Below the pieces are notes generated by a model. It searched no databases, was not told where the DNA came from, and saw nothing but the letters and a program-made list of their open reading frames with translations. The translations under genes were made by a program, and so were the position numbers. This document shows, in pieces, positions 1 to 64,000 of a stretch of DNA of 64,000 nucleotides (within the stretch, counting starts at the first letter, position 1; each line of letters opens with the position of its first letter). Location of the stretch: the NCBI GenBank assembly GCA_025449735.1, contig JANWIV010000003.1, positions 186,001 through 250,000 of the forward strand. The letters run 5' to 3'. The DNA comes from Candidatus Microgenomates bacterium. Its GTDB lineage: Bacteria > Patescibacteriota > Microgenomatia > UBA1406 > HO2-37-13b.

Positions 1-1
1 G

Positions 2-88
2 CAGCCATTTAAAAAATTAAACAGCGGCAACGATGATTTTAGCGCCAGAAACCTACTGAAGAAACTCAAAAATCGCGTCAATCAATAA
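2..88 (+). CDS. 3' end of a gene entering from outside the window
   Basis: An open frame runs from the window edge to a TAA at 86-88 and encodes the last 28 residues of a protein, ending in a basic helix-like segment (RNLLKKLKNRVNQ). It overlaps by seven bases the 3' end of the convergent membrane-protein gene. Too little is visible to name it. The reading frame and basic composition look like a real C-terminus, but a chance open frame this short cannot be excluded. Confidence 0.4.
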   Translation, partial: QPFKKLNSGNDDFSARNLLKKLKNRVNQ

Positions 89-1788
89 ACACCTTCTAGT
101 TGATAGACAACAAATTCATCATTTTGATAGGCAATATGTAAACCTAAGTGATTCGGTCTTTCAAGGACAATAAAGCTAACTCCTTGTTGCTGCGCAATAT
201 TTATTATTTGGTCTTGAGATAAACTGTAGTAGCGATCCTTAATTATCAAGCGATTTTTAAAAAAATCCCCTTTGAACTGATTTATTGCACCAGGAGACAC
301 GAGTTCAAACCGATATTTAAAGTCACTCATATAATTTGGTTCAAAAATAAGCTCCAACATTTCTGAATAAGTAGCCAGGCTTTGTCGCTCAGAGATGACA
401 CGCCAATCGGTAATATTAAGTGACCATTGCTGTGGTGGGGTAATAAAACGAGCGTCAAGCGCCGTATTATCGCGTGCCCAAAGCGCCACTTCTTTCCAAT
501 TGTCATTCTTACCATTAATATAAATGCCAGGGCGCCACAGTTCAGCAAAATAAAGACTATAAATTGAAATGCCAATCAAAAACAAGCTCAAGAACCCAAT
601 CGCATATTCTTTTATTCTTATTTTTATTTTAATAAAGGTAATTAAAATTATTGGCAAGAGCAGTAGCGGCAGCGGTAAAATTATCCCCGCGATAAGGATA
701 AGAATGGTTTGGGCCGCCAACTCAGAATGAACCTCTAATTGATCGGCTAAATAATTAGCCAAAAATAAATAGGCAAAAAATAAGATAAAAATACCTGCTC
801 GCACTAGCTGGAGTTGTATCAAAAATACTGCCGGATAAAGATAGGAGATGATATAAGAGACGATGACAAAAACTCCTGAAATCAATACGAAATTGTTTAT
901 TGATGGAAAATATTTATTATCCTTCTCTTTTTTACTGAATAAGAAGTATATAGCGCCAATTGAGAGCCCGCTAAGAAAAAGTAATAATACAAATAAACTA
1001 CCTCCGATTGGAAAAAATAAATGATACAAAAGCCCATCACTGACGAGTTTAAACCAAGCTGGCTGAATCGATAGATCAAGCCCACCGCTGCCAAAACGCC
1101 AGATAAGCAGCGGCAGCGCTCCAATTATAAAAACGACTGCTGCGGGAATAAGCTTTTTAAAACTCGCTAGTCGATATCTAATCAATAAATCAAAAGAAAA
1201 CAAAGCCAGGACAAAGTGAACCGATATAGCATGAATGTTGTAGGCAAGACCTAGAAAGATGAAGGATAGAATGATTTTTTTATTCAAATATTGATCGATT
1301 GCCAATAGCAAAATCGGCAGGACAAATGTTCGGTTGAGTAGGCTGAATTCTAAAATCGAAAGGCCACCAAATCCCAAGTGAGGTAACATGAAAAGAAGTA
1401 CCGCAAATATAGCCGTCAAAGGCTTTTTAAAAATTGTCATTGAAAGTCTCCATATCATGCTTAGAGTCAGATAGGTTGAGATTAAGTGAACAATAAACAT
1501 TGATAGTTCAAGTATTCCTAATTTTTCAAAAGGGACAAAAAACTGCCAAAAAAAAGAATAGTGCACTGAAGACAATTTCAGAAATGGGTCAGAGGGATAA
1601 AGGCTTTGATCAGCGAAATGTTTGACAAAGGGAATATGAGCCGCTTGATCAAAAGTGCCATAATGATAACCCGAGACTACGACACTTATCAGTGTACAAA
1701 TTAAGAAAAAAAGTTGCCGGTGAAAAAATGATTGATTAATTTTGTTAGCAAAGTTAACAAAATATGATTTTATTTTTGATGTCGTCAT
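82..1788 (-). CDS. Polytopic membrane protein, glycosyltransferase-C-like architecture
   Basis: A 568-residue integral membrane protein with roughly ten to twelve hydrophobic segments and a soluble C-terminal domain of about 150 residues (from about residue 420). An early loop carries HYGTFDQAAHIPFVKHFAD, an acidic/His-rich first extracytoplasmic loop typical of large membrane proteins related to lipid-linked sugar transferases or the DUF6798 group. The C-terminal domain has the ...WARDNTALDARFITPP... pattern often seen after the membrane part of such proteins. A surface-glycan role is an inference; no catalytic residue can be assigned from sequence alone. The start ATG follows an AT-rich region with a TATAAT-like box. 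Confidence 0.6.
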   Translation of the reverse strand: MTTSKIKSYFVNFANKINQSFFHRQLFFLICTLISVVVSGYHYGTFDQAAHIPFVKHFADQSLYPSDPFLKLSSVHYSFFWQFFVPFEKLGILELSMFIVHLISTYLTLSMIWRLSMTIFKKPLTAIFAVLLFMLPHLGFGGLSILEFSLLNRTFVLPILLLAIDQYLNKKIILSFIFLGLAYNIHAISVHFVLALFSFDLLIRYRLASFKKLIPAAVVFIIGALPLLIWRFGSGGLDLSIQPAWFKLVSDGLLYHLFFPIGGSLFVLLLFLSGLSIGAIYFLFSKKEKDNKYFPSINNFVLISGVFVIVSYIISYLYPAVFLIQLQLVRAGIFILFFAYLFLANYLADQLEVHSELAAQTILILIAGIILPLPLLLLPIILITFIKIKIRIKEYAIGFLSLFLIGISIYSLYFAELWRPGIYINGKNDNWKEVALWARDNTALDARFITPPQQWSLNITDWRVISERQSLATYSEMLELIFEPNYMSDFKYRFELVSPGAINQFKGDFFKNRLIIKDRYYSLSQDQIINIAQQQGVSFIVLERPNHLGLHIAYQNDEFVVYQLEGVY

Positions 1789-1833
1789 AATTGTATATTT
1801 TATTATAGTCTGATAAGCTATATTCTAACAATC

Positions 1834-1901
1834 GTCATTCTGATCCCGATTCGATCGGGAGAAGAAACTCAAAAAAGATCCTTCACTATGCTCAGGATGA
1901 C
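1834..1901. repeat. Intergenic palindromic repeat with imperfect terminal inverted repeats
   Basis: The element begins GTCATTCTGA (1834-1843) and ends TCAGGATGAC (1892-1901), an imperfect inverted pair. Just inside the left end is a perfect 7-bp hairpin, TCCCGAT-TCG-ATCGGGA (1844-1860). It has the size and layout of a small dispersed palindromic repeat (REP/MITE-like). Another element of similar design but different sequence lies at 54218-54291. It sits between two oppositely transcribed genes and may act as a structured boundary. Confidence 0.55.
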
Positions 1902-1913
1902 ATTTAAACAATA

Positions 1914-2165
1914 ATGAAAATTAATAACAAATTTTTGATTGCCGCAATTAAAACGATATTACTAGGAGCCAGTCTCCATCTTTTTCTCCTGACAATATAT
2001 GCTTTAATAAATCAGAATTTAGAGACATTAAATATATTTAATATTCTTGATTTTGATCTTTTTATCCCCCAATTGTCAACTGGGTTGAATTTATTTTTAC
2101 TCTCATATTTAGTACTTGGAACCGTTTTTTTTATTTTTGTGGCGCTTGATAAAAATAAAAAATAA
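1914..2165 (+). CDS. Small two-helix membrane protein, unknown
   Basis: 83 residues with two clear hydrophobic segments (about residues 8-28 and 56-76) separated by a short polar loop (NLETLNIFNILDFDLFIPQL), and a lysine-rich C-terminus. It resembles many unnamed small membrane proteins. It is convergent with the DNA ligase gene, with three bases between the stops. I do not recognise a family, and no Shine-Dalgarno is obvious before the ATG. Confidence 0.45.
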   Translation: MKINNKFLIAAIKTILLGASLHLFLLTIYALINQNLETLNIFNILDFDLFIPQLSTGLNLFLLSYLVLGTVFFIFVALDKNKK

Positions 2166-2168
2166 TCA

Positions 2169-3917
2169 TTATTTACTACCTTGTTTTTTAAATAAACCGT
2201 TAAGCTCATCTAAAGATGTCGCTTCTTGAGCTCGCTTGTCTTCTCTGAACCTTTCAAGACGTGGAAACCGAAGCGCTAAGCCCGCGGTATGCACCGGCGA
2301 GCGAGTAATTTCATCGGCACGAATTTCAACAACGAGCTCTGGTTTACTCCAAACATCGGGCTCACTCATTTTGTCAACATCGTAAAGCGCCGGTTTTTTG
2401 ATACTTTTCAGTTTATCGGCGTTTATTTTGATTTGCTTCCATTCTTCATCAGTCAAACCCGTGCCGATTTTGGCAATTGTTTTATAACTATCAGTTTTTT
2501 CATCATAGACACCAACCAAAAAAGCGCCAATGCCAAAGTCAGACCTCTTGCCGCGACCATAATCGTATCCCATCACTAAGCAATCAATCGTATCATCAAT
2601 TCGTTTTGAATAGCTTCGTTTGTACTTAATCCAATTCCATTCACGTGCCCCTGGTTTATAGACACCATCTTGTTTTTTAATCATTATTCCTTCTAAGCCC
2701 GCCGATACCGCGATCTCAAATTCTTTTTCAATAATGATTGCTGAATCAGCTCTTTTTTCGGGAGATAAAAGAATGGCGTCTTCATTTCTTAATGAGGTAA
2801 TTTTAATGTGTTTCTCAAGTTCCTCACGGCGCTCAGTAAAAGGAGTATTTAAAAAACTTTTGTTGTCGACATAAAGCAGTTCGAAAACAAAAAGCTTCAA
2901 GGGGACCTCAATGGCATGACTCTCAATGTCATATTTACGCTTGCGAGTGACGGTCTCTTGAAAAGGTAAAAAACTATCCGTCGCTTGATCATATCCAATC
3001 GCTTCACCTTCAAAAATCATATTTTGACAAACGACCTCTTTTTGAACCCCGGCAACTATATCCGGATACATATAAGTGACTTCGTCCAAACTGCGGGAAT
3101 AAAGCTTCACTGTCATTTCTTTTGAGGAACCATTTTTTTTACAATGAATTTGAAGTCTGAAGCCATCGTATTTTGGCTCAATCAGTCCATTCGGATTTTT
3201 TTTCAAAATCTCACTGGCATCACTTAAACGCTCAGCACGCATCATTATAATCGGGGTGAAAACTTGAGGGGTAACATTTTTCAAACCCTTAACGCCACTT
3301 TTCTTGATTGTCGAACCAATAAAACCAAGATCCGGTCGTACATGATAGGCATTCTCTATCACTGGCCGGTGTGACTTGTCACCAACAGCTAAAACTGAAA
3401 AAGCGTCAAGTATTGTCATATCAGAAAATCCCAGTCTCATGGTGCCGGTTGGAATGCGCACTACATAGCGACAAGAAAGTGGATCTAACGTCTGGACCAA
3501 ATCAATAATATAAGACAGTTTGGTCTCTTGAGATCCGACGCCGCCTGAATTAGCTAGTTTGTATAGCTGATCATAAACTTCAAGAATTGATAGGTTTTTT
3601 TCATGAAGTGAGGGAGTTTGTTCTTTTATCCTTGATAATGCAAGACCGATGTCGCCGGCTTTTTTGTATTCATTCATGAAATATGCGCGATCAACTGATA
3701 AAGCCGAGATGACCGCCTTGATCACCATTTTTTCTCCCATACCAAAATCGAGACGGACAAATAAAGGGGTCAATCTACCTTGAAGGAGATATAAAACTTT
3801 GCCAATTTCGTCGTGAGAAAGTTTTTTAAAAAGTTCCGCCAAGGTATCAGTCATTGTCAAACGTGACGAGGTATTTTCTAGTTTCTCAAAATACTCAGCG
3901 AGCTCTCTGAATTTCAT
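2169..3917 (-). CDS. lig: ATP-dependent DNA ligase
   Basis: A 582-residue ligase of the archaeal/eukaryal ATP-dependent type, sealing nicks through an enzyme-AMP intermediate. Domains in order: an all-helical N-terminal DNA-binding domain (about 1-200), an adenylation domain with motif I EPKYDGFR (nucleotidyl lysine K249), later motifs FEGEAIGYD and GLEGIMIKK, and an OB-fold domain with the DFGIGAFLVGVYD segment and a conserved C-terminal ALRFPR motif. All key motifs are present and the length is normal for the family. An ATP-dependent ligase in a bacterium may supplement or replace NAD-dependent LigA; this window cannot tell which. Confidence 0.93.
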   Translation of the reverse strand: MKFRELAEYFEKLENTSSRLTMTDTLAELFKKLSHDEIGKVLYLLQGRLTPLFVRLDFGMGEKMVIKAVISALSVDRAYFMNEYKKAGDIGLALSRIKEQTPSLHEKNLSILEVYDQLYKLANSGGVGSQETKLSYIIDLVQTLDPLSCRYVVRIPTGTMRLGFSDMTILDAFSVLAVGDKSHRPVIENAYHVRPDLGFIGSTIKKSGVKGLKNVTPQVFTPIIMMRAERLSDASEILKKNPNGLIEPKYDGFRLQIHCKKNGSSKEMTVKLYSRSLDEVTYMYPDIVAGVQKEVVCQNMIFEGEAIGYDQATDSFLPFQETVTRKRKYDIESHAIEVPLKLFVFELLYVDNKSFLNTPFTERREELEKHIKITSLRNEDAILLSPEKRADSAIIIEKEFEIAVSAGLEGIMIKKQDGVYKPGAREWNWIKYKRSYSKRIDDTIDCLVMGYDYGRGKRSDFGIGAFLVGVYDEKTDSYKTIAKIGTGLTDEEWKQIKINADKLKSIKKPALYDVDKMSEPDVWSKPELVVEIRADEITRSPVHTAGLALRFPRLERFREDKRAQEATSLDELNGLFKKQGSK

Positions 3918-3964
3918 TTATTAGATTTAAATTATTTAAATTAGTGTCTATTGTTTGAAAATAA

Positions 3965-5008
3965 TCACACCATCTCATACCGAGAAGCTTTGGTCTTACC
4001 TACTTTTTTAATTATTCCTTTATCAATCAAATCAGTCAGATCACGAAGCACGGTGTCTTCTGACACTTCTGGTACGACTTCACCGAATTGTTGATTTTGT
4101 AAGTAGCCAATGTTTTGAATGTATTCGATAAGTTTAGTTTGACGCTCCGTCAAATAAACCTGCTTACCGCCAAGCTTTTTCTTGAGTTGAGTATCTTTTG
4201 AAAGTTTCAGCACCTTAATTTTCACCCGATCAAACTCAAGACTGACGCCTAAGGTAAAATACTCAAGCCAACTAGTGAGATCTCCAGCAGAAGCCTTTTG
4301 TAGGTTAGTATAGTAGGTTATTGCATCCTTATCATAATATTCTTCTAGTGAAAAAAATCGCCTAATATCATATTTACCCAAAAACATAAGCAGAGTTGTA
4401 AATGCCCGTGCCACACGACCATTACCATCTATAAATGGGTGGACTCGCACCAGCTCATGATGAGCGATTCCGGCTTTAAGAATTGGGTGCATCGCGTCCT
4501 CATCGGTATTATTAAGCCAATAAAAAAATTCCCGCATAAGAAATGAAATTTCCTCCGGTCGTGGCGGACGAAAAGTTATCTCCCCATTCTCACTATTTCT
4601 TATTACTACCTGTTTATCTCGATATTCACCGGCTCGACTCTCATCTAATATTTTCTCAACGACGATTTTGTGAAGTTTTTTAAACAATGGTTCGCTTAAT
4701 CGACTAATACCCCGCTCCGCTTCCTCTTCAATGACATCAATCACCCGCCGATAATTAATGACCTCCTGCACATCACGGGGCCGACCGATCACCGGGCTAC
4801 CTGAAAGAACATCTTTGGCTTCTGATAAATTCAGTTGATTGCCTTCAATGTGAGTGCCGTGATGAGCAGTACGAACCATGGCTTCATCACGAAATTGTTT
4901 TTCCCAAAGTGGCAGAAGCGGCGAGTCGGCAATTACTTCGCGAGCGCCCTCGATGATGCCAATATTACGCAAGATCTTATTAGTGATTACAAATTTAGGA
5001 TCAAACAT
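3965..5008 (-). CDS. Fic family protein with C-terminal winged helix
   Basis: 347 residues. The Fic core has the active-site motif HPFIDGNGRVAR, which in this family transfers AMP (or another nucleotide phosphate) to a target hydroxyl. Upstream near residue 55 is HIEGNQL, which fits the (S/T)xxxE(G/N)-type inhibitory helix region of class II Fic proteins, although the exact first residue is uncertain. The last 70 residues (LTERQTKLIEYIQ...VSEDTVLRDLTDLIDKGIIKK) form a winged-helix, suggesting DNA binding or transcriptional self-control. It is a stand-alone gene. A second, unrelated-context Fic protein lies at 28947-30089. The target is unknown. Confidence 0.85.
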   Translation of the reverse strand: MFDPKFVITNKILRNIGIIEGAREVIADSPLLPLWEKQFRDEAMVRTAHHGTHIEGNQLNLSEAKDVLSGSPVIGRPRDVQEVINYRRVIDVIEEEAERGISRLSEPLFKKLHKIVVEKILDESRAGEYRDKQVVIRNSENGEITFRPPRPEEISFLMREFFYWLNNTDEDAMHPILKAGIAHHELVRVHPFIDGNGRVARAFTTLLMFLGKYDIRRFFSLEEYYDKDAITYYTNLQKASAGDLTSWLEYFTLGVSLEFDRVKIKVLKLSKDTQLKKKLGGKQVYLTERQTKLIEYIQNIGYLQNQQFGEVVPEVSEDTVLRDLTDLIDKGIIKKVGKTKASRYEMV

Positions 5009-5037
5009 ATCTTCTTATTAATCTAATTAATCTTAAA

Positions 5038-5170
5038 TATCCAAGATACAAGTTACAAGGTACAAGGTACAAACAAATCTCAACTCACAAATTACAAAAA
5101 TCTTCTATTGGATTATTGTAGATTGTTATTTGTTTGTAACTTGGTTATTGTTTCTTGTTACTTGACTGCA
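5038..5170. repeat. Intergenic tract of degenerate (T)ACAAG/CTTGT words
   Basis: The gap between the Fic gene and uppS contains repeated words of the type CAAGATACAAGTTACAAG and ACAAGGTACAAGGTACAA on one side, and the complementary TTGTTTCTTGTTACTTG on the other. The two halves can fold into an imperfect hairpin. The same words occur inside the uppS coding sequence at about 5416-5452, so this is a mobile or expanding low-complexity repeat rather than random spacer. Confidence 0.5.
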
Positions 5171-5180
5171 AATAGCAGTC

Positions 5181-5888
5181 TTATTTTCCAAACCGCCTCT
5201 GACGTGCTTCATATTCTTTCACTATGCTCTCCATTTTGTCTCCTGTAAAATCTGGGAATGACTCCTCCGGGAAAAAAAACTCACTATAGACACTCTGCCA
5301 TGGCAAGAATCCGCTCGTTCGATATTCGCCACTGGTACGAATAATAATATCCGGATCAGGATACGGTAAAAAACCAGTATCTAGAAATTCCGAAAATGAG
5401 TCTTCAGTTAATTTGTTTCTTGTTTCTTGTATCTTGTTACTTGCGAGTAATTTATTGATTGCACGTAGAATTTCATCTCGACCGCCATAATCAAGCGCGA
5501 TGTTTAAATAACGAGTGGTAAAGTGTTTGGTTTTTTCCTCGGCGTTTAATATTTTGGCGAGTAAACTTTTGGGAATTCTGTCTTTTCTACCTAAATGAGT
5601 TAATCGCGTATCATTTTTGAGAGCTTCTTTTAGATGTGTATCGATGAAACTTTCATAAATTTTCATCAAATATGAAACTTCAGTGGCGCTACGTGTCCAA
5701 TTTTCGGTTGAAAAAGCCCAGAATGTCAGCACTGTGATTCCCAACTCACGCGCTTTCTTGACGAGGTTGATTGAATTTCGATAGCCCTTGATATGGCCTT
5801 GTTTTGTGGATAACCCTTTTGATTTTGCCCAACGCCTGTTGCCATCGGGAATTATCGCTAAGTGATTGACTTTTTTATTCTCTGTCAT
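5181..5888 (-). CDS. uppS: Isoprenyl transferase (undecaprenyl diphosphate synthase)
   Basis: 235 residues of the cis-prenyltransferase family, which extends farnesyl-PP with isopentenyl-PP to make the C55 lipid carrier for peptidoglycan and other surface glycans. Seen: the signature LAIIPDGNRRWAK with catalytic D15, the FWAFSTENW segment, LDYGGRDEI, and the C-terminal DIIIRTSGEYRTSGFLPW motif. The region encoding SNKIQETRNKLTED (about residues 146-159) is made of the same CAAGATACAAG-type words as the adjacent intergenic repeat, so this linker seems to come from repeat insertion. The motifs are intact, so the enzyme should still be active. Confidence 0.93.
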   Translation of the reverse strand: MTENKKVNHLAIIPDGNRRWAKSKGLSTKQGHIKGYRNSINLVKKARELGITVLTFWAFSTENWTRSATEVSYLMKIYESFIDTHLKEALKNDTRLTHLGRKDRIPKSLLAKILNAEEKTKHFTTRYLNIALDYGGRDEILRAINKLLASNKIQETRNKLTEDSFSEFLDTGFLPYPDPDIIIRTSGEYRTSGFLPWQSVYSEFFFPEESFPDFTGDKMESIVKEYEARQRRFGK

Positions 5889-5927
5889 TATGTTGAAATT
5901 ATTTGCTTGCTATATTAGACTTAATTT

Positions 5928-6230
5928 ATGAATTTGGCTCAAGTGAACCCCACGACATTACCAACGTACTTTCCTCCAGCGCGATATGCTACCGTCGGCT
6001 CACTGTTATCTATTATTATACCGTTAATTGTAATTGTTGGGGCGCTATTGTTGCTCGCCTTGTTTCTCTCAGGAGCCTTTAAAATTGTCACTGCTAGTGG
6101 AGATCCTGAAAAATTCCAAAGTGCCAAAAATACGTTAAAATTTGCGCTACTGGGTTTTATTTTAATTATTTTAGCACTAGTATTAACTAGAATAATTGGT
6201 CGTATTACTGGTATTCAAATTCCAATATGA
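5928..6230 (+). CDS. T4SS pilin-like small membrane protein (VirB2/TrbC-like)
   Basis: 100 residues: a short N-terminal segment, then two transmembrane helices (about 26-50 and 72-92) separated by a polar loop containing TASGDPEKFQSAKNTLKFAL. This TM-(S/T)SGDxxxxxxAxxxL-TM pattern is typical of the small VirB2/T4SS-pilin-like proteins common in Patescibacteria. It overlaps the next gene by ATGA, so the two are co-translated. In this group such proteins are thought to build secretion or pilus structures, but no VirB4/VirB6 partner is in the window. Confidence 0.7.
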   Translation: MNLAQVNPTTLPTYFPPARYATVGSLLSIIIPLIVIVGALLLLALFLSGAFKIVTASGDPEKFQSAKNTLKFALLGFILIILALVLTRIIGRITGIQIPI

Positions 6231-6835
6231 AACTCGCTCAAGCAAATTTAAATGATATTTTTGGCACCGTAAAACCCCCAGCCGGAGTCCCAGGGGGGTC
6301 AGGTGATCCATTTGTCGCACTTGGGCATATAATGGCAGCGGGAATCAATATTGCCCTAATTGTCGCTGGTGTCACTGCGCTTATATATTTGCTTTGGGGT
6401 TCGCTCAACTGGGTGACCAGTAGTGGAGACAAAGAAAATATTGAAAAAGCCCGAGGCAAACTGCTTCATGCTACTTGGGGAATAATTATTTTTATTATTA
6501 TGCTTGTCCTTTGGACAGTAATTACAGGATGTGTGCTCGGAATTGTCAATATTTCAAATGGAATTTCTTTTTCAATTCCTACTTTTGATTCTCCAGGAAT
6601 TGCTGTTGGTGGTGGTTGTGGTGGTCAGTCTGACAGTCCGAGACGATTCCCAAATAATCCGAAAATCACTCCGCAACCAGTTAGAGAGATTAATGCGACA
6701 TCAACTCCTAGACCGAATCGATCTTCCCAAAATACACCACCAACAATATTTAGACAAGTGACTCAAGACCCTAGTATCACAGTTGGCCTACCAGGGACTG
6801 GTGGTGGTGGTACTGCTGGCTCCCCAACTCCTTAA
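6227..6835 (+). CDS. T4SS pilin-like membrane protein with Pro/Thr-rich tail
   Basis: 202 residues. The first half repeats the design of the preceding gene: two transmembrane helices (about 36-60 and 84-112) with a connecting loop SSGDKENIEKARGKLLHA. The second half (about 125-202) is a low-complexity Gly/Pro/Thr/Asn tail rich in PTP and GGG, probably extracellular. It starts inside the ATGA overlap with the upstream gene. A paralogous pair with one tailed member suggests a major/minor subunit arrangement, which is inference. Confidence 0.65.
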   Translation: MKLAQANLNDIFGTVKPPAGVPGGSGDPFVALGHIMAAGINIALIVAGVTALIYLLWGSLNWVTSSGDKENIEKARGKLLHATWGIIIFIIMLVLWTVITGCVLGIVNISNGISFSIPTFDSPGIAVGGGCGGQSDSPRRFPNNPKITPQPVREINATSTPRPNRSSQNTPPTIFRQVTQDPSITVGLPGTGGGGTAGSPTP

Positions 6836-6839
6836 ATAA

Positions 6840-7646
6840 TTAAGCTTTTATTATTGTGCCAATTACAGGCTTATTAAGAATTGCCTGCTGAAGAATTTTC
6901 CGATCCAAGGATCCATTGATTAGTTGTGTTGGAATACCACGTTTTGCAAGTATTAGTGATTCTTCAATTTTATGCATCATCCCTCCAGTGACATCAAACC
7001 CAACAGTCTCGCCAATGACGTTTCTAACTGAAGATATATTGTCCTCAGTAATACTAGCGATCACTCCCCCCTCTCGATCCATCACTCCCTTGGTAGAACC
7101 ATTTTGAATTATTTTTGAAACATTTAAATTATTTTTACTTAATTCCTGAGCAATTTCGATAATTAATTTTTCAGTAGAAAGAATTGTTGATCCAAGAGTA
7201 GTATCGGTAATTATATCTCCATAGAAAACTGGTGTTAGACCGATCTTAAGAAATTCTTTTAAATGATCAATGAAAATATTTTTTACTTTGCCATCCTCAC
7301 AGACAATCATTGATGAGGGATTCAAAGAAACTGCCGGCACTCCTGCTTCAATTAATTGCTCAACAACAATTCTGTTTAAGCGAGCAGCTGCATCTTGAAC
7401 CTTAGCGTAACCCATAATCTGGCGGTCTGTCTTTATGCCTTCTTTCATATTGTAGGTCACCGCTGGATAATGGGGAAAAGAACCACCACCATTGCCAATA
7501 ATTAATTGCAGGGACTTATCTTCATCAAGGGCATTGCGAATCTGATATGCCAAGTTATTAATAATAGACAGTCGTGGGGTGAAAGGTTTAGTTTTGTCAG
7601 TAATCAAGCTACCACCAAGTTTGAGAATAATTATTTTTTTTTCCAT
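6840..7646 (-). CDS. Isopentenyl phosphate kinase
   Basis: 268 residues of the amino-acid-kinase fold. Features: N-terminal ILKLGGSLITDK (phosphate-binding lysine and glycine loop), GNGGGSFPHYP with the histidine (H59) at the position that is diagnostic for isopentenyl phosphate kinases, and the C-terminal GFDVTGGMMHKIEESL. The enzyme phosphorylates isopentenyl phosphate to isopentenyl-PP, the last step of the archaeal-type mevalonate pathway; the product feeds uppS 1 kb away. Glutamate 5-kinase and carbamate kinase share the fold, but the His and the GGGSF loop favour IPK. It forms a probable unit with the next two genes on this strand. Confidence 0.85.
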   Translation of the reverse strand: MEKKIIILKLGGSLITDKTKPFTPRLSIINNLAYQIRNALDEDKSLQLIIGNGGGSFPHYPAVTYNMKEGIKTDRQIMGYAKVQDAAARLNRIVVEQLIEAGVPAVSLNPSSMIVCEDGKVKNIFIDHLKEFLKIGLTPVFYGDIITDTTLGSTILSTEKLIIEIAQELSKNNLNVSKIIQNGSTKGVMDREGGVIASITEDNISSVRNVIGETVGFDVTGGMMHKIEESLILAKRGIPTQLINGSLDRKILQQAILNKPVIGTIIKA

Positions 7647-7654
7647 TATTTTAA

Positions 7655-8242
7655 TTAACTAGTTAAAGTCGAATCTGGCAAAATTCCCCGTGCTGCGATT
7701 TCTGATAGAATAACTCTAGAATTATAACTCTGACGAATCGGATTTTCTGGAGCAAATAGTTCCCATGGTTGAAGATAATGAGCACTGCTTATCTCCGTTG
7801 AGTTAATTTCTCCTATTGGCAAGATTCCATCTGCAGACTTATCGATGACAACGACAACATCGCCTAAACCAGTAGGGTTTTTAAAATAATCAATATATTT
7901 ATGCTCTTCACGATAACCATTTGTCGGTTCGGGTTTTTTTGGTGAAAAATGATGCATAAATCGATCAACAACGTGCATATTTTGCATAATATTTGAAATT
8001 TTTACTTCATTTAGCTCTAACTCCTCAGCCAGGCAACGAACAAAAGCCGCTTTCCAGGTTTCATTAGGAGTTTCATAAGTCTCACTAAGGAGACCCAATT
8101 CTCCACTACAAACCTCTTTTTTGTAACCGTTATTTAACACTGTATATATTAATGGATTGCCATTTTGGTCTATGCGAATTACAGGAACTATTACGCCTCT
8201 TAATAATAAAGGATCTGCTTCATGCGATAGTTGCTTTTCCAT
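7655..8242 (-). CDS. Nudix-like hydrolase
   Basis: 195 residues. The segment GLLSETYETPNETWKAAFVR followed by CLAEELEL resembles a Nudix box (Gx5Ex7REUxEExGU), with the terminal RxLxEEL core kept but the first Gly/Glu spacing imperfect. N-terminal beta strands (RGVIVPVIRIDQNGNPLIYTVL) fit the Nudix fold. Nudix enzymes hydrolyse nucleoside diphosphates linked to another moiety. The location directly upstream of isopentenyl phosphate kinase could hint at isoprenoid phosphate metabolism, but that is speculation. It is eight bases from its downstream neighbour. Confidence 0.55.
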   Translation of the reverse strand: MEKQLSHEADPLLLRGVIVPVIRIDQNGNPLIYTVLNNGYKKEVCSGELGLLSETYETPNETWKAAFVRCLAEELELNEVKISNIMQNMHVVDRFMHHFSPKKPEPTNGYREEHKYIDYFKNPTGLGDVVVVIDKSADGILPIGEINSTEISSAHYLQPWELFAPENPIRQSYNSRVILSEIAARGILPDSTLTS

Positions 8243-8252
8243 AATTGAGAAA

Positions 8253-8705
8253 TTACAAAGAAACCATATTGATACTTAGACTCGATTGCAAGCCTTCAAT
8301 TCGAGCTTTATAAGTACTAGCTGAATCTAATTTTGGTCCCGATTCATTGACTTGCTTCATTTCTAAAATTACTCGTCTAATATAGTCATCAATACTCTCT
8401 TGGGCATATCGTTTATATTCAATTAAAGAATTGATCTGCCCAGTTTTCAACATTTGAACTTCCATCCAGGCTTGCTCATAGACCCGAACAAAACTTTCAC
8501 GATCTGTTGTCGAGTCTTCTTTAATCCATTTCGGCTGAGGAATAAATGAGACTTTTTGAGGTGATTCAACAGAGTCGGAATATTTATTCAATATTTCCAA
8601 AATACCGAAAGGTAAGCTCCGTATACGACTTGAAAGCTCTGAAACTCGAGTACGAATATCAGGAAATATATTTGGGTTATAAATAGGAGACTCAATAAAT
8701 GCCAT
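8253..8705 (-). CDS. Hypothetical helical protein
   Basis: 150 residues, mostly predicted helix, no membrane segment and no motif I recognise. It sits 10 bases upstream of the Nudix-like gene and is probably co-transcribed with it and with the isopentenyl phosphate kinase. The N-terminus (ESPIYNPNIFPDIRTRVSELSSRI) and the charged middle are ordinary for a soluble protein. Confidence 0.5.
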   Translation of the reverse strand: MAFIESPIYNPNIFPDIRTRVSELSSRIRSLPFGILEILNKYSDSVESPQKVSFIPQPKWIKEDSTTDRESFVRVYEQAWMEVQMLKTGQINSLIEYKRYAQESIDDYIRRVILEMKQVNESGPKLDSASTYKARIEGLQSSLSINMVSL

Positions 8706-8762
8706 ATTAAAAAAGAATAGCTATTACTTATTTAGTCGATGATTTGAGTAAAATCATTTGCT

Positions 8763-9404
8763 TCAAATGAAGGGAACTCGGAATATATGAAGAAAATACA
8801 TTGCATATGAGGCGGGAAGGAACCAGGTCATGAAAAACAAGATCATTAAGATGATCTGACCAAAACTGGCTTTGGTCGCAAAACGCAGACTTAAATATAA
8901 AAGTATGATTCGCCAAAGTAATAGTGATAGCGAGAAAACTACAAATATCAAACTCAATGACAGTCCCCAAAAATTTTCACCTCGAGGAGGAGGAAAAAGA
9001 ATAAAAAGACTGGAAGTGACATAAAACCAAATCAAAGTTGGCAATAATGAGTAGGCAAAAGTTGTTGTCAAAGATAAAATTGTCGTCTTAAGATTAAATA
9101 GGATCGAAATTAACTTAAAAAAGCATACTGTTATATAAAAAGTAAGTATGAAATAGCTGAAGGATTGAATGGCTGAGCTAGTAATAACTAACGGATGAAA
9201 TGACTGAGTCCGAATGGCGCTAGCATAATTAAAATATAGAAAGACTAATAAAAAAATGACGAGGCATTCACTAAATCGGGAATGTTGGGAAATGTTTCTA
9301 ATTGCTTTATATGGTGTGATGACAAGGTAAAGGAAATTGCGAAATACAATAATAATAAGTGCAATAATCTCACTGATAAAAATCAAGTTCGATTTTTCCA
9401 TCAT
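8763..9404 (-). CDS. Yip1-like polytopic membrane protein
   Basis: 213 residues with about five hydrophobic helices; the layout (an amphipathic start, ITPYKAIRNISQHSRFSE, then paired helices) resembles the bacterial Yip1/DUF1282 group. I place the start at the ATG at 9402-9404, whose A is shared with the TGA stop of the upstream gene (TGATG), with a G-rich stretch just upstream; an in-frame GTG lies 12 bases earlier. This makes it the third gene of a sigma factor - small membrane protein - Yip1-like operon, suggesting a membrane-stress or envelope-sensing role (inference). Confidence 0.55.
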   Translation of the reverse strand: MMEKSNLIFISEIIALIIIVFRNFLYLVITPYKAIRNISQHSRFSECLVIFLLVFLYFNYASAIRTQSFHPLVITSSAIQSFSYFILTFYITVCFFKLISILFNLKTTILSLTTTFAYSLLPTLIWFYVTSSLFILFPPPRGENFWGLSLSLIFVVFSLSLLLWRIILLYLSLRFATKASFGQIILMILFFMTWFLPASYAMYFLHIFRVPFI

Positions 9405-9640
9405 CAAAACCCCCACTGCAAGATCGATGCCAATCTTAGAAGGAGATATCCTAGGAATAAATAAATTGCTAGTCCCGAAAGAAATGAAACTGGCAAAATT
9501 ATTCTTATCGGCAACTTTTTCAACGGTCCGGTAGTCAATTTATAAAGGTTAGTCAGTGAAGGCAAACCTAAATTGGTTGGTTCAACAACATATATTTCAT
9601 CGAATCGATTTTGGATTTTATCAAAAATTTTATCGCTCAT
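9404..9640 (-). CDS. Small single-pass membrane protein, candidate anti-sigma partner
   Basis: 78 residues: a soluble N-terminal half of about 45 residues and a hydrophobic C-terminal segment (about 47-72). Its ATG overlaps the TGA of the ECF sigma gene (ATGA, 9637-9640) and its own stop overlaps the next start. Position immediately after an ECF sigma factor plus one membrane anchor is the usual layout of an anti-sigma factor, but no zinc-binding HxxxCxxC motif is present. The assignment rests on context only. Confidence 0.45.
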   Translation of the reverse strand: MSDKIFDKIQNRFDEIYVVEPTNLGLPSLTNLYKLTTGPLKKLPIRIILPVSFLSGLAIYLFLGYLLLRLASILQWGF

Positions 9641-10185
9641 ATTTTTTTGTATTCAACAATGAATGCACGTCTAGCTCGAAATAGCAGGCTCTGGGTAGCT
9701 GAAAAAGACAGTTTTAAACTGTTAGCTATTTCGACAACCGGTTTATCCTCCCAATACTTTAGTCTCAATATTTCTATATAATCATTCGAAAGTTGAGCCA
9801 ACGTGCGCTCAATTTTCTGAGCGAGTAAACTTCTATCAATATCATCTTCAAGGAGCACTGTCGACAAACTCTCAACTACATGGGGAGGCAGATGTGAAAA
9901 CAAGATTCGTTTCGCTTTGTTCCGACGCAACTTATCAATAGCCTTACGTTTGGCAATCGCAAAAAGATATGTTTTTAAAGAGCTTGAATATCTAAAATCT
10001 CGCAGTGCTTCAAAAAAAGCAATAAAACTATCTTGCAGGACTTCCTCAACATCAGACTGGTTGTCCAGGCGAGTTGATAGAAATGAAGATAATTGCCCTT
10101 TATGAAGGCGATAAAAATCGTATAGGGCTTTTTTATCTTTTGCAATAAGCCTTTTTATTAGTTCTTCTTCATATCTTTTTGACAT
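9637..10185 (-). CDS. ECF-type RNA polymerase sigma factor
   Basis: 183 residues from the ATG at 10185 (MSKRYEEELIKR); an in-frame upstream start would add 19 residues without homology. Region sigma-2 includes LQDSFIAFFEALRDF and LKTYLFAIAKRKAIDKLRR, and sigma-4 has LSNDYIEILRLKYWEDKPVVEIANSLKLS, a helix-turn-helix that reads the -35 box. It directs polymerase to a small stress or envelope regulon. It is translationally coupled to a small membrane protein (see the next gene), a likely regulator. The divergent neighbour is ddl. Confidence 0.9.
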   Translation of the reverse strand: MSKRYEEELIKRLIAKDKKALYDFYRLHKGQLSSFLSTRLDNQSDVEEVLQDSFIAFFEALRDFRYSSSLKTYLFAIAKRKAIDKLRRNKAKRILFSHLPPHVVESLSTVLLEDDIDRSLLAQKIERTLAQLSNDYIEILRLKYWEDKPVVEIANSLKLSFSATQSLLFRARRAFIVEYKKI

Positions 10186-10294
10186 TGAGTATATTTTAAA
10201 TAGATATTCGCTTAAAATCAAATCAGAAACGCTTGTCAACAAGCTATGCTAGAATAGATATTTAATCGACTAATATGAAATATTAGAAAAAATT

Positions 10295-11176
10295 ATGATT
10301 GTCGTATTAACTGGAGGAAAATCAAGTGAAAGAGAGGTCTCACTAGCAACCGCAAATAATGTCTCTACTTCACTTGACAAATTGTCCAAAGAATATAAAG
10401 CAATTGATATTGCCCAATCGGGCTGGCTAGATAAACTTGTTAGACTAAATCCATCCACTGTCTTCATCGCCCTTCATGGTACATTTGCAGAAGATGGGGA
10501 GTTGCAAAAAATATTGGAGTCGATTCATATAAAATTTACTGGCTCATCAAGTGCTGTTTCAAAATTGTGCTTTGATAAAAAATTAACTAAAGAAAAAGTT
10601 AAAAATATCGGGATCGTCGTCCCCCAAGACTTGAACTTTAGCCAATTAGAATCTAACGAATTTATTCCAGTAGTTATCAAACCAAATAAAGAAGGATCTA
10701 GTATTGGTGTTAGTATTGTCAAAACAAAAGAGAAACTGAAATCAGCAATTCAAGACGTGCGACTTCTGACGGACGATATACTAATTGAAGAATACATTAA
10801 AGGTAGGGAGCTTAGTTGTGGCGTTATTGACACATTTGGTCAAATTCAAGCTTTGCCGATTATTGAAATAAAACCAAAGTCAGAATTTTTTGATTATAAA
10901 GCGAAATATACCCCGGGTGGAAGCGAAGAGATTTGCCCAGCTGATTTAGATAATGAATTCGCTCGAAAAATTCAAGATCAGTCAATATCAATTTTTAAGA
11001 AGCTCAAGATAAGGCAATATGCTCGTGTTGATTGGATACTAAAAAATAATACTCCTTATTTTCTTGAAATTAATACCCTTCCTGGCATGACTAATACTTC
11101 ACTTATCAACCAAGAACTCGAAGTGGCTGGAATCACTCTTGAGCAATTTATTTCAAGTTTGATTGAGACGGCTTAA
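10295..11176 (+). CDS. ddl: D-alanine--D-alanine ligase
   Basis: 293 residues of ATP-grasp fold making the D-Ala-D-Ala dipeptide of peptidoglycan in the cytoplasm. Seen: the N-terminal GGKSSEREVSLATA signature, the central KPNKEGSSIGVSIV ATP-binding loop, EEYIKGRELSCGVI, and the C-terminal metal-binding FLEINTLPGMTNTSL. Length is typical or slightly short. It faces alr (convergent, one base between the stops) and, with alr and murF, supplies the D-Ala branch of cell-wall synthesis. Confidence 0.95.
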   Translation: MIVVLTGGKSSEREVSLATANNVSTSLDKLSKEYKAIDIAQSGWLDKLVRLNPSTVFIALHGTFAEDGELQKILESIHIKFTGSSSAVSKLCFDKKLTKEKVKNIGIVVPQDLNFSQLESNEFIPVVIKPNKEGSSIGVSIVKTKEKLKSAIQDVRLLTDDILIEEYIKGRELSCGVIDTFGQIQALPIIEIKPKSEFFDYKAKYTPGGSEEICPADLDNEFARKIQDQSISIFKKLKIRQYARVDWILKNNTPYFLEINTLPGMTNTSLINQELEVAGITLEQFISSLIETA

Positions 11177-11177
11177 A

Positions 11178-12332
11178 TCAGTCAACGATAATTCGCTTAA
11201 TTGAAGGGTGCAAATGGACCAAAAGCTCATATGGTTTAGTTTTAATTAATCTCGCCGACTGACTAATGCTATTTTTATCTTCATCGTTATTACTAAATAT
11301 GATACACTCCGTGCCAACTTTTACATTTTCAATATCTGTTAAATCAATTATGGTTATGTTCATTGAAACAGATCCTATTATTTTGCAGTAGTTGTTGCCA
11401 ACTTTTACAAATCCAATGTTGCTTAAGCGGAGATCGACCCCTTCATTATATCCCGCCGGTACAAGACCAATCGTCATTGAATTTTTTGCAATATACGTAC
11501 CATCATAACCAACTTTATCTCCTGATTTAATTTTTTTTATTTGGACAATTGTCGATTTTAGAGTTAGTGCCGGTTGCAAGCTAATTTTATTATATAACCG
11601 ATCATTTACTGGAAAAGGATTGATGCCATAAAGTGAGAGACCTGCGCGAATCAAATTAAAAGCTGGATCAAATAATTTGAAAGCACCGTCAGAAGCGGAA
11701 ATATGCCGCCATTGAGGATTTATGCCTTTATCATTGAGTTTTGAAAGAGCCTGCTTGAATAATTTTATCTGTTCTTTAGTTATATCATCTTTACTACTAG
11801 CAGAACTTAGGTGCGAACATAGTCCGACTACATTAACAAACTGGTAATTCTTCAGTTGATGAATAAAAGATTCTAGATATTCAAGTCTTATACCTTCTCT
11901 GGACATGCCTGTATCGATAAATAAATGAATATTGCAATTAGACTGATATTTATTTAAAGCCTCCACCGTCTCGATATCTGATACTGCATACTCAAATGGT
12001 AATTTTTTAACACTAAAATTTTCTGGTTTTGTATAACCGAGTAATAATATTTTTGTTTTAACTTTAAGCTTTTTAAGCTCGTATGCTTCATACAGGCTAT
12101 CAACCATTAAAAATGGTGGATTTAATTTGTCAAAAATTGAAGCGATGCTTTTCAATCCATGTCCATAGGCATTACTCTTAACAACTGGAGCAATTACCGA
12201 TTCAGAGTGCAATCTTGAAAGTGCTTTATAATTGTTCTCAATAGCACTCTTGCTGATTAATATTTTATTTAAATGTTGGTATTGTCTTAATTTTAAGAAT
12301 CGCGATAAATGAAGAAAGTTTAATTTTTTCAT
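11178..12332 (-). CDS. alr: Alanine racemase
   Basis: 384 residues. It interconverts L- and D-alanine with pyridoxal phosphate. The PLP lysine is in VVKSNAYGHG, and the second catalytic tyrosine is expected in LVPAGYNEGVD near the C-terminal domain. Substrate and PLP-phosphate contacts include LFIDTGMSREGIRL and the ISASDGAF segment. It starts with ATG inside the stop of murF (ATGA overlap), so murF and alr are co-translated. The N-terminal 20 residues (LHLSRFLKLRQYQHLN) are an extension relative to the usual start. Confidence 0.93.
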   Translation of the reverse strand: MKKLNFLHLSRFLKLRQYQHLNKILISKSAIENNYKALSRLHSESVIAPVVKSNAYGHGLKSIASIFDKLNPPFLMVDSLYEAYELKKLKVKTKILLLGYTKPENFSVKKLPFEYAVSDIETVEALNKYQSNCNIHLFIDTGMSREGIRLEYLESFIHQLKNYQFVNVVGLCSHLSSASSKDDITKEQIKLFKQALSKLNDKGINPQWRHISASDGAFKLFDPAFNLIRAGLSLYGINPFPVNDRLYNKISLQPALTLKSTIVQIKKIKSGDKVGYDGTYIAKNSMTIGLVPAGYNEGVDLRLSNIGFVKVGNNYCKIIGSVSMNITIIDLTDIENVKVGTECIIFSNNDEDKNSISQSARLIKTKPYELLVHLHPSIKRIIVD

Positions 12333-13609
12333 GAATATAATTTTCGCCTCGCAATTTCAAAAACTTTTTCCCGTCGACATAATTTGTTGATATCTGTATT
12401 GTTCAATAACAAACTTTCAATGATTCCTTCAAAATAAAAGCCGGTCTGAGAGGCTTTGAAAAGTATTGTTTCTCCTCCAATAATTTCAGTTTGTAAATAA
12501 TCCAAGGCCTCTTTTGGTGAGTTAAAGCAAACAACTTGATTAGTATTGTTAAAAAGTTTTTGTAGTTTTGGGTAGGCAAATTTAGTTACTCTACTACCCA
12601 CAAGAATTATGCGATCAAGTTTGATCTTACTAATTTGCTTAGCTAACTTTTTATGCTCTTCTTTCTCTCCCTCACCTTGTTCCAACATGTCGCCAAGTAC
12701 CACCCATTTATGAGCCTCCTCAAGTTTGCCAAACATTTCAATAATTGCTGTTGCTGAATCGAGATTTGAATTATAACTACTATCGATTAAGGCAGTATTT
12801 TTAATTCCTGGTAGTATTGATGAGCGCCCAGGTGGCATAACAAAATTATCAAAAGAAATGTCTTTTATTTCAAACTCATGAGCTAGTTGAATAGTCATCG
12901 CAATTGAATAGAATACATTTTCTGGTAAAAGATATGGAAATTTGTATGTTTTCTCGTCAATGATAAATTTTGTTCCCGTTTTATTAATTGAATACTCATT
13001 CAGGTGTCCTTTTTTCTCAAATTTAATGACCTCTTGTAGATTTGATTTTAATTGCTCATTTATGAGCGCAGAATCAGCATTAATGTAAATTTCTTTCTGG
13101 CAATATTTAAGTATTCGACTAAACTCATAGGCAATTGCATTCTCAATCGTATCAAACTTACCATCCCTTACAACTTGCTCAAAATTAGCTGCATGGGTGC
13201 GCGAGACGTTCCCCCACATAACTAGCTCCGGGCGCAAAAAAGATCCTAAGAATTCACCCTCATAAGGACGGTCGCAGTCAACCTCAGCGACATAGATCTT
13301 TTCAATAGGCACTGATTTGATAGCATAAAATGGAGTTAATAAAAAAAGACTGATCCAACCAAAAACTGTTGGCGCGGGGTGATGAAAGCCTAGAATATCA
13401 AATGATATGCCATAGGCACTATTGGCATGATGACTATAGCGGGCTTTGTCTTTAAGAATGGCTTCAACTAAATGTAGGCAAGTCGTCTTACCACTTGAGC
13501 CAGTGATTATGAAAACCCGTGGTCGCCAGCGAGAAAGACGAATGCTCGCAAAAATTCTGAAATACCAAGCTAGAGGGAAATATAATTTTTGCTTAATAAT
13601 TGCTAACAT
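12329..13609 (-). CDS. murF: Mur ligase, probable UDP-MurNAc-tripeptide:D-Ala-D-Ala ligase
   Basis: 426 residues. The central ATPase domain has the P-loop GSSGKTTCLHL, the NSAYGIS segment and the ligase C-terminal motif VVLGDMLEQGEGEKEEHKKL characteristic of MurF (which joins D-Ala-D-Ala to the peptide stem). The N-terminal substrate domain is reduced to a hydrophobic segment (LYFPLAWYFRIFASIRL), so the protein differs from E. coli MurF, as is common for Patescibacteria. The alr and ddl neighbours support MurF over other Mur ligases. Exact substrate is inferred. Confidence 0.8.
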   Translation of the reverse strand: MLAIIKQKLYFPLAWYFRIFASIRLSRWRPRVFIITGSSGKTTCLHLVEAILKDKARYSHHANSAYGISFDILGFHHPAPTVFGWISLFLLTPFYAIKSVPIEKIYVAEVDCDRPYEGEFLGSFLRPELVMWGNVSRTHAANFEQVVRDGKFDTIENAIAYEFSRILKYCQKEIYINADSALINEQLKSNLQEVIKFEKKGHLNEYSINKTGTKFIIDEKTYKFPYLLPENVFYSIAMTIQLAHEFEIKDISFDNFVMPPGRSSILPGIKNTALIDSSYNSNLDSATAIIEMFGKLEEAHKWVVLGDMLEQGEGEKEEHKKLAKQISKIKLDRIILVGSRVTKFAYPKLQKLFNNTNQVVCFNSPKEALDYLQTEIIGGETILFKASQTGFYFEGIIESLLLNNTDINKLCRREKVFEIARRKLYS

Positions 13610-13617
13610 GAGATTTT

Positions 13618-14124
13618 TTATCTGATAAATTTTTTATACCTTTCAGAGTTGGGAACTAGTTTAGTAATTATCGAATAGTAGCGCGTTGGGTTATGAATCA
13701 TGTAAAGATGGTGAAATTTCTTTGTTTGCCAATTAAAAATGCTAATTGTCCCATAATTTAATAGTCTCCCCAATAAACTTTGTTCAAAATCGACTTCTCT
13801 AATATATTCAAAAGGATGCCGAGTCTCCTTGATAAAAAAGATTCCTCTCCTATGAATAATCATGTCTGACTTGATTTCATAATATTCAGTCAACCAAAGC
13901 AGAATTAAATAAATGACCAGAACTAATTTGATAATTGAAAAAATAATTGTGCTTCCCTGATGTATTATTGGGTTAATTTGACAAATTAATACTCCACAAG
14001 AAAATAAAAAAATTGTTGTAATCACTAATTCCAACACGATTAACCTAATAATTAAAATAGAAATACTCTGACGAACATTAAAATGGCTCACTTCTAGCAT
14101 TTGCTGATCACTTTTGTCTTCCAT
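13618..14124 (-). CDS. PH-domain membrane protein (YdbS/bPH2-like)
   Basis: 168 residues: a soluble 20-residue start, two adjacent transmembrane helices (about 20-48 and 55-80), then a bacterial PH-like domain (YEIKSDMIIHRRGIFFIKETRHPFEYIREVDFEQSLLGRLLNYG). The RGIF...I..V...QS..GR..NYG pattern is typical of the bPH2 family. It is nine bases upstream of murF and may be in the same transcription unit. Function of the family is poorly known; a membrane-associated role is inferred. Confidence 0.75.
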   Translation of the reverse strand: MEDKSDQQMLEVSHFNVRQSISILIIRLIVLELVITTIFLFSCGVLICQINPIIHQGSTIIFSIIKLVLVIYLILLWLTEYYEIKSDMIIHRRGIFFIKETRHPFEYIREVDFEQSLLGRLLNYGTISIFNWQTKKFHHLYMIHNPTRYYSIITKLVPNSERYKKFIR

Positions 14125-14238
14125 ATTTATACTTCTATTATACTTTATCTAGGTATTAGTTCTTCGCTTGACGAGTAGTTAGCAAACTGTTTAGAATGAA
14201 ATATCTTAACTTATTATAGAAAGGGGGTGAATAAAAAA

Positions 14239-14460
14239 ATGGAAAATAAAGCACTTCATCAAATCGCGTATCTTTTGGTCATTGTTGGTGCTCTTAATTG
14301 GGGTTTAGTTGGACTACTTAACTTAAATGTAGTGGAGAAAATCTTTGGCTCTTATTCTGGAATGGTGCAGATCGTCTATATTGTCGTTGGCGTCGCCGCC
14401 CTCATAGATGTGGCAATGCACATGGGTTATTGTAAATACTGTTCTGGATCAAAGAAATAA
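14239..14460 (+). CDS. DUF378 small membrane protein
   Basis: 73 residues with two transmembrane helices and the family signature LLVIVGALNWGLVGL near the N-terminus and VVGVAALIDV in the second helix. I chose the ATG at 14239 because the upstream in-frame GTG (14227) overlaps the Shine-Dalgarno AAGGGGGTGA. The C-terminus carries CKYCSGSKK, a CxxC pair that is common in this family. The function is unknown. It is a single gene followed by a terminator-like hairpin. Confidence 0.85.
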   Translation: MENKALHQIAYLLVIVGALNWGLVGLLNLNVVEKIFGSYSGMVQIVYIVVGVAALIDVAMHMGYCKYCSGSKK

Positions 14461-14485
14461 TTCTCCTGTAGATTTATGATATGTT

Positions 14486-14513
14486 TCGGACTTAATTTCC
14501 GAGGGTATTTTTT
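14486..14513 (+). terminator. Probable Rho-independent terminator after the DUF378 gene
   Basis: A 5-bp stem TCGGA / TCCGA with a 7-base loop is followed by GGG and a T-rich run (TATTTTTT). It lies 25 bases after the DUF378 stop. The stem is short, so confidence is moderate. Confidence 0.45.
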
Positions 14514-14602
14514 AGCTTTTGCCTATAAACGTAAAATAGACAAGCTATTTTAGCCTGCCTATTCTACTCATATTCAATTTGTAGATATCTATAACTAAGA
14601 TA

Positions 14603-14830
14603 TTACTCATCAGATCCCATATCACTGTCTCCACTAGCATGGTCGTGACCAGCATGATCGTCATCGCCTCCCATACCTCCACCCATTCCGTTATCATCGT
14701 TGTTGTCGTCTCCAGTGGTTGTGCCACCTGTCGTTCCATTGTCGTCGCTTTGTCCACCCATTCCACCACTGGTGTCACCCATACCACCGCCCATTCCGTT
14801 GTCATCGTTTTGATTGTTATTGTCGTCCAT
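14603..14830 (-). CDS. Gly/Asp/Asn/Met-rich low-complexity protein
   Basis: 75 residues composed almost entirely of D, N, G, M, T and S, with repeated NGMGGGMG blocks and a C-terminal DDDHAGHDHASGDSD His/Asp cluster that could bind metal. Start chosen at the ATG at 14830: the GAGGTG ribosome-binding site overlaps an in-frame GTG nine bases upstream. It is very acidic. No signal peptide is visible. Function unknown; the good Shine-Dalgarno supports it being translated. Confidence 0.55.
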   Translation of the reverse strand: MDDNNNQNDDNGMGGGMGDTSGGMGGQSDDNGTTGGTTTGDDNNDDNGMGGGMGGDDDHAGHDHASGDSDMGSDE

Positions 14831-14928
14831 ATTTTTCACCTCGCTTTCTTTTAACTTCTTTTTGAACTGTTAACAAACACACTTAACCCTATCATAGTTG
14901 ATGGGATAGCATTTGTAAAGTCAAACGA

Positions 14929-15327
14929 TTATTTCTTTTCAAAATTAAGAGCACAGGAGTTAATACAATATCTATCTCCTGTCGTCTCAGTTGGTCCATC
15001 GCTAAACAAGTGCCCTAAATGACTGCCGCAATTTTTGCATATCACCTCAGTTCTTTCCATTCCAAGAGAGTTGTCAGTTCTTAACTCAACATGCTCACGG
15101 TTCATGGGCTTGTCAAAGCTTGGCCAACCACTACCACTATCAAACTTTGTTTCCGATGAAAATAATTCTTGACCGCAAGCGGCACATTTATACATCCCTG
15201 ACTCATGATTGTTATAAAATTCACCGGTGAAAGGCGCTTCAGTGCCAGCCTGACGAAGCACCTGATATTGCTCAGGAGTAAGTTTTTTCTTCCAATCCTC
15301 CTCTGTCATTTCTTGCATATTTTTCAT
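14929..15327 (-). CDS. msrB: Peptide-methionine (R)-S-oxide reductase
   Basis: About 132 residues from the ATG at 15327; the open frame extends 17 codons into dipZ but that part is not family sequence. It repairs methionine-R-sulfoxide in proteins. Seen: two CxxC zinc-binding pairs (CAACG and CKNCG), GSGWPSF, and the catalytic cysteine in [11 protein letters not shown]. The start lies 13 bases after the dipZ stop, so the two are co-transcribed, and DipZ may supply reducing equivalents. There is no signal peptide, so it probably acts in the cytoplasm. Confidence 0.93.
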
Positions 15328-15340
15328 ATCTGTTATTTTA

Positions 15341-17071
15341 TCACCCAAAGGTAAAGGCAAATAGCTCGACATTGCCATCTAAAAATTCCAATTTTAATTC
15401 ATGTCGTCCTGATTCACTTAATTTTATCAGCTTATAAAGACGGTCGTTTTGAATTGTAACGATACCATTCTTTACATCTTCACCGCCATTACTGCCAACC
15501 ACATCTCCATCAAGAATTACTCTGATACTACCTGACTGACCATTTTTACTGCGCATGACAAGATACACATCTTTGGCTTCAAATTTCAAATAAAGCTTTG
15601 AACCGGAACTCGGAGCAGAATATTCCTCGCCGACCACAACGCCACCTTCAAAAGCAAAAGAATTATCCGGGAAAAAACTCGGTTTTGTATAAGAAATCAA
15701 TTTATTAGGAATTATTTTTTCTGGCGATGATAAATGCTCAGCGCGACCGTAGCCAAGGTACAGCTCCGGTGTTGCGGACACGGTTTTATATTGCTCATTG
15801 CCAATCTTCATCTGCGACAAATCTTGACCCGCCTCAGCTAGTAGCGCTTGAATTGCCGATTCTGTCTTATCATAGTCACCTTCACCAAAATGGTAATAGC
15901 GAATATTGCCATCCTTATCAATCAAATATTTAGCTGGCCAGTAGCGGTTATTGTAGGCTCGCCAAGTGGCAAAATCATTATCTTGCATCACTGGATAAGG
16001 AATTTTAAAGTCATCAATTGCCGCTTGCACATTTTGAGCTTCTTTCTCAAACTCAAACTCTGGACTATGGACGCCAATTATCGTCAGTCCCTTATCTTTA
16101 TATTTCTCGTGCCAAGATGATAAATATGGCAGTGTTCGAATACAATTTATGCAAGTATATGTCCAAAAATCAATTAGGATTACCTCACCTCTTTTGTCTT
16201 GCAATGTGAAGGGTTTATTCCCTGCTAAATTAAACCACTGACCACCGACAATCAGCTCAGGGGCAGGACCTAAGTTTTGTAACTCCTTAAACATCGGTCG
16301 ACCAAGGTTTTGTTGCTTTACTTTTCCACCCATATCCTCAAGCGCCGATCGAACTTTTTCATTATCTTCAATTTTGGTCAAGCCGACTCCATATTGAGGA
16401 AACTTATCTAGAAGATAACTTTGCAATGACCGATCAAGATTAAAGAAAATCATAATAGCGGTAATAATCATGATGACGCCGAATACTTGTTGAATATTTT
16501 TGGTTCGCGAGATAAGCCCGGGGGAGGCCACAAAAATTCGTCGGCCAGTTTTGAGAATAATAAACATCGGTATCGCCGTGCCCAAACTATAAGCGAGAGT
16601 AATGAAAAAAGCAGTAGATGAGACAGTACCGGTAATCGCCAGTGATATCACCGATGCCAAAATCGGCCCTACGCATGGTGTCCAGAGTAGTCCAATGCTT
16701 AAACCGATTAAAATACCTCCTAAAAAACCCTCACGATTTGTTTGTTGCGGTACATATTTTGATATCTTTGAAAAGATTTTTTCGATAAAAATTTGAGTCC
16801 CCGGTATTAGCAAGCTTAAACCAAAGAAAAAAATTGTCAAAACGGCAAAATATCGTAAGAGCTCAGCAGGGATTTTAAGTAGCGAAACAATCAGTGACAA
16901 AAAAAGGGTAAAAAAAGTAAAGCTTAATATGAAACCGACTATGACACCGATTGGCCGGCGCTTCCCTCCTGACAATGAACTAGAAAGAACAATCGGCAAA
17001 ACCGGCAAAATACATGGTGACAAGATCGTGACAACGCCAGCGATGAAAGAAAAAATTATGAGTACTATCAC
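15341..17071 (-). CDS. dipZ: CcdA-TlpA fusion thiol:disulfide interchange protein (DipZ)
   Basis: 576 residues. Residues about 1-210 form a CcdA/DsbD-beta membrane domain with the cysteine pair in LSPCILPVL and [10 protein letters not shown]. Residues about 270-420 are an extracytoplasmic thioredoxin-like TlpA domain ([16 protein letters not shown], active site CINC). The last 150 residues are a beta-rich domain as in mycobacterial DipZ. Together they carry electrons from the cytoplasm across the membrane to reduce exported proteins. It is upstream of msrB in the same operon. Unlike CcdA alone, this is a single-polypeptide relay. Confidence 0.9.
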
Positions 17072-17114
17072 TTTATCTAATTGTAGCGATAATAGACTAC
17101 CGAGTCAAACGAGG

Positions 17115-18248
17115 CTAGGGAACATAATTTAGAAATACTGCCCAAGCAGGTCGACTACTACCATCAAATCTAAATAGTCCAAACGATTGGGGTGGCGCCG
17201 CCTGTTGTTCTTGAGCGCGATAAACAATGCATGCGGGCGGGGCGATAGCTTGACATTCTTGCAAAACATGATTGACTCCATTGGCCATCTGCAGTTCATT
17301 TTCTTGCCTACTTGGTGGCAACCAATATTCAAAAGCATCGTCCCCCACCTCTGTCATAGAAATCGGAGTTGATCCAGCGCCATATAAATTAGCAATAGTA
17401 TTCATTCGATTGACTTTGTTACTCATCAACCCTCCCCATCGCCCCCATCGCATATCATCATAAAAATGAAGAGCAAATTGATCGGTACAAGGTGCCCCAC
17501 AACTTCCCGAATCAAGTAGATTTAATACATCACCAAACCATTGCTCATCAGCCGCCCCCTCAAATGCCAGTCCCCCCATTAAAATATTGACGTCTGGTGC
17601 CACTGATTGAATTGCCGGCACCGCGGATTCAATTCGATCAGCAAATTCATATGCTGGTTGACCGCATCGATCGGGCTCATTATCAAGCTCTATCCCCCAC
17701 AAATCATCTTCATAGCGATCGGCAAGCGCTTCAGCAAAATCAGCATAAATTGAAGGTGATAGTGTGGAACAATCACCTTCAGGACTATCATTGGGATCAC
17801 GTACCCAATATTCAAGTAGCACTTCTCCCATGGTCCCTGCTTCATCAACCGCCGCATCTCCCCAAGACCAATCTACATGTTCAATGTCACCGTTATCAAC
17901 ATAAAAGATTACTCGAGTACGAATAATTTCTGGCTGGGTACTAAAAAATGTTGGCTCGTTTGATAATAGCTGTACTCCAAATAAAGTGTTACCTGGAGTA
18001 GGTGTCGGGCTTGGTGTTGGTGTTGGTGTCGGGCTTGGTGTTGGTGTTGGTGTCGGGCTTGGTGTTGGGCTCGGTGTTGGACTAGGAGATGGAGACATTC
18101 GCGGTGTTGCAGTTGGCAAGAATAAACTAAGAGCATAAGCCTCTTTTACATTTAAATTAAATACCGTCATAAGTAGTAGACAAGAGATTATTATTAAAAA
18201 CAAGACGAAACTCGATTTGGATAAGTATTGTTTTATCACCGCTAGCAT
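17115..18248 (-). CDS. Secreted TIM-barrel glycosidase-like protein with PT-rich linker
   Basis: 377 residues from the ATG at 18248 (an upstream in-frame TTG adds eight). N-terminal signal/anchor helix (about 10-35), then a Ser/Pro/Thr linker of about 35 residues encoded by tandem repeats, then a catalytic-type domain. Within it are WGIELDNEPDRCG (NEP motif of clan GH-A) and SMTEVGDDAFEYW, positioned like acid/base and nucleophile glutamates of TIM-barrel glycoside hydrolases. It is likely surface-exposed. The substrate is unknown and the family assignment is at clan level only. Confidence 0.6.
   Translation of the reverse strand: MLAVIKQYLSKSSFVLFLIIISCLLLMTVFNLNVKEAYALSLFLPTATPRMSPSPSPTPSPTPSPTPTPTPSPTPTPTPSPTPTPGNTLFGVQLLSNEPTFFSTQPEIIRTRVIFYVDNGDIEHVDWSWGDAAVDEAGTMGEVLLEYWVRDPNDSPEGDCSTLSPSIYADFAEALADRYEDDLWGIELDNEPDRCGQPAYEFADRIESAVPAIQSVAPDVNILMGGLAFEGAADEQWFGDVLNLLDSGSCGAPCTDQFALHFYDDMRWGRWGGLMSNKVNRMNTIANLYGAGSTPISMTEVGDDAFEYWLPPSRQENELQMANGVNHVLQECQAIAPPACIVYRAQEQQAAPPQSFGLFRFDGSSRPAWAVFLNYVP
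18001..18072. repeat. 24-bp tandem repeat encoding the PTPS linker
   Basis: A unit of 24 bp beginning GGTGTCGGGCTTGGTGTTGG occurs twice identically (18001-18024 and 18025-18048) with a third, partly diverged copy to 18072. On the coding strand it gives alternating Pro-Thr/Ser residues of the linker. Such in-frame tandem repeats can change copy number and thus linker length. Confidence 0.7.
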
Positions 18249-18353
18249 AAATATAACGGCATTGTACGCCAATTTAATTCTTTGTCAATAATAATTCGAG
18301 ATAATTAAATACATTTCATTTGTTTTTAGACAATTCATGTGGTAATTTACCGT

Positions 18354-18671
18354 ATGACAATTGAAGCACATAGTTCATATTTGCATAACTCAATCAAAAA
18401 AAAACCAAGAATTATCCCTCCTGAATCTACAGAAATCATCTCAATGACTCGTCATGAATGGTATAAAAGATATAGTCTCGTCATTTTAAATATCATTACT
18501 GATCAGCAAGTTTTAATTAAAACAGTTGAAATAGTTGAGGGTATTCCTTACACCACTGACTGTAGACTATTGACTGAAGAAGAAATTAATGAAAACGGAG
18601 GAATTGTAGGAAATGGCACCCTGCCAACAGAAGAGGTTAGATATAATTTTAAAGCTGATTCTAAAAAATAG
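18354..18671 (+). CDS. Hypothetical protein
   Basis: 105 residues from the ATG at 18354; a GTG 15 bases upstream is possible. The middle (WYKRYSLVILNIITDQQVLIKTVEI) is a beta-rich core. No known motif. It is followed 80 bases later by another small hypothetical gene on the same strand. Confidence 0.4.
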   Translation: MTIEAHSSYLHNSIKKKPRIIPPESTEIISMTRHEWYKRYSLVILNIITDQQVLIKTVEIVEGIPYTTDCRLLTEEEINENGGIVGNGTLPTEEVRYNFKADSKK

Positions 18672-18752
18672 CGAAAACCAAATACCTATAATTGAAATTT
18701 AGGAAACAAAAAATGTTGAAGGTTAATAAAATTAATGTAAAATAGTGTAATA

Positions 18753-19058
18753 ATGAAAGAGTCAAATCAACCACCGATACCTAAAGATTTTGCGACAAAA
18801 CTAGGAGAATATTTTAGTCGAAGAGCAGACGCTCACCCTACTCCCGATGAACCTGTTGAAAAATTTATCGGTCGAACCGAAAGTGGAGCCTATGGTGTTG
18901 GCGCGTTGACACCTCGACAAGTCGCCGAAGAGGTAGTCAATCAAACCCCATGGGGAGTTGAATATACTCGATTTTATTTACAAATATCAGATAACTTAGG
19001 TGACTCAACTGGCGATAGAGTCATATCAGATTTGAATTCAATGTTAGCAGATAACTAA
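18753..19058 (+). CDS. Hypothetical protein
   Basis: 101 residues, soluble, with PEKF/GALTPRQVAEEVVNQT in the middle. A TTGAAG and TAAAAT pair spaced by 16 lies just upstream, with the -10 nine bases before the ATG, so the mRNA would be almost leaderless. I recognise no family. This gene is the last one before the accessory island. Confidence 0.45.
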   Translation: MKESNQPPIPKDFATKLGEYFSRRADAHPTPDEPVEKFIGRTESGAYGVGALTPRQVAEEVVNQTPWGVEYTRFYLQISDNLGDSTGDRVISDLNSMLADN

Positions 19059-19119
19059 GTCTTATACACCTTACTCCTCTATATTTTCAAACCTGCCATG
19101 AGCGAACAAAGTGAGTCGA

Positions 19120-19263
19120 ATGGTTGGCGAAGTTGCCCGTAGGTGGCACCAAATCCTCCCCAGTCTCTTGAATACTTTCGAAAAACTTAAGAAACTCGGC
19201 TTTACCTACTACAACGGCAACGTCTCTGTAATTCTACCAGAAAAGGAGGATAATCATGTTTAA
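19120..19263 (+). CDS. Small open frame overlapping the start of the PLD gene
   Basis: 47 codons, ending FEKLKKLGFTYYNGNVSVIL and a charged tail, in a region that otherwise looks like spacer. Its stop overlaps the PLD-gene start region (ATG at 19256, this TAA at 19261-19263), and the AAAGGAGG ribosome-binding site of the PLD gene lies inside it. It may be the 3' remnant of a gene cut by integration of the island or a translationally coupled leader peptide. Confidence 0.35.
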   Translation: MVGEVARRWHQILPSLLNTFEKLKKLGFTYYNGNVSVILPEKEDNHV

Positions 19264-19735
19264 TTTGCCTCGCCTGTTTGTTCCGTCCTCCGATCTATTG
19301 ACTTCAAAACTGTTTGATGAGAAAACTTTTTATAACGCTTTTATCTATGATGTAGAAAACTGCAATAAAGAAGTTATTATTGAAAGCCCATTTATTACTT
19401 GTTCAAGAATGGAACTTTTTAAACCCGTATTTAAGAAACTCCTAAATAAAGGAGTGGAAATATATTTGATTTCTCGGGATCCAATCGAACATGATGAAAA
19501 TATTCGTCATCAGGCAACAAATGAAATGCTGGAATGCAAGGAAATGGGCATCAATATAATTTTGTTACGAGGTAATCATCATCGAAAGATAGCCATTCTT
19601 GACAAGAAAATATTGTGGGAAGGAAGCCTAAATATTCTTTCTCAAACGTATAGCCAAGAGATTATGAGAAGGATTGAGTCAAAAGAGTTGGTAAAGCAAA
19701 TGTATAATTTCTTGGGCTTGAAAAATGTAATTTGA
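19256..19735 (+). CDS. Single-domain phospholipase D-like (HKD) protein
   Basis: 159 residues with one HKD motif, H109-x-K111-x4-D116 (HRKIAILD), and the following WEGSLNIL segment typical of PLD-superfamily nucleases and DNA-binding PLD domains. A single HKD copy implies a homodimer active site, as in the Nuc/BfiI group. A strong Shine-Dalgarno (AAAGGAGG) sets the ATG. Location at the edge of an accessory island with restriction genes suggests a nuclease role, but helicase-associated PLD domains are also possible. Confidence 0.75.
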   Translation: MFNLPRLFVPSSDLLTSKLFDEKTFYNAFIYDVENCNKEVIIESPFITCSRMELFKPVFKKLLNKGVEIYLISRDPIEHDENIRHQATNEMLECKEMGINIILLRGNHHRKIAILDKKILWEGSLNILSQTYSQEIMRRIESKELVKQMYNFLGLKNVI

Positions 19736-19749
19736 TGTATACTATCCTT

Positions 19750-19962
19750 ATGAGCACAGATAAATATGAAATAAATGAGAAAGATATTGATAGAGTTCTC
19801 AACTTTTTGAAACTTACCGATCCGGAAAATGCAACGCCAGAGATGGCAATCGCTCTTTTGGAGTATTTACAGGAACAAATTCATGATCTTGCACATACGA
19901 ATCCAGAATTACTAGCTGAAATGTACGAAAAATTTAAGAAAGAAAAGAAACCGTTGAATTAA
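19750..19962 (+). CDS. Small acidic helical protein
   Basis: 70 residues starting at ATG 19750 (MSTDKYEINEKD); an upstream in-frame start would overlap the PLD stop. A TATACT box lies six bases before the ATG and there is no Shine-Dalgarno. The sequence (DIDRVLNFLKLTDPENATPEMAIALLEYLQEQIHDLA) is helical and acidic. It is convergent with an XRE regulator, overlapping by four bases. Unknown function. Confidence 0.5.
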   Translation: MSTDKYEINEKDIDRVLNFLKLTDPENATPEMAIALLEYLQEQIHDLAHTNPELLAEMYEKFKKEKKPLN

Positions 19963-20183
19963 ACGGAAAAGATGTCTGTAGATTTCAATCCAAGTGCTTT
20001 TATTAATTTAGTTAATGTTACTCCCGATGGTTTTGCCTTGCCCCTTTCAACTTTTGCATAAAAATTACCGTTGATTCCCGCTTTCTTTGCAAGTTCTTCT
20101 TGCGTAAGGTTTTTTTCAAGCCGCGCAACTTTAATTTTCGCTACTATCTCTAGATTAATTTTTTTATCTTGAGTGGTATTCAT
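19959..20183 (-). CDS. XRE-family helix-turn-helix regulator
   Basis: 74 residues of a Cro/CI-type helix-turn-helix: IKVARLEKNLTQEELAKKAG then INGNFYAKVERGKAKPS. It is little more than the DNA-binding domain, as in phage and restriction-control regulators, and may control the island's restriction genes (inference). The -10 box TATACT (20190-20195) is six bases before the ATG, with a weak -35 sixteen bases further, so its mRNA should be leaderless. Confidence 0.88.
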   Translation of the reverse strand: MNTTQDKKINLEIVAKIKVARLEKNLTQEELAKKAGINGNFYAKVERGKAKPSGVTLTKLIKALGLKSTDIFSV

Positions 20184-20232
20184 ACCAATAGTATATCACT
20201 TCTGAAGGCTACCCCAAGCATACTTTAAGTAA

Positions 20233-22311
20233 CTATAATCCTGGTACCGCAACTGTTGGAATAGGAGTCGGGTTGGCTACTTGAATAGCGGTCGGTGGCA
20301 CAGATGTAATAACAGGGGCTACAGTATCAATAATCGTCGTTGTTGGGGCTACAGGAGCTACTGTCGGTATAGCCGTAATCGGAACTACAGTTGGTGCAAG
20401 CGTCGGTATTGGCTTTGCAGTTGGAAGAGGTACACCAGTTTCTTTACTTATTTCCTCCTGAATTTCTTGCGGTAGTTCCTCAACTAACGGACTAGTTTCA
20501 CCAGTTTCTGCAGCATCAACAATTTCTTCAATAATTTGTTCTTCTTTTGCAGTAATTTCTTCCTGTGTTGGCTCTGTGTCTTGAATAATCTCTTCAACAA
20601 TTGCTTGCGAATCAGAGGCAATTGTCTCTTCTTTGTTTATAATCGTTTCGATCTGCTGCACAACTGTTTCTTGCGTTGGAGTCGTGACACTTTCAATAAT
20701 CTGCTGCACTTCTTGCTCAAGGACTGTTGGATTTTCTGATAGTTCTTCTTCAATTTGTTGTGTTTCTTCTTCTATTTTTTCAGCTACCTTTTGCTCATCT
20801 TGAACGGGAACAGTAATATTCTCTTTTTTGAGTATCTCTTCTGCTTGAGCCTTCGTTGGAAGCCTTTTAAATACTTCCGTTTTTGCTTCGGCAATAAAAC
20901 TATTGTTTATTTTTGTTTGCAGATCAGAAATGACAGCCAGCGCATCAGGAGTTTTGTCCTCACAGCTTTGTAACGACTGATTAAGAAATTCTCCTACACG
21001 AATATCAAGAAGAGATGGATTTGTCGTTGCCTCTGCATAGAATCTCGTTTGGACAAGTGTAGTGGGATTTTTCCCATATGTTTCGCAGATTTGCTCACCT
21101 AAAAGAGATTTTATTGCCTGCAGCCTTTCCAATTGTCCAGTATTTTTGTCATTCGTTAATTGTATTTCTGTATACATCAAGAGACGCATGTCGATTGGAT
21201 AGTTACTAAATAGTGTTTGAACAAATTGTTTTTGAATATCTGCACTATCCAAAACGTTCAAGTGTTTTTTGAAATCTTGTGCAGCCGTATCTTTCAAGGC
21301 TTGAGTTAAAACAGTCATTTCACGAGATGTAAAGCTTTTTGAAAGGACATTGTATGCTTGAAACTCCCGAATAGGATTGCCATGGATGAACGTAATATAT
21401 TGTTCTATTTGTTTAAGTCTTTCAGCTTTAGGAAGTCTTAAGAGTTTTATTTCAAGCTCTTTTTGCATGATAGTTTGTCCAGTCTGGAGCGGTTTTATTT
21501 CGTTACTATCCGCTTTGTTTTCCAAATCGCGAAGTACAGCAATTGTTGCCAGTTGCGTATTATTGCTCCCCACTTGAGAAGCAAGCAGTTGCGATAATTG
21601 TTCTCCAAAAATGACAGGGTCGCGATTTTCTGATACCACAATATGGGCAATACTTGCCAAATGCTTGGTTCTGACTTGTTCAACAGCAAGAAAATCTTGT
21701 TCGCCAAGCCGATCTTCTTGTTTTTGCAGAAGGATTTGATGTTTCAGGTAATATCCGGCAAACTGAAATGCTTCTTGTTGGACTAAATAGCCCTGAATCG
21801 GATCTGTTTTCTTGAGAATATCAAGTGATTGTGCAACAGAATCAAAATCAGTCCCAACGCTATCTAATGTATTGGTTGAAACTTGTATAAGTCGCTCGCG
21901 CCTTATTGTATCTTTTTCATTTGCTGCCTTTTCTACAACTAATAGACTTTCCAGCGTTTTTTCATTGCCATCTTTGAGAAGTTGGTATGTTTTCCCAGCA
22001 GTATCAAACGTGAAAAACATTCGTATCCCTCTTCTCATCGTCTTGAAGAAATACCATGGACTATCAGGTAATATGCCTATGTTTTTAACCGTTGCATAAT
22101 CCTGTGGGTCAAGTTGCGGCTTTAGTGCGGTTATTCGTGGATTTGGTCCATTGAGAAGGATATCGGTCGCCAACCCACTTATGGCTGTTGTGGCGTTCGG
22201 AGATAGATTAAGTGGTTTTTGCTGGGCGTGCGATATTTGAGGAAATAGAAATATGAAAATAATGAGACATAAACACAGTAAAACAACTTTGTTATACACG
22301 ATACTATTCAT
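20233..22311 (-). CDS. Secreted DUF5667 protein with acidic and PT-rich C-terminal regions
   Basis: 692 residues from the ATG at 22311 (an upstream TTG is in frame). An N-terminal signal peptide (about 7-29, ending SHAQQ) is followed by the DUF5667 segment ILPDSPWYFFKTMRRGIRMFF, a family abundant in Patescibacteria. A long helical middle follows. From about residue 510 the protein is a Glu/Gln-rich coiled-coil-like region (EEETQQIEEELSENPTVLEQ), and the last 70 residues are Pro/Thr/Val/Ala-rich. It is probably a surface or wall-spanning protein. The function is unknown. Confidence 0.75.
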   Translation of the reverse strand: MNSIVYNKVVLLCLCLIIFIFLFPQISHAQQKPLNLSPNATTAISGLATDILLNGPNPRITALKPQLDPQDYATVKNIGILPDSPWYFFKTMRRGIRMFFTFDTAGKTYQLLKDGNEKTLESLLVVEKAANEKDTIRRERLIQVSTNTLDSVGTDFDSVAQSLDILKKTDPIQGYLVQQEAFQFAGYYLKHQILLQKQEDRLGEQDFLAVEQVRTKHLASIAHIVVSENRDPVIFGEQLSQLLASQVGSNNTQLATIAVLRDLENKADSNEIKPLQTGQTIMQKELEIKLLRLPKAERLKQIEQYITFIHGNPIREFQAYNVLSKSFTSREMTVLTQALKDTAAQDFKKHLNVLDSADIQKQFVQTLFSNYPIDMRLLMYTEIQLTNDKNTGQLERLQAIKSLLGEQICETYGKNPTTLVQTRFYAEATTNPSLLDIRVGEFLNQSLQSCEDKTPDALAVISDLQTKINNSFIAEAKTEVFKRLPTKAQAEEILKKENITVPVQDEQKVAEKIEEETQQIEEELSENPTVLEQEVQQIIESVTTPTQETVVQQIETIINKEETIASDSQAIVEEIIQDTEPTQEEITAKEEQIIEEIVDAAETGETSPLVEELPQEIQEEISKETGVPLPTAKPIPTLAPTVVPITAIPTVAPVAPTTTIIDTVAPVITSVPPTAIQVANPTPIPTVAVPGL

Positions 22312-22340
22312 AGTACACAATCTGTTACTATTAAACTAGG

Positions 22341-22715
22341 ATGAAGAGAAAAAAGATACGAAAAGGAACGCATGGGGTTGCCGAAAAGCTTAATGTGATG
22401 ATCCCCGGAGGAAATTTGCCGATTGAAATAAAAGTTATTGCTCTTTTTACCGTGACTGGTGGTATGAGTATCATGGGTGGAATTTTTGGGGATGTCATCC
22501 GTCCAAACGGGACACATCTACCAACGTATCTCATCAGGCTTATTGTTGGAATTTCTATGATTGCTGTTGCTTATGGCATCGTGACAAGAAAAAAGTGGAG
22601 TTTATGGTTATATGGTCTTATAGTTGTTGTCGGACTGTATATAAATTTTGTCGCCGCATTAATTCCACTTGCCGCACTTGTGTATTTAATCGTCAAACGG
22701 GATTTGTTCGTTTAG
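22341..22715 (+). CDS. Small membrane protein
   Basis: 124 residues with a basic N-terminus (MKRKKIRKGTHG) and three or four hydrophobic helices (from about residue 35), ending YLIVKRDLFV. It is divergent from the DUF5667 gene with a 29-base shared upstream region. No family is recognised; helix spacing resembles small DoxX- or DUF-type membrane proteins. Confidence 0.5.
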   Translation: MKRKKIRKGTHGVAEKLNVMIPGGNLPIEIKVIALFTVTGGMSIMGGIFGDVIRPNGTHLPTYLIRLIVGISMIAVAYGIVTRKKWSLWLYGLIVVVGLYINFVAALIPLAALVYLIVKRDLFV

Positions 22716-22786
22716 GTTTTTTCTTTGAATCATTCGAACTGCTTTACCGCCTGCCAGCACTTCCTTCGTTTATTAATTTCTTACTA

Positions 22787-25700
22787 TCAGCTTAGCGTTG
22801 AATTTGTAGCATACAGCGCTCTTGCATCTTGATAATGCTCGTACACAAAATTGTAAATCTCAAATCCCTTTAACTCACAGTCTTTTTCAGTATATGTTGG
22901 CTCGGGTAATTTTGTAAAAAGCAGATCAGATATTGCTATTTTTACTCCTGCGCGATTTGTCTCAAAATCTCTCCAGTGTGGTACAAGAAGTGGTTTCAAA
23001 TTTATGAGCAATTCATGCGCAGCTCCTTTTATGTTAGTAACTTCATCTGGGTTTAGATTATCTTTCACTAATAAATCGAAGATCGCCAATTCCTCCTGAC
23101 TTAAACCTTCTTTTACTGCGCGCTGTTCTTCTTCACTTAGGTCTTTTGCTAATTCAACCAAATCATCAAAAAGCTTATCAACATCGTGTGCTCCGCTATT
23201 ATATTCGTGTAACAGTGAAATGAGTCGTTCCATAAATACGACCCGTTTTTTGTTTTTTCTTACCATTTCTTCTATCTTCTTCTCAAGTTCTGCGCTCATT
23301 GCATCAACTTGAATATTTTTATTTTCGAGTCCTGCAAAAAAAGTATGTAATGCATCTGCATCAAGCGTACTTAGATCTTTTACTTTTTTATGCGATGGAA
23401 TAACATATTCACCTGTTTGTATTGACTTATCAAGTAAATCCTCCAAATCTTTCTTAACTTGAGAAACATCAATGCTTTGCGATCCCACATCACGAATCCT
23501 AGAAGCAAGTACACGAATTGCTATGACTTCTTTATAATAATCTTCTGCATTCGGATCCGGTAATACACTTCGATACGCACTTTGCACCTCGCTGGCAAGA
23601 TTTAAAAATTTCTTTTTCTTCTCCTGGTCTTCGATTATGATGTTGACGTATTTCTCTAGTAGCAACAATTTTTGCTCGCTTTGTGCTTGAATTAACGGGT
23701 CAAGACCAATGTGTTGAGTACTCAAAAATTCTTTAACCGCGCGAAGTGATTCTTTCAAATCATTCAAAAGTTCTTCTTTACTTCTAATGATGTCATCTTC
23801 ATCAATCCCGCTTGCTGCATATAATGCCAAAGCCCGCTCAATATTTTTAAATACACCAATATAATCAACAATCAATCCGTTCTTTTTTCCCTCGTCAGCT
23901 ACACGATTTGCACGCGCGATCGTTTGCATCAACGTGTGATTCTTCAACGGCTTATCCAAGTACAGAGTAGAAAGGTTTGGCACATCAAAGCCGGTCATCC
24001 ACATAGCGCACACAAATACAATCCGCAAATTGCTATCTGGTTTTTTAAATTCATCTTCCAAATTCCCATGCAGGATCCGCTCCCGAATTGGTTTGACATC
24101 AATTTCAAATGCTTCCATGTCGGCAATTTCATTTTGGTTATCACCTAAGCTCACCATTGCCGCCATGTCGACATTTTCGTGTTGCTCCAGCTTTGCCAGG
24201 ATCTTTTCATGTTCACGCTCATCTGTGGCACGTGACAGATCCATACGCAATTTGGCAATATATCGATCCCATTCTTTCTTTACTTTGTCATACACTCGAT
24301 ACGTGGTTTTCTTATCAATACAAACAACCATCGCTTTTCCATCATATCCTCGCCCCACATAATGCTCTACAATATCGCGAGCAATCGTATTCAGACGATC
24401 CTCACGGGTCACAATTTCATAAAAATTGGAATATTCTCGTTCAAGTTTTTCTTCTTCATCTTCATCAAGATCATACCGATCCATCAGCTGCCCCAATTGT
24501 TCTTCGAGATTATCATTGACATTTATTAAAAATGGCACACGGTTTTCGTAATACAGTGGCACTGTTGCACCATCGGCTACCGATTGACCAAAGTTGTAGA
24601 CAGAAACGTATTTACCAAACGTCTTTTCTGTCTCGGCTTCGCCATCAGACATGAGTGGTGTACCGGTAAATCCAATAAAAGATGCCTTCGGTAAAGCTTT
24701 GCGCATATTGAGCGCCATGCGGTCATACTGGGTGCGATGCGCCTCATCAGTCATCACGATGATATCTTTGCGGTCTGATATAGCATCCGTAATATCTTGA
24801 AATTTTTGAATTGTTGTAAAGATCTGGCGATGATCTTGAGCCAATAATTCTTTTAGGTGTGTAATCGTCTCCGCATGAACTTCTGTTTCGTGAATAACGC
24901 CAACATTCACAAAGTTTTTATATGCCTGCCCATCCAATTGCGTTCTATCTGTTACGATAACAAACGTAAAATTGCCAGTCAGCTTGCGCAAAACTTTTTG
25001 TGAAAGCCATACCATCGAGTACGATTTGCCCGAGCCTTGCGTATGCCAAAAAACCCCAAGCTTGCCGTCTAAATCTGCTCTATGTAGGACATTCTCATAC
25101 GCCCGATTCACGCCAAGATACTGAAAGTATCGTGGGACAATCTTTTTAGGTACGCTTGACGATTCGTCAAATAAAATATAGTTTTCAAAAATATCAAGCA
25201 GCCGTGTTTTGTCACATATTCCCCGAAGTATTGTTGCGAGGTCTGTCTTTGGTTTTTCCTCCTCGCTCTCGGCTTTTTTCCACTCATTAAAAAATTCATA
25301 CGGCGCAGTCAACGAGCCAAATTTATTTTCGATGCCGTTACTGATAACAATGCCCATGTTGTACCAAAAAAGCTTGGGGATAGTGTCTTTATAATCGCGG
25401 ATATTATCACGGTGCGCGTCAACCAAGCTTTTATGTGAGGCTTTAAGTTCTAATAAAACAAGAGGAATTCCGTTTACAAAAAGTATGACATCGGGTCGAC
25501 GGGTATACATTTCGCCGACTACCCATAACTGGGATACTGCTAAAAAATGATTATTTTCTGCATATTCAAAATCAAAAAATCGAACCCGTTCGGTTTTTAT
25601 TTCACCATTTTCTTGTGCCACATTTACATTCACGCCATCACGCAAAAGTTGGTAAATCTCTTTATTAGCTTTTACTAAAGTCAGATTTGACCGATCGCGA

Positions 25701-25933
25701 GTAATACCATCTACCGCTTGTTCAAGCGCGTCGATTGGCAAAGTGGGGTTGAGTTTTTGAAGTGCAGGTAATAAATATTTCTTTAAAACAACCTCGCCTT
25801 GATGTTCTCGACCAAGTGATAAATCATCTTGATCTTTATAAGCGTTAATATGACACGATTCATCACCCCATATTTCTTTAATGAGTTTAATGACTGTTTG
25901 CTCGACTAGGTTGTCTTCGTTGAATGGGTTCAT
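22787..25933 (-). CDS. hsdR: Type I restriction enzyme R subunit (HsdR)
   Basis: 1048 residues. The N-terminal nuclease has RRPDVILFVNGIPLVLLELKAS (D...ExK of the PD-(D/E)XK fold). The motor domain has Walker A FWHTQGSGKSYSMVW, DEAH box VMTDEAHRTQYD, and SFIGFTGTPL (SAT-like motif), with IARANRV further on. It translocates and cuts unmethylated DNA in complex with HsdM and HsdS. It is the last gene of the island's restriction operon, three bases after the preceding nuclease gene. Length is normal for the family. Confidence 0.96.
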   Translation of the reverse strand: MNPFNEDNLVEQTVIKLIKEIWGDESCHINAYKDQDDLSLGREHQGEVVLKKYLLPALQKLNPTLPIDALEQAVDGITRDRSNLTLVKANKEIYQLLRDGVNVNVAQENGEIKTERVRFFDFEYAENNHFLAVSQLWVVGEMYTRRPDVILFVNGIPLVLLELKASHKSLVDAHRDNIRDYKDTIPKLFWYNMGIVISNGIENKFGSLTAPYEFFNEWKKAESEEEKPKTDLATILRGICDKTRLLDIFENYILFDESSSVPKKIVPRYFQYLGVNRAYENVLHRADLDGKLGVFWHTQGSGKSYSMVWLSQKVLRKLTGNFTFVIVTDRTQLDGQAYKNFVNVGVIHETEVHAETITHLKELLAQDHRQIFTTIQKFQDITDAISDRKDIIVMTDEAHRTQYDRMALNMRKALPKASFIGFTGTPLMSDGEAETEKTFGKYVSVYNFGQSVADGATVPLYYENRVPFLINVNDNLEEQLGQLMDRYDLDEDEEEKLEREYSNFYEIVTREDRLNTIARDIVEHYVGRGYDGKAMVVCIDKKTTYRVYDKVKKEWDRYIAKLRMDLSRATDEREHEKILAKLEQHENVDMAAMVSLGDNQNEIADMEAFEIDVKPIRERILHGNLEDEFKKPDSNLRIVFVCAMWMTGFDVPNLSTLYLDKPLKNHTLMQTIARANRVADEGKKNGLIVDYIGVFKNIERALALYAASGIDEDDIIRSKEELLNDLKESLRAVKEFLSTQHIGLDPLIQAQSEQKLLLLEKYVNIIIEDQEKKKKFLNLASEVQSAYRSVLPDPNAEDYYKEVIAIRVLASRIRDVGSQSIDVSQVKKDLEDLLDKSIQTGEYVIPSHKKVKDLSTLDADALHTFFAGLENKNIQVDAMSAELEKKIEEMVRKNKKRVVFMERLISLLHEYNSGAHDVDKLFDDLVELAKDLSEEEQRAVKEGLSQEELAIFDLLVKDNLNPDEVTNIKGAAHELLINLKPLLVPHWRDFETNRAGVKIAISDLLFTKLPEPTYTEKDCELKGFEIYNFVYEHYQDARALYATNSTLS

Positions 25934-25936
25934 AAA

Positions 25937-27088
25937 TTACTTGTTTAATTTTTTATAATATTCTGAATACCTTTTTTTTACATCATCAATTAGATCAGAG
26001 TACGTCTTAACCTTAAATTGCCCTCCTCGGAATTTAAGTCTCTTTTCCAAATCAATGCTTATCTTTCTTCCAACCAAATAGCCTTCGAATGAATATTTTT
26101 CAGAACTGTTTTGCTCGATTATTAACATATAAGTTTCTAGTTGATCTAAGTCTTTTGTTGTTAGCTCATGTGAAGGTCTTTTTATTTCAACTATGATCAT
26201 CTTATTTCCTACTGTTCCGCATACAAAATCTGGTCTTTTGCTCTTTAAACTTTTGTTTGTTTTTACGATCTGATTGCCGACTATAGTTCTAAGCGTCTCA
26301 TTACTGTGTAATAGCCAGTACCTCTCATCAACAATCCACATTGCATTTTCTAGAATTCTATGGACTGATCCATCCCCTCGTATTTCGTAAGTCTTATCAT
26401 CCATAATAGCTTTACTGAAAATTCCTATCGTGTCTAGCCTATATTTTACTTCTGAAGAAATCGCTGTAATTTGTCTCAATGTCCACTGCCTCAATAGTTC
26501 GGTCAAATCTTCAATTGCCCGCTTACCTTGTTTGGGCAATTGTTCTATTAGTTTTTTTGTGGCATTAACAAAACTGTCATCTGCATTCTGTAACGCTTTT
26601 AATAATGACCCAATTGCATCAGATATTCGTAATATATCTTTTTCATCTGCACTACTAAAATCAATGTTATTAATAATTTCATTGACAAATTCTGGGTGAT
26701 TTTCTGAAAGGGTTTTTGCATTTTCTTTATATTTTTCTTTCTCGAGTATACTAAGAATTTCTTTTTTCGTTTTCCACCCAAGAAAAGGACCTAAATCTTC
26801 TTCTATAATTCCTTTAATTTTATTCCACTCTTCCTGATTGTTAATGTGAACTGTTGAATGATCACCAGGCCACCACTTATAAAGGGTTATTCTTGTGTGC
26901 GGCTTATCATTTGACCTATATTCTTTAGCAATTTCTGTGACCTGAACAGAAAATTGTCTATTGACTTTGGCTATTTTTTTAACATATTCCGGAGCAAATT
27001 TTGCTGAACCACATGAGCATTCAACCGTAGTAATTGGATTCTGTTTTAAACACTTCTGGCACAATTTGTATTCTTTCTTAGCTTCCAT
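25937..27088 (-). CDS. Zinc-ribbon plus Shedu-like PD-(D/E)XK nuclease
   Basis: 383 residues. The start is a CxxC...CxC cluster (C10, C13, C24, C26) like a zinc ribbon. The C-terminal domain has E247 (RILENAMWIVDERYW), D287 (KRPDFVCG) and E301-x-K303 (IIVEIKRP), the layout of the Shedu SduA (DUF4263) nuclease fold. Shedu is a single-protein antiphage defence. The gene is wedged between hsdS and hsdR with two- and three-base gaps, so it is co-expressed with a type I restriction system. The middle region (about 90-230) is helical and unrecognised. The assignment is motif-based. Confidence 0.65.
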   Translation of the reverse strand: MEAKKEYKLCQKCLKQNPITTVECSCGSAKFAPEYVKKIAKVNRQFSVQVTEIAKEYRSNDKPHTRITLYKWWPGDHSTVHINNQEEWNKIKGIIEEDLGPFLGWKTKKEILSILEKEKYKENAKTLSENHPEFVNEIINNIDFSSADEKDILRISDAIGSLLKALQNADDSFVNATKKLIEQLPKQGKRAIEDLTELLRQWTLRQITAISSEVKYRLDTIGIFSKAIMDDKTYEIRGDGSVHRILENAMWIVDERYWLLHSNETLRTIVGNQIVKTNKSLKSKRPDFVCGTVGNKMIIVEIKRPSHELTTKDLDQLETYMLIIEQNSSEKYSFEGYLVGRKISIDLEKRLKFRGGQFKVKTYSDLIDDVKKRYSEYYKKLNK

Positions 27089-27090
27089 AT

Positions 27091-28353
27091 TTAGTTCTTT
27101 ATTTCTCTTTTCCCCGTCACCAATTGGGGAATTAAAAGATCACGGGTTTTGATCAATATATCGATTTGTTTTACAAGCTTATCAACCTCATTAATCGCCG
27201 GTTCACATAATTTAGCAAACTCTATCAGTGATTTATGGTCGGGTATAATTGCATCATATTCCAAAATTGCAGTTGGTTTGAGATGAAGGACATTTGCCCC
27301 ATTAGCTTTTTGTTTCGTTGTTTCAGTAAATCGATAACTTGATAGTATCTTGTACAAAAAACTATTAGGTAATACATCAGAATTTATTTTTACAACATCC
27401 GCTGAAAATGTAACTTGTCCGTTGATTTCTGGTACACGTGCTGGTCTTGCAATCACAGCCCGATCAGTTGTCATGTCAGTGACTGCCACTACAATATCTC
27501 CAGCTTCAAGCGATTGATTGCTATTAATTGTTCCTGAAAAATATTTCACACCGTCAAATCGAAAACCACCTCCACGATTAAAACTTTTAAGATTTACCAT
27601 ATAATAATCACCGATAAAATCATTAATATCTTCGCTGGAATACGAACGTCCACGAATAATATTTGCGACTTCGGAAAGTTTTTTCACTTTCCACCCCTCT
27701 GGAATCTTGTCATATTTAGTACCACTATCAACCATCTTTACTTTTTCATGCCCTGGAAATTTGAATTTTACAAACCATTCTGTGTAAAGCAGTTGCGCCA
27801 TTTCCTCAAGCGTTTTAATTCGCTTTTCGTTATTTTCAATTAGGTCGTCATAAGTAGAAAGAGCAGATGCAATACGAATTTGAATTTGTGGATCGGGTAA
27901 ATCTACAAGAGTATTTTCAATCAATGGTAAACGTAAGTTGCTGACTGTAGATCCAGACCCATCTGAACGTTTGAACTGCCTTTGAACTGAAGGAGATATA
28001 AGTTGGTATAAAAGAAACTTTGCATCAATTTTTTTTGGTTGAATTAAAACTACTCGTTGACCAAGACACAATTTTTCTTCATTGTTTACATAGCCAACTT
28101 GACCAATAGGAGCTTCACGTGAAAGGATACTATCTCCTACTTTTGGAACCGCTCTTTTTGTACGATAAACGTAATTATCATAGTTTGTATAACTTGCTTT
28201 TTCTTTAATGATTCTACCGTTAGAAAGATTATAATTTCTAACAACAAAATAACCAACGTCTGTCCAACTTGGTGTGGAGTGTGGGCAGTCAACTATTTTC
28301 GCAATCTCACCTAACTTTACTTTCTGCCAATTATTTATTATCAGATTTTGCAT
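27091..28353 (-). CDS. hsdS: Type I restriction enzyme specificity subunit (HsdS)
   Basis: 420 residues with two target-recognition domains, each followed by a conserved helical spacer: NNWQKVKLGEIAKIVDCPHS at the start and a second TRD opening IPEGWKVKKLSEVANIIRGR near residue 215. The segments LPLIENTLVDLPDPQIQIRI and IPDHKSLIEFAKLCEPAINE are the paired connector helices. It fixes the DNA sequence methylated and protected by HsdM. It is three bases after a small zinc-ribbon gene. The HsdR gene is two genes downstream. Confidence 0.94.
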   Translation of the reverse strand: MQNLIINNWQKVKLGEIAKIVDCPHSTPSWTDVGYFVVRNYNLSNGRIIKEKASYTNYDNYVYRTKRAVPKVGDSILSREAPIGQVGYVNNEEKLCLGQRVVLIQPKKIDAKFLLYQLISPSVQRQFKRSDGSGSTVSNLRLPLIENTLVDLPDPQIQIRIASALSTYDDLIENNEKRIKTLEEMAQLLYTEWFVKFKFPGHEKVKMVDSGTKYDKIPEGWKVKKLSEVANIIRGRSYSSEDINDFIGDYYMVNLKSFNRGGGFRFDGVKYFSGTINSNQSLEAGDIVVAVTDMTTDRAVIARPARVPEINGQVTFSADVVKINSDVLPNSFLYKILSSYRFTETTKQKANGANVLHLKPTAILEYDAIIPDHKSLIEFAKLCEPAINEVDKLVKQIDILIKTRDLLIPQLVTGKREIKN

Positions 28354-28356
28354 ATG

Positions 28357-28812
28357 TTATCTTTCTGCCTTAATATTTACAACTTGGTTATATTGATTAA
28401 TAAAAATGTCGAATTTGATCATGGTTTGTGGTTCTTTGGTTAATATTTCAATGATTACCTTGAGAATCAGAATGTAAGTCAGGATTCTTTTTGGAGAATT
28501 TGGCAACCATTTCTTTAAGTCGCTGAATTTTGAGGAAGTCTTTATTTCGGTTAAATCATTTTGCTGCTTTGCTTTTTCTAGCGCCTCAAGTAGCTCCTCT
28601 GCTCTTTTAAGTGGATTGTCTGATTGCTCTAAAACCTTGATAACTCCCTCGACCGTTCCTTTAAATGTGCCGTCTGGAATATTTTCAAAAGAACCACAGA
28701 ACGGACATATAGATTTATTACCTACCAAAGTTATACTCGCTCCAGAGCCAATATTTAGTCCTGAAGAAAAACTTCTAAAACAAGTTTTGCACTGCATCAT
28801 TAATAAAGCCAT
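28357..28812 (-). CDS. Small zinc-ribbon protein in the restriction operon
   Basis: 151 residues. MMQCKTCFRSF and later KSICPFCGSFENIP form two CxxC pairs, a zinc ribbon. Then a helical region (GTVEGVIKVLEQSDNPLKRAEELLEALEKAKQQ) and a hydrophobic C-terminal segment. It ends three bases before hsdS. Zinc-ribbon proteins of this size sometimes accompany type I systems, but I know no tested function. Confidence 0.5.
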   Translation of the reverse strand: MALLMMQCKTCFRSFSSGLNIGSGASITLVGNKSICPFCGSFENIPDGTFKGTVEGVIKVLEQSDNPLKRAEELLEALEKAKQQNDLTEIKTSSKFSDLKKWLPNSPKRILTYILILKVIIEILTKEPQTMIKFDIFINQYNQVVNIKAER

Positions 28813-28943
28813 ATTTTATTCTTTCATTTTCTTGATCTAAAAAAAATTTTAACAGTCCGGAAATTCCTAATAACTGAATTTTTATTTCGTCAAATAATCT
28901 TTTCCTGGTCTTCTTTGATTTTTACTTTCTGAAAAGTTGTCAT
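28775..28943 (-). pseudogene. Small gene with a +1 frameshift, between the Fic and zinc-ribbon genes
   Basis: A start ATG at 28941-28943 lies three bases after the Fic stop and opens MTTFQKVKIKEDQEKII, then TGA at 28890-28892. In the +1 frame, the sequence continues without interruption as DEIKIQLLGISGLLKFFLDQ and on to a TAG at 28775-28777 inside the next gene. Together they give a plausible 55-residue helical protein. The shift point reads ATT TGA C, which resembles the prfB-type programmed +1 site but lacks the usual CTT. It could be a true frameshift mutation, a sequencing error or programmed. I treat it as a broken gene. Confidence 0.45.
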
Positions 28944-28946
28944 AAT

Positions 28947-30089
28947 TTATTTTCTAAATAGCGTCACGTAATCCTTCATTTCAAACAACCTGTTTCTGGA
29001 ATAACCAGTTTTCTCCTGTAGAATTCCTAGCCTCGTGAGATCGGCAACAAGATCGCTTCCTGCTTTAAAACTGATACTCAAAACTTCACTCACGCTATTT
29101 ACACTCACAATTGGCTGTGAGAATAGATGTAAAAGTAATTGCCTCGCTCTTGGAACTTTTCTTCCTAAGGTTGCGATTTTATTATCATATTGCTCACGAA
29201 GCGTAATAATATTTTCGAATTTTTGTTTTCCTTTATTGCTCGTCATGACAACCCCTTCAAGGAAAAATCGTATCCACCCCTCAAGATTATCTTTCTGTCG
29301 AACTTCATCAAGCATTTCATAATATGATTGGCGATATTCTTCAAAATAGTCTGAAATATACAATACTGGCTTACTCAGAAATCCGCGCTCTATGAGTTGC
29401 AAAGCAATAAGCAATCGACCAATACGACCATTTCCATCAAGAAATGGATGAATCGTTTCAAATTGATAATGCATGATCGCTATTTTTATCAAAACCGGAA
29501 TATTTAATGAAGAATTATGCCAAAATCTTTCCCAATCAGAAAGTAATTCTGCAACTTTTTCGTGGTGTGGTGGTACAAAGTGGGCTGTACGAATAGAAGA
29601 ACCCCCGATCCAGTTTTGACTTGTGCGAATCTCTCCAGGCATTTTATGCTTACCTCTTACGCTTACAAGAAGTCTCGCATGTGTTTCTTTTATGAGTCGT
29701 ACTGAAACTGGTAATGTCTTTTGCTCTTCAACCGACCAGTTCATGGCGTTGATATAGTTTTTAACCTCTCTCCAATCATCTCGTCGTTCTGGATCAATTT
29801 CATCTTCCGGAAGCAATACTTCATCTATTTCTGTACGGGTGCCTTCGATACGAGACGAGCTTACCGCTTCGGATTTAACATGCATTTGAATGAAATAATC
29901 AATATCAGGGACTAATCGCGAATATGCGTTTAATTCGCCCAATAAACGAGTAGCCTCTTCAAGAAGAATGATTGTAGACTGATCACTAGCTATAAATGGT
30001 CTGTTAATAGGAGAGGGTAGGAAACTTTTATATTCAGTCTCCTTGCCTGCATACATTGTTTGGTATGTTCCCGCAGTAAAGTTTTTCAT
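28947..30089 (-). CDS. Fic family protein (DUF4172-like N-terminus)
   Basis: 380 residues with the Fic active site HPFLDGNGRIGRLL (AMP or nucleotide transfer) and an N-terminal domain beginning with SFLPSPINRPFI. The segment VSSSRIEGTRTEIDE holds the inhibitory (S/T)xxxE(G/N) motif (SSRIEG), indicating autoinhibition as in class II Fic proteins. A C-terminal wHTH-like tail (VNSVSEVLSISFKAGSDLVADLTRLGILQEK) follows. It is placed between hsdM and hsdS and has its own promoter. It may regulate or protect the restriction enzyme (inference). Confidence 0.88.
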   Translation of the reverse strand: MKNFTAGTYQTMYAGKETEYKSFLPSPINRPFIASDQSTIILLEEATRLLGELNAYSRLVPDIDYFIQMHVKSEAVSSSRIEGTRTEIDEVLLPEDEIDPERRDDWREVKNYINAMNWSVEEQKTLPVSVRLIKETHARLLVSVRGKHKMPGEIRTSQNWIGGSSIRTAHFVPPHHEKVAELLSDWERFWHNSSLNIPVLIKIAIMHYQFETIHPFLDGNGRIGRLLIALQLIERGFLSKPVLYISDYFEEYRQSYYEMLDEVRQKDNLEGWIRFFLEGVVMTSNKGKQKFENIITLREQYDNKIATLGRKVPRARQLLLHLFSQPIVSVNSVSEVLSISFKAGSDLVADLTRLGILQEKTGYSRNRLFEMKDYVTLFRK

Positions 30090-30095
30090 ACAGTA

Positions 30096-30124
30096 AATAT
30101 ACCATATTATATTATACTTTGCAA
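30096..30124 (-). promoter_or_regulatory. Promoter giving a leaderless Fic mRNA
   Basis: On the minus strand TTGCAA (30119-30124) and TATATT (30096-30101) are separated by 17 bases. The -10 ends six bases before the ATG at 30089, so transcription would start at or next to the start codon. No Shine-Dalgarno is present. It permits the Fic gene to be expressed independently of hsdM. Confidence 0.55.
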
Positions 30125-30146
30125 GTGTAAAGTAAAATAAGTAATT

Positions 30147-31736
30147 CTATATGATAGTTTTCCAATCATCTTTGATTTTCCTTTCCAAATTGTGTGCTTC
30201 TGTTGTGAGTAATGTGAAATCACCCATAAGCTCTTTCATACGCGCATCAAAATCAACGCCACTCATTTCTTTTTCTACTATTTCTACATAGCGCCCCGGA
30301 TTAAGAGAGTAGTCATTAGTCCGAACTTCTTCAAGAGTTGCCACTTTGCATCTTCCTTTGATATCCTGATATTTCTCTTCGCCTTTTTCTTCACGATATC
30401 TTCGAACGATGGAGGCAATTTCTTGAATTTGCTCATCTGTCCACTCGCTATGGGCGCGATCAATGGGAGTGAAAACGTCTTGAGCGTTAATAAAAAGTGT
30501 TGTGTTTTGTCTGGCAGTGCCATTTTTACGCTTATCAAAAAACCATAAGGTGCAAGAGAGTGTAGCATTCATAAACATATTGGTACCGACAGAAATAATC
30601 ACATCTACCATTCCCGCATCAATCATTTTTTTGCGGATCTCTTTTTCAGCATTTCCGGCATCACTGGCTGAATTTGCCATAACAAAACCGGCGCGACCTT
30701 GCGGATTTAGGGCACTTGCAAACATTTGCATCCACAGATAATTGGCATTTGAAATTTCGCCTTTACCAGTGATAGGAAGTCCAAGATAGTAGCGTGGATC
30801 GCCCTTTATCTTTGCTGGATCAATCACGATTTGCTTATTTTTATCTTTCCCTTTTACATTAAAGGGTGGATTGGCAAGTACGAAATCAAAAGCGCCGACA
30901 CTGTTAAACGCATCAGTATAAAAAGAATTAACTTCGGCAATTTTGCCAGACAAGCCGTGAATTGCGAGGTTCATTTTGGCAGTACGGATATTACTCGTTC
31001 CTTTTTCTTGACCATACAAGGCGATTTCATTCATTATCTTGTCTGTATAAGAGTGTGCCTTTACAAAGTTTGCAGATTGTACAAACATTCCACCGCTTCC
31101 GCAGGCTGGATCAAAAATTTTACCGTGATACGGCTCAATGACTTCTACCAACAACTTAACAATAGATTGTGGCGTAAAAAACTCTCCTCCTTTTGCCCCT
31201 TCTGAACGTGCAAATTCACCTAGAAAGTATTCGTAAATCTCTCCAAACGCATCGCCTTCAATATCGTCAGGGATTTGGTTAAAGTTTTTTAGAAGTGTGA
31301 TCAGTATTTGGCTATTTTCACCAGGGGTTCTGTGCAATGACTCGTAATCTCTTGGGAGCACACCGGCTAGGTCAGTATTTTCAGCTTCGATAGCTTTCAT
31401 AGCCTCGTTAATAGCTTTACCAATATTTTCACTCCCCGGAAGACTCATGAGATATGAATACGTGGCTATCTCAGGCAAAAACAGCACGCCTTTTGATTTG
31501 TAGTGATCTGGTGTAAGTGGAGCCTGTCTGTGGCCACTTGTTGAGTACTGCGTTCCGGACCGATCAGCGACAATGTCCACTTGCACTTTTTTAAATCGAA
31601 CATCAGCAAATTTTAAGAATATCAAGCCTAATATCGGCTCAGAAATCTCATTGAGTTTAAGACCTGAGTTTGCTCGAAGTTGTACTGCAGCCGACCAAAG
31701 TCTTTCATGGAGCTGTTTACGATTGTTGGTTGTCAT
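30147..31736 (-). CDS. hsdM: Type I restriction enzyme modification subunit (HsdM)
   Basis: 529 residues: an N-terminal helical domain (LWSAAVQLRANSGLKLNEIS) and an N6-adenine methyltransferase with the SAM motif IFDPACGSGGMFVQS and the catalytic NPPF in DFVLANPPFNVKG. It methylates the host DNA in complex with HsdS. It heads the restriction operon (hsdM, Fic, small genes, hsdS, nuclease, hsdR, all on the minus strand). The 143-base upstream region shows no convincing Shine-Dalgarno. Confidence 0.96.
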   Translation of the reverse strand: MTTNNRKQLHERLWSAAVQLRANSGLKLNEISEPILGLIFLKFADVRFKKVQVDIVADRSGTQYSTSGHRQAPLTPDHYKSKGVLFLPEIATYSYLMSLPGSENIGKAINEAMKAIEAENTDLAGVLPRDYESLHRTPGENSQILITLLKNFNQIPDDIEGDAFGEIYEYFLGEFARSEGAKGGEFFTPQSIVKLLVEVIEPYHGKIFDPACGSGGMFVQSANFVKAHSYTDKIMNEIALYGQEKGTSNIRTAKMNLAIHGLSGKIAEVNSFYTDAFNSVGAFDFVLANPPFNVKGKDKNKQIVIDPAKIKGDPRYYLGLPITGKGEISNANYLWMQMFASALNPQGRAGFVMANSASDAGNAEKEIRKKMIDAGMVDVIISVGTNMFMNATLSCTLWFFDKRKNGTARQNTTLFINAQDVFTPIDRAHSEWTDEQIQEIASIVRRYREEKGEEKYQDIKGRCKVATLEEVRTNDYSLNPGRYVEIVEKEMSGVDFDARMKELMGDFTLLTTEAHNLERKIKDDWKTII

Positions 31737-31880
31737 AATTTTAATTTCATTAAAATAGCCCCTAAATGTGATTTGTTTCGGGTAGTGCTATACCTCTATT
31801 TTACCAGATTTTACCTTCAAAACAGGATGTGAACATGCATAATTTACTTTCCTACGGAAAGTCGAGAATTTACATTTTCA

Positions 31881-32633
31881 CTAATCTTCAAATTCGACTT
31901 CTTCTCCAATATTTCCAATTTTCATCTCATCATAGCTTGTGACATGTATTGTCACGTTTTCTCCTCCACCCTCTTCATTAACAAATTGTCTCGCAAATCG
32001 TTTGACAAAGTGGCTCGTTATGTTATTTGGACAAATAAATATCAATGTGCCATGCAGCTCTTCACTTTGATGGAATTCAATATATCTTTTAATCTTCCCG
32101 CGTATGGCGTATCTTGGCATATTCTCACGGAACAGTTCACACATGTAGATGTGTTTCGTTTTATTTTTATGAATGACGTAGGCAAAACTGGCTGCAAGCT
32201 CTTGGGCAATGCTATTTTCTGTATAGCCTGAGGGTGTAAAGAATTGAAACTCGGTAGAATTTTCTTTGGATTTTTCCTGTAAGGCAAAAAATATATCAGC
32301 GATAAGGAGGCAGGTGTCTATGAATGTTTCTGACCTTCGATTCTCTTGATATAATTTCCTCAGATATCGATTGTTACATTCTTCTTGTGTTTTAAGAAAC
32401 CGGATTCCATTTAAGGATATGTAATATTTTGCCGGTATCGTCATGCCGTGGAATGTCTTTTCGTATATTCGTGTTGTATATTCTTTTTCAGTTAAGTCTT
32501 TGAGCCAGATATTGATTGTTTTGTGATGTTTGTGATTGAGTAGTTTTTGGATTTGGATACGGTTTAGGAATCTGAATTTATATAAGAGTAAGAGTAATTC
32601 TTTTTGTTTGTTGGTTATGTATGGTAGTGTCAT
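31881..32633 (-). CDS. Replication-relaxation family protein
   Basis: 250 residues: an N-terminal winged helix (TNKQKELLLLLYKFRFLNRIQIQKLL and LNHKHHKTINIWLKDLTEKEY), then a nuclease-like alpha/beta domain including HIYMCELFREN and IKRYIEFHQSEELHG. This is the pattern of PF13814 proteins carried by plasmids and integrative elements, where they act in replication or DNA relaxation. The gene is divergent from no other gene; it lies between hsdM and the DGR on the minus strand. The upstream region has a hairpin near its ribosome-binding site. Confidence 0.7.
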   Translation of the reverse strand: MTLPYITNKQKELLLLLYKFRFLNRIQIQKLLNHKHHKTINIWLKDLTEKEYTTRIYEKTFHGMTIPAKYYISLNGIRFLKTQEECNNRYLRKLYQENRRSETFIDTCLLIADIFFALQEKSKENSTEFQFFTPSGYTENSIAQELAASFAYVIHKNKTKHIYMCELFRENMPRYAIRGKIKRYIEFHQSEELHGTLIFICPNNITSHFVKRFARQFVNEEGGGENVTIHVTSYDEMKIGNIGEEVEFED

Positions 32634-32656
32634 ATGTATAGTAAACCCTCCTCTTA

Positions 32657-32677
32657 TCCTCCCTCTTTTAGGGAGGA
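32657..32677 (-). promoter_or_regulatory. Hairpin upstream of the replication-relaxation gene
   Basis: A perfect 8-bp stem, TCCTCCCT / AGGGAGGA, with a 5-base loop, lies just upstream (on the minus strand) of the ribosome-binding sequence AGGAGGG (32646-32652). The CCTCCCT arm could also pair with that ribosome-binding site, giving two exclusive structures. This suggests translational control, but it is only a sequence observation. Confidence 0.4.
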
Positions 32678-32819
32678 AGCTTTTAGTTCTTCCCTATATC
32701 CATAGGGATAGAGAGACTGCATTAAACACGAATTAGACTGTTATATAGCTCTATATTATACCATACTTACCGCAACGAGCTGCGGTAATTCATACCATAT
32801 CAATCAGCAAGTTAACTCT

Positions 32820-33866
32820 CTAGACACTGGAAGATTTATCGGAAGTATTTGAATGTAAAAAGTACAGATGGTTCTTCAAACGTTGCTTTAATTTAAAACT
32901 ATTTGCATGTTTTAAATAACCAAAATATGACTGAAGGCTTTGGTTAAATGAATCATAAGAAATGTAGTCACGAGTAAGTTCTTCCATCTTCTTATCTAGC
33001 TTTTGGAAGAGACGTTTTTTTGTTTTAGTCCGTGGCAAAATGTAATGAGGTAAAATAACATAACCAAGAAAATCAATACCCCAAGAAAACTTTCGTATGA
33101 GAATTTTTCTAGGATGTAGCTTGATCTTTAATTGTTGCTGTAAAAAACCGTCCACTTTCTCAATCAAAGAATCCAGTAGCTTTTCATCTTGGCTCACAAT
33201 AATAAAATCATCACAGTATCTAATGTAATGTCTGATATGAAGTTCATGTTTTATGAATTGATCAAGCTCATTTAAATAGACATTAGCAAATAATTGACTG
33301 GTAAGATTCCCTAGCGGCAACCCCCTTGGAAAACTATCCAAAACTTTTTTAATGAGGAAAATGGTTCTTTCATCTTGAATTGTTTTGTTAATTATCGAAA
33401 GGAGAATATCTTTATCAACTGAGGCAAAGTACTTGCTTACATCACATTTAAGCACATACGTATCTTGAGAGTAATTTTTACTCGATTTTTTTAAGAATAC
33501 TTGTAGTCTCTTTACTGCTTTATGGGTTCCTTTATCATTTCTACATGAATATGAGTCGAAAATAAATGTAGGATCAAAAATTGGATATAGAGATGAATAG
33601 ATGGCTTGATGTACGAGACGATCTTTAACCGTTGCCTTATGAATATGACGCTGCTTTGGATCATTGACATAAAATGGGATGTAGTCATCGTGGGTATAAA
33701 TACTCTTTTTAAGAGAGGTGTGGAGATCAAAAATATTATCCTCAAGGTGATAGTTAAATATCTGAACATCCTTTCTTTTCTTTTTTCCTAGTTGAAACCT
33801 TTCCCACGCCCTAAACAGACTTTCAACTGCTATAATACCTTCATAAGAAATTACTTTTGTACTCAT
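32820..33866 (-). CDS. Diversity-generating retroelement reverse transcriptase
   Basis: 348 residues of the DGR reverse transcriptase clade. The catalytic motifs are LKCDVSKYFASVD (D142) and IRYCDDFIIVS (YCDD at 217-220). Motif 4 is GLPLGNLTSQL (182-192), with the S-Q that distinguishes DGR RTs from group II intron RTs (S-P). It copies the template repeat with adenine mutagenesis. There is no maturase domain. Its ATG abuts that of avd (CAT-ATG at 33864-33869), on the opposite strand. Template repeat, variable repeat and RT all read on the minus strand. Confidence 0.95.
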   Translation of the reverse strand: MSTKVISYEGIIAVESLFRAWERFQLGKKKRKDVQIFNYHLEDNIFDLHTSLKKSIYTHDDYIPFYVNDPKQRHIHKATVKDRLVHQAIYSSLYPIFDPTFIFDSYSCRNDKGTHKAVKRLQVFLKKSSKNYSQDTYVLKCDVSKYFASVDKDILLSIINKTIQDERTIFLIKKVLDSFPRGLPLGNLTSQLFANVYLNELDQFIKHELHIRHYIRYCDDFIIVSQDEKLLDSLIEKVDGFLQQQLKIKLHPRKILIRKFSWGIDFLGYVILPHYILPRTKTKKRLFQKLDKKMEELTRDYISYDSFNQSLQSYFGYLKHANSFKLKQRLKNHLYFLHSNTSDKSSSV

Positions 33867-33897
33867 ATGTCAAATAATCAAACATTTAAAAAAGGGC

Positions 33898-33922
33898 CAC
33901 ACACACACACACACACACACAC
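33898..33922. repeat. (CA)12 microsatellite in the avd 5' coding region
   Basis: Twelve CA dinucleotides followed by one extra C. The repeat lies within the N-terminal codons of avd and 32-56 bases upstream of the RT start codon on the other strand, so it also overlaps the region expected to hold the RT promoter. With 12 units the avd ATG is 55 bases before its frame (55 mod 3 = 1). Thirteen or ten units would restore the frame. Dinucleotide tracts of this length are rare in such genomes and mutate by slippage. Confidence 0.85.
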
Positions 33923-34260
33923 CTATAGTAAATACCGGTGGTTGGAATCAACTCGATATTCCTGTCTTTTCAAAAACATATGAATTTTACAAACTCTTAT
34001 ATCAATATCTTCGTCTTTTTCCTAAAAAGGACCGATATACATTGGGACAAAAAATTGACACTCTCGCCCTTAATCTCATAGAACTCGTTATTATAGCGGG
34101 TACAAGTTCTAAAGAAAAGAAGCTGCCATATATTGAAAAAGCAAATACTTCTGTCGATCTTCTTAAACTTCTCCTTCGACTTGCAAAAGATATTGAAGCA
34201 TTAGATGGTAAGAAATACGTTGCTCTCCAGCAAGATTTACAAGAAATTGGAAGAATGCTA

Positions 34261-34285
34261 GGAGGATGGAAAAAATCCATCCTCC
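34261..34285. other. Perfect 10-bp hairpin next to the template repeat
   Basis: GGAGGATGGA / TCCATCCTCC with an AAAAA loop (34261-34285). On the plus strand it encodes the end of avd; on the minus strand it lies 24 bases after the template repeat, in the spacer of the template RNA between TR and RT. Known DGR template RNAs rely on structures just 3' of TR to prime cDNA synthesis, so this hairpin is a candidate. The loop-downstream sequence is not T-rich, so it is not a typical terminator. Confidence 0.55.
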
Positions 34286-34309
34286 CTTCTCTTTAGAGCA
34301 AGATACTAT

Positions 34310-34426
34310 CTCGAAACGGCCACCTATATTGTCATTGCGATTGTCTGGATTCCAATTCGAATTGGCATTGAGGTTGCCATCCGTATTGAAGTTCGCATTG
34401 AGAACTCTGCCATCGTTGCGAGAACC
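34310..34426 (-). repeat. DGR template repeat (TR)
   Basis: 117 bp, aligned without gaps to the variable repeat at 34752-34868. Read on the minus strand it gives G-S-R-N-D-G-R-V-L-N-A-N-F-N-T-D-G-N-L-N and onward, with twelve Asn (AAY) codons. It has 35 adenines (T on the plus strand); 23 of them differ in VR and nothing else differs. The codon periodicity is the hallmark of a DGR template. It does not encode a protein of its own. Confidence 0.96.
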
Positions 34427-34739
34427 CCCTCAACGTTTCGTGCGCCTGATACCGTAAACACTCACCACAGCTTGATTCCTCTCGCTGTTGAATTTTATTT
34501 GTCCCGACTAAGTCGAGAACAAGCACCAAGCACGGAGTGTCTTGCTTTTCTCGTGTACGCTTTTTGAGATCTAAATGATTTCAAAAACTCTGACACGTTA
34601 TTTGAAAAACAATAATTTCGGTGTCTCTCTGTCACTAAAGACAGATAGAATCATTTACCTACTTTCATGGTGAATGATAACAAAAAAAACGCGAAGTTCA
34701 AAAGAAAAAAGGAAGAACAAAGAATTCAAAGATCTAAGC
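34427..34739. other. Spacer between template repeat and target gene
   Basis: About 310 bases without a supported gene. It contains a 6-bp hairpin TCTGTC/GACAGA with a 6-base loop (34628-34645) about 107 bases downstream (in sense) of the VR end, and A-rich runs. DGR homing often needs a hairpin downstream of VR, but known ones are usually closer. The rest is AT-rich with no clear promoter. Confidence 0.5.
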
Positions 34740-35432
34740 TCATTTCACTCCCTCGAAACGGCCACCCATACTGTCATGGCGAGAGCCTGGATCCCAAAGC
34801 GAACTGGCACCGAGGCCGCCACCCGCATTGAAGCGCGCACCGAGAACCCCGCCATCGTCGCGAGAACCGGGAAGACGAGACCATGTTTGATATCCATGAT
34901 CAAAATATTCACCAGTAAGATCAAAATTATCTTCTGATCCAATAATATACGTTTCTAAAGTCATACCATGTCTACCTGTTTCTTCTGCAATTCTTTGAAG
35001 GTCGGCTACATTTGTACGAAGGTTTGGGGCTTTTGTAGAATTTTCTATATCAAGATACCCAAATCGAGGATCGCTTTCTACGGGAGAATTTGGCTGAGTA
35101 GCCCAGCTTCCAAGTGAAGTGTGTATCTGGCCTAGATGTGCGAGAGTGATACCTTCAGGTCGTAAAACTAATTTGCGACCTTGGCCATGCAGTTCCTGAA
35201 CCTCATCTCGAGATCTATCAACACGAGTTCGTGGGATATCGGCTCCAATAATAGTTCCAAATGCTTCCCAGCGTTCGCTCCAATAGTCTGAATAATCCCC
35301 TGGAGTAGGATCTGTAAGCTGTTTGAAAGCATCAGCTGCCTGCCTTACCCGTTGATGGGCATCCGGACGATTTCTAATAAGATCTAAATTTACTTGAAAC
35401 TGAGATTGTTCTGCTCCTACGCGTTCTGACAT
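34740..35432 (-). CDS. DGR target protein with variable C-terminus
   Basis: 230 residues. The C-terminus (residues 189-227) is the variable repeat (34752-34868): the TR Asn positions have become D, G, R, N, G, G, S, L, D, S, H, S. The segment TWSRLPGSRDDGGVLGARFN with following GGRFEGV resembles the C-type-lectin/formylglycine-enzyme-like fold in which DGRs place variable loops. The first 150 residues are soluble and helical and unrecognised; no signal peptide or anchor is visible. The protein likely binds a changing ligand. The mRNA appears leaderless. Confidence 0.92.
   Translation of the reverse strand: MSERVGAEQSQFQVNLDLIRNRPDAHQRVRQAADAFKQLTDPTPGDYSDYWSERWEAFGTIIGADIPRTRVDRSRDEVQELHGQGRKLVLRPEGITLAHLGQIHTSLGSWATQPNSPVESDPRFGYLDIENSTKAPNLRTNVADLQRIAEETGRHGMTLETYIIGSEDNFDLTGEYFDHGYQTWSRLPGSRDDGGVLGARFNAGGGLGASSLWDPGSRHDSMGGRFEGVK
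34752..34868 (-). repeat. DGR variable repeat (VR)
   Basis: 117 bp matching TR at 34310-34426 with 23 substitutions, all at TR adenines (sense): 17 A to G, four A to C, two A to T. The non-adenine positions are identical. This strict pattern is direct evidence of adenine-specific mutagenic retrohoming. It ends nine bases before the target stop codon. Confidence 0.96.
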
Positions 35433-35440
35433 ATGAGGCT

Positions 35441-35470
35441 ATTATATAACACCTATAATACCATTGTCAA
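35441..35470 (-). promoter_or_regulatory. Strong promoter of the DGR target gene, leaderless
   Basis: Perfect consensus hexamers on the minus strand: TTGACA (35465-35470) and TATAAT (35441-35446), spaced by 18. The -10 is eight bases from the ATG at 35432, so the transcript starts at or next to the start codon and there is no Shine-Dalgarno. Strong constitutive expression of the variable protein is expected. Confidence 0.7.
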
Positions 35471-35530
35471 CCATATTTTACTTATTACAACAGTCTAATT
35501 AAGATAACTATAATATATGCTATTTTGCTC

Positions 35531-35567
35531 TTGACATTGTGTCTATAGGGATAGTATACTATCCCTA
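35531..35567 (+). promoter_or_regulatory. Promoter with a 22-bp perfect palindromic operator
   Basis: TTGACA (35531-35536) and TATACT (35555-35560) with an 18-base spacer form a near-consensus promoter for the small gene and recombinase. A perfect 22-bp palindrome, TAGGGATAGTA/TACTATCCCTA (35546-35567), covers the -10 box, an ideal repressor site. The half-site TAGGGATAG also occurs at 32703-32711 near the replication-relaxation gene. Confidence 0.65.
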
Positions 35568-35581
35568 AGAGGATAATTAAT

Positions 35582-35749
35582 ATGGGACGAATAAAAGGAA
35601 TTAAAAACAAAAATTCGCATGCTCGACCTACTACTTCTACCTTATCTACTGATGAACGAATCCGCCTTCTTGCTAACCTTATAATCGATAGGATTCTTGA
35701 AGATCAGAAAAACGGGAAAGTGTTACTCAAGAAAATAAAGTCTATGTAG
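35582..35749 (+). CDS. Small basic protein before the recombinase
   Basis: 55 residues, basic, with an N-terminal GRIKGIKNKNSHARPTTST and a helical part (LSTDERIRLLANLIIDRILED). An AGAGGAT Shine-Dalgarno lies before the ATG. Its stop is two bases upstream of the recombinase start, so the two are coupled. It is probably a regulator or recombination accessory (inference). The strong repressed-looking promoter supports this. Confidence 0.6.
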   Translation: MGRIKGIKNKNSHARPTTSTLSTDERIRLLANLIIDRILEDQKNGKVLLKKIKSM

Positions 35750-35751
35750 CT

Positions 35752-37518
35752 ATGGACAATCTATCTAAACAAGAAAATGCAGTCGCCGCAATAAGAGTGT
35801 CCTCGGTTAAGCAAGGAACTCAAGGCGATTCTCCAGAGGCACAAAAAGAGCAGATCGAACAATTCGCTAAATCTCACAATATCAATATTAAGAAATTCTT
35901 TATCTTCCTTGAATCAGCATCTAAAGAGGAACAGCCAGTGCAAGAAGCGATCGATTATTGCAAAAGTCCCAAAAATGATATACAGATTTTTATTATCAAA
36001 TCTATTGACCGATTTACCAGAGGTGGCTCGTATCTCTACGACCATCTAAAAATGCAACTTGAAAAAAAACATGTAAAACTCATTGATATTTATGGCGTTA
36101 TCGGTACACAACAGGTAAACACACTTGAACACCTGGGTATTTCATTTGATTGGAGTGTATATTCGCCAACTAAAAAGGCTGAGATATTGGAAGCAGAACG
36201 AGCAAAGGATGAAATGCGAGATATTATGAGTAGAATGATTGGTGCTGAAATTCGCTATGCCCGAATGGGATATTGGGTACGAAAGTCGCCCTTTGGATAC
36301 ATGAATGAAAAGATTGAAACACCAAATGGCAAAAGAACCATTTTGAAACCTGAGCCGACTGAATCACAATGGGTTATTAAGATGTTTGAACTGAGATGTC
36401 GAGGAAATTTAAACGATCATCAAATTGTTGAAGAAATTAATAATTTGGGTTTTAAGACGAGAGTAGAGATTGTACGAGATCATAAAGACAGAACTAAAAT
36501 TATTAAAGAAAAAGGTGGAAATCCGCTTAACATAAAAGGCTTTTGGCGATATATTCAAAACTCCATCTATGCGGGTGTGAGTATGGAGAAATGGACAAAA
36601 GATAAGCGGGTGAAAGCTCAATACAGTGGACTTGTTTCTATTGAAACATTTAATAAAGCAAATAGAGGTAAAGTTATTATTTCTGAAGAAAATGGAGAAG
36701 TGAAAATTTATCAAAGACCAGCGCCAGAATACTTACTCAAAAAGGGTGTGCGAAACCCTGACTTTCCTTACAAAAGAGTTGTTATGTGTCCTCAGTGCGC
36801 AAGACCATTGTTTGGTAGTGCTTCAAGAGGAAGACTTGGTAAATATTACCCTGCATACCATTGCAATAAAAGAGGTCATTATTTTAGAGTCTCAAAAGAT
36901 AAATTAGAAAAAACTGTTGAGAAGTTTGTAAAAAACATTAATCTCCCACAAAACTATATTGACGCATTAGTTACAACAATAACCACTGAATGGGACAAGA
37001 GACACACCGAAACTAATAAAGATCAGGTTAATATTGACACAAGAATCGCAGAACTCAAAACACAAGCAAAACTATCTTTTGATAAGATCAAATTTTTAAC
37101 ATCAGAAGTTGCCATTAAATACATGGAGCAGGATTTGGTCAAAGCAGAAAATGAGATTGCACAATTATTGGTTGAAAAAGAGAAAGCCATCCAACATCAA
37201 CCCACAGATATAAGGATTGTCATGGCATACATAAAATATTTTCTGGAACACATGGATGATTTACTGTTGGGAGGCTCTGATCCTATGAATAAAGCTTCTT
37301 ATTTTGGGGTACTTTTCGACAAGGCGCCAACCTATGAAGAAATAGATTCTGGCACCGCAGAAATGGCTCAATGCGTGGCTCTAAACGAGCTCTTTGTGCA
37401 CTCTCATAACAACTGGGCTGCCCAGCAGGGATTCGAACCCCGATTACCTGGTTCAGAGCCAGGCGTTCTACCATTGAACTACCGGGCAGATACTTATATT
37501 TTACCACGAAGCAGATAA
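35752..37518 (+). CDS. Large serine recombinase (integrase)
   Basis: 588 residues. N-terminal resolvase domain has AAIRVSSVKQGTQGDSPEAQ (catalytic serine in RVSS) and FIIKSIDRFTRGGS (conserved DRFTR). Then the recombinase domain (IQNSIYAGV) and a zinc ribbon (CPQCARPLFG... CNKRGH), then a coiled-coil C-terminus. It integrates or excises this element. From about residue 552 the frame reads antisense through tRNA-Gln (AAQQGFEPRLPGSEPGVLPL), so the true C-terminus has probably been replaced at integration. Neighbours: DGR upstream, host glycosidase downstream. Confidence 0.92.
   Translation: MDNLSKQENAVAAIRVSSVKQGTQGDSPEAQKEQIEQFAKSHNINIKKFFIFLESASKEEQPVQEAIDYCKSPKNDIQIFIIKSIDRFTRGGSYLYDHLKMQLEKKHVKLIDIYGVIGTQQVNTLEHLGISFDWSVYSPTKKAEILEAERAKDEMRDIMSRMIGAEIRYARMGYWVRKSPFGYMNEKIETPNGKRTILKPEPTESQWVIKMFELRCRGNLNDHQIVEEINNLGFKTRVEIVRDHKDRTKIIKEKGGNPLNIKGFWRYIQNSIYAGVSMEKWTKDKRVKAQYSGLVSIETFNKANRGKVIISEENGEVKIYQRPAPEYLLKKGVRNPDFPYKRVVMCPQCARPLFGSASRGRLGKYYPAYHCNKRGHYFRVSKDKLEKTVEKFVKNINLPQNYIDALVTTITTEWDKRHTETNKDQVNIDTRIAELKTQAKLSFDKIKFLTSEVAIKYMEQDLVKAENEIAQLLVEKEKAIQHQPTDIRIVMAYIKYFLEHMDDLLLGGSDPMNKASYFGVLFDKAPTYEEIDSGTAEMAQCVALNELFVHSHNNWAAQQGFEPRLPGSEPGVLPLNYRADTYILPRSR
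37418..37488 (-). tRNA. tRNA-Gln (CTG anticodon)
   Basis: 71 bases: acceptor stem TGCCCGG/CTGGGCA with one G-T pair, TTCGAAT T-arm, and anticodon arm CCTGG-CTCTGAA-CCAGG with CTG in position 34-36. No CCA is encoded. It lies antisense inside the recombinase frame and is the likely integration target or boundary of the island. Confidence 0.93.
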
Positions 37519-37535
37519 TAGCGGTATTCTGATCA

Positions 37536-39467
37536 TTAAAGGAGCATTTTTTTTTCACGGCGCTCATTCATGTAGGCAACTAATTTATCAACTGGATAGG
37601 TAGCAATGCCGGTGACTTTGTCAGCGGCGCCATAATAGACAAACAGCGTATTATCAACAATAACATGACCACATGGAAAAACCACATTATTGACAATCCC
37701 TTCTCTCTCAAATTGTGTTTCTGGTTCAAGAATGGGATATTTAGTCCGAGATAATACTTTTACCGGGTCTTTTCCGTCAAGTAGCATAGCGCCAACGCGA
37801 TATTCCTTGTCTCCCGGATGAATCCCATGATAAAGCAGAAGCCAATAATCTCCTACTCTGTTCGGTGTGCCAGCAATACCCACCTTAGCCGTATCCCAAG
37901 CGTGAGCTCCGGCATTGATATAACCGTGTCCGACAAGATGTCGATTATCTGCAAAATTTAAATCGTCGACATAATCAATTGTAATGTCGCCTTGTACCCG
38001 ATGGAGGATTACAAACTTCCCATTTATTTTCTCAGGAAGTATACAGGCATCCTTATCATCCACCCCAGGGGGAGAAATGATCACTGGTGGCTGCCAATTC
38101 CATTTTCGAGCGATAAAATCGCCTGCTGATATTGAGGTTAAAGCGACACGCGGGATATCAATTCCATTGTATGCGGTATAACACATATAAATCCGGTCTC
38201 CAATCTGAGTCACTCGGCCATCTTCGCAACCAGAGTTCCCCCCGGGATTTTTTTTGGTCTCAAAAGATTCGCGCGGGCCATAAATTGGTTCATGAAGTCT
38301 CTCATCGATATGAATCCCATCTCGACTAATTGCCAGTCCCATAACCGACGTATTGTCATTTGACATCGCTCTATAGATGATATGAATCGCACCATCAATG
38401 TAAATGGCCGTCGGATTGAATACTGCTTGTGCTTCCCATGCATGATCGGGTAGCGGAGATATTACCGGATTATCTTTAAACTTTTGCATTTTAGGAATAT
38501 GGGCGGCATTAATTTGGGTATGTTTATAAATATCCTCAAGTTTAAATATCGCTGAGCAACAGGTGGTATCAGCAGCCCCATAATAGACAATAAGCTCATC
38601 AGCTTTTATCTGTGCTCCAGATGGAAAAATAACATTTGGAATCATCCCCTTCATTTCATAACTTTCTTGAGGTAGAAGTAGTGGAGATTCGACCCGCCCG
38701 ATAATATGACTAGGATTTTCTTTTTCAAGTAGTATTGCTTCGATTCCAAAAATTGGACTTGATGTTCGATAATCTTGTATATAAGAATAGACGACAAGCC
38801 AACCATGTTCAGTCTCAACTGGAGGTGCCCCTACTTCGATATGATCGCGATTTAACCGCTGAAGTGGTAGAGCATGTTCTTCAAAATTAGCATACCACTC
38901 CTGCCAATACTCCGGTGACCACATTTCCCCAATGCTATCAAACTGCACTATGCAAATTTTTGAAGGTGGACGATCGGTATGTACTGTCAAGATTGCGGTT
39001 ATTTTGCCTCCGATTCGACGAGGGAAAATTCCCATAGCTTTTGAATTAAAAGTAGTCGCCAATTTTTTTTCTTGAATAGTTTTTAAATCATCGCTAGTGG
39101 CGATGGCAATTTTTATGCCATCGGCTTCAAATGGATATTTGGATAAAGCGGTATAAGTAATAATAAATTTTCCATCAAGATAAGTGACGCGAGGATCCTC
39201 GCAGCCAAATTTTTCCCATTCAAATTCTGGAGTAATTAGTTGTGAATGATCTATAAATCTCGACTCAGAGTCGGCAACGGCATGACCAATTGTTGACAAT
39301 GACATTTTTATACCACCCACATCTTGAGCTTGAGACATAGCCCGATAAAGTAGATGAGTAGTGTCGCCAATTTGGATTGGACAACCATTAAAAGCCGCGA
39401 TTGATTCCCATGATTTATCAGGATCGGACTTTAAAATTGGATTGTATTTGTTTCGAATGGGATGCAT
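37536..39467 (-). CDS. Tandem double GH130 glycoside phosphorylase-like protein
   Basis: 643 residues, two five-bladed beta-propeller domains of the GH130 type. Each has the family signature: KFGCEDPRVTYLDGKFIITY (near residue 91) and NSGCEDGRVTQIGDRIYMCY (near residue 415). GH130 enzymes phosphorolyse or hydrolyse beta-mannosides. A duplicated full-length fusion is unusual. The gene is three bases after a similar gene, making an operon of two. There is no signal peptide, so it acts in the cytoplasm. Its substrate cannot be judged from sequence. Confidence 0.8.
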   Translation of the reverse strand: MHPIRNKYNPILKSDPDKSWESIAAFNGCPIQIGDTTHLLYRAMSQAQDVGGIKMSLSTIGHAVADSESRFIDHSQLITPEFEWEKFGCEDPRVTYLDGKFIITYTALSKYPFEADGIKIAIATSDDLKTIQEKKLATTFNSKAMGIFPRRIGGKITAILTVHTDRPPSKICIVQFDSIGEMWSPEYWQEWYANFEEHALPLQRLNRDHIEVGAPPVETEHGWLVVYSYIQDYRTSSPIFGIEAILLEKENPSHIIGRVESPLLLPQESYEMKGMIPNVIFPSGAQIKADELIVYYGAADTTCCSAIFKLEDIYKHTQINAAHIPKMQKFKDNPVISPLPDHAWEAQAVFNPTAIYIDGAIHIIYRAMSNDNTSVMGLAISRDGIHIDERLHEPIYGPRESFETKKNPGGNSGCEDGRVTQIGDRIYMCYTAYNGIDIPRVALTSISAGDFIARKWNWQPPVIISPPGVDDKDACILPEKINGKFVILHRVQGDITIDYVDDLNFADNRHLVGHGYINAGAHAWDTAKVGIAGTPNRVGDYWLLLYHGIHPGDKEYRVGAMLLDGKDPVKVLSRTKYPILEPETQFEREGIVNNVVFPCGHVIVDNTLFVYYGAADKVTGIATYPVDKLVAYMNERREKKMLL

Positions 39468-39469
39468 GA

Positions 39470-41350
39470 TTACATAACTTTGCGAATTACCGCAGGTTCT
39501 AGTCTTGGTAATTCAAAATGTTTTAACTCCATGACAAATTTTTCCAAATTGGCAGTAGCGACACAAACATATGAATCAGCACCACCATAATAAACAAATA
39601 ACGTCCCATCGATATCTACCGCACCACAGGGATAAACGACTCCGGCTTTGAAACCTTCATTTTCATAAATCGCATCTGGTTCGAGAATTGGATAGCGAGA
39701 ACGATAAAGAACCTTAGTGGGATCCTTCAAATCAAGAAGCATAGCACCAATCTTATACTTGCTTGAATCCTGATAGCCGACGGCTTGATAAATCAGTAGC
39801 CAACCATCTTTTGTCTTGATCGGTGGCGCCCCAGCACCTATTTTTTTACTATCCCAATAATCACGACGTGGGGAGATTATATTGTCACCATTAAGCCATG
39901 TGTTACCATCAAAATCAAGACTGTCAACAAAATCAATCAAGATATTTGGATAAATGCGATGGGCGATTGCATACTTCCCATTAATTTTCTCAGGGAAAAT
40001 AACAGCATTTTTATCGACAATATTAGGAGGGCTAATTAATACTGGCGTCTCCCATGCCCAACGCTGATTTAAAAAGTCAGAAACCGCAATTGAGGTAAGT
40101 GCCACTCGAGGTGGGTTGACCCCATCAAACGATACATAGGTCATATAAATTTTGTCGTCAATCATTGTCAATCTAGGGTCTTCACAACCACCATAGCCAC
40201 CTCCAGAGACATATTGATGAACCACCTGACTGCTATCATGCGCTTCAAGTGGAGTGAAATCTTTGTGAGGTGAGAAAACTGGTTCTATGCTCCGACTTAT
40301 AACATGATGACCATTTTCAAGAGTGGCATGACCGAGTACCGATACATAATCAAGTCCTTGTGCCCGATAAACTAGATGAACTTGATTTTCAAGATAAATG
40401 GCCGCTGGGTTAAATGTATTAAATGCCTCCCATGGATTTTCAGCATTAGGAGAAATAATTGGATTGTGTTCAATTCGGTCCAATTTAGCAGTGATCTTGC
40501 GAGTAGTGAAACGAAAGTCAGAATCAAAAAGAGTATAGACCGTGGCGTATATACCACCGTTTCGAAGTTGCCAATAACCGATTAATTTGTGACCAATTTG
40601 TACTGCCCCTAGTGGAGTTTTAATCTGTCCTTGCCAAGCCGAAGTCTCTTCCCAAATTGGCTCATGGCTTCTCCAAACAATTCTTTCTGGATTATTAAAA
40701 TCGTACACAACCATCCCAATACTATAATAACTATTCTTCCCAATTTTCTTTTTTCTATGAAAATAAACTTGAATTCCAGCGTCATTCTTACTAACATGCT
40801 CAATTCCATAACTTATGCCGTCAGAGCGACTCAGAGTGGCAATTTCTTTCTTTTGCCACTTGGTACCATTCTCTGAATACGCCGAATAAATTGACTCCCC
40901 ACCAAGATACATTAAATATTTGTCATCAAACCTGAAATCAGGCACAATTAAACCTGAGGTGTCTAGATAAATTTCATGTCGGCACTCACGCCAATTGTTA
41001 AGCCCCGTTGAGGTTGCTGAATAGATGTGAGCCTCTTGATGCTTCTTGAATAAAGCAATGTATTTATCGTCAAGTTTAGAAAGCCTCACGTCATCCAAAG
41101 TATTTATATCTTCTGGATTGCCATGACTGCAAAATAATTTGCCTTGATGCTTCAGACGATTGAAATTAAACCCGTCATCGCTATCAGCAAGAGATAAGGT
41201 ATGGGTGTTACCATTTTTAGGTTGATAGAATAGGATTACTTTCCCATCACGCTCCATCACAGATAACCCCTTAAGAGGTCTCGTGTTATCATTGATCCAT
41301 AATTTTAGACGACCACCCCAATCCTCGCTCTGAGGGTTGCTTTTTTTCAT
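39470..41350 (-). CDS. Double GH130-like protein with degenerate first domain
   Basis: 626 residues. The C-terminal half has the intact signature GGCEDPRLTMIDDKIYMTYV (around residue 390), and the N-terminal half has the related but weakened LDDVRLSKLDDKYIALFKKH, without the Glu-Asp-Pro core. It is thus the same two-domain design as the downstream gene, but only one domain is expected to be catalytic; the other may be structural. The preceding region has a TATAAT box (41391-41396) with a leader of about 40 bases. Confidence 0.72.
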   Translation of the reverse strand: MKKSNPQSEDWGGRLKLWINDNTRPLKGLSVMERDGKVILFYQPKNGNTHTLSLADSDDGFNFNRLKHQGKLFCSHGNPEDINTLDDVRLSKLDDKYIALFKKHQEAHIYSATSTGLNNWRECRHEIYLDTSGLIVPDFRFDDKYLMYLGGESIYSAYSENGTKWQKKEIATLSRSDGISYGIEHVSKNDAGIQVYFHRKKKIGKNSYYSIGMVVYDFNNPERIVWRSHEPIWEETSAWQGQIKTPLGAVQIGHKLIGYWQLRNGGIYATVYTLFDSDFRFTTRKITAKLDRIEHNPIISPNAENPWEAFNTFNPAAIYLENQVHLVYRAQGLDYVSVLGHATLENGHHVISRSIEPVFSPHKDFTPLEAHDSSQVVHQYVSGGGYGGCEDPRLTMIDDKIYMTYVSFDGVNPPRVALTSIAVSDFLNQRWAWETPVLISPPNIVDKNAVIFPEKINGKYAIAHRIYPNILIDFVDSLDFDGNTWLNGDNIISPRRDYWDSKKIGAGAPPIKTKDGWLLIYQAVGYQDSSKYKIGAMLLDLKDPTKVLYRSRYPILEPDAIYENEGFKAGVVYPCGAVDIDGTLFVYYGGADSYVCVATANLEKFVMELKHFELPRLEPAVIRKVM

Positions 41351-41504
41351 ATTTTTAGCTCAAAAACTGCAAAAATATACAGTCTCTTTTATTATAGTAC
41401 TAATGAATTGCAAAGTGTTTTGCGAATTAAATTCAATTATCAGATCAGTATAAAAAGCGCATTGAATGAGGAATTGAAAAAAAATCGATCAAAATATATC
41501 AATA

Positions 41505-42134
41505 TTAAACAAATAATTTACACTCATCCCCTTCACAAATTTTATGGTGAAAACGGGTATGTTTTTGTAGAATGCTTTCGAAATTTTCGAGTGCTTTCAA
41601 TGCCTCTTGGGGCGTCTTGACAATGCGAAAAACTCCAAAACTATCCCGACGTACCTTAGTATTTTCTTTAAACGCCATAATTACTTTCTCCCAAAAAGCG
41701 CCATAAAGAATCAGTGGCTTATGATGGCCGAAATAAAGCTTGGCGACAGCCCATGCCATAGTAAACTCCGACATCGTCCCAGTACCACCGTTAAAGATAA
41801 AGTAGGCGTCGGCAAGCTCGAGTAATTTTTTCGTACGATCAATATAATTCTCTTCCTCAAATTCGTGATCGGCAATTTTTTTTCCTGATTTTCCCTCAAA
41901 ACTGGTAGAGTGCTCTGGGTCATAATACACCACAGTCACCTCGCCCCCACCGTCTTTGGCTCCTTTTGTAGCGGCAAACATAATCCCAGGTCCACCACCA
42001 TTGACAACTTTTCTACCTGACTGAGCCACTAACTTTGCGGTCTCATATGCCGCAATATATTCCTCTTCCCCCTCTTTTGATAATGAGTAGCCAAAAAAAG
42101 CAACCGTATTTATAGTATTGGTATCACTCGACAT
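41505..42134 (-). CDS. LOG-family nucleotide-binding protein
   Basis: 209 residues with the Rossmann-like LOG/TIGR00730 signature: VVNGGGPGIMFAATKGA and FNGGTGTMSEF (PGGxGTxxE variant). Family members are phosphoribohydrolases releasing bases from nucleoside 5'-monophosphates. The final 30 residues contain HHKICEGDECK, an unusual Cys/His tail. The gene is 21 bases downstream of a CAP-domain gene. Confidence 0.8.
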   Translation of the reverse strand: MSSDTNTINTVAFFGYSLSKEGEEEYIAAYETAKLVAQSGRKVVNGGGPGIMFAATKGAKDGGGEVTVVYYDPEHSTSFEGKSGKKIADHEFEEENYIDRTKKLLELADAYFIFNGGTGTMSEFTMAWAVAKLYFGHHKPLILYGAFWEKVIMAFKENTKVRRDSFGVFRIVKTPQEALKALENFESILQKHTRFHHKICEGDECKLFV

Positions 42135-42155
42135 TTATTCAATGTAGCATTTTTT

Positions 42156-43049
42156 TCAGTAACCAACCAGTGCAGTTTGATAGTTGCCCGCCCAACCGAC
42201 CCCTATTTGTTTGATTCCGCTATTAGTCAAAATCCTATGATGCGGTGGCGAAGACCACCAACCAGACACGGCTGATTCGGGAGTTCGATGGCGACAAGCA
42301 ACCGTCTCGCCATAGACTGCTCCAGTAAAACCCGACTCACGAGCGCGCTTAAAAGGATCACTACCGTCACTGCCAGTATGACCACAATTATTATTTTTTG
42401 AGATGTCATTGCTGTGTCGACGAGCGGCGGCAGTCAGCTGAGAATTTTGGGTAACTTTTGAAAGTCCATCTTGGGCACGACGGCTATTTATTAAGCTAAT
42501 TATTTGGCTTTCTAAATTGGCGGTATCCGTTGGCGGTGGCGGTGGAGAACTGACGGTTGGCACTGGAGTACCTCTGCTTGAACCACCATCATTGTTTGTA
42601 GTTGTTGGTCGAAGTGAAAAAGTCGGTAAAGGTGGTAATGTCGACAATGGGGGCAGAGTTGGCAAACGAACATAAATTCTAGGGGTGGGAGTCGGGTCGG
42701 AGTCATTGACTGAAGTCGGCAATGGATTATTGTTTGATATTGGTGTGGCGGCACCGGTCGGAAAAATATTCCGATTTGACTGACGATGAATTGATGAGCT
42801 AATGTCAACCCAAGGTGGCGCCAAAGTGGCGCCTGAAGATAAATATTTTGTTGAGCTTGCAATTTGGTTTGGTAAATTCTTTGCTAGCTGCAAGACAGTC
42901 TGCGGTAGATTGTAGAAGGCTAATTTCGCTTCTGGTCTGACTATTGGAGTGGGACCAATGAAGACATTGTTAATAAGAAAACCAGCAGTGACAAAAGCTA
43001 ATAATTGCGCGCTTATTACCTTCCCCCACCAAATAGATTTGCTCGACAT
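42156..43049 (-). CDS. Secreted CAP-domain protein
   Basis: 297 residues. N-terminal signal or anchor helix (about 8-28), a Pro/Thr/Ser-rich linker (about 90-180), and a C-terminal CAP (SCP/PR1) domain beginning SQIISLINSRRAQDGL. It keeps the core histidines: RRHSNDI, NNNCGHTGSDGSD (HxxE-type site) and PPHHRILT. These extracellular domains are widespread and sometimes proteolytic or lipid-binding; the role here is unknown. It probably shares a transcript with the LOG gene. Confidence 0.82.
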   Translation of the reverse strand: MSSKSIWWGKVISAQLLAFVTAGFLINNVFIGPTPIVRPEAKLAFYNLPQTVLQLAKNLPNQIASSTKYLSSGATLAPPWVDISSSIHRQSNRNIFPTGAATPISNNNPLPTSVNDSDPTPTPRIYVRLPTLPPLSTLPPLPTFSLRPTTTNNDGGSSRGTPVPTVSSPPPPPTDTANLESQIISLINSRRAQDGLSKVTQNSQLTAAARRHSNDISKNNNCGHTGSDGSDPFKRARESGFTGAVYGETVACRHRTPESAVSGWWSSPPHHRILTNSGIKQIGVGWAGNYQTALVGY

Positions 43050-43099
43050 AATTTATTATATATATTGTAGACAAATAACTATTAATGTAGAGTTAATTT

Positions 43100-43984
43100 A
43101 TGAAACTAATCACTGGAAATGTATGGTTGGTGGTGCTTATTGCCATCGGCTTAAGCTTCATCGCTCCTGCATTTGGATCGCTACTAGCGCCTTATGTGGC
43201 ACCCCTTTTGGCACTACTGATGTTTTTTAGTACACTTTCAATTCACTTAAGACATATTCTTAGAAATCTTGCCGAATTTGAGAAAACTGCCGCCACTGTA
43301 CTCATCGTCCATTTAATTTCACCGCTAATTATTTTTTTGCTTAAAGATCTTTTTAGTGAGCCGATTTATTTAGGTCTTATCATTGCCACCTCATCCTCGG
43401 CGGGGATTTCGGCGGTTTTTTTGTCTTCCCTGTTTGGCGGTCAACCAGATCGAGCGCTAGTAACAACAGCACTGTCAACATTTTTGAGCCCATTATTGAT
43501 TCCACTTCTCGTATTCATTTTTGCTCGAACTAGTATTAATGTTGATGTCACTGCCATGACCGCTACCATTGTCAAACTCGTCATTTTGCCATACTTCGCT
43601 TCATGGATAGCCCGTCGCACACCACTGGGCGAGCCTCTCAAAAAAATTTCAATGTCAGCTTCGATTATTCTCTTGTTTATTCTTATTATCGGCATCATGT
43701 CACCAACTATCCCTTCAGTTTTAGAAAACATTCAACTTTCAATTACCCTAGGGCTTCTTATTACTGTGCTCCTACTTATTAATTTTGCCCTCGGTTTTAG
43801 TATTGGTAAAAATCGACCTGAACATATTACTTATGCGATCTCGGCGAGTTATAAAAATTATGCACTGTCAACTGTCATCGCACTCTCCCTTTTTAACCCA
43901 ATGGTCGCGGTGCCTTCAGTCATCTACTCGGTAGTTAGCAATCTCCTACTTATTCCTCTACAATTTGCCACCAAACGGAAATAA
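43100..43984 (+). CDS. Bile acid:sodium symporter family (BASS) transporter
   Basis: 294 residues with about nine or ten transmembrane helices. The features of the BASS/SBF family are present: APLLALLMFFSTLSI early, SSSAGISAVFLSSLFGGQ in the middle, and ISASYKNYALSTVIAL near the end. It could import a carboxylated metabolite with Na+. A TAGAGT hexamer lies six bases before the ATG with no Shine-Dalgarno. Substrate unknown. Confidence 0.82.
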   Translation: MKLITGNVWLVVLIAIGLSFIAPAFGSLLAPYVAPLLALLMFFSTLSIHLRHILRNLAEFEKTAATVLIVHLISPLIIFLLKDLFSEPIYLGLIIATSSSAGISAVFLSSLFGGQPDRALVTTALSTFLSPLLIPLLVFIFARTSINVDVTAMTATIVKLVILPYFASWIARRTPLGEPLKKISMSASIILLFILIIGIMSPTIPSVLENIQLSITLGLLITVLLLINFALGFSIGKNRPEHITYAISASYKNYALSTVIALSLFNPMVAVPSVIYSVVSNLLLIPLQFATKRK

Positions 43985-44232
43985 CATAAGACACAAAAAA
44001 AGCACAGATTGAAAACACCGTACTTTTTTTGAAAAAAAACTGCTTTTGTTTTTTTGCAAACTCAGCACTAAATTCAACCTGTGCTCTACTAAACCAGGCA
44101 AGAAACTTCATAAATATAGCGATGACACAGTCGCCAGTCGACTTTCGAGACTGCTCGAAAGCAGGCACAACAAATGGCGAACATGTCAACGCACGAAGCT
44201 CAATCTCACGGTACCCTGCGTGAGTCTTAACG
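43985..44232. other. Intergenic region with hairpins, possible structured RNA or terminator
   Basis: 248 bases between convergent genes, GC-mixed. It has an A-rich/T-rich imperfect inverted repeat (43996-44030) usable as a terminator on both strands, a perfect 8-bp hairpin CTTTCGAG-ACTG-CTCGAAAG (44142-44161), and CTCACG/CGTGAG (44205-44224). An antisense open frame through it is not supported. No tmRNA, RNase P or SRP motif is visible. Confidence 0.4.
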
Positions 44233-46560
44233 CTACCGAGTAAGGTTATGCGGGAGATGGATCGTGAATCGGGTCGGATTGACTTCAATCACTTTTGACT
44301 GCATGGATTGAAGTGTCCCTGCTGACCATTGTTGATAGGTAGCAGTTTCTCCCGATAGGATAGTTAGAACATATTGTTGTTGATTCGGCTTGATGTTTCT
44401 TATCTGTACCGAATATTGCTGATCGGTGACGTTGGGTAGCAGTATTGCCGTAGCAACTGGGTCGGATAGAGAAATCGTCTCTCCTGCTATCGCTTGACCC
44501 TGACTATCGACTAGGGTGAAGACGACGTCACCGGCGACAGTAAACATCCAGGGATTGCCTGTTATCGGACTGAAGAAATCATCGGGCTCGTTTGATTTCA
44601 ACGGGAGGACTCCCACATCAATCCCCAGATCCCGGTAGATATCTATTGCCGCTTCACCGATTACCGAGCCATGATCGGCCCCGGCATGATCGACGATGTC
44701 ATACTGATTGCTTTCAGTCAACCCTGGTATCGATGCACTTAGGCTCAGTATTCGATTGTCTCCTGAAGTCTGGGTGACTCGGTTGAACCAAGGCGGCGTC
44801 CCATCAGACCACAAACCATTGCGGCCGGGTCTGGCAGAGTCAATATGCAACTTATCCCACGTTGGCACTCCGACTCCACGATGGATAATGACTCTATCGG
44901 TATTTTCAAACAATCTGGCGGGATTGCTGTTTAAGCCTTTAAGCCAGATATTCGGATGGGCTTCAGAATGACTGACTAAACCCTGTTTGTCAATCAGGTA
45001 TTCAGGTGTCGTTGGTAGCAGATCCTGCAGCGATGGCACCATATTCTGCATTACTAACTGAACACAGGCGTCACTTTGGTATCTGCAGGCTGAGCCGAAG
45101 CTCAAGCTTGCCAAGGAGATTATCGCCCTTGTGGACCAACTGTAACTGCCCTCAAGACTTAGATCTCCACCGGCCCAGATAAGATAAGCTGAAAGAGCGC
45201 CCTGATTCGGAGGAGCGATCGAGTACAGCGTGTCGACTGGGTAAGGATTGGGATACTGTTGTAGATAAGCCCGAGCCACCTGACCCCCATTGCTGTGGGT
45301 AATGATATCTACCGGCCGCCCGGCATTACCACCAACTTCACTGATACACTGATGTAGCCGGTTGGATGATACTAAATTGGGCTCCCACCAGCTATAGACG
45401 CATATCTTTGCTGGCACATTGCTATCTTCAAGCACTGTGAGCAAATCAATGAGTCCTTGAGGTATGAAGTTTTTTCCTACCACTATGGTCCTGTTAGTAA
45501 ACGGCAGCGTGTGTCCGTATCCAGGGACAATCACCACTGGAGTGACTAGATCGGGTTCTGGAGTTGGGGTTTTTGGAAGTCCGAAGGTACTTGCCGTTAT
45601 CCAGTCGGTTGACGACTCCCCCCAGCTATTTCGTGCATGTAGGCGATAGTTGTATTGTGATGCTGGTTCCAATCTTTCAACTGTGTACGATCTTCTGTTC
45701 GCTGGAATCTCGACGTTGGCGTTATGACCTTCGATATAGTAACTTGATTCGCCAACGACATCGTTCCACATTAGGCTAATGCTTGTTGTCGATAACGGCA
45801 TCTGTGAAAATCCTGTTGGAACAGGAGGGGGACTACCACCAGGCTGTGTTGGGACCGCTCGTGGAGTTGGTGATGGCGCAGAAGTCCGCTTTTCCCACTT
45901 CATTGCATCGAAAAGTACTGATGTCATCCTGCCTTGATTAGAATAGTCCGAAGTGACATCTCTCAGTTGAACGGACATTGGGATATTGTTGGTTGAGTTC
46001 AGACTTACCTGGGCATCAAATACACCAAGCGATGCCCATCCTGAGGTTTGACCCCAGTAATCCTGATCGACTACAGCTGTATATTCATGATTACTGGTGA
46101 TAATCCGGTATTGAGCCTTCTTTGTGTCTCTCGCCCCCCGATCTCCTGGAGTATTAGGATCGATCGTCGATACCTTAGGAATGAATGCGAATATCTCCCA
46201 ATATCCACTTTCGGGTAGAAACGGAACCCATTGAGCCCAGTTGTTCTGGGTTTCACCGATCCAGTTTGGAGCGGCGAACGTATAGAAAGCATGATCCGCT
46301 CGAAGACAAGTAGGAAATCCACCACAAGACTCAGGGTTAAATAATGGCCATGTGATATCAGTGCTCGGATTTGAGTCATACCATGATGACGAAGGTCCGA
46401 ATTTATCGAAATAACCGTCCGATTCGGTTTCGTCATCAACGATGATTGTGGATTGCGACGGTGAATCCGCGGAGTCGGCTTGTGCGGTTGAAATGATAGG
46501 ACTGGTAAGTACCAGACCAAACATGCAAAGGACTAGAACTATCCGAATGAGACTGGTCAT
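44233..46560 (-). CDS. Secreted golvesin/fibronectin III/lipase-like protein
   Basis: 775 residues. A signal peptide (ends STAQADS) precedes a golvesin C-terminal-like domain (DDETESDGYFDKFGPSSSWY), a fibronectin III domain (about residues 245-320) and an alpha/beta-hydrolase (about 340-620) with oxyanion region IVVGKNF, nucleophile elbow ITHSNGGQVARAY (GxSxG-type HSNGG) and a catalytic-His candidate in VDHAGADHGS. A C-terminal beta domain follows. Likely a surface esterase or lipase. Codon usage is visibly richer in G+C than in neighbours, suggesting recent transfer. Confidence 0.78.
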   Translation of the reverse strand: MTSLIRIVLVLCMFGLVLTSPIISTAQADSADSPSQSTIIVDDETESDGYFDKFGPSSSWYDSNPSTDITWPLFNPESCGGFPTCLRADHAFYTFAAPNWIGETQNNWAQWVPFLPESGYWEIFAFIPKVSTIDPNTPGDRGARDTKKAQYRIITSNHEYTAVVDQDYWGQTSGWASLGVFDAQVSLNSTNNIPMSVQLRDVTSDYSNQGRMTSVLFDAMKWEKRTSAPSPTPRAVPTQPGGSPPPVPTGFSQMPLSTTSISLMWNDVVGESSYYIEGHNANVEIPANRRSYTVERLEPASQYNYRLHARNSWGESSTDWITASTFGLPKTPTPEPDLVTPVVIVPGYGHTLPFTNRTIVVGKNFIPQGLIDLLTVLEDSNVPAKICVYSWWEPNLVSSNRLHQCISEVGGNAGRPVDIITHSNGGQVARAYLQQYPNPYPVDTLYSIAPPNQGALSAYLIWAGGDLSLEGSYSWSTRAIISLASLSFGSACRYQSDACVQLVMQNMVPSLQDLLPTTPEYLIDKQGLVSHSEAHPNIWLKGLNSNPARLFENTDRVIIHRGVGVPTWDKLHIDSARPGRNGLWSDGTPPWFNRVTQTSGDNRILSLSASIPGLTESNQYDIVDHAGADHGSVIGEAAIDIYRDLGIDVGVLPLKSNEPDDFFSPITGNPWMFTVAGDVVFTLVDSQGQAIAGETISLSDPVATAILLPNVTDQQYSVQIRNIKPNQQQYVLTILSGETATYQQWSAGTLQSMQSKVIEVNPTRFTIHLPHNLTR

Positions 46561-46804
46561 GGTGCGATTAGCCTTTCGTTGTCATCGATGGTCGAGCTGG
46601 GGTTGTAGGAAAATGTTTCTTGCTTGATTGTCAAGGAGCGTCCCGACGTTATGTCGGGACACGACGCAGACCCTTGCAGATTCGCCCCTCGAGAGTTGAG
46701 GCTGTAAGCCTCAGGCTCGTGGTAAGAATCTGGCGGGGTCAATGAGCTGACCCGCAAGAAACGCACGCAAATACTTCCCTTGCGAGCTTTACACCTCATA
46801 TTAT
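46561..46804 (-). promoter_or_regulatory. Structured, GC-rich leader of the lipase-like gene
   Basis: About 240 bases between the ATG and a TATAAT box on the minus strand (46799-46804). The leader contains three hairpins: GTCCCGAC/GTCGGGAC with GTTAT loop (46640-46660), TGAGGCT/AGCCTCA with GTA loop (46697-46713) and GGGTCA/TGACCC (46736-46753). An 80-codon open frame ends in ATGA overlap with the gene, but its composition looks non-coding. Confidence 0.45.
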
Positions 46805-46984
46805 ATCAAAATGAGTAAAAAAAGTTGAACATTATAAATATTTACCACTGTACATTTCAAAAATATCCTTTTATAATTTTTTTATTACTCATAAAATTTA
46901 CTGCAAAATAGAACTTACATAGTTAAACCTGAAGAAAAATTAATGTTCAATAAATGTATTTAAGAATGGAGGTGAAACAGTAAC
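46805..46984 (+). promoter_or_regulatory. AT-rich upstream region of the RRM gene
   Basis: About 180 AT-rich bases without a gene. A TTGAAC and TATAAA-type pair is present near 46826-46840 but the spacing is short. Immediately before the GTG start is a good GGAGGTG ribosome-binding site (46968-46974). RRM/cold-shock type genes often have long leaders, which this could be. Confidence 0.35.
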
Positions 46985-47275
46985 GTGACTAAACTTTTTA
47001 TCGGAAGTCTTTCCTGGGATACCACTGATGACAGTTTGCGCAATTTCTTTGCACAGGTTGGAACCGTTGCTTCTGCTCGAGTAATTACCGATCGCCAAAC
47101 CGGCAGATCAAGAGGATTTGGATTTGTAGAGTATGAAAATGATGAAGAAGCCAAGCGAGCGATGGATGAGCTCAATGGTAAAGAACTTGATGGTCGTGCT
47201 ATCGTCGTCAATGAAGCCAGACCACAAGCACCAAGAAACACAGACATGCCCACTGACAATCAGTCCGAAACATAA
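46985..47275 (+). CDS. Small RRM-type RNA-binding protein
   Basis: 96 residues, a single RNA recognition motif: RNP2 LFIGSL, RNP1 RGFGFVEY, and the C-terminal strand (RAIVVNEARPQ). A short acidic tail follows. It binds single-stranded RNA; in bacteria such proteins are found in cyanobacteria and some Patescibacteria and are linked to cold or RNA-stability responses. Translation starts at GTG, fixed by GGAGGTG ten bases upstream. Confidence 0.9.
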   Translation: MTKLFIGSLSWDTTDDSLRNFFAQVGTVASARVITDRQTGRSRGFGFVEYENDEEAKRAMDELNGKELDGRAIVVNEARPQAPRNTDMPTDNQSET

Positions 47276-47343
47276 ATCTAATCAATGTGTTTTGAAAGTA
47301 GCAAGATTAATATTGGTGTAAACCATGACTATTATTGCTAACT

Positions 47344-47676
47344 TTATTTTCTATTGATGAGTTTTATCGCTTCCTGACTGATTTCGTTAAGATGGTCTTT
47401 AATTACTTTCGTTATCTTTTCCTCTACGGAATCGATTTTTTGGTGTAATAATTCCCAAATACTATCGTGCTCTTCATAAACCACATGCTTTAGTAAGCGT
47501 TCTGAATCTTCTTTCGATAACTCAGACATTATTAGGTCCAATACCAAATGATGAATATTGCCGTGGATGATTATTATCATTTCTTCCCTTTCAGACAAAG
47601 TTAATTCCAATTTTTCAAGTGGAGCCGAGACTATCGACTCATCAATTAAATGGCTATAAAAATGCTTATTTTTCAT
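47344..47676 (-). CDS. Hypothetical helical protein
   Basis: 110 residues from the ATG at 47676 (an in-frame TTG adds three). All-helical, with LEKLELTLSEREEMIIIIHGNIHHLVLDLIMSE and a charged C-terminal helix. It overlaps the end of the upstream gene by 11 bases, so it is co-translated. I do not recognise the family. Similar small helical proteins occur near cell-surface genes in Patescibacteria. Confidence 0.5.
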   Translation of the reverse strand: MKNKHFYSHLIDESIVSAPLEKLELTLSEREEMIIIIHGNIHHLVLDLIMSELSKEDSERLLKHVVYEEHDSIWELLHQKIDSVEEKITKVIKDHLNEISQEAIKLINRK

Positions 47677-48562
47677 GATTTTCAAGTAGAATTATTGGCC
47701 CCAAAGGCACCGTGCCTTGCGCCTCATCAATAAAATAATATAGAACTGGTCCTCTAGCTCGCCCGTCCTGACGCTCTAAATAAGCCATTGTCTCTGGCGA
47801 GCCTCCCAAATGCTTACCGGTCCATTGCGCTGGTCCCGCATCGCCAATCACTGCCACAACCGCCTTGCCGTTTTCGGGATTAACTACTAGCATCTTACGA
47901 TATTTAAAAAACTGATAAAGTTCTTTTGTCTGCTCGCCCCATCCTGGAGAAAGAAAAGTTTGCACGGCGATATAATATTTTTCCCTCATGACAACCTCAT
48001 CATTCATTTCGCTTAAGGACGGCGCAAAATATCCCCAAGCTCCCCGACCAGGTGCCATACCAGAGCTATGAAATTTTTCTTCGCTTGAAGATTGAAAATG
48101 AGTTGCCATGGTGTCGCCGGGATAGCGCATTAAATGTTGCTCCGCTCCAATAACTCCGTAGACCCGATTGAGTTCATGACCTTCAAGATTGGGGAGTGCC
48201 GTCACATGAAAATAGCGTGATAATATTTCTCCCACCTTTTGTTTTTGTTCAACATTTAGCTCATCGACTGTCGCCGGCAGGGTCTCTTTAAGCTCGTTTG
48301 TCATCGCTGATTTAATTTCAGTCAAGGTTGGCTCTGGCGCTTGGGCTGTCGCCGCGGCTTGGGTTAGCATCATCGATGGCGCGGGAGAAGTCAGTAGCAA
48401 CATTCCAGCCAAGGATCCAGCCGCCACATGCTTAGGTACTTCTTGCAAAGTTTCCAGTGTCTCCTCATGCTTTTCACGAAATGCCTCCTGAATCTCTTGG
48501 TGAGTTTTAAGTAAAGTTTTTTTAAAATCCTGATATTGAGAGGCGGGTTTAGTTCGACTCAT
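47666..48562 (-). CDS. Hypothetical protein with hydrophobic segment
   Basis: 298 residues. A helical start, a hydrophobic segment (HVAAGSLAGMLLLTSPAPSMML, about 45-66), then a globular part with ...AVIGDAGPAQWTGKHLGGSP, a pattern seen in conserved Patescibacteria proteins and vaguely like an RlpA-type double-psi barrel. Function is unknown. The -10-like TAAAAT lies six bases before the ATG, without a Shine-Dalgarno. It starts the two-gene operon with the preceding small protein. Confidence 0.5.
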   Translation of the reverse strand: MSRTKPASQYQDFKKTLLKTHQEIQEAFREKHEETLETLQEVPKHVAAGSLAGMLLLTSPAPSMMLTQAAATAQAPEPTLTEIKSAMTNELKETLPATVDELNVEQKQKVGEILSRYFHVTALPNLEGHELNRVYGVIGAEQHLMRYPGDTMATHFQSSSEEKFHSSGMAPGRGAWGYFAPSLSEMNDEVVMREKYYIAVQTFLSPGWGEQTKELYQFFKYRKMLVVNPENGKAVVAVIGDAGPAQWTGKHLGGSPETMAYLERQDGRARGPVLYYFIDEAQGTVPLGPIILLENHEK

Positions 48563-48586
48563 ATTTTTATTTTACAATGTTAGTAT

Positions 48587-49207
48587 ATGAATATGCGACA
48601 AACTGTTTCTCAAATTCTTTATGATACAAGCTTCTTTTTACTTCTTGCTTTATGGATAATATTTTTTGGCTCTTTTTTACTTATAGATAAAAATCTTATT
48701 GAGCTTGGTCAAGAATTTGGCGAATGGTCAATTAGATTGCTTTGGATCGTCGCTCTTCCTGGAATTTTGAAAAGATTTGGTGCTAAGGGACTGTTTCAAA
48801 CTATTCAAATTATTTTGATGCGCAGTCGCAGAAGGCTTGGCGACATTATGTTTATGCTCGCTTTAAATCATTTCATGATGGTTCAAGGATTCTTTTATCT
48901 TCGATATGGTCTCCCAAATCTCACTTCAATTCCAGTTTTTCAATATATGGGAATAATTGGTCTAACGCTTCTTTTGCCTCTCTTTCTCACCTCCAATAAC
49001 TATTCGGTACGCTCTTTAAAACAATATTGGCAAAAAATTCACAATCTAATTTATCTGGCAATTTGGTTTATTGCCGCCCATACACTGTTAAATGGCCAAA
49101 TTTTGGAGGGATCAATTACCGTTGCTATAGCAATTCTTCAGATTGCCTCATGGATAGTCTATAAAAGAAGACAGAAAAAGATAAAAGTCAATCCAACATC
49201 GATTTAA
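48587..49207 (+). CDS. Ferric reductase-like transmembrane heme protein (MsrQ-like)
   Basis: 206 residues with about six transmembrane helices. LGDIMFMLALNHFMMVQGFFYLRYG and LTSNNYSVRSLKQYWQKIHNLIYL with the conserved His residues (N-H, I-H-N and AAHTLL) are typical of the ferric-reductase-like domain and MsrQ. MsrQ passes electrons to periplasmic methionine sulfoxide reductase; here no MsrP lies adjacent. It might support other redox partners such as DipZ (inference). It overlaps the 3' end of the GIY-YIG gene. Confidence 0.8.
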   Translation: MNMRQTVSQILYDTSFFLLLALWIIFFGSFLLIDKNLIELGQEFGEWSIRLLWIVALPGILKRFGAKGLFQTIQIILMRSRRRLGDIMFMLALNHFMMVQGFFYLRYGLPNLTSIPVFQYMGIIGLTLLLPLFLTSNNYSVRSLKQYWQKIHNLIYLAIWFIAAHTLLNGQILEGSITVAIAILQIASWIVYKRRQKKIKVNPTSI

Positions 49208-49442
49208 TCAACATTTCTTTATCATTTTTATTCATTCGTTTAATTTCCGCTTCACGGGCGCGAGCGGAGCCTAGACTGTCAAACTTCTCTTTATAAACAA
49301 GCTTCACTGGTCGCCTAATTTTAGTGTAATGAGCGCCATTTTTGCTTTCGTTATGCTCTTTAAGCCTTTTATCAATATCGTTGGTGCTTCCTGTGTAAAA
49401 GGAACCATCAGCACAGAGCAGAATATAGACAAAATAAGACAT
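49188..49442 (-). CDS. GIY-YIG domain nuclease (UPF0213-like)
   Basis: About 84 residues from the ATG at 49442. The GIY-YIG signature is MSYFVYILLCADGSFYTGST, followed by KRLKEHNESKNGAHYT. This small family (YhbQ-like) may act in DNA repair. The C-terminal helix ends NKNDKEMLIKSMLD. It overlaps convergently with the MsrQ-like gene by 20 bases. Confidence 0.85.
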   Translation of the reverse strand: MSYFVYILLCADGSFYTGSTNDIDKRLKEHNESKNGAHYTKIRRPVKLVYKEKFDSLGSARAREAEIKRMNKNDKEMLIKSMLD

Positions 49443-49479
49443 GAAGTAATTATAGTTGCTTATCAATCAGGAAGAATGA

Positions 49480-50649
49480 TTATTCAACAAAGGTCAAAGC
49501 GACTCCGGTCTTGCCGGCTCGACCAGTTCGACCGATGCGATGGACATAGTCATCATAAGTTTGAGGTGGATCATAATTGATCACATGAGTGACATCTTCA
49601 ATATCTAAGCCACGGGAAGCGACGTCGGTCGCAATCAGTATTTGCAAAGCATCACTTTTAAAATCGTTTAGTGCTCGTTGTCTTTGAGATTGAGACTTGT
49701 TGCCATGGATCGCAGCCGCTTTGAAACCACGCAATTTGAGCTCTCGAGCCAGCTTTTCCATCCCCCACTTGGTGCGACCGAAAATAAGCACTTTTTCAAA
49801 TTCAGGTTTTATCAGTAAGTCATGCAAGACATCAATTTTGACCCGTCTGCCCTCGACACGGACAATATCTTGATCAATATTTTCTGCGGTTTCTTGTTGT
49901 TTGACTGATACAGTCACCGGATCGCTGACGAAGTTTTTTAAAATTTCCTCAGTGCGATTGTCCACGGTAGCAGAGAAAAATAATGACTGACGCGCTTTTG
50001 GAAGGAGCGACACTAGATATTTAATATCCTGGATAAAACCAATATCTACCATCCTGTCAACCTCATCAAGGACGACATTGTTAAAGTAGGCTAAATTTAG
50101 CTCTCTTCGCTCAATTAAATCTTTGAGTCGACCTGGAGTGCCGATGACAAAATTAGGGTGTCTACGCAGTACTTTTGTCTGCAGCTTAATATTTATCCCT
50201 CCCACTGTTGACACGGCTTCTAAATTGGTGCCTTTCCCAAAAAGCCTAAATTCATCAGCAATCTGAATCGCCAGCTCTCGAGTCGGTACCACAATTAATA
50301 CTTTTTGAGTTCGATCATGAAGTGCTTTGTTGATCAGCGTGATTAAGAAAGCGGCAGTTTTACCGGTGCCGGTATTAGCAATACCAATCAAATCACGACC
50401 CGCTAAAATATGGGGAATTGATTTGTCTTGGATTGCTGTCGGGCTGGTATAACCATGATCGGCAATGTTTTGTTTTAAGATTGACGCGATATTATAGTCA
50501 TCAAACTTAAGCGTTGAAACTGGTTCAATCGCTTCAACTTTACCACTAGCACGTCGTATAAAAAGCCTTTCGTCAAGTTTTTTGATTGGTCGACCACGAT
50601 TACCACGGTTAAATTGACCGCGGGCACGGTTGTTGTTTGGTTTATACAT
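49480..50649 (-). CDS. DEAD-box RNA helicase
   Basis: 389 residues with all helicase motifs: Q-motif region (GYTSPTAIQDKSIP), Walker A IANTGTGKTAAF, motif II LDEVDRMVD (DEVD rather than DEAD), motif III FSATVD, and C-terminal HRIGRTGRAGKTG. It unwinds RNA duplexes, e.g. in ribosome assembly or cold adaptation. A short basic N-terminus (NRARGQFNRGNRGRPIKK) may bind RNA. No C-terminal extension. Confidence 0.95.
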   Translation of the reverse strand: MYKPNNNRARGQFNRGNRGRPIKKLDERLFIRRASGKVEAIEPVSTLKFDDYNIASILKQNIADHGYTSPTAIQDKSIPHILAGRDLIGIANTGTGKTAAFLITLINKALHDRTQKVLIVVPTRELAIQIADEFRLFGKGTNLEAVSTVGGINIKLQTKVLRRHPNFVIGTPGRLKDLIERRELNLAYFNNVVLDEVDRMVDIGFIQDIKYLVSLLPKARQSLFFSATVDNRTEEILKNFVSDPVTVSVKQQETAENIDQDIVRVEGRRVKIDVLHDLLIKPEFEKVLIFGRTKWGMEKLARELKLRGFKAAAIHGNKSQSQRQRALNDFKSDALQILIATDVASRGLDIEDVTHVINYDPPQTYDDYVHRIGRTGRAGKTGVALTFVE

Positions 50650-50830
50650 AATTATTATTTGAGGAGAAAATACAAGCGGTATGAAAATCGTAGTACTCTA
50701 TCCACAACTAAGTCATATTATATCACAAAATGGCTGTTATTACTATAGTATGGATTAATTTGGAGAAAAATTAACTTTAAATAGTCCACATTAGCTGATT
50801 TTGACACTTAGTCTGATATAATAATCATCT

Positions 50831-51229
50831 ATGACAGAGCATCATAATAAGCCAAACATTGAGCCTGATATACTTCGTGGCCCAGTACGGGAATTTGTTG
50901 ATGGCACTGAACCAATTCACAGCAATTTAAAAGAAATTAGAGAGGCAATTGATAAAATCGATTCGGAGTTAGTCAATCTTTTATCAGAGCGAATGAAGCT
51001 TGTAGTTGATGCCACTCGTTTTAAAAGAGATACTAATGAAGTAATCGCTCCTGAAAGACAACAACAAGTCATAGACAGCGCTCGTGAAAATGCCCTAATA
51101 GATTCGGCTTTACCTGATGGGTTCCCTTCGCTTGTAACGAGAATCTATGGAGTGATGACTTCCGGTTACATAGCGCTGCAACTGAAAGCTTTTAAAAAAA
51201 CTAAACCAGTAGAAGACATTAGTGAATAA
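50831..51229 (+). CDS. Chorismate mutase (AroQ-type) domain protein
   Basis: 132 residues. The AroQ helical fold is seen in KEIREAIDKIDSELVNLLSERMKL, followed by a conserved arginine region (ATRFKRDTNEVIAPERQQQV) and VTRIYGVMTSGYI. It would convert chorismate to prephenate, but no other shikimate-pathway gene is near, so it could be a regulatory or salvage version. An extended -10 (TGATATAAT) is eight bases before the ATG; no Shine-Dalgarno. Confidence 0.82.
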   Translation: MTEHHNKPNIEPDILRGPVREFVDGTEPIHSNLKEIREAIDKIDSELVNLLSERMKLVVDATRFKRDTNEVIAPERQQQVIDSARENALIDSALPDGFPSLVTRIYGVMTSGYIALQLKAFKKTKPVEDISE

Positions 51230-51238
51230 TCCTCGAAT

Positions 51239-51868
51239 TTACTTATCTAGCATATCAACTGCATTGACGATTTCGCCAAAAGAGGTCACATTTAAATCGG
51301 CATCATCGTGTTTTTTTGAAGAATAGTGAATGCTTTTCATTCCCGCCGCTTTAGCCGCTTCGATATCGGTATGACTGTCACCAATATAGACCGCTTCATC
51401 AGGCTTAAGATTGAGTTTTGATAACGCGAGTAATAATGGCTCTGGATGAGGTTTGGGATTTTCATAATCCTCAAAAGTAATCGTATGTTCAAACAAATGC
51501 CCAATCGGGCGAACCGAGAACAAATGATCTACACCGACTCTAATTTTACTCGTCACGATGGCTAGTTTATAACGTTTAGCCAACTCCTCAAGCGTCGGTT
51601 CAAGATCATCAGGAAATTTTAAAAGATGGGTGGCACGCAGGCTATTATCATGACCCATCTCCCAGATCCTCTTTATCTCCACTTCGTCAGTTGAATCTAT
51701 TAGCGACTTTATTGATTCCCAAAGCGGCAGGTGAAAATTTTTCAAAATCTCCTCTCTTGAAGGTTTTGGGAAACCAGCTTTGACAATCAACTTTTGAAAA
51801 AAAACAATGTTTGATTCTTTTGAGTCAACGATTACCCCATCAACATCAAATATGACTGCTTTTATCAT
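51239..51868 (-). CDS. HAD-family hydrolase (phosphoglycolate phosphatase-like)
   Basis: 209 residues. Motif I is FDVDGVIVDSK, motif II/III regions are IVTSKIRVG and the metal motif YIGDSHTDIEAAKAAG. The cap domain is helical. The substrate is unknown; the family includes phosphoglycolate and other sugar-phosphate phosphatases. Its end is convergent with the chorismate mutase gene. Confidence 0.88.
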   Translation of the reverse strand: MIKAVIFDVDGVIVDSKESNIVFFQKLIVKAGFPKPSREEILKNFHLPLWESIKSLIDSTDEVEIKRIWEMGHDNSLRATHLLKFPDDLEPTLEELAKRYKLAIVTSKIRVGVDHLFSVRPIGHLFEHTITFEDYENPKPHPEPLLLALSKLNLKPDEAVYIGDSHTDIEAAKAAGMKSIHYSSKKHDDADLNVTSFGEIVNAVDMLDK

Positions 51869-51925
51869 TGTGGGAAATTATAGTACATCTACTGTTAAAA
51901 TAGGATGTTTTGTTATAATTAGACA

Positions 51926-52795
51926 ATGACTGAATCCAGCAGCGATCGTGAAAACACGATACTAAAAGCGCAATCAGTGCTTGATCAAGTCAAGCAATTA
52001 GCAACGTTAGGTCAAGAAACTTATGAGGGCGCTGACTACTATGCTCACCTAAAGTCAATGTTCTCTCAAGCCTATCATGATTTGTTTGAATCCGACCAAC
52101 CAATTACTGCAGAAACAATGTCTGAGCTACAAAAAGGATTAACTCTCAATTTTGATGCGGCCCGATCGGTTCTAACCACACTCGTCATCCCAGGTACTCA
52201 AATCCCAATGTATGTGCCTGGCGGTAGTTTTTCAGTTTTTTCTGAAAAAGGAGAACTACTCGCTTTTGACGAGAAAAGAGTGGGAAAAGTCTATGGGACT
52301 GATGAAAAACCACATAATTCAGCACCATATACTGTGTCAAAACCATTAGCTTTATTTGCACTTAAAAAACTTGGAATGAAACCGGACATTATGGATCAAC
52401 AAAGTAGCGATTTTATTTGTCAATCCCTTGGGTTAAACCCTGGAGCTTTTCATATGGGAGGAATTGAGGCGACTTTGCCCATAGGCCCAAATGGAAAACT
52501 CGATCCAGTAATTATGGGGCTGAGTGCAATTGAATTAACCCCAGAAGCTTTGAGTTATTTCTTAGATAAATTGAAAGCATCGGGCGCTGAGCATTCTATG
52601 GATCCTTTTGGAGATGAGGTTTTTACCAATGGTCATTTTACCGCCGCAGGATATCTAGATGAACTGGCTGGAAAAGCGCTAGTATCTTATTTTAACGGCC
52701 AATCAACGGAGCGATCACAAGAAATAGTGAATCAAGAATGGGATCGACTCATGAGTGCGGCCATTCCAGGCCCTCTGCCTCCCCAGTGCAATTAA
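51926..52795 (+). CDS. Hypothetical protein
   Basis: 289 residues, soluble. The N-terminal half is helical (QSVLDQVKQLATLGQETYEG), the middle has KPLALFALKKLGMKPDIMDQ and the end a Pro-rich tail (PGPLPPQCN). I recognise no family. An extended -10 TGTTATAAT ends six bases before the ATG (leaderless). Its surroundings do not suggest a role. Confidence 0.45.
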   Translation: MTESSSDRENTILKAQSVLDQVKQLATLGQETYEGADYYAHLKSMFSQAYHDLFESDQPITAETMSELQKGLTLNFDAARSVLTTLVIPGTQIPMYVPGGSFSVFSEKGELLAFDEKRVGKVYGTDEKPHNSAPYTVSKPLALFALKKLGMKPDIMDQQSSDFICQSLGLNPGAFHMGGIEATLPIGPNGKLDPVIMGLSAIELTPEALSYFLDKLKASGAEHSMDPFGDEVFTNGHFTAAGYLDELAGKALVSYFNGQSTERSQEIVNQEWDRLMSAAIPGPLPPQCN

Positions 52796-52814
52796 ATTAC
52801 TGATGAAATTGAAT

Positions 52815-53504
52815 TTATATCTCAATTTCAACAGAAATTGGTAAATGATCTGATGCTTTTGAAGCTTCAACTTTATAGTTTTTTGTTTTCAAATCTTCAC
52901 TGGTAAAAATATAGTCTAACTTATAAACAATATCTTTGACCTTGCACGTTTCGCAACCAGCTTCATATAAGCTCCAGGTAGGTAAATTCTGCGAGTCTGC
53001 ATCTTTGAATGAATGACTCATCATTTTAATTGCATTGCTATCAGGCAGAGCATTAAAGTCACCCATTATAATGGATTTGGTTTTGGGCACCAAGCTAACT
53101 AAGTTTTTCGCTTGTTCCTCTTGAATTAAAGACTCTTTTTGATGAGTGTGAAGCAAATGAGTGCTAAAGACATGCAATATTTTATTACCTATTCTTATAT
53201 CGGCTTGTGCGGCGGCGCGGGGATCTTGTTTTGACAAAATATGAATCTCTCTTTTCTCAATTGGATATTTACTAAAAACAGCTGGGCCGTCTTTGTACTC
53301 CACTCCATCCCAAAACTTTGAAACTGGAGCGAAAACAAAATTGTAACCAGCGCTTTTAAGATAATCTATTATTTTTCTTTCCGGATCATTATCTACTACT
53401 TCTTGAAGGCCAATAATATCGGCATTACTTTTGTTTATATAATCTACGATCCCATCAAAGTCTCCATCGATCCAAATATTCCAAGATAAAATTTTCAAAA
53501 TCAT
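52815..53504 (-). CDS. Endonuclease/exonuclease/phosphatase family protein
   Basis: 229 residues of the EEP fold: LSWNIWIDGDF, ADIIGLQEVVD (Mg-binding Glu), IMGDFNALPD and ASDHLPISVE (catalytic Asp-His). It could act on DNA, RNA or phospholipids; members of this size include AP-endonuclease and sphingomyelinase-like proteins. There is no signal peptide. Confidence 0.87.
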   Translation of the reverse strand: MILKILSWNIWIDGDFDGIVDYINKSNADIIGLQEVVDNDPERKIIDYLKSAGYNFVFAPVSKFWDGVEYKDGPAVFSKYPIEKREIHILSKQDPRAAAQADIRIGNKILHVFSTHLLHTHQKESLIQEEQAKNLVSLVPKTKSIIMGDFNALPDSNAIKMMSHSFKDADSQNLPTWSLYEAGCETCKVKDIVYKLDYIFTSEDLKTKNYKVEASKASDHLPISVEIEI

Positions 53505-53541
53505 GGCTTATTAATCATCTTAAGCTTTAGCGAAAGACGAG

Positions 53542-53612
53542 TTGGGGGACAGGGATTCGAACCCCGATAAACAGCTCCAAAGGCTGTTGTCCTACCATTA
53601 GACGATCCCCCA
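53542..53612 (-). tRNA. tRNA-Gln (TTG anticodon)
   Basis: 71 bases. Acceptor stem TGGGGGA/TCCCCCA, anticodon arm ACAGC-CTTTGGA-GCTGT with TTG at positions 34-36, T-arm GGGGTTCGAATCCC. No CCA encoded. This is the second tRNA-Gln of the window; together they read CAA and CAG. Confidence 0.94.
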
Positions 53613-53688
53613 AGTTCAAACTATATTTTACCACAAATGTTTACACTTGACTAAATCATCATAAACTGTTATAGTAGAATTATCAATT

Positions 53689-53955
53689 ATGATAGACCCT
53701 AACAATATCTCAACCATTTCTGACCTGCGTTTTAAGACCAAGGAGGTTTTGAAAAAAGCGATCAAAAAACCAGTGTTTCTTTTTAATAGAAGCAGGCCTA
53801 CTGGAGTCCTTCTTTCTATGAAAAATTATGAATCAATCTTAGAGGCGCTTGAGGATTATCAAGACAGTCTAGATGCTCAAAAATTTATGAAGGAAGACAA
53901 ATCCAAAATTAAATGGATTTCTCATGAAGAACTTAAAAAAAGACTCGGTATTTAA
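53689..53955 (+). CDS. Phd/YefM-like antitoxin
   Basis: 88 residues: ISTISDLRFKTKEVLKKAIKKPVFLF then RPTGVLLSMKNYESILEAL, typical of Phd/YefM DNA-binding antitoxins; the C-terminal half should bind the toxin. It overlaps the toxin gene by 32 bases. The promoter TTGACT...TATAGT (spacing 17) lies just upstream, and an antitoxin would repress it. Confidence 0.85.
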   Translation: MIDPNNISTISDLRFKTKEVLKKAIKKPVFLFNRSRPTGVLLSMKNYESILEALEDYQDSLDAQKFMKEDKSKIKWISHEELKKRLGI

Positions 53956-54214
53956 GATTGTTTATCATAAGCGAAGTCTTAAATTCCTCGAAAAAATTTC
54001 TCAAGAAAAATCGAGACTCATTGTAAATAGATTAGAAATTCTTCAATCTAATCCACATGAAAAAAGTCTTAATGTAAAAATAATGTCTGGAGAAATTAAA
54101 AATGCTTACCGATTGAGAGTCGGAAAAATTAGAGTTTTATATCAACTCTTAATTAAAAGTAAAACCATTTACATTTATGACATAAATTTCCGGGGTTCAA
54201 TATATAAACATTAA
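53924..54214 (+). CDS. RelE/ParE-like toxin
   Basis: 96 residues: KIVYHKRSLKFLEKISQEKS, RLEILQSNPHEKSL, and RLRVGKIRVLYQLLI, typical of RelE-family ribosome-dependent mRNases or ParE-type gyrase toxins. The start ATG lies inside the antitoxin gene. The set forms a type II toxin-antitoxin module. The basic residues are consistent with RelE, but ParE cannot be excluded. Confidence 0.85.
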   Translation: MKNLKKDSVFKIVYHKRSLKFLEKISQEKSRLIVNRLEILQSNPHEKSLNVKIMSGEIKNAYRLRVGKIRVLYQLLIKSKTIYIYDINFRGSIYKH

Positions 54215-54217
54215 ATT

Positions 54218-54291
54218 GTTCTAACTTCATAGATTCTGAAACCCACCACCGCATGCGCTACGGCGGGCAGGCGAGTTCAGAATGATAGAAC
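54218..54291. repeat. Intergenic inverted repeat after the toxin gene
   Basis: Outer arms GTTCTA (54218-54223) and TAGAAC (54286-54291), inner arms ATTCTGAA (54233-54240) and TTCAGAAT (54276-54283), with a GC-rich centre (CCACCGCATGCGCTACGGCG). This two-layer palindrome resembles the repeat at 1834-1901 in size and position. It may be a dispersed palindromic element or terminator. Confidence 0.55.
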
Positions 54292-54337
54292 AGGCTACAT
54301 ACTTCATACTAAATACTTCATACTGTATACTATACCT

Positions 54338-55198
54338 ATGAAATCAGGGACAATCGCACTAATCGGTAGGCCAAATGTGGGCAAGTCAACGCTTGTCAAC
54401 TCCCTTATTGGTCAAAAAGTGGCTATCACTAGCCCGAAGCCACAAACCACCCGCTTCCCTATCCAAGCTTTATATAAAGATGAACGGGGGCAAATTATCT
54501 TTACTGATCTCCCCGGAATTTTCAAAAAAGCCAAAGATACTCTTTCCAAAAAAATCAATCGTCAAACGATCAATGATCTTGAAGGTGAGTTTGATGCGGT
54601 GCTTTACATTGTTGACCCGACTCGCAAACGTGACTTTGAAGAATCTCGCGTCTTGGGAATTGTACGCAAACTGCAAATGCCAAAGATTTTGGTGTTTAAC
54701 AAAATGGAGACCGAGGATGCCGAGTATTTACCACAATATAAATTCCTCGAGGATGAATTTGACACTTTTTTTTATGTCTCGGCCAAAAAAAAGAAACATT
54801 TGAAACCGCTTCTTGACAAGCTTTTTGAAATAATGTCTGAAGGCGAGCAAACTCCGGAGGAAGAATATGTTTATCCAGCGATAAATCTAGATAGTAAAAC
54901 ATTTGTGTCAGAACTGATTCGTGAAAAAGTTTTTTTGCGCACTCGACAGGAATTACCATATACGACAACCGTCGTCATTGACGAGCTGAAAGAAAGGCGC
55001 GATGGCACGCTCTACATCAAAGCAAGAATCCTGACCACTGACCCAACATACAAAAAAATGCTCATTGGCACCGGCGGCAGAAGCATCAAAATAATTGGCA
55101 TGATGGCAAGGAAAGAAATTGAGCTGGCTCGCAATAAAAAAGTCTATCTTGATTTGCAAGTAGAGGTTGACAAACACTGGATGCAAACCTTATCATAA
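54338..55198 (+). CDS. era: GTPase Era
   Basis: 286 residues. GTP-binding motifs are LIGRPNVGKSTLVNSLIG (G1), PQTTR (G2), FTDLPGIF (G3) and VFNKMETED (G4). In G4 the usual NKxD is NKME, with a glutamate at the guanine-contact position. The KH domain at the C-terminus (LIGTGGRSIKIIGMMARKEIE) binds 16S rRNA. It assists small-subunit ribosome assembly. A TATACT box lies six bases from the ATG. Confidence 0.93.
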   Translation: MKSGTIALIGRPNVGKSTLVNSLIGQKVAITSPKPQTTRFPIQALYKDERGQIIFTDLPGIFKKAKDTLSKKINRQTINDLEGEFDAVLYIVDPTRKRDFEESRVLGIVRKLQMPKILVFNKMETEDAEYLPQYKFLEDEFDTFFYVSAKKKKHLKPLLDKLFEIMSEGEQTPEEEYVYPAINLDSKTFVSELIREKVFLRTRQELPYTTTVVIDELKERRDGTLYIKARILTTDPTYKKMLIGTGGRSIKIIGMMARKEIELARNKKVYLDLQVEVDKHWMQTLS

Positions 55199-55222
55199 CC
55201 CTGTTATTGCTTCTATCGGCCG

Positions 55223-56752
55223 ATGTCAGAATATTTATCAGGAATTACCAATGATGAAAAGGAGTCGCTTCAAGAAAAGTGTGGTATTGTTGCAATATAT
55301 AATCCCAGTCAAACTCGCCAATTTGATATCGCCTTAAAAGCCTCTTTTGGAATTCAACACCGTGGTCTTCATGGAGCCGGGATTGCCCAGGAAGAAAACT
55401 TGCAACCGATGGTCTACAGTGAAAAAGGCCACTTGATTGAAGTTTTTAGCGCCGCCGCCATTGAGGAACATAACCTACGTCGAGAAACAAAATGGACTTT
55501 AATGCATACTCGTTATGGTACCTCCGGTGATTACTCCGATCGCAATATTCAGCCCTGTCTCGCTACAGCTCCTGACAACTCTCAAATTGCTGTCGTTCAT
55601 AATGGTGAATTCCCCGCCACCGAGGTCATGCGCGCCATGCTTCAAACCACACATCCAGAAGGAGCCAGTGACACTTATCTTTTTACAGAACTTTTGGCAC
55701 AAAATAAAAGCGGTTCTTGGTTTGAGTCATTGAATGAAACATTAAAAACAATAAATGGCGCTTATTCACTGGTTTTAGGTTGTGAAGAGGGCCTTATGGT
55801 TGCGCGAGACCCTCAGGGAATTCGACCGCTTTTTTTAGGAAAGTTGGATGATGGATTCATTGTTGCTTCAGAAACAAGTGCCATACTTCGAATTGGTGCT
55901 CGTGTCGTCCGCGCGGTTAGCCCTGGAGAAAGAATCCTAATTAATGAGGAGGGTCTACATTCAAAGAATGAAGCGTCAAGAATACAAACCGCTTTTTGTA
56001 GTTTGGAACAAGCCTACTTTAGCCGACCCGACTCACAGTTCCCCAAAACCGTCGACGACGTAGATCACCCCGAAAAATGGCTGTCATACTCATATTTTAG
56101 ACAGCGATGTGGCCGAATTTTAGCAGAAGAAGTAACTATACCAAACGCCACTTTTGTAGTTGGCATCCCTGACTCGGGAATACCTTTTGCTAGCGGTTAT
56201 GCGGCTGGTGCCGGTTTGCCAATTCTTCCTAACATTATGTTTGAACGTTATGCACCAAACGGCCGCGAGCGAACATTTATGCGTGATGAAGATTTGACTA
56301 AAATTAGAGAGCGGGTCACCGATAAGCTTGTCATAATCTCCGATCGCGAAATGTGGCGGGACGCGGTCGTTATTTTAGGAGATGATTCAATTATTCGTGG
56401 GGATGTTTCTATGCGTATTACACAGGCAATTAAAAATCTAGGCGCCGCTGAAGTCCATTGGGTCGTGGGGTTTCCACCAATTAACCATACTTGCCATTTG
56501 GGAGTCAGCATGAGAACAAGAGAAGAGCTAATTGCCGTCGCCAATGATTCTGATCCAGCTAAAATCGCCGCCAAAATCGGTGCTGAAAGTGTCCATTATA
56601 TTTCTCCACAAAGTTTTTTACGCGCCTCGGGAATTGATATAAATGAAAATGCTGCTGGTGACATTTTCTTAAATAATGGTAATTGTGGTGGGTGTATCAC
56701 TGGTCACTATCCGGTTAGCCGCGATGGCGTAATTAATCTTCATCAAGTTTAA
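55223..56752 (+). CDS. purF: Amidophosphoribosyltransferase
   Basis: 509 residues. An N-terminal propeptide-like extension of about 19 residues precedes the expected catalytic Cys in EKCGIVAIY (glutaminase domain; IQHRGLHGAGIA and MHTRYGTSGD follow). The PRPP-binding loop is VVGIPDSGIPFASGY, and DDSIIRGDVSMRI and FPPINHTCHLGV are from the phosphoribosyltransferase domain. It makes phosphoribosylamine, the first step of purine synthesis. It is followed by purD (20 bases), but no other pur genes are in the window. Confidence 0.93.
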   Translation: MSEYLSGITNDEKESLQEKCGIVAIYNPSQTRQFDIALKASFGIQHRGLHGAGIAQEENLQPMVYSEKGHLIEVFSAAAIEEHNLRRETKWTLMHTRYGTSGDYSDRNIQPCLATAPDNSQIAVVHNGEFPATEVMRAMLQTTHPEGASDTYLFTELLAQNKSGSWFESLNETLKTINGAYSLVLGCEEGLMVARDPQGIRPLFLGKLDDGFIVASETSAILRIGARVVRAVSPGERILINEEGLHSKNEASRIQTAFCSLEQAYFSRPDSQFPKTVDDVDHPEKWLSYSYFRQRCGRILAEEVTIPNATFVVGIPDSGIPFASGYAAGAGLPILPNIMFERYAPNGRERTFMRDEDLTKIRERVTDKLVIISDREMWRDAVVILGDDSIIRGDVSMRITQAIKNLGAAEVHWVVGFPPINHTCHLGVSMRTREELIAVANDSDPAKIAAKIGAESVHYISPQSFLRASGIDINENAAGDIFLNNGNCGGCITGHYPVSRDGVINLHQV

Positions 56753-56772
56753 TAGACAAAAAAAATAATAAT

Positions 56773-58071
56773 ATGTCAGTTGAAAATCAAAAAGTATTGG
56801 TTGTAGGTGATGGTGCTAGAGAATCTGCAATGGTTTGGAAGCTGGCTAAATCACCTTCAGTTGGCAAAATTTTTATTGCCCCAGGAAACGCTGGCACTGC
56901 CAAGCTTGCCACCAACTTGGAGGATGTCGGCCCGGAAGATATTGATTCTCTCATAAATTTTGCTGAAGATAATGACATTGATTTTACTGTAGTTGGTCCT
57001 GACAAACCACTTGCATTAGGAATAGTCGATACTTTTAATGAGGCGGAAAGAAAAATATATGGGCCAACACAAGAAGCATCGCAAATTGAATGGAGCAAGA
57101 TTTGGGCTAGTGAGTTTATGCACCGACATAATATCCCCCATCCGCAGACAATAATCCCGAAAGACTTAGAAGATGCCGAAAGCAAAATTCTTGGTTTATC
57201 TCATCTTTGGACAAATGGTGTCGTTGTCAAAGCCGATGGGTTGACTGATGGCAAGGGAGTCGTGGTTTGCGACGATACACTGTCTGCTACAAACGCTGTT
57301 CATGAAATGATGATGGATCGTAAATATGGCCCCGGAGGCAAGAAAATAATTTTGCAAGAAAGACTGATTGGGCAAGAAGTATCGGTTATGGCTATTGTTG
57401 ATGGTAATGATTATCAATTATTACCACTGGCTCAAGATTATAAAAGATTAAGAAAAGGCGACCAAGGTCCAAACACCGGTGGCATGGGTAGTTTTGCACC
57501 GGCTCATTTTATCAATAAAAGATTGCTTGAAGAAATTCAAAGAGGGGTCATTGAACCGTTTATTAGCGGAATTAAAAGTGAAGGGCGACCTTTTAAAGGC
57601 ACTCTTTATTCTGGGTTGATGATTGTTGACAACGAACCGGTAGTTATAGAATTTAATGCGCGATTTGGGGACCCGGAAACTCAAGTCCAACTACCATTAA
57701 TCGATGTTGATTTTTTAAGTCTGCTTACAGCCACTAGTGCTGGACACACGCACCGGGTGCCAATTATCGAAAAAAAAGGCGCGGCCGTTTGTGTGGTGTT
57801 GGCTGCCCCTGGTTATCCAGAAAACCCTCAAAAAGGCCTCATTGTTCATAATTTGGAAAAAGTTTCAAGGAAAGAAGAGGTGCTCATTTTTCATGCTGGG
57901 ACGCGTGTTGATGGCAGAAAAGTTGTCAACACTGGCGGAAGAGTGCTCAATATAGTTGGACTAGGCAAGACAGTTGATGAAGCTCGAAAAAACGCTTATG
58001 AAAATGTTGGTGAGGAAAATGAGGCTCCATATCTCTATCACATGGAGGTTAGACGCGACATCGGAGTCTGA
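56773..58071 (+). CDS. purD: Phosphoribosylamine--glycine ligase
   Basis: 432 residues, ATP-grasp fold. VLVVGDGARESAMVWKLAKS at the N-terminus, KADGLTDGKGVVVC, GPNTGGMGSFAPA and EFNARFGDPETQVQLP are family signatures. It joins glycine to phosphoribosylamine, the purine step after PurF. The two genes are a natural pair because phosphoribosylamine is unstable. Length is typical. Confidence 0.95.
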   Translation: MSVENQKVLVVGDGARESAMVWKLAKSPSVGKIFIAPGNAGTAKLATNLEDVGPEDIDSLINFAEDNDIDFTVVGPDKPLALGIVDTFNEAERKIYGPTQEASQIEWSKIWASEFMHRHNIPHPQTIIPKDLEDAESKILGLSHLWTNGVVVKADGLTDGKGVVVCDDTLSATNAVHEMMMDRKYGPGGKKIILQERLIGQEVSVMAIVDGNDYQLLPLAQDYKRLRKGDQGPNTGGMGSFAPAHFINKRLLEEIQRGVIEPFISGIKSEGRPFKGTLYSGLMIVDNEPVVIEFNARFGDPETQVQLPLIDVDFLSLLTATSAGHTHRVPIIEKKGAAVCVVLAAPGYPENPQKGLIVHNLEKVSRKEEVLIFHAGTRVDGRKVVNTGGRVLNIVGLGKTVDEARKNAYENVGEENEAPYLYHMEVRRDIGV

Positions 58072-58076
58072 CTGAT

Positions 58077-58322
58077 TCATTTCTGATGCTCCTCTGTCTT
58101 TCCTCCTTTAAGTAGGACTCCAGCTTCCCGTAATTTTTCGGCGAAATAATATCTGATCTGCCCGCGATTTTCATGATTTCCTGCTTTCTTTTGAATATCA
58201 GCATGTTCTCTCCAAAAATTACTCTCCGGTTGTGTCGGTTCAGTTGGCTCAGGTGTTGACGAATCTAACACTTGAGGGACATCAGGCGTACCAGTCGGCT
58301 CGCCACCTTCTAATTCTGTCAT
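58077..58322 (-). CDS. Small acidic, Pro/Glu-rich protein
   Basis: 81 residues. A Pro/Thr/Glu-rich N-terminal half (EGGEPTGTPDVPQVLDSSTP) is followed by a helical charged C-terminus (AEKLREAGVLLKGGKTEEHQK). No known family. It lies between purD and gltX with a convergent end to purD. The coding potential is moderate. Confidence 0.4.
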   Translation of the reverse strand: MTELEGGEPTGTPDVPQVLDSSTPEPTEPTQPESNFWREHADIQKKAGNHENRGQIRYYFAEKLREAGVLLKGGKTEEHQK

Positions 58323-58348
58323 ATATTAAGTGTAGTATTAATTTTTAC

Positions 58349-59716
58349 TTATGCAATAGTTTTTAATCTGGCCATAACTTCTTCTTTTCCTAAAATCTCC
58401 ATTGATTCGTTCAGTGGGGGTGAGATTTTGCGACCCGTGATCGCCACGCGAAGGGCCATAAAAAATTCGCTGTTTTTGAGACCTGATTGGTCAGCGACTT
58501 GTTGCATTACCTCCCCAATCTTGTCGGCTTGCCAATCTTCAAGAAGTGATAACGATTCGCTATTACTTTTTAACAATTCGTCATATTTATTAAGTTCTAT
58601 CTCGTACTTTTTCGGTGACTCAATAAAAAATTGGCAATAATCATCATATTCTTTTAGGGTTTTTATCCGCTCATGAATAAGTGGAATTGTTTTTTGAATT
58701 AGTTCTTGTGAATATTTACCCTTATGAAAATTGAAAATTGCCGATTGTAAATTCTCCGCGCTCATAGCGCGAAGGTATTCTCCATTCATCCAGGTCAACT
58801 TTGTCAAGTCAAACACCGGGCCATTAGCGGCGATATCTTTTAAATCTAAAACGGAAACAAATTCATCAATAGAGAAAATTTCTTTCTCCTCTGGATGGCT
58901 CCACCCCATCAGTGCCAAATAATTTAAGATCGCTTCCGGCAAATACCCCTCTTCTAAATACCAACTGGCCCAAACCGGATTTTTGCGTTTAGATAATTTG
59001 GAACGATCCGGATTACGAAGAATTGGTACATGAGCAAATATTGGCAACTCCCAACCTAGTGCCTCATAAAGCAAGACATGTTTGGGAGTACTTGAGATCC
59101 ATTCCTCGGCACGAATCACATGGGTTATTTTCATTAAGTAGTCATCGACTACCACTGCTAGATGATATGTAGGATAACCATCTGATTTCAAAATCACCTG
59201 ATCATCTATCTCACTGGTACTTATTGTTATCTTGCCACGAATCAAATCATTAAATGACACCGATTTATTTTCCGGCACATTAAGCCTGATTACATAGCTT
59301 CTTTTTTCATTTTCATTTTTTACTTTTTCACTATTTAAACAGTGCTTATCGTATCGAGTGGGTTTACTCTCTTTTTGTTGGCTGTCGCGCAATGCTTCCA
59401 ATCGCTCTTTTGTACAATAGCAATAATAGGCATGACCCGATTCAACCAATTTTTCCGCATACTCCTTATAAGTTGATAGTCGTTCTGATTGTCGGACTGG
59501 TTTTTCATCGGGGGATAAACCAAAAGCATCAAGTGTTGTTAATATTTTTTCTTCTGCCCCCTCAACCAAACGAGCTCGATCAGTATCTTCGATGCGGACA
59601 ATAAACTGGCCGTTATTTTTTTTGGCAAAAGCCCAATTAATAAAAGCCGTATAAAGATTTCCGATATGTAGGTCCTCTCCGGTTGGAGAAGGAGCGATAC
59701 GAGTACGAACTGTCAT
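58349..59716 (-). CDS. gltX: Glutamate--tRNA ligase
   Basis: 455 residues, class I tRNA synthetase: HIGH-type RIAPSPTGEDLHIGN, VRIEDTDRARL, and KMSKS-type SKLSKRKNPVWAS. It charges tRNA-Glu and, since no GlnRS is in the window, possibly also tRNA-Gln for GatCAB amidation (inference). The C-terminal anticodon-binding domain has SLLEDWQADKIGEVMQQ. An extended -10 (TGTTATAAT) is six bases upstream of the ATG. Confidence 0.95.
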   Translation of the reverse strand: MTVRTRIAPSPTGEDLHIGNLYTAFINWAFAKKNNGQFIVRIEDTDRARLVEGAEEKILTTLDAFGLSPDEKPVRQSERLSTYKEYAEKLVESGHAYYCYCTKERLEALRDSQQKESKPTRYDKHCLNSEKVKNENEKRSYVIRLNVPENKSVSFNDLIRGKITISTSEIDDQVILKSDGYPTYHLAVVVDDYLMKITHVIRAEEWISSTPKHVLLYEALGWELPIFAHVPILRNPDRSKLSKRKNPVWASWYLEEGYLPEAILNYLALMGWSHPEEKEIFSIDEFVSVLDLKDIAANGPVFDLTKLTWMNGEYLRAMSAENLQSAIFNFHKGKYSQELIQKTIPLIHERIKTLKEYDDYCQFFIESPKKYEIELNKYDELLKSNSESLSLLEDWQADKIGEVMQQVADQSGLKNSEFFMALRVAITGRKISPPLNESMEILGKEEVMARLKTIA

Positions 59717-59718
59717 GA

Positions 59719-59747
59719 TTGAATTATAACAGGGCTTTCTTTATAGT
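59719..59747. promoter_or_regulatory. Overlapping divergent leaderless promoters (gltX / unknown gene)
   Basis: The 37-base gap holds, on the plus strand, TTGAAT (59719-59724) and TATAGT (59742-59747) with a 17-base spacer, six bases before the ATG at 59754. On the minus strand TATAAT (59723-59728) lies six bases before the gltX ATG. The -35 of one overlaps the -10 of the other, so the two may compete for polymerase. Confidence 0.6.
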
Positions 59748-59753
59748 TGTAGT

Positions 59754-60824
59754 ATGACATTGACTGAACTTATTTCTACGGTTCGAAAAACGGCCCCATT
59801 CGCCATTCTTGGTTTTGTTCTAATTGTGATCTTTTTTTTGTTAATACAAGGTTTTTTGGGCTATCTTGATCGACAAAATCAACAAACGGGCCCGGCGATT
59901 GATGCTATCTATGGCAACCTCCCACCGCTGACACTCAAAAATGCCGTCGCCTATCCTGAAGGAGCCTCATTTACTCTCGACAATATTGAGGGCCGCCCGA
60001 CGACTAGCACTAACTCGGCTCGGGTTTATCAAATTCCCACCTATTCTACTCGTTTCAGTTTTTTACAAACGATAACGCTAATGGCTAAAGCAGTTGGTTT
60101 TGATACCACTGCTAATCAATATCGACTCGAAGAAACTCAGGCTATTTTTGAAAACACAGAGCAAAAATTAACAGTCGACATTACTTCTTTCAATTTTGAT
60201 TTTGCTGTCAATGTTAATACCGACCCAGCGGCATTTCGCACTAGTCAATTCCCAAAAGAAGATCGCATTATTGAAATGGCCAGGGGTTTTATGACTCGCA
60301 TGGGTAAATATACCAATGATTTGGCCCAAGGGACAGCAGTCGTTAGCTATCATCGCTATAATACTCAAACCTCGGAATACGAACAGGTCTCCGAACCTAC
60401 TGAAGCTGATGTTGCTGAAGTTGATTTTTTTAAAAATTCTCAAGATGGCATTCCAGTCGTTGCTCCTGAATATACCTATTCTCAAAATTATGTGGTGATG
60501 ATGTTTGATGGTGAAGCTAGTCGAGTACTTAAAGCGGCATCAAGTCAATTTGACCCTGACAAAAATTCATTTGGCACCTATCCGGTAAAAACCGGGGATG
60601 TGGCTTGGGAAGAGCTTAAAAGTGGAAAGGGACTCATTGTGTTGCCGGGTAAAAATACCCCTGAAATTACCGTCAGAGAAATGTTTATTGCTTATCTTGA
60701 CCCTAATATTTTTCAACCATATCTGATGCCGGTATATGTCTTTCTGGGAGATAATAATTTTGTCGGCTATGTCTCAGCGATTGATGATCAATTTATTGAG
60801 AGTCAATCAGGTCAAAGTCCTTAA
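59754..60824 (+). CDS. Membrane-anchored hypothetical protein
   Basis: 356 residues, one N-terminal transmembrane helix (about 15-38), the remainder predicted extracytoplasmic and beta-rich. Segments such as NVNTDPAAFRTSQFPKEDRI and GLIVLPGKNTPEITVREM do not match a known family. It is convergent with the D,D-carboxypeptidase gene (no gap between stops). It may take part in cell-envelope functions, by location only. Confidence 0.5.
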   Translation: MTLTELISTVRKTAPFAILGFVLIVIFFLLIQGFLGYLDRQNQQTGPAIDAIYGNLPPLTLKNAVAYPEGASFTLDNIEGRPTTSTNSARVYQIPTYSTRFSFLQTITLMAKAVGFDTTANQYRLEETQAIFENTEQKLTVDITSFNFDFAVNVNTDPAAFRTSQFPKEDRIIEMARGFMTRMGKYTNDLAQGTAVVSYHRYNTQTSEYEQVSEPTEADVAEVDFFKNSQDGIPVVAPEYTYSQNYVVMMFDGEASRVLKAASSQFDPDKNSFGTYPVKTGDVAWEELKSGKGLIVLPGKNTPEITVREMFIAYLDPNIFQPYLMPVYVFLGDNNFVGYVSAIDDQFIESQSGQSP

Positions 60825-61766
60825 TTAGCGCTCTCTTATCTGAATATAATCAATATTTGTCTCAAGCCAGTTGATGATATTTCGTGTATCTTCAAATCGA
60901 TCTTCACTCTTCATGATAACCAGCAAAAATTCATGACCATTTGATTTGTAAAGGGTGATCAGGTTTTCTCCAGCGTCAATTGTATACCCAGTCTTGAGCC
61001 CCCCTACCCCAGGAAGTTCGCCTAAAAGTTCGTTGACGTTGGACAGGCGATGAAAGTGAGTAAAATCAACATCAGTTATGGTGATATTTTTGATTGACAC
61101 CATATTAGCTAGTCTCTTATTATTGAGTAAAGAGCGACCAGCGAGCACCAAGTCAAACGGAGAGGAATGTTGACCAAATCTATCCAGTCCAGCCGGATTT
61201 TCAAAATGAGAATTTTTCATTCCAATACTTTCTGCTTTTTTATTCATCGCCTCTATGAAAACTTTCTCCCCACCAGGATAATTATCAGCAATTACATAGG
61301 CAGCATCATTACCTGAGTGGACTAAAATCGCATACAACAAATTTTCAAACGTTAACTTCTCTCCAATTACAAAATCTACTGTCTGTCCTTCAGACATTAT
61401 TCGTTTCACAGTAAGCACCGAGTCAAGATCAAAATAATCAAAGGCAGTAAGCGCCGTTATGACTTTGGTTGTTGAGGCAGGCAAAAATGATTGATGTTCC
61501 TTTCTTGCAAAAACCGATGTTGCTGAATTCAAATCAATTATATAAGCTCCCTGTGCAGTAACCTCAGGAAAATTTTGTTTGTTTCTCAAAAAGGGGGCTG
61601 GCTGCAGTGGCACTGATATGGTTGAGGTATGTGCGGCAAAAATATCGCGGTGCCAAGTAAACATTTTCACATAAATACTGTCTCCAGGATAGAAGAGAAG
61701 GAAAAATGTTAGTAGTAAAAAAAAGCTACTATATTTTAAATTAAGATTTTTTATCTTTTTGCTCAT
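60825..61766 (-). CDS. dacA: D-alanyl-D-alanine carboxypeptidase
   Basis: 313 residues from the ATG at 61766, which is internal to the aspS 3' end (26-base overlap). A signal/anchor helix is followed by penicillin-binding-protein motifs SxxK (LPASTTKVIT), SxN (VHSGNDAAYV) and KTG (GGLKTGYT). It trims the terminal D-Ala from peptidoglycan peptides outside the membrane. The C-terminal domain of E. coli PBP5 is missing. It is co-transcribed with aspS. Confidence 0.9.
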   Translation of the reverse strand: MSKKIKNLNLKYSSFFLLLTFFLLFYPGDSIYVKMFTWHRDIFAAHTSTISVPLQPAPFLRNKQNFPEVTAQGAYIIDLNSATSVFARKEHQSFLPASTTKVITALTAFDYFDLDSVLTVKRIMSEGQTVDFVIGEKLTFENLLYAILVHSGNDAAYVIADNYPGGEKVFIEAMNKKAESIGMKNSHFENPAGLDRFGQHSSPFDLVLAGRSLLNNKRLANMVSIKNITITDVDFTHFHRLSNVNELLGELPGVGGLKTGYTIDAGENLITLYKSNGHEFLLVIMKSEDRFEDTRNIINWLETNIDYIQIRER

Positions 61767-63087
61767 GATTGGCGTTTCCAAGATGTATATCAACCCGTTC
61801 CATATCTCTAGGGAAAAGTGAAGCTTCACGAATATTAGCAAGGTTTAAAATTTTCATAACAATTCGCTCTGAACCAAACGAAAAACCCCCTTCTGGTGGC
61901 ATGCCATATCGAAAAGCCTGGAGATATAACTCACTATTGTCCAGATTAATACCTCTTTTTTTTGCGTTATCAATTAACAAATCGTATTGATGCATTCGCT
62001 GACCTCCTGTCATCCATTCTATACCCTTTCCTAATAAATCAAAACTTAGTGTATATCCTAGATCGTCAGGATCTTCATAAGTATAAAAAGGGCGTTTCTC
62101 AACTGGATAATGAGTGATAAAAACAAGGTCAGATGCTTTTTCTTCTTTTGCCCATTCACAGATTTCTCTCTCATCTTCAGGATCAAGATCTGGCTCATGT
62201 CGATTATCTCGACCGGTGCGTTTAAATATTATTTCTTGCGCTTCTCTAAGCTTTAGATAAGGAATTTTTTCTGGTAAAATAATTCTTTCTACGCCGTAAT
62301 CAGCAACAATATCAGCGCAATTTTTGTAAACCTCTTCAAGCATGAACCGAATTGTATATTCGGCCATATTCATCACCTCTAACCAAGAATCAATAAATCC
62401 AAATTCTGCGTCAAGTGTCGTTGCTTCGGTCAAATGTCGAGTTGTCACCGAAGGCTCGGCTCGAAGGGTTTTGTTTACGGTAAAAACACGCTCAAAAACA
62501 GCCACCATTATTTGTTTATAAAATTGCGGACTTTGTGCTAAATATGCTTTATGATCAAAATATTTAATTTCAAAAACTTCTGCACCACCTTCTGCAGCTT
62601 GAGAAATAATTACTGGGGCTTGAAATTCGATAAAATCTTTATTCTTGAGTGCGTTTCTAAACGAATCAATTACTACTTCCTGAACTTTAAAAATTGGACT
62701 AATAGATGGATGACGCAACGTCAAACCTCTATTATCAAGAAGCACCGGCAATGTTAAATCGAGTTTATCTTTACCAAAATCAAATGGTAATGTTTTGGCT
62801 TTTGTTAGCACTTCAAAATCAGTCGCAGCAATTTCAACAGTTCCGGTTTTTATTTTTGGATTGATAAAATTTTCAGATCTTTTTTTAACAATTCCTTTGA
62901 TCGCGACGACATCCTCCGAGTTAAGTATTGCCATTTTTTCGTCCCCAACTACCTGGACAATACCAGAGCGATCTCGAAGATCAATAAAAACCACTTTCTT
63001 ATGATCTCGCTTGATATGAACCCAGCCATATAACATCACTTCTTGTCCTTCTAATTCAGGAACGTCTTTGATATAGATTGTTTTCAC
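61741..63087 (-). CDS. aspS: Aspartate--tRNA ligase (archaeal/non-discriminating type)
   Basis: 448 residues, class II. An N-terminal OB-fold anticodon domain (MLYGWVHIKRDHKKVVFIDLRD) and a catalytic core with motif 2 TLRAEPSVTTRHLTEAT and motif 3 FGSERIVMKIL. It lacks the GAD insertion of bacterial AspRS, so it is the archaeal/eukaryal form, often able to charge tRNA-Asn too. The start is GTG; a TATAAT box lies seven bases upstream and there is no Shine-Dalgarno. Confidence 0.92.
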   Translation of the reverse strand: MKTIYIKDVPELEGQEVMLYGWVHIKRDHKKVVFIDLRDRSGIVQVVGDEKMAILNSEDVVAIKGIVKKRSENFINPKIKTGTVEIAATDFEVLTKAKTLPFDFGKDKLDLTLPVLLDNRGLTLRHPSISPIFKVQEVVIDSFRNALKNKDFIEFQAPVIISQAAEGGAEVFEIKYFDHKAYLAQSPQFYKQIMVAVFERVFTVNKTLRAEPSVTTRHLTEATTLDAEFGFIDSWLEVMNMAEYTIRFMLEEVYKNCADIVADYGVERIILPEKIPYLKLREAQEIIFKRTGRDNRHEPDLDPEDEREICEWAKEEKASDLVFITHYPVEKRPFYTYEDPDDLGYTLSFDLLGKGIEWMTGGQRMHQYDLLIDNAKKRGINLDNSELYLQAFRYGMPPEGGFSFGSERIVMKILNLANIREASLFPRDMERVDIHLGNANHEQKDKKS

Positions 63088-63125
63088 AATGTTTATTATA
63101 ACGACATCAACTCAACTTAACAATA

Positions 63126-64000
63126 TTAAAAGATATATTTACCAATCTTTCGCGCTCTTACTTTGGAGTTCCACTCATCGCGCTCTAGAAAATATACGAC
63201 TTTAATTTTCTTCTCTTTTGGCAATAGAGCCAATTCCTCTGCTTTGCCAAAAAACATTATTTCATGTAGCTTGTTCATTTCATCTCTTATGTATGCTCTG
63301 GCATGGCTGCCATCACCTATTTTATCGAAATGAGAAATAACGCCTTCGGACATTAGTAGTGGAGTTTTATTGCCGACCCCGAATGGCGTTAGTGGCATCA
63401 TAGCAAGTGCCAATTCGAGATTGGCTTGCGATAAAGATAGCTTTAAATCCACGGTCAATTTTTTTTCTAAATCACTATCAGACAATAATTTGTCAGCTTT
63501 TTTCTCGACTTGGTTTTTAAATTCTTTGAACTTTGAGCTACTAATGCTAAAGCCGGCGGCAGCCGGATGACCACCAACAGAGATAAGTGAATTGCGAAAG
63601 GAACGCAAAAAAGAAGTAATATTAAAACCAGAGATTGATCTTGCGGAGGCTTTTGAAAGTTTGTCGGACATGGATAGAGCAATAGTCGGTCGGTGATATT
63701 TTTCAGTCAACTTGCCTGCGATTAGACCAATTATTCCCTCATGCCAATCTTGGGATCGAACTATTAATATTTTTTTTGACAAATCAACCATTGATTCTGC
63801 TTCTAAGATCGCTCGCTCAACTAACTCCTGACGCTGTCGATTGACCACTCCAGCCTTTTTGGCAAGAAGAGCCGCCTTTTCAACGCTTCTTGAGCAAAGT
63901 AGTCGCAATGCCTCTTTGGGATCATCAATCCTGCCAAAAGCATTAATGCGCGGGGCAATCAAATATCCCAGTTCATAAACACCAATTGGTCGAGTTATTT
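63126..64000 (-). CDS. recJ: Single-stranded-DNA exonuclease RecJ (C-terminal part)
   Basis: The frame stays open to the window edge, reading YELGYLIAPRINAFGRI, so the gene starts outside. About 291 residues are visible: the end of the DHH core, the DHHA1 domain (VGGHPAAAGFSI is the typical GGHxxAAG motif) and the C-terminal OB domain. RecJ degrades single-stranded DNA 5' to 3' in recombination and repair. Confidence 0.92.
   Translation of the reverse strand, partial: ITRPIGVYELGYLIAPRINAFGRIDDPKEALRLLCSRSVEKAALLAKKAGVVNRQRQELVERAILEAESMVDLSKKILIVRSQDWHEGIIGLIAGKLTEKYHRPTIALSMSDKLSKASARSISGFNITSFLRSFRNSLISVGGHPAAAGFSISSSKFKEFKNQVEKKADKLLSDSDLEKKLTVDLKLSLSQANLELALAMMPLTPFGVGNKTPLLMSEGVISHFDKIGDGSHARAYIRDEMNKLHEIMFFGKAEELALLPKEKKIKVVYFLERDEWNSKVRARKIGKYIF

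What the first reader, a model, noticed from the sequence alone, without database searches (positions are those of the whole stretch)
32820..35470. Complete diversity-generating retroelement on an integrative island
RT, Avd-like gene, template repeat, variable repeat and target gene are all present within 2.6 kb. TR (34310-34426) and VR (34752-34868) align without gaps over 117 bp and differ at 23 positions, every one an adenine in the TR sense strand (23 of 35 adenines changed; 17 to G, four to C, two to T). All non-adenine positions are identical. The RT has the DGR-type SQ motif and YCDD.
Basis: partly seen in the sequence, partly recalled or inferred. Interest (0 to 1): 0.92.

Follow-up and report, generated by a model that had tools for sequence, protein, structure and literature searches.

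The report
Phase-variable switch on a diversity-generating retroelement
The hypermutation machine described here is real, but its accessory gene avd carries a slippery CA repeat that leaves it out of frame as sequenced, and most related machines in this phylum of tiny bacteria carry such a repeat in avd or in the reverse transcriptase, so these bacteria probably switch their mutation machine on and off by replication slippage.

Summary
TR and VR align over 117 bp with 23 differences, all at template adenines. The RT, a bAvd-family gene and a target gene flank them. The element is a DGR, and that part is a new member of a known kind.

As assembled, avd is OFF; 10 or 13 units would restore it. 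This tract is the only (CA)>=9 in the 822-kb genome.

Among 144 Patescibacteria DGRs with divergent avd, 92 have a simple repeat at this spot: C8-13, CA/CT/GA5-23, CAAT7 or an AGGAC pentamer, never a triplet. About 15 others have (CT/GA)n inside the RT gene, 9 of them frameshifted there. Where the tract lies inside head-to-head overlapping RT and avd starts, the same length restores both frames (15/15 unambiguous cases). 87 viral DGRs have no such tract.

Best explanation: slipped-strand phase variation switches the mutator on and off. Actual length change within a population was not observable here. I found no prior report, but two key DGR surveys were not held.

The parts
34740..35432 (-). 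target gene (230 aa), VR at its 3' end
   Evidence: ORF; homologues with the same VR-type C-terminus next to related DGRs; no Pfam or PDB match
34752..34868 (-). variable repeat (VR)
   Evidence: 23 of 117 positions differ from TR, all at TR adenines
34310..34426 (-). template repeat (TR)
   Evidence: the only other copy of VR in the genome
34210..34309 (-). structured spacer RNA 3' of TR, antisense to the end of avd; hairpin 34261-34285
   Evidence: fold z = -4.3; hairpin; similar position structured in several but not all relatives
33867..34296 (+). avd (bAvd family) as it would be read from ATG 33867; out of frame in the assembly, core 33922-34296 intact
33898..33921 (+). (CA)12 simple-sequence repeat, proposed phase-variation tract; 10 or 13 units would be in frame
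   Evidence: only (CA)>=9 tract in the genome
33828..33836 (+). extended -10-like TGCTATAAT, candidate avd promoter inside the RT coding region
   Evidence: sequence; -10-like boxes upstream of avd ATG in 54 of 90 relatives vs 36 in shuffles
32820..33866 (-). DGR reverse transcriptase (348 aa); its ATG abuts the avd ATG (CATATG)
35752..37518 (+). large serine recombinase, candidate mobility gene (context)
   Evidence: Resolvase PF00239, PHROG integrase 9.5e-38; 3' end overlaps tRNA-Gln 37414-37489

Best explanation
This is a Patescibacteria-type DGR whose mutagenesis is under a heritable, reversible ON/OFF switch. A simple-sequence repeat whose unit is not a multiple of three lies in the coding start of avd. 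In relatives it lies in the shared head-to-head start of avd and RT, or inside RT. Replication slippage changes the repeat number and so moves the gene in or out of frame. When avd (or RT) is in frame, the RT-Avd complex copies the TR RNA with adenine errors and rewrites VR in the target gene. When it is out of frame, VR is frozen and the current variant is inherited faithfully. In the window only Avd is switched, and the assembled allele (12 units) is OFF; 13 or 10 units would be ON. Shown: DGR anatomy, tract, frames, recurrence and clustering across the phylum, purifying selection on avd in related pairs. Inferred: slippage in living cells, and loss of DGR activity without Avd in this clade.
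For: 1) Window: (CA)12 between ATG 33867 and the avd core; 11, 12 and 14 units give early stops, 10 and 13 give full Avd. 2) 92 of 144 non-redundant divergent-avd DGRs carry a repeat in this ~90-bp interval: C 58, dinucleotides 30, pentamer 3, CAAT 1, triplets 0. In 529 kb of flanks C>=9 occurs twice. Subset not selected in any way linked to repeats: 73 of 110. 3) (CA)>=9 in nine genomes: every tract lies at a DGR, in G000 just this one. 4) 90 of 92 loci have an ATG that some tract length joins to the avd core; shuffles give 46 +/- 5, maximum 59. 5) States are mixed: of 75 unambiguous loci 13 are ON, 62 OFF. 6) Where the RT start lies beyond the tract, the same length restores both genes in 15/15 unambiguous cases and 27/27 compatible; the control group gives 3/10. 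7) Of 52 loci without an avd tract, 15 have (CT/GA)5-17 inside RT at one site, 9 frameshifted exactly there. 8) Different repeat units in the same place need at least 40 changes on the RT tree. 9) Related pairs differ in tract length and state while avd keeps dN/dS 0.02-0.10. 10) 0 of 87 viral DGRs have such a tract, vs 109 of 144. 11) Nonsense mutations in avd abolish retrohoming of the BPP-1 DGR in E. coli (PMC12875486).
Against: No reads were available, so no length polymorphism within one population was seen; all alleles are single assembled states of different species. About a quarter of the divergent DGRs have no tract, so the switch is common but not universal. ON is rarer than 1/3 (13/75, p = 0.003), which selection for OFF could explain but which a pure random switch would not give. 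Avd need not be essential in this clade. The loci are phylogenetically related, so counts are not fully independent. In an independent collection only 2 of 5 divergent-avd loci had a tract.
Confidence: 0.82

Rival explanations
1. Ordinary, constitutively available DGR; the frameshift in avd is an assembly or sequencing error, or avd is a decayed pseudogene in this one genome.
For: Metagenome assemblies can mis-size repeats; a single genome by itself could not exclude this.
Against: The same kind of tract occurs at the same place in 92 of 144 DGRs with many different units, is nearly absent elsewhere, tracts are 8-46 nt long, short enough to be spanned by single reads (inference), and avd is under purifying selection in pairs where one member is OFF.
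Confidence: 0.06
2. The tract works transcriptionally: it lies in the divergent promoter/5'UTR of the RT and its length tunes RT transcription, not the avd reading frame.
For: The tract lies upstream of the RT start codon in the window; dinucleotide tracts in divergent promoters are a known mode of phase variation (general knowledge).
Against: Reading-frame evidence: an ATG reachable in 90/92, two-gene frame concordance 15/15, and tracts inside the RT coding sequence with frameshifts at the tract. avd would still be unreadable in most alleles. Both effects could coexist.
Confidence: 0.06
3. The tract is a programmed slippery site: RNA polymerase or ribosome slippage yields a constant low level of Avd/RT, without heritable switching.
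For: Poly-C, CA and CT tracts could slip; OFF frames predominate (62 of 75).
Against: Pentamer (AGGAC)7-9 and (CAAT)7 tracts are not expected slip sites for RNA polymerase or ribosome but are good DNA-slippage tracts (general knowledge); tract length varies freely.
Confidence: 0.06

Closest known systems
[quoted passage not shown]
   Same: RT family, bAvd accessory protein, TR/VR pair with adenine-only mutation, structured spacer RNA 3' of TR, target with VR at its C-terminus
   Different: avd is on the opposite strand, head-to-head with RT, so the TR-RT transcript is antisense to avd; a simple-sequence repeat breaks or restores avd; BPP-1 has avd-TR-brt in one direction, and I know of no such tract there
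Patescibacteria/CPR DGRs ('DGR clade 2' of Roux et al. 2021, PMC8144416; CPR DGRs cited in PMC10907252)
   Same: same phylum and probably the same RT clade; several DGRs per genome in relatives, as reported
   Different: the repeat tracts and ON/OFF frames are not mentioned in the held papers checked; two DGR surveys (Nat Microbiol 2017, NAR 2018) were not held
Simple-sequence contingency loci (phase-variable genes of Neisseria, Haemophilus, Campylobacter)
   Same: homopolymer, dinucleotide, tetra- and pentanucleotide tracts near the 5' end of a reading frame, unit not a multiple of three, mixed ON/OFF alleles
   Different: those known to me control surface structures, modification enzymes or restriction systems; here the controlled gene belongs to a targeted hypermutation machine, and one tract can serve two antisense-overlapping genes

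Membership tests
Diversity-generating retroelement | DGR-type reverse transcriptase (SQ motif, YxDD) | tested here: met
   RVT_1, phrog_1423 reverse transcriptase, best solved relative 8ub7; LGNLTSQ and YCDD
Diversity-generating retroelement | TR/VR pair with differences confined to TR adenines | tested here: met
   23/23 at adenines, 0/82 elsewhere
Diversity-generating retroelement | Avd-type accessory protein | tested here: met
   bAvd PF22296 and phrog_3206, but out of frame as assembled
Diversity-generating retroelement | target with C-type-lectin fold carrying VR at its C-terminus | tested here: inconclusive
   VR is C-terminal and in frame; model confidence low (pLDDT 53), no family match
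Diversity-generating retroelement | ongoing mutagenic retrohoming | not testable with these tools
   no reads available
Simple-sequence-repeat phase-variable (contingency) locus | perfect tandem repeat, unit not divisible by three, in the 5' part of a reading frame | tested here: met
   (CA)12 at 33898-33921; tracts in 92 of 144 loci, no triplet units
Simple-sequence-repeat phase-variable (contingency) locus | repeat number decides whether a start codon is in frame with the protein | tested here: met
   10 or 13 units in frame, 11, 12 and 14 not; 90/92 loci, shuffled mean 46
Simple-sequence-repeat phase-variable (contingency) locus | both ON and OFF alleles exist | tested here: met
   13 ON and 62 OFF among unambiguous loci, in different species; related pairs in different states
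Simple-sequence-repeat phase-variable (contingency) locus | reversible high-frequency length change within a population | not testable with these tools
   no reads or strain series; metagenome scans not available
Integrative element at a tRNA gene | integrase plus duplicated attachment site | tested here: inconclusive
   serine recombinase overlaps tRNA-Gln, but no second att copy found in the window

The most novel reading that the evidence does not exclude
Across Patescibacteria, targeted hypermutation is itself controlled by a second, slippage-based mutator. In many elements a single tract, sitting in the head-to-head overlap of avd and RT on opposite strands, switches both genes at once, so two diversity generators are stacked in series.
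Probability: 0.7. Interest if true: 0.92.

Novelty: new variant of a known kind. Interest (0 to 1): 0.85.

Why it matters
How DGRs are kept from mutating their targets continually is an open question. A slippage switch would let a small fraction of cells explore new binding proteins while the rest keep a working version, and would make this heritable. It applies to a phylum of mostly uncultured, probably episymbiotic bacteria in which DGRs are unusually common. It also warns annotators that many avd and some RT genes in these genomes will look broken or be missed although they are under selection. It can be tested directly on existing metagenome reads by counting repeat lengths.

Tried and rejected
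Avd pseudogene or assembly error in one genome: rejected because the tract recurs across the phylum. Repeat kept for the peptide it encodes (HTHT, PPP, SLSL): rejected because units, peptides and frames differ and most alleles are out of frame. General repeat-richness of these genomes: rejected. Bias from the avd search, whose patterns included KKGHTHTH: checked by recounting only loci found by the RT search (73/110). Antisense-frame bias as the cause of the two-gene concordance: the control group of loci with a near RT start gives 3/10, and RT far-start phases there are not biased. The overlap loci share a common phase and some ancestry, so the formal p-value is too small; they lie on many branches (17 label changes). 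Exact-sequence search of viral contigs for the window's own locus found nothing. Target structure model too poor to search.

Full report
Observation. The TR/VR claim is exact. On the minus strand, TR 34426-34310 and VR 34868-34752 align over 117 bp; 23 positions differ, all at TR adenines, none at the 82 others (chance 6e-16). The changes favour codon positions 1 and 2, and 11 of 12 AAY codons are altered. RT and Avd are identified by family models, and the RT's best solved relative is 8ub7, which I recognise as the BPP-1 RT. The genome (822 kb, 4 contigs, 88.7% complete) holds one RVT_1 gene and one VR. Named relatives place it in Patescibacteria/CPR.

Its ATG (33867) abuts the RT ATG (33866), and 31 bp after the start of that ATG comes (CA)12 at 33898-33921. 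From the ATG the assembled sequence stops after 38 codons; the avd core is in another frame with no upstream ATG, GTG or TTG. Ten or thirteen CA units join ATG and core into an intact protein; 11, 12 and 14 do not. The first in-frame start downstream is TTG 34042, inside the domain.

Recurrence. DGRs were collected by RT homology from Patescibacteria genomes and by Avd homology. 144 distinct loci have a divergent avd; 92 carry a simple repeat between RT start and avd core: 58 poly-C (8-13), 30 dinucleotide (CA, CT, GA; 5-23 units), three pentamer (AGGAC or its rotations), one CAAT, no triplet (lengths). In the flanks of the same loci (529 kb) poly-C of 9 or more occurs twice. Leaving out loci selected in ways that could favour repeats, 73 of 110 have the tract. 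In nine genomes every (CA)>=9 tract lies at a DGR. Poly-C of 9 or more is rare in 17 further genomes, and many of those tracts are at DGRs. Of 87 viral DGR loci treated the same way none has such a tract, against 109 of 144. Five divergent-avd DGRs from the viral collection gave two with poly-C.

Frames. In 90 of 92 loci some tract length joins an upstream ATG to the avd core; shuffled upstream DNA gives 46 +/- 5. 75 loci have exactly one such frame: 13 ON, 25 needing +1 and 37 needing +2 bases. Thus OFF is commoner than the 2/3 expected (p = 0.003).

Two genes on one tract. In 34 loci the RT has no ATG on its own side of the tract. In 27 of these an RT ATG lies beyond the tract, inside avd, so the two genes overlap head-to-head, by about 24-111 nt in the examples. 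In all 15 cases that are unambiguous on both strands, the length that opens avd also opens RT; all 27 are compatible. In loci where the RT start is on the near side the same calculation gives 3 of 10. The overlap loci are partly related and share a preferred phase, so the naive p-value (7e-8) overstates the case; they are nevertheless spread over many branches.

RT tracts. Among the 52 loci without an avd tract, 15 have (CT/GA)5-17 inside the RT gene just before the LGNLTSQ motif; 9 are frameshifted at the tract and 6 are in frame. The frameshifted loci were fetched because their RT matches were split, so their proportion is not an estimate. Two further loci have a tract at the RT start. Apart from two short (AT)5 runs in RT (L099, L129), avd tracts and RT tracts did not occur together.

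Evolution. On a tree of 150 RTs the tract type needs at least 40 changes, and well-supported branches alone force several origins or losses of C, CA, GA and RT tracts. Related pairs such as L044 (C9, OFF) and L047 (C13, ON), L038 (C9, ON) and L039 (C10, OFF), L043 (C12, ON) and L045 (C10, OFF) differ in tract while avd keeps dN/dS of 0.02-0.10. So avd is not decaying in OFF genomes.

Mechanism. Shown: DGR anatomy, adenine-specific history, tract, frames, recurrence. From the literature: nonsense mutations in avd abolish retrohoming of the BPP-1 DGR in E. coli (PMC12875486). Inferred: replication slippage changes the tract in living cells, and an OFF allele freezes VR. The VR shows that the element was active in the past although the assembled allele is OFF, which is what a reversible switch predicts.

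Other anatomy. The RNA 3' of TR (34309-34210) folds well (z = -4.3) and is antisense to the avd 3' end, a position equivalent to the spacer RNA of BPP-1; folding of the same position in 12 relatives is variable. The target has no family or fold assignment. Next to the DGR lie HsdR, HsdS and HsdM of a type I system and a SoFic-like gene, and a large serine recombinase overlapping tRNA-Gln. An attachment repeat was not found, so 'integrative island' remains plausible only.

Prior knowledge. Searches for DGR with phase variation, simple repeats, slipped-strand, frameshift and Patescibacteria found no description of this. The most relevant surveys of CPR DGRs and DGR classification were not held, so priority is not certain.

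Verdict. The DGR is ordinary for its phylum. The repeat-tract switch on avd and/or RT is, as far as I can tell, undescribed and well supported by sequence; it needs read-level or laboratory proof.

Noticed in passing
L159-L167 and L077, L092, L157, L169, L174, L177: (CT/GA)5-17 tracts inside the RT gene just before LGNLTSQ, nine of them frameshifting the RT exactly there.
   Followed up: partly
L069, L071, L075, L078, L089, L101, L108, L114, L123, L128, L139, L170, L173, L176, L178: RT and avd overlap head-to-head with the repeat inside the overlap; one repeat length restores both frames.
   Followed up: yes
window 34210-34310 (-): Strongly folding RNA 3' of TR, antisense to the avd 3' end; one sequence may serve both as avd coding end and as DGR spacer RNA.
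   Followed up: partly
window 22787-31736: Complete type I restriction-modification system (HsdR 22787-25933, HsdS 27091-28353, HsdM 30147-31736) with a SoFic-like Fic gene (28947-30089) beside the DGR.
   Followed up: partly
window 35752-37518 and 37414-37489: The large serine recombinase gene contains tRNA-Gln(CTG) on the opposite strand within its 3' end; no second attachment site found.
   Followed up: partly
G581 contigs C5 and C9; G646 C2 and C6; G621 C2 and C3: Further poly-C tracts of 9 or more away from the DGR RTs found here; possible other phase-variable genes in Patescibacteria.
   Followed up: no
upstream of avd ATG in 54 of 90 relatives: -10-like boxes cluster at -13 and -18 from the avd ATG, suggesting leaderless or nearly leaderless avd mRNA starting inside the RT gene.
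   Followed up: partly

What the first reader, a model, noticed from the sequence alone, without database searches (positions are those of the whole stretch)
33864..34296. avd is inverted relative to RT, with abutting start codons
RT and avd start codons touch (CAT-ATG at 33864-33869) and point in opposite directions, leaving no intergenic bases. In described DGRs avd lies on the same strand as TR and RT. Here the TR-to-RT RNA would be antisense to the avd mRNA over its full length. This could couple template-RNA and Avd levels through duplex formation, and each promoter must lie inside the other gene. A TATAAT at 33831-33836 inside the RT gene could serve avd.
Basis: partly seen in the sequence, partly recalled or inferred. 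Interest (0 to 1): 0.75.

Follow-up and report, generated by a model that had tools for sequence, protein, structure and literature searches.

The report
Repeat-tract switch on a mutation machine
In many tiny environmental bacteria, a gene machine that deliberately scrambles one protein seems to be flipped on and off by a short slippery DNA repeat; in this genome the switch reads 'off'.

Summary
The inverted, start-to-start RT/avd pair is real, but the proposed avd start codon (33867) is out of frame with the avd body. Between them lies a perfect (CA)12.5 tract (33898-33922), the only (CA)8-or-longer tract in the 0.82 Mb genome. The DGR is otherwise sound: TR/VR differ at 25 sites, 24 of them TR adenines; the avd frame passes NCBI's Avd cut-off; avd and RT are single.

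Survey of 391 loci: divergent RT/avd is the rule in this Patescibacteria RT clade (222 loci; 48 co-directional, 6 convergent). In 119 of 222 a non-triplet repeat (poly-C, CA, CT, AG, a pentamer, CAAT) lies between the avd start and domain; co-directional 0 of 48, convergent 0 of 6; simulation 14 of 4000. Another 22 carry one inside RT instead. The start codon reads into avd in 34 of 119 repeat loci (about 1/3) against 98 of 103 without. RTs with internal repeats are broken there in 16 of 28, against 1 of 270 otherwise. OFF avd bodies stay intact (82 of 84).

Best explanation: slipped-strand phase variation switches Avd or RT, hence targeted hypermutation, ON and OFF. I found no report of this in the papers searched. 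Switching in living populations was not shown.

The parts
32820..33866 (-). DGR reverse transcriptase gene (348 aa), intact
   Evidence: ORF; PF00078 2.9e-18; single in genome
33831..33836 (+). TATAAT inside RT, possible avd -10 element (inferred)
   Evidence: sequence; weak enrichment across relatives; not listed by scan
33867..33869 (+). putative avd start codon abutting the RT start; out of frame with the avd body in this assembly
33898..33922 (+). perfect (CA)12.5 simple sequence repeat, the proposed phase-variation switch
   Evidence: only (CA)8-or-longer tract in the genome
33867..33983 (+). reading frame actually opened by the ATG: 38 aa, then stop (OFF product)
33922..34296 (+). avd body in the +1 frame; four-helix bundle Avd
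   Evidence: PF22296 1e-20; NF033474 4e-26, 91.4 bits over cut-off 80; fold match to BPP-1 Avd 8ub7/4dwl
34305..34426 (-). template repeat (TR)
   Evidence: 24 of 25 TR/VR mismatches at TR adenines
34747..34868 (-). variable repeat (VR) at the 3' end of the target gene; only VR found in the genome
34740..35432 (-). DGR target gene (230 aa ORF), intact
   Evidence: TTGACA-18-TATAAT upstream at 35470-35441

Best explanation
This is a DGR whose accessory gene avd is a contingency (phase-variable) locus. Slipped-strand mispairing changes the number of CA units just after the avd start codon. One tract length in three joins the start to the avd frame (ON); the others give a short stub (38 residues here) and no Avd (OFF). 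Avd is needed for cDNA synthesis in the model DGR, so the tract would stochastically and reversibly turn targeted hypermutation of the VR on and off: search while ON, keep the found variant while OFF. The same principle, with different non-triplet repeats placed in avd or in RT, recurs across Patescibacteria DGRs with divergent avd. Shown by sequence: tract, frame, family-wide pattern, intact OFF genes. Inferred: slippage in living cells, loss of Avd protein, loss of mutagenesis, selective advantage.
For: Tract and frame in the window; only (CA)8+ tract in the genome. 119 of 222 divergent loci have an SSR between avd start and domain, 0 of 48 co-directional, 0 of 6 convergent; Markov simulation 14 of 4000 windows. 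Units C 78, CA 20, CT 13, AG 5, ACAGG 3, CAAT 1; none of unit 3 or 6. Start reads into avd in 34 of 119 SSR loci (not different from 1/3, p 0.29) against 98 of 103 SSR-free loci (p 1e-26). RT-internal SSRs: RT frame broken there in 16 of 28; 1 of 270 RTs without; they lie just before conserved RT stretches. OFF avd bodies intact 82 of 84; dN/dS 0.03-0.17 in 4 OFF-OFF pairs. Closest SSR pairs differ in length and state: C10 OFF/C8 ON, CT13.5 OFF/CT11 ON, GA19.5/GA10.5, CT9.5/CT16. SSR label changes 55 times by parsimony, against 108 shuffled. In 13 CA-type genomes all 13 (CA)7+ tracts found, in 11 of them, lie at avd. Avd nonsense mutations drop retrohoming to background in reconstituted BPP-1 (PMC12875486, passages).
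Against: No same-species pair or read data, so tract-length change within a population is not seen; two IMG/VR scans for near-identical copies found none. All three such DGRs of the window's family (L003, L004, L005) have the same length, CA 12.5, and the same OFF frame. In two close pairs the tract length is equal (C9/C9). 69 of 222 divergent loci have no SSR found. The avd start is taken as the nearest ATG; 6 of 119 are ON only through another ATG, 1 has none. A non-ATG start (such as ATT or ATA) in the avd frame upstream of the tract cannot be excluded here.
Confidence: 0.85

Rival explanations
1. The repeat changes transcription, not translation: it lies upstream of the RT start and sets promoter spacing for RT (and TR), as the TA tract does between the divergent hifA/hifB promoters (recalled).
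For: The tract lies within about 60 nt upstream of the RT start on the RT strand, and starts abut or overlap in many loci.
Against: 22 further loci carry the repeat inside the RT gene only, where it cannot be a promoter spacer; no triplet or hexamer units; SSR-free loci keep the avd frame in 98 of 103; an open ATG lies upstream of the tract, so that the tract is coding, in 118 of 119 loci.
Confidence: 0.06
2. avd is a decaying pseudogene or an assembly error frozen out of frame.
For: Out of frame in this assembly; mononucleotide runs are error-prone in some sequencing methods.
Against: OFF bodies intact 82 of 84, strong purifying selection, about one third of SSR loci in frame, SSR-free loci 98 of 103 in frame; RTs break at the SSR and almost nowhere else; CA tracts specific to avd in genome-wide scans.
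Confidence: 0.04
3. Avd is made from the out-of-frame gene by programmed ribosomal or transcriptional slippage on the repeat, giving a low constant Avd dose.
For: Poly-C and dinucleotide tracts can slip; the avd body is conserved while out of frame.
Against: SSR loci occupy all three frames (0, +1 and +2) instead of one fixed register; unrelated units including a pentamer serve the same place; RT is broken in the same way in other loci.
Confidence: 0.05

Closest known systems
Bordetella phage BPP-1 DGR (mtd-avd-TR-brt)
   Same: RT, Avd, TR, VR with adenine-specific differences; Avd fold matches 8ub7/4dwl
   Different: BPP-1 avd flanks TR on its 5' side in one operon with brt (PMC12875486, passages); here avd is inverted between TR and RT and carries a frame-shifting repeat
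Patescibacteria DGR clade 2 of Roux et al. 2021 (PMC8144416, passages)
   Same: Patescibacteria-restricted cellular DGRs; the text reports lower-than-average activity for clade 2, as OFF alleles would predict (inference)
   Different: A word search of its main text found no 'avd', 'frameshift' or 'orientation'; clade assignment of this RT was not computed
SSR contingency loci (Haemophilus tetranucleotide tracts, Neisseria, Campylobacter poly-G/C; PMC11868660 passages; PMC2651432, PMC6321876, PMC4965091 abstracts in listings)
   Same: Non-triplet repeat in a coding region, ON/OFF frames; one locus here even uses CAAT
   Different: Those known to me switch mostly surface structures or methylases; here the switched gene belongs to a hypermutation machine
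Phasevarions and repeat-tuned mutators (mutL tandem repeats; recalled)
   Same: A local repeat controls a higher-order regulator or the mutation rate
   Different: Those change global methylation or genome-wide mutation; here targeted mutagenesis of one gene

Membership tests
Diversity-generating retroelement | RT beside TR/VR with adenine-specific differences | tested here: met
   24 of 25 mismatches at TR adenines; RT hits PF00078; no NCBIfam RT model reaches its cut-off
Diversity-generating retroelement | Avd accessory protein | tested here: met
   NF033474 91.4 bits over cut-off 80; PF22296; fold match to BPP-1 Avd
Diversity-generating retroelement | Active mutagenic retrohoming now | not testable with these tools
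   Only past activity is implied by TR/VR differences
Canonical avd-TR-RT operon | avd co-directional with RT | tested here: not met
   avd on the opposite strand
SSR contingency locus (phase-variable gene) | Non-triplet SSR in the 5' coding region that shifts frame | tested here: met
   (CA)12.5 at 33898-33922; out of frame
SSR contingency locus (phase-variable gene) | Repeat conserved in position, variable in length between relatives, both states found | tested here: met
   119 of 222 loci; ON 34, OFF 84, no ATG 1 of 119; pairs differ
SSR contingency locus (phase-variable gene) | High-frequency reversible length change within a population | not testable with these tools
   No reads or same-species pairs

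The most novel reading that the evidence does not exclude
Patescibacteria have repeatedly evolved a two-layer mutation system: a microsatellite switch, placed in avd or in RT, randomly turns a retroelement hypermutator on and off, so that lineages alternate between searching for a new binding protein and locking it in. Switchability itself, not any one repeat or site, is what selection keeps.
Probability: 0.75. Interest if true: 0.92.

Novelty: new variant of a known kind. Interest (0 to 1): 0.88.

Why it matters
How DGR activity is regulated in nature is called an exciting frontier in a 2026 paper (PMC12875486, passage). A repeat switch gives a simple, testable answer for a large bacterial group: the activity state can be read from the tract length in any genome or read set. 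It could explain the lower-than-average activity reported for Patescibacteria DGR clade 2 (PMC8144416, passage). It also links two textbook ways of making diversity, phase variation and DGRs, one controlling the other, and suggests that gene callers will miss avd, or split RT, in OFF genomes.

Tried and rejected
Rejected: inverted avd as peculiar to this genome (222 divergent loci); pseudogene or assembly error; promoter spacing as the main effect; programmed frameshifting (see rivals). Promoter evidence for avd stayed weak. Tetranucleotide repeats just past RT in 7 loci remain unexplained. TR/VR detection in 14 loci found pairs in only 4 with my strict script, and missed the window's own because L001 is cut before the VR. 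Limits: loci are not a random sample. Class-survey loci were chosen among RT best hits and avd hits over cut-off; one search kept the best 80 of 564; I used the 30 loci given plus 100 of the other listed rows, leaving about 14 listed rows and all unlisted ones. In the phylum survey alone: 112 divergent loci, 58 with avd SSR, 22 with RT SSR, 1 counted in both. Identical loci were counted once; no pair over 95% identity remained. A/T mononucleotide runs were not counted as SSRs; seven-base units and one short ATGAT run were dropped from the final avd counts. The dN/dS figures rest on few pairs, several with dS above 1.

Full report
Observation. The avd body is real: PF22296 at 1e-20, NCBIfam DivGenRetAVD 91.4 bits over its cut-off of 80, sequence match to BPP-1 Avd chains 4dwl and 8ub7, and an AlphaFold model (mean pLDDT 84.9) that is a helical bundle with residues 2-23 under pLDDT 50 and finds 8ub7 and 4dwl among its best structural matches, after 2gsc. 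But the ATG at 33867 does not read into it. Its frame stops at 33983; the avd frame (+1) has no ATG, GTG or TTG until 34042, inside the domain. Between them is a perfect (CA)12.5 tract at 33898-33922. A search for (CA)8 found this place only, in five registers, in the whole genome of 821,951 bases.

The DGR is otherwise sound. TR 34305-34426 and VR 34747-34868, both on the minus strand, differ at 25 sites, 24 of them TR adenines; the genome holds one TR and one VR, one RT and one clear avd. The order is VR, TR, inverted avd, RT. A TTGACA-18-TATAAT promoter match precedes the target gene. So mutagenesis has happened in this lineage, although avd is out of frame in this assembly.

Is the inversion odd? 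I searched the class (372 genomes), the phylum (379 genomes), GTDB contigs and IMG/VR, and read 391 loci. Among 276 avd loci with an RT beside them, 222 are divergent, 48 co-directional and 6 convergent. On an RT tree of 258 loci, 43 of 44 co-directional and all 5 convergent loci fall on one side of a branch, with no divergent one; orientation changes 5 times against 46 when shuffled. Inverted avd is thus an old trait of one RT clade. Which published clade it is was not computed; Roux et al. describe a Patescibacteria-restricted clade 2 (PMC8144416, passages). I recall no statement about inverted avd in print; the two papers I thought most likely to hold one (Paul 2017; Wu 2018, recalled) are not held.

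The repeat. In 119 of the 222 divergent loci a simple sequence repeat lies between avd start and avd domain; in 0 of 48 co-directional and 0 of 6 convergent loci. A first-order Markov simulation of SSR-free windows gave 14 of 4000. By unit: C 78, CA 20, CT 13, AG 5, ACAGG 3, CAAT 1 (leaving out one short ATGAT run); unit lengths 1, 2, 4 and 5 only, never 3 or 6. A repeat of 15 nt or more lies inside RT in 23 loci, one of which also has an avd repeat. Seven more loci have a tetranucleotide just past RT, of unknown meaning. No SSR was found in 69 loci.

Frame state. In the 119 loci the nearest ATG reads into avd in 28, another ATG does in 6, none does in 84, and 1 has no ATG: 34 of 119 ON, not different from one third (p 0.29). 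In SSR-free loci 98 of 103 have an ATG in frame (Fisher p 1e-26). For RT: of 28 RTs with any internal SSR, short ones included, 16 change frame there; of 270 complete RTs without, 1 does. In the loci printed, the RT repeats sit just before the (I/V/L)P(L/I)GN stretch or, in three loci, before the KCDVKKFF stretch.

OFF genes are kept. The avd body is open through the domain in 82 of 84 OFF loci. In the four OFF-OFF pairs of at least 74% identity dN/dS is 0.10, 0.17, 0.09 and 0.03; in 14 SSR-free pairs it is 0.03-0.08. Close pairs often differ in tract length and state (C10 OFF/C8 ON; CT13.5 OFF/CT11 ON; GA19.5/GA10.5; CT9.5/CT16), though C9/C9 occurs twice, and the three loci of the window's own family share CA 12.5 and the same OFF frame.

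Genome-wide specificity. In 13 genomes, all chosen because avd is of the CA type, the 13 distinct (CA)7-or-longer tracts found (in 11 of them) are all at avd (my count of places). In 23 genomes (22 chosen for poly-C avd, plus the window's), 57 distinct C9-or-longer tracts occur, 27 at avd and 30 elsewhere, 9 of these in one genome (my count). So the CA tracts are specific; poly-C tracts occur elsewhere too, at about one or two per genome. Since genomes were chosen for the avd tract, only the counts elsewhere are informative.

Convergence. The SSR label (site and unit) changes 55 times by parsimony on the RT tree, against a shuffled mean of 108; presence of any SSR 38 times (a quick FastTree tree). 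Unrelated units at the same site, and two different sites in RT, point to selection for switching, not for a peptide.

Mechanism. Shown: the tract, its frame effect, the pattern in relatives, conservation of OFF genes. From the literature: nonsense mutations in avd drop retrohoming to background in the reconstituted BPP-1 system (PMC12875486, passages); SSRs in coding frames drive ON/OFF phase variation in several pathogens (PMC11868660, passages; PMC4965091, abstract in the search listing). Inferred: slippage in these cells, absence of Avd in OFF cells, arrest of mutagenesis, and benefit from alternating search and retention. Roux et al. report lower-than-average activity for clade 2 (PMC8144416, passage), which fits mostly OFF populations but has other readings, one of which (purifying selection) they give.

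A second, transcriptional effect of the tract is therefore possible, but RT-internal repeats show that frame switching is the common element.

Literature on novelty. Searches for DGR with phase variation, DGR with homopolymer, frameshift, microsatellite or contingency terms, Patescibacteria with phase variation, DGR with Patescibacteria or CPR, and DGR with accessory variability determinant or opposite strand gave no listing that describes a phase-variable DGR. Only passages were read in PMC8144416, PMC10053308, PMC6642488, PMC9948471, PMC12875486, PMC10907252, PMC10221324, PMC3521204 and PMC11868660. The library lacks most subscription journals.

Noticed in passing
L116, L117, L123, L128, L133, L151, L154 (48-79 nt past the RT domain): Tetranucleotide repeats (GATG, ATGG, ATAG, GGAT, TGGA) at a conserved place just past RT in loci without an avd or RT repeat; on the other strand an ATG precedes the tract in six by my reading. 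What they switch, if anything, is unknown.
   Followed up: partly
34261-34285 (+): A 10-pair stem-loop followed by T-rich sequence at the avd 3' end, about 20 nt from the TR end; it could end avd transcription and, on the other strand, belong to the RNA downstream of TR.
   Followed up: no
27091-31736 (-): Type I restriction-modification-like HsdM and HsdS genes with a Fic-like adenylyltransferase gene between them, next to the DGR (all below the models' cut-offs).
   Followed up: no
35752-37518 (+): Large serine recombinase (Resolvase domain, weak recombinase zinc ribbon) beside the DGR target gene, suggesting an integrated element.
   Followed up: no
37536-41350 (-): Two adjacent related proteins of about 630 residues; the first matches a beta-1,2-mannobiose phosphorylase model below its cut-off.
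   Followed up: no
G009 loci L029, L064-L068: One genome (same contigs as Microgenomates Gr01-1014_7, VMGD01) holds six divergent DGRs with different tracts: CA 6.5, 10.5, 9 (ON), 12.5, CT 9.5, and one without.
   Followed up: partly

What the first reader, a model, noticed from the sequence alone, without database searches (positions are those of the whole stretch)
33867..33983. (CA)12 tract makes the DGR accessory gene a possible phase-variable switch
The avd ATG (33867) reads into a 12-unit CA tract, after which it is out of frame by one base and stops at 33981-33983. The Avd homology continues in the next frame. Adding one CA (13 units) or losing two (10 units) would rejoin the frame. Slippage in such tracts is a known on/off switch in bacterial surface genes, but I know of no case controlling a DGR. 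Avd is needed for retrohoming in the known systems, so a switch here would turn diversification itself on and off.
Basis: partly seen in the sequence, partly recalled or inferred. Interest (0 to 1): 0.88.

Follow-up and report, generated by a model that had tools for sequence, protein, structure and literature searches.

The report
Slippage switch on a mutation-making retroelement
In a little-known group of tiny bacteria (Patescibacteria), the machine that rewrites one of the cell's own genes appears to be turned on and off at random by slippery DNA repeats placed inside the machine's own genes, so the ability to mutate is itself a gamble.

Summary
A (CA)12 tract at 33898-33921, the only CA run of six or more units in the 822-kb genome, separates the avd ATG (33867) from the Avd-coding frame. 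The frame is off by one; 13 or 10 units would join it. The element is a real diversity-generating retroelement (DGR): 24 of 25 template/variable-repeat differences lie at template adenines. Of 166 non-redundant Patescibacteria DGRs, 105 carry a slippery tract at the head-to-head avd/RT 5' ends, made of different units (G/C8-13, CA, CT/GA, a tetramer, pentamers). Another 21 carry one inside RT, before the catalytic YxDD motif. No unit length is a multiple of three. Gene bodies are intact, yet avd is in frame in only 26/96 tract loci, against 33/37 without a tract and 48/48 in controls from two other classes. Where both genes cross the tract, they are in frame at the same tract length in 28/31 loci. 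Three sister genomes differ in tract length (G9/G10/G11). Best explanation: slipped-strand phase variation of the DGR machinery. Not shown: mixed tract lengths within one population, or an effect on retrohoming. No report of this was found.

The parts
33867..33983 (+). avd 5' end: ATG and the frame that runs into the CA tract and stops after 38 codons (OFF frame of the assembled consensus)
33898..33921 (+). (CA)12 tract, the proposed slippage switch; read as (GT)12 on the RT strand, 31 bases upstream of the RT ATG
   Evidence: only (CA)>=6 in the genome
33922..34296 (+). Avd body in the other frame, no canonical start of its own upstream of the conserved domain
   Evidence: PF22296 E 1.1e-20, NF033474 above cut-off
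32820..33866 (-). DGR reverse transcriptase, 348 aa, divergent from avd; independent of the tract here
   Evidence: RVT_1 E 2.9e-18; 50-56% identical to other Patescibacteria DGR RTs
33870..33872 (-). in-frame stop (TGA) between the tract and the RT ATG: RT frame does not cross the tract at this locus
   Evidence: sequence; (RT reaches tract: False)
34305..34426 (-). template repeat (TR)
34747..34868 (-). variable repeat (VR) at the 3' end of the target gene; 24 of 25 differences from TR are at TR adenines
34740..35432 (-). DGR target gene, 230 aa, no family match

Best explanation
The (CA)12 tract is a slipped-strand (simple-sequence) phase switch in the 5' coding end of avd. When the number of CA units changes during replication, avd moves in and out of frame, so a cell gains or loses Avd and with it mutagenic retrohoming of the target gene. 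The window shows the OFF length; 10 or 13 units would be ON. It is one case of a general arrangement in Patescibacteria DGRs, where a slippery tract sits either at the shared 5' ends of the divergent avd and RT genes (switching avd, or both genes together) or inside RT before its catalytic motif. Shown by sequence: the tract, the frames, the recurrence, the intact bodies, the coupled frames, tract-length differences between sister genomes. Inferred: slippage within populations, loss of Avd/RT protein in the OFF state, and loss of retrohoming without Avd (known for BPP-1, PMC12875486).
For: Tract and frames. Recurrence at one position with unrelated units: 105 of 166 loci at the avd/RT boundary (unit length 1: 75, 2: 27, 4: 1, 5: 2; none 3 or 6) and 21 inside RT ((GA/AG/CT)5-19, one G11). 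Enrichment: 131 tracts in 78,850 bp of the two hotspots against 41 in 672,629 bp elsewhere; units of 3 or 6 are 0/131 inside and 8/41 outside. In 24 genomes, by my count of the listed places, 31 of 59 G>=9 tracts lie at the DGR boundary. Frames: avd has an open in-frame ATG in 26/96 boundary-tract loci and 33/37 no-tract loci (Fisher p 4.5e-11); RT halves are in frame in 9/21 RT-tract loci, and avd there has its in-frame ATG. Bodies: RT intact in 102/105, avd in 94/97; avd codon-position differences to L003 26/14/61. Coupling: where RT also crosses the tract, avd and RT offsets agree in 28/31. Length variation: L018/L264/L251, about 95% identical, have G10/G9/G11; the only internal gap in about 1 kb is at the tract. 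L020/L027, 87% identical: C9 both genes ON, C10 both OFF. Control: 48/48 avd genes of two other classes have a start in frame and no tract in the gene. The element has been active.
Against: No reads: no within-population mixture was seen, and the window's own species has a single sequence. Ours, L003 and L004 all have exactly 12 units and the same offset, which is not what free variation predicts for three genera. Most boundary loci (70/96) are OFF, so a non-canonical start or constitutive recoding cannot be strictly excluded. The choice of ATG in loci with several candidates is a rule of mine; coupling falls to 19-24/31 under other rules. Loci share ancestry, so counts are not independent (44 changes of tract type or place on the RT tree). 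Four loci kept the tract after losing avd, explained only because RT crosses it there.
Confidence: 0.85

Rival explanations
1. Constitutive recoding: RNA polymerase slippage or ribosomal frameshifting at the tract makes a steady fraction of in-frame Avd whatever the DNA length; the tract is a dosage device, not a genetic switch.
For: Most avd copies are out of frame, and homopolymers of 9-11 can cause transcriptional slippage (general knowledge).
Against: Units differ (G, CA, GA, CT, ATTG, CTGTC, ACAGG); slippage on RNA at tetramers and pentamers is not expected. Both +1 and +2 offsets are common and 21-26 are zero, so no single recoding event fits. Tract lengths differ between sister genomes.
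Confidence: 0.07
2. The tract acts as DNA or RNA for the RT strand (promoter spacing or leader of RT, a (GT)n or G-run 30-60 bases before RT), and the frame of avd is a by-product; length changes would still vary expression, of RT.
For: In the window the tract is 31 bases upstream of the RT ATG; the tract persists in four loci without avd.
Against: In those four loci RT itself runs across the tract. A second tract site lies inside RT, where promoter spacing cannot apply. No unit of 3 among 131 points to reading frame. In 28/31 loci the frames of both genes are coupled.
Confidence: 0.04
3. Fixed pseudogene or assembly error in this genome.
For: Single metagenome-type genome, no reads; avd is out of frame as assembled.
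Against: Other genera of the family have the tract at the same place. The Avd frame is under purifying selection (26/14/61), the RT is intact and VR has adenine-only changes. A length error would not remove the tract itself.
Confidence: 0.04

Closest known systems
Bordetella phage BPP-1 DGR (avd-TR-brt, Mtd)
   Same: RT, Avd, TR/VR pair with adenine-directed changes; Avd is required for activity in that system (PMC12875486).
   Different: There avd, TR and brt are one operon; here avd is head-to-head with RT and carries a slippery tract. None of the 48 avd genes sampled in two other classes has a tract in the gene.
DGR clade 2 of Roux et al. 2021 (Patescibacteria-restricted; PMC8144416)
   Same: Cellular DGRs of Patescibacteria; the same RT type by taxonomy and arrangement, inferred rather than placed on their tree.
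   Different: The terms searched in that paper (frameshift, phase, accessory, on and off) gave no mention of tracts or frame switching; it does discuss alternating phases of diversification and selection, for which a switch would be a mechanism.
Simple-sequence contingency loci (e.g. poly-C in mga of group A Streptococcus, PMC10330708; Helicobacter sabA, PMC2715451)
   Same: Perfect short repeats in coding or promoter sequence, unit not a multiple of three, on/off by slipped-strand mispairing.
   Different: Known targets are surface, capsule, restriction or regulator genes (general knowledge); here the target is a targeted-mutagenesis machine, and in some loci one tract lies in the overlapping 5' ends of two divergent genes.

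Membership tests
Diversity-generating retroelement | Reverse transcriptase of DGR type | tested here: met
   RVT_1 match; LGNLTSQ and YCDD motifs in the sequence; relatives are DGR-type RTs beside avd
Diversity-generating retroelement | TR/VR pair with changes at template adenines | tested here: met
   24 of 25 differences at A
Diversity-generating retroelement | VR at the 3' end of a target gene | tested here: met
   VR 34747-34868 in ORF 34740-35432
Diversity-generating retroelement | Avd accessory protein | tested here: met
   NF033474 91.8 bits, cut-off 80, in the frame after the tract
Diversity-generating retroelement | C-type lectin fold of the target | not tested
   no family match; no structure predicted
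Diversity-generating retroelement | mutagenic retrohoming activity | not testable with these tools
   needs cells or time-series reads
Simple-sequence phase-variable (contingency) locus | Perfect tandem repeat in coding sequence or promoter, unit not a multiple of 3 | tested here: met
   (CA)12; clade-wide
Simple-sequence phase-variable (contingency) locus | Unit change alters the reading frame of a conserved gene | tested here: met
Simple-sequence phase-variable (contingency) locus | Tract length differs between close relatives | tested here: met
   G10/G9/G11 in three sister genomes, no other internal gap in about 1 kb; not for the window's own species, where no second sequence was available
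Simple-sequence phase-variable (contingency) locus | Mixed lengths within one population | not testable with these tools
   no reads available
Simple-sequence phase-variable (contingency) locus | Reversible change of expression or phenotype | not testable with these tools
   needs experiments

The most novel reading that the evidence does not exclude
Across Patescibacteria, targeted hypermutation is itself under a stochastic genetic switch: slippery tracts gained and replaced many times at two preferred places in the DGR machinery make RT and/or Avd phase-variable, and in one group a single tract switches both divergent genes at once, so clones alternate between diversifying and freezing their variable protein.
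Probability: 0.8. Interest if true: 0.92.

Novelty: new variant of a known kind. Interest (0 to 1): 0.88.

Why it matters
How DGR activity is controlled in nature is an open question (named as such in PMC12875486), and a constantly active mutator of a functional protein would also destroy good variants. A slippage switch solves this without regulators, which suits very small genomes: rare ON cells diversify the protein, and a later slip freezes the winner. It would be a second-order contingency locus, a random switch that controls a mutation generator, and it predicts alternating periods of diversification and stasis. It also makes ON and OFF states readable from metagenome reads, because tract length can be counted and compared with VR diversity on the same molecules. 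Practically, annotation pipelines would miss or truncate avd or RT in many of these loci.

Tried and rejected
A -1 frameshift at the AAAAAAG run (33888-33894) was considered from the sequence: it goes to the wrong frame, since +1 is needed. A start codon downstream of the tract: none in the Avd frame before the conserved domain. RT frame dependence at this locus: rejected, stop at 33870-33872. Tract as a general feature of these genomes: rejected, the CA tract is unique in the genome; in other genomes roughly half of the G>=9 tracts are at DGRs, and 3 of 20 sampled regions outside the listed DGR loci turned out to be further avd or RT genes (L236, L242, L243). Tract as a general DGR feature: rejected for the two other classes sampled. 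Literature searches for DGR with phase variation, frameshift or homopolymer, and for CPR with phase variation, gave no report; subscription papers such as the CPR/DPANN DGR survey of Paul et al. were not read. The sister-species search from G141 gave matches that did not cover the tract (not pursued). Metagenome contigs were not available for population data.

Full report
What is there. The (CA)12 tract lies at 33898-33921 and is followed by a C. The ATG at 33867 reads through it and stops at 33981-33983. The frame from 33922 to 34296 encodes Avd: NF033474 above its cut-off, Pfam bAvd E 1.1e-20. No ATG, GTG or TTG precedes the conserved domain in that frame. It is the only run of six or more CA units in the 821,951-bp genome. 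The rest of the element is complete: an RT (32820-33866, minus), a TR (34305-34426), a target gene with a VR at its 3' end (34747-34868), and 24 of 25 TR/VR differences at template adenines. The element has therefore been active in this lineage although avd is out of frame in the assembled sequence. avd and RT are divergent and their ATGs abut; a stop at 33870-33872 keeps the RT frame off the tract here.

Relatives. RT relatives were collected from GTDB genomes, from viral contigs, from the family and from an even draw of 379 genomes of the phylum, of which 116 had this RT type. Selection was by RT or Avd similarity, not by repeats. After removal of duplicates 166 loci remained. In nearly all of them avd is head-to-head with RT. 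The same family has CA tracts at the same place: L003 (avd 76% identical) and L004 (58%), both 12 units.

Two tract sites. In 105 of 166 loci a perfect tract lies at the avd/RT 5' boundary. The unit is G/C in 75, a dinucleotide (GT, GA, CT) in 27, a tetramer in 1 and a pentamer in 2. In 21 loci the tract lies inside RT near profile position 175, before the GLPLGN and YxDD motifs: (GA/AG/CT)5-19 in 20 and G11 in one. In 40 loci neither was found; four of these have a G7 run at the boundary and one is masked there. No locus was classed as having both; two boundary loci also have a short (AT)5 in RT that I did not count. The hotspots hold 131 tracts in 78,850 bp against 41 in 672,629 bp of other sequence in the same loci. 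Units of 3 or 6 bases are 0 of 131 inside and 8 of 41 outside. In 24 genomes chosen for a G tract at their DGR, I counted 59 G>=9 tracts in the listing, 31 of them at DGR boundaries.

Frames. In boundary-tract loci with an open upstream ATG, avd has an in-frame ATG in 26 of 96; by nearest ATG the offsets 0/1/2 are 21/40/35. In loci without a tract it is 33 of 37 (Fisher p 4.5e-11). In the RT-tract loci the two RT halves are in one open frame in 9 of 21, and avd has its in-frame ATG. Thus each locus has, as a rule, one switch, and the gene without a tract is intact. Bodies are intact: RT in 102 of 105 and avd in 94 of 97 boundary loci. Avd of the window and L003 differ at codon positions 1/2/3 by 26/14/61, the mark of purifying selection.

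Coupling. In 37 boundary loci RT has no start between the tract and its domain and its frame runs across the tract to an ATG on the far side. In 31 of these both genes can be scored, and the offset of avd equals that of RT in 28 with the nearest avd ATG and the farthest open RT ATG; other choice rules give 19-24 of 31, against about 10 expected, and an any-match test gave 30 of 31 with 0 of 5000 shuffles as high. A single slip would switch both genes. In four loci avd is lost and the tract remains, where RT crosses it.

Length variation. Three sister genomes, about 95% identical, have G10 (L018/L263), G9 (L264) and G11 (L251); the tract is the only internal gap in about 1 kb of alignment. The net length, and so the frame, differs for L251 only; in L264 a base change shortens the run. 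L020 and L027, 87% identical over 1.4 kb, have C9 with both genes in frame and C10 with both out. On a tree of 161 RTs the tract type or place changes at least 44 times by parsimony, though many branches are weak.

Controls. Among 48 avd genes of the classes of L058 (a cyanobacterium) and L070 (Oscillospiraceae), all have a start in frame, none has a tract within the gene, and RT is on the same strand in 43. DGRs outside the clade in the first collection lack boundary tracts, with the exception of L071, a different Patescibacteria DGR with (AG)13 at the RT 5' end; more distant DGR RTs L242 and L243 also have GA tracts.

Mechanism. Slipped-strand phase variation of avd, or RT, or both, is the best-supported reading (0.85). 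Constitutive recoding, a promoter-spacing role and a fixed pseudogene explain less (see rivals). Inferred, not shown: mixed lengths in one population, protein loss in OFF cells, and loss of retrohoming without Avd, which is established for BPP-1 (PMC12875486).

Novelty. Phase variation by repeats and DGRs are both well known. I found no report that joins them, within open-access papers only.

Noticed in passing
window 34747-34868: VR changes at template adenines are mostly to G (18 G, 4 C, 2 T), on a small count.
   Followed up: no
window 35752-37518 and 37414-37489: A serine recombinase gene lies beside the DGR target and its 3' end overlaps a tRNA-Gln on the other strand: a possible integration site.
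   Followed up: no
window 27091-31736: Genes that look like a type I restriction specificity subunit, a Fic-type protein and a type I methyltransferase subunit lie beyond RT (named from the translations, not tested).
   Followed up: no
L023, L024, L050, L062: DGRs that lost avd but keep a G tract at the RT 5' end, where the RT frame crosses it.
   Followed up: partly
L071 (tract at 4974-4999 of the locus): (AG)13 at the RT 5' end of a different Patescibacteria DGR whose avd is on the RT strand: the switch may have arisen outside this clade too.
   Followed up: partly
L014 near 6018; L017 near 6095: (ATGG)9 in a C-terminal extension of the RT frame, and (ATAG)8 at a contig end just behind RT.
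   Followed up: partly
L242 at 801-824: (GA)12 in an unknown 319-codon open frame near a distant DGR RT that has its own (GA)13: a possible further switched gene.
   Followed up: no
L230-L233 (genome G192): Several G10-13 runs in one genome sit in a repeated, partly palindromic element outside DGRs.
   Followed up: no
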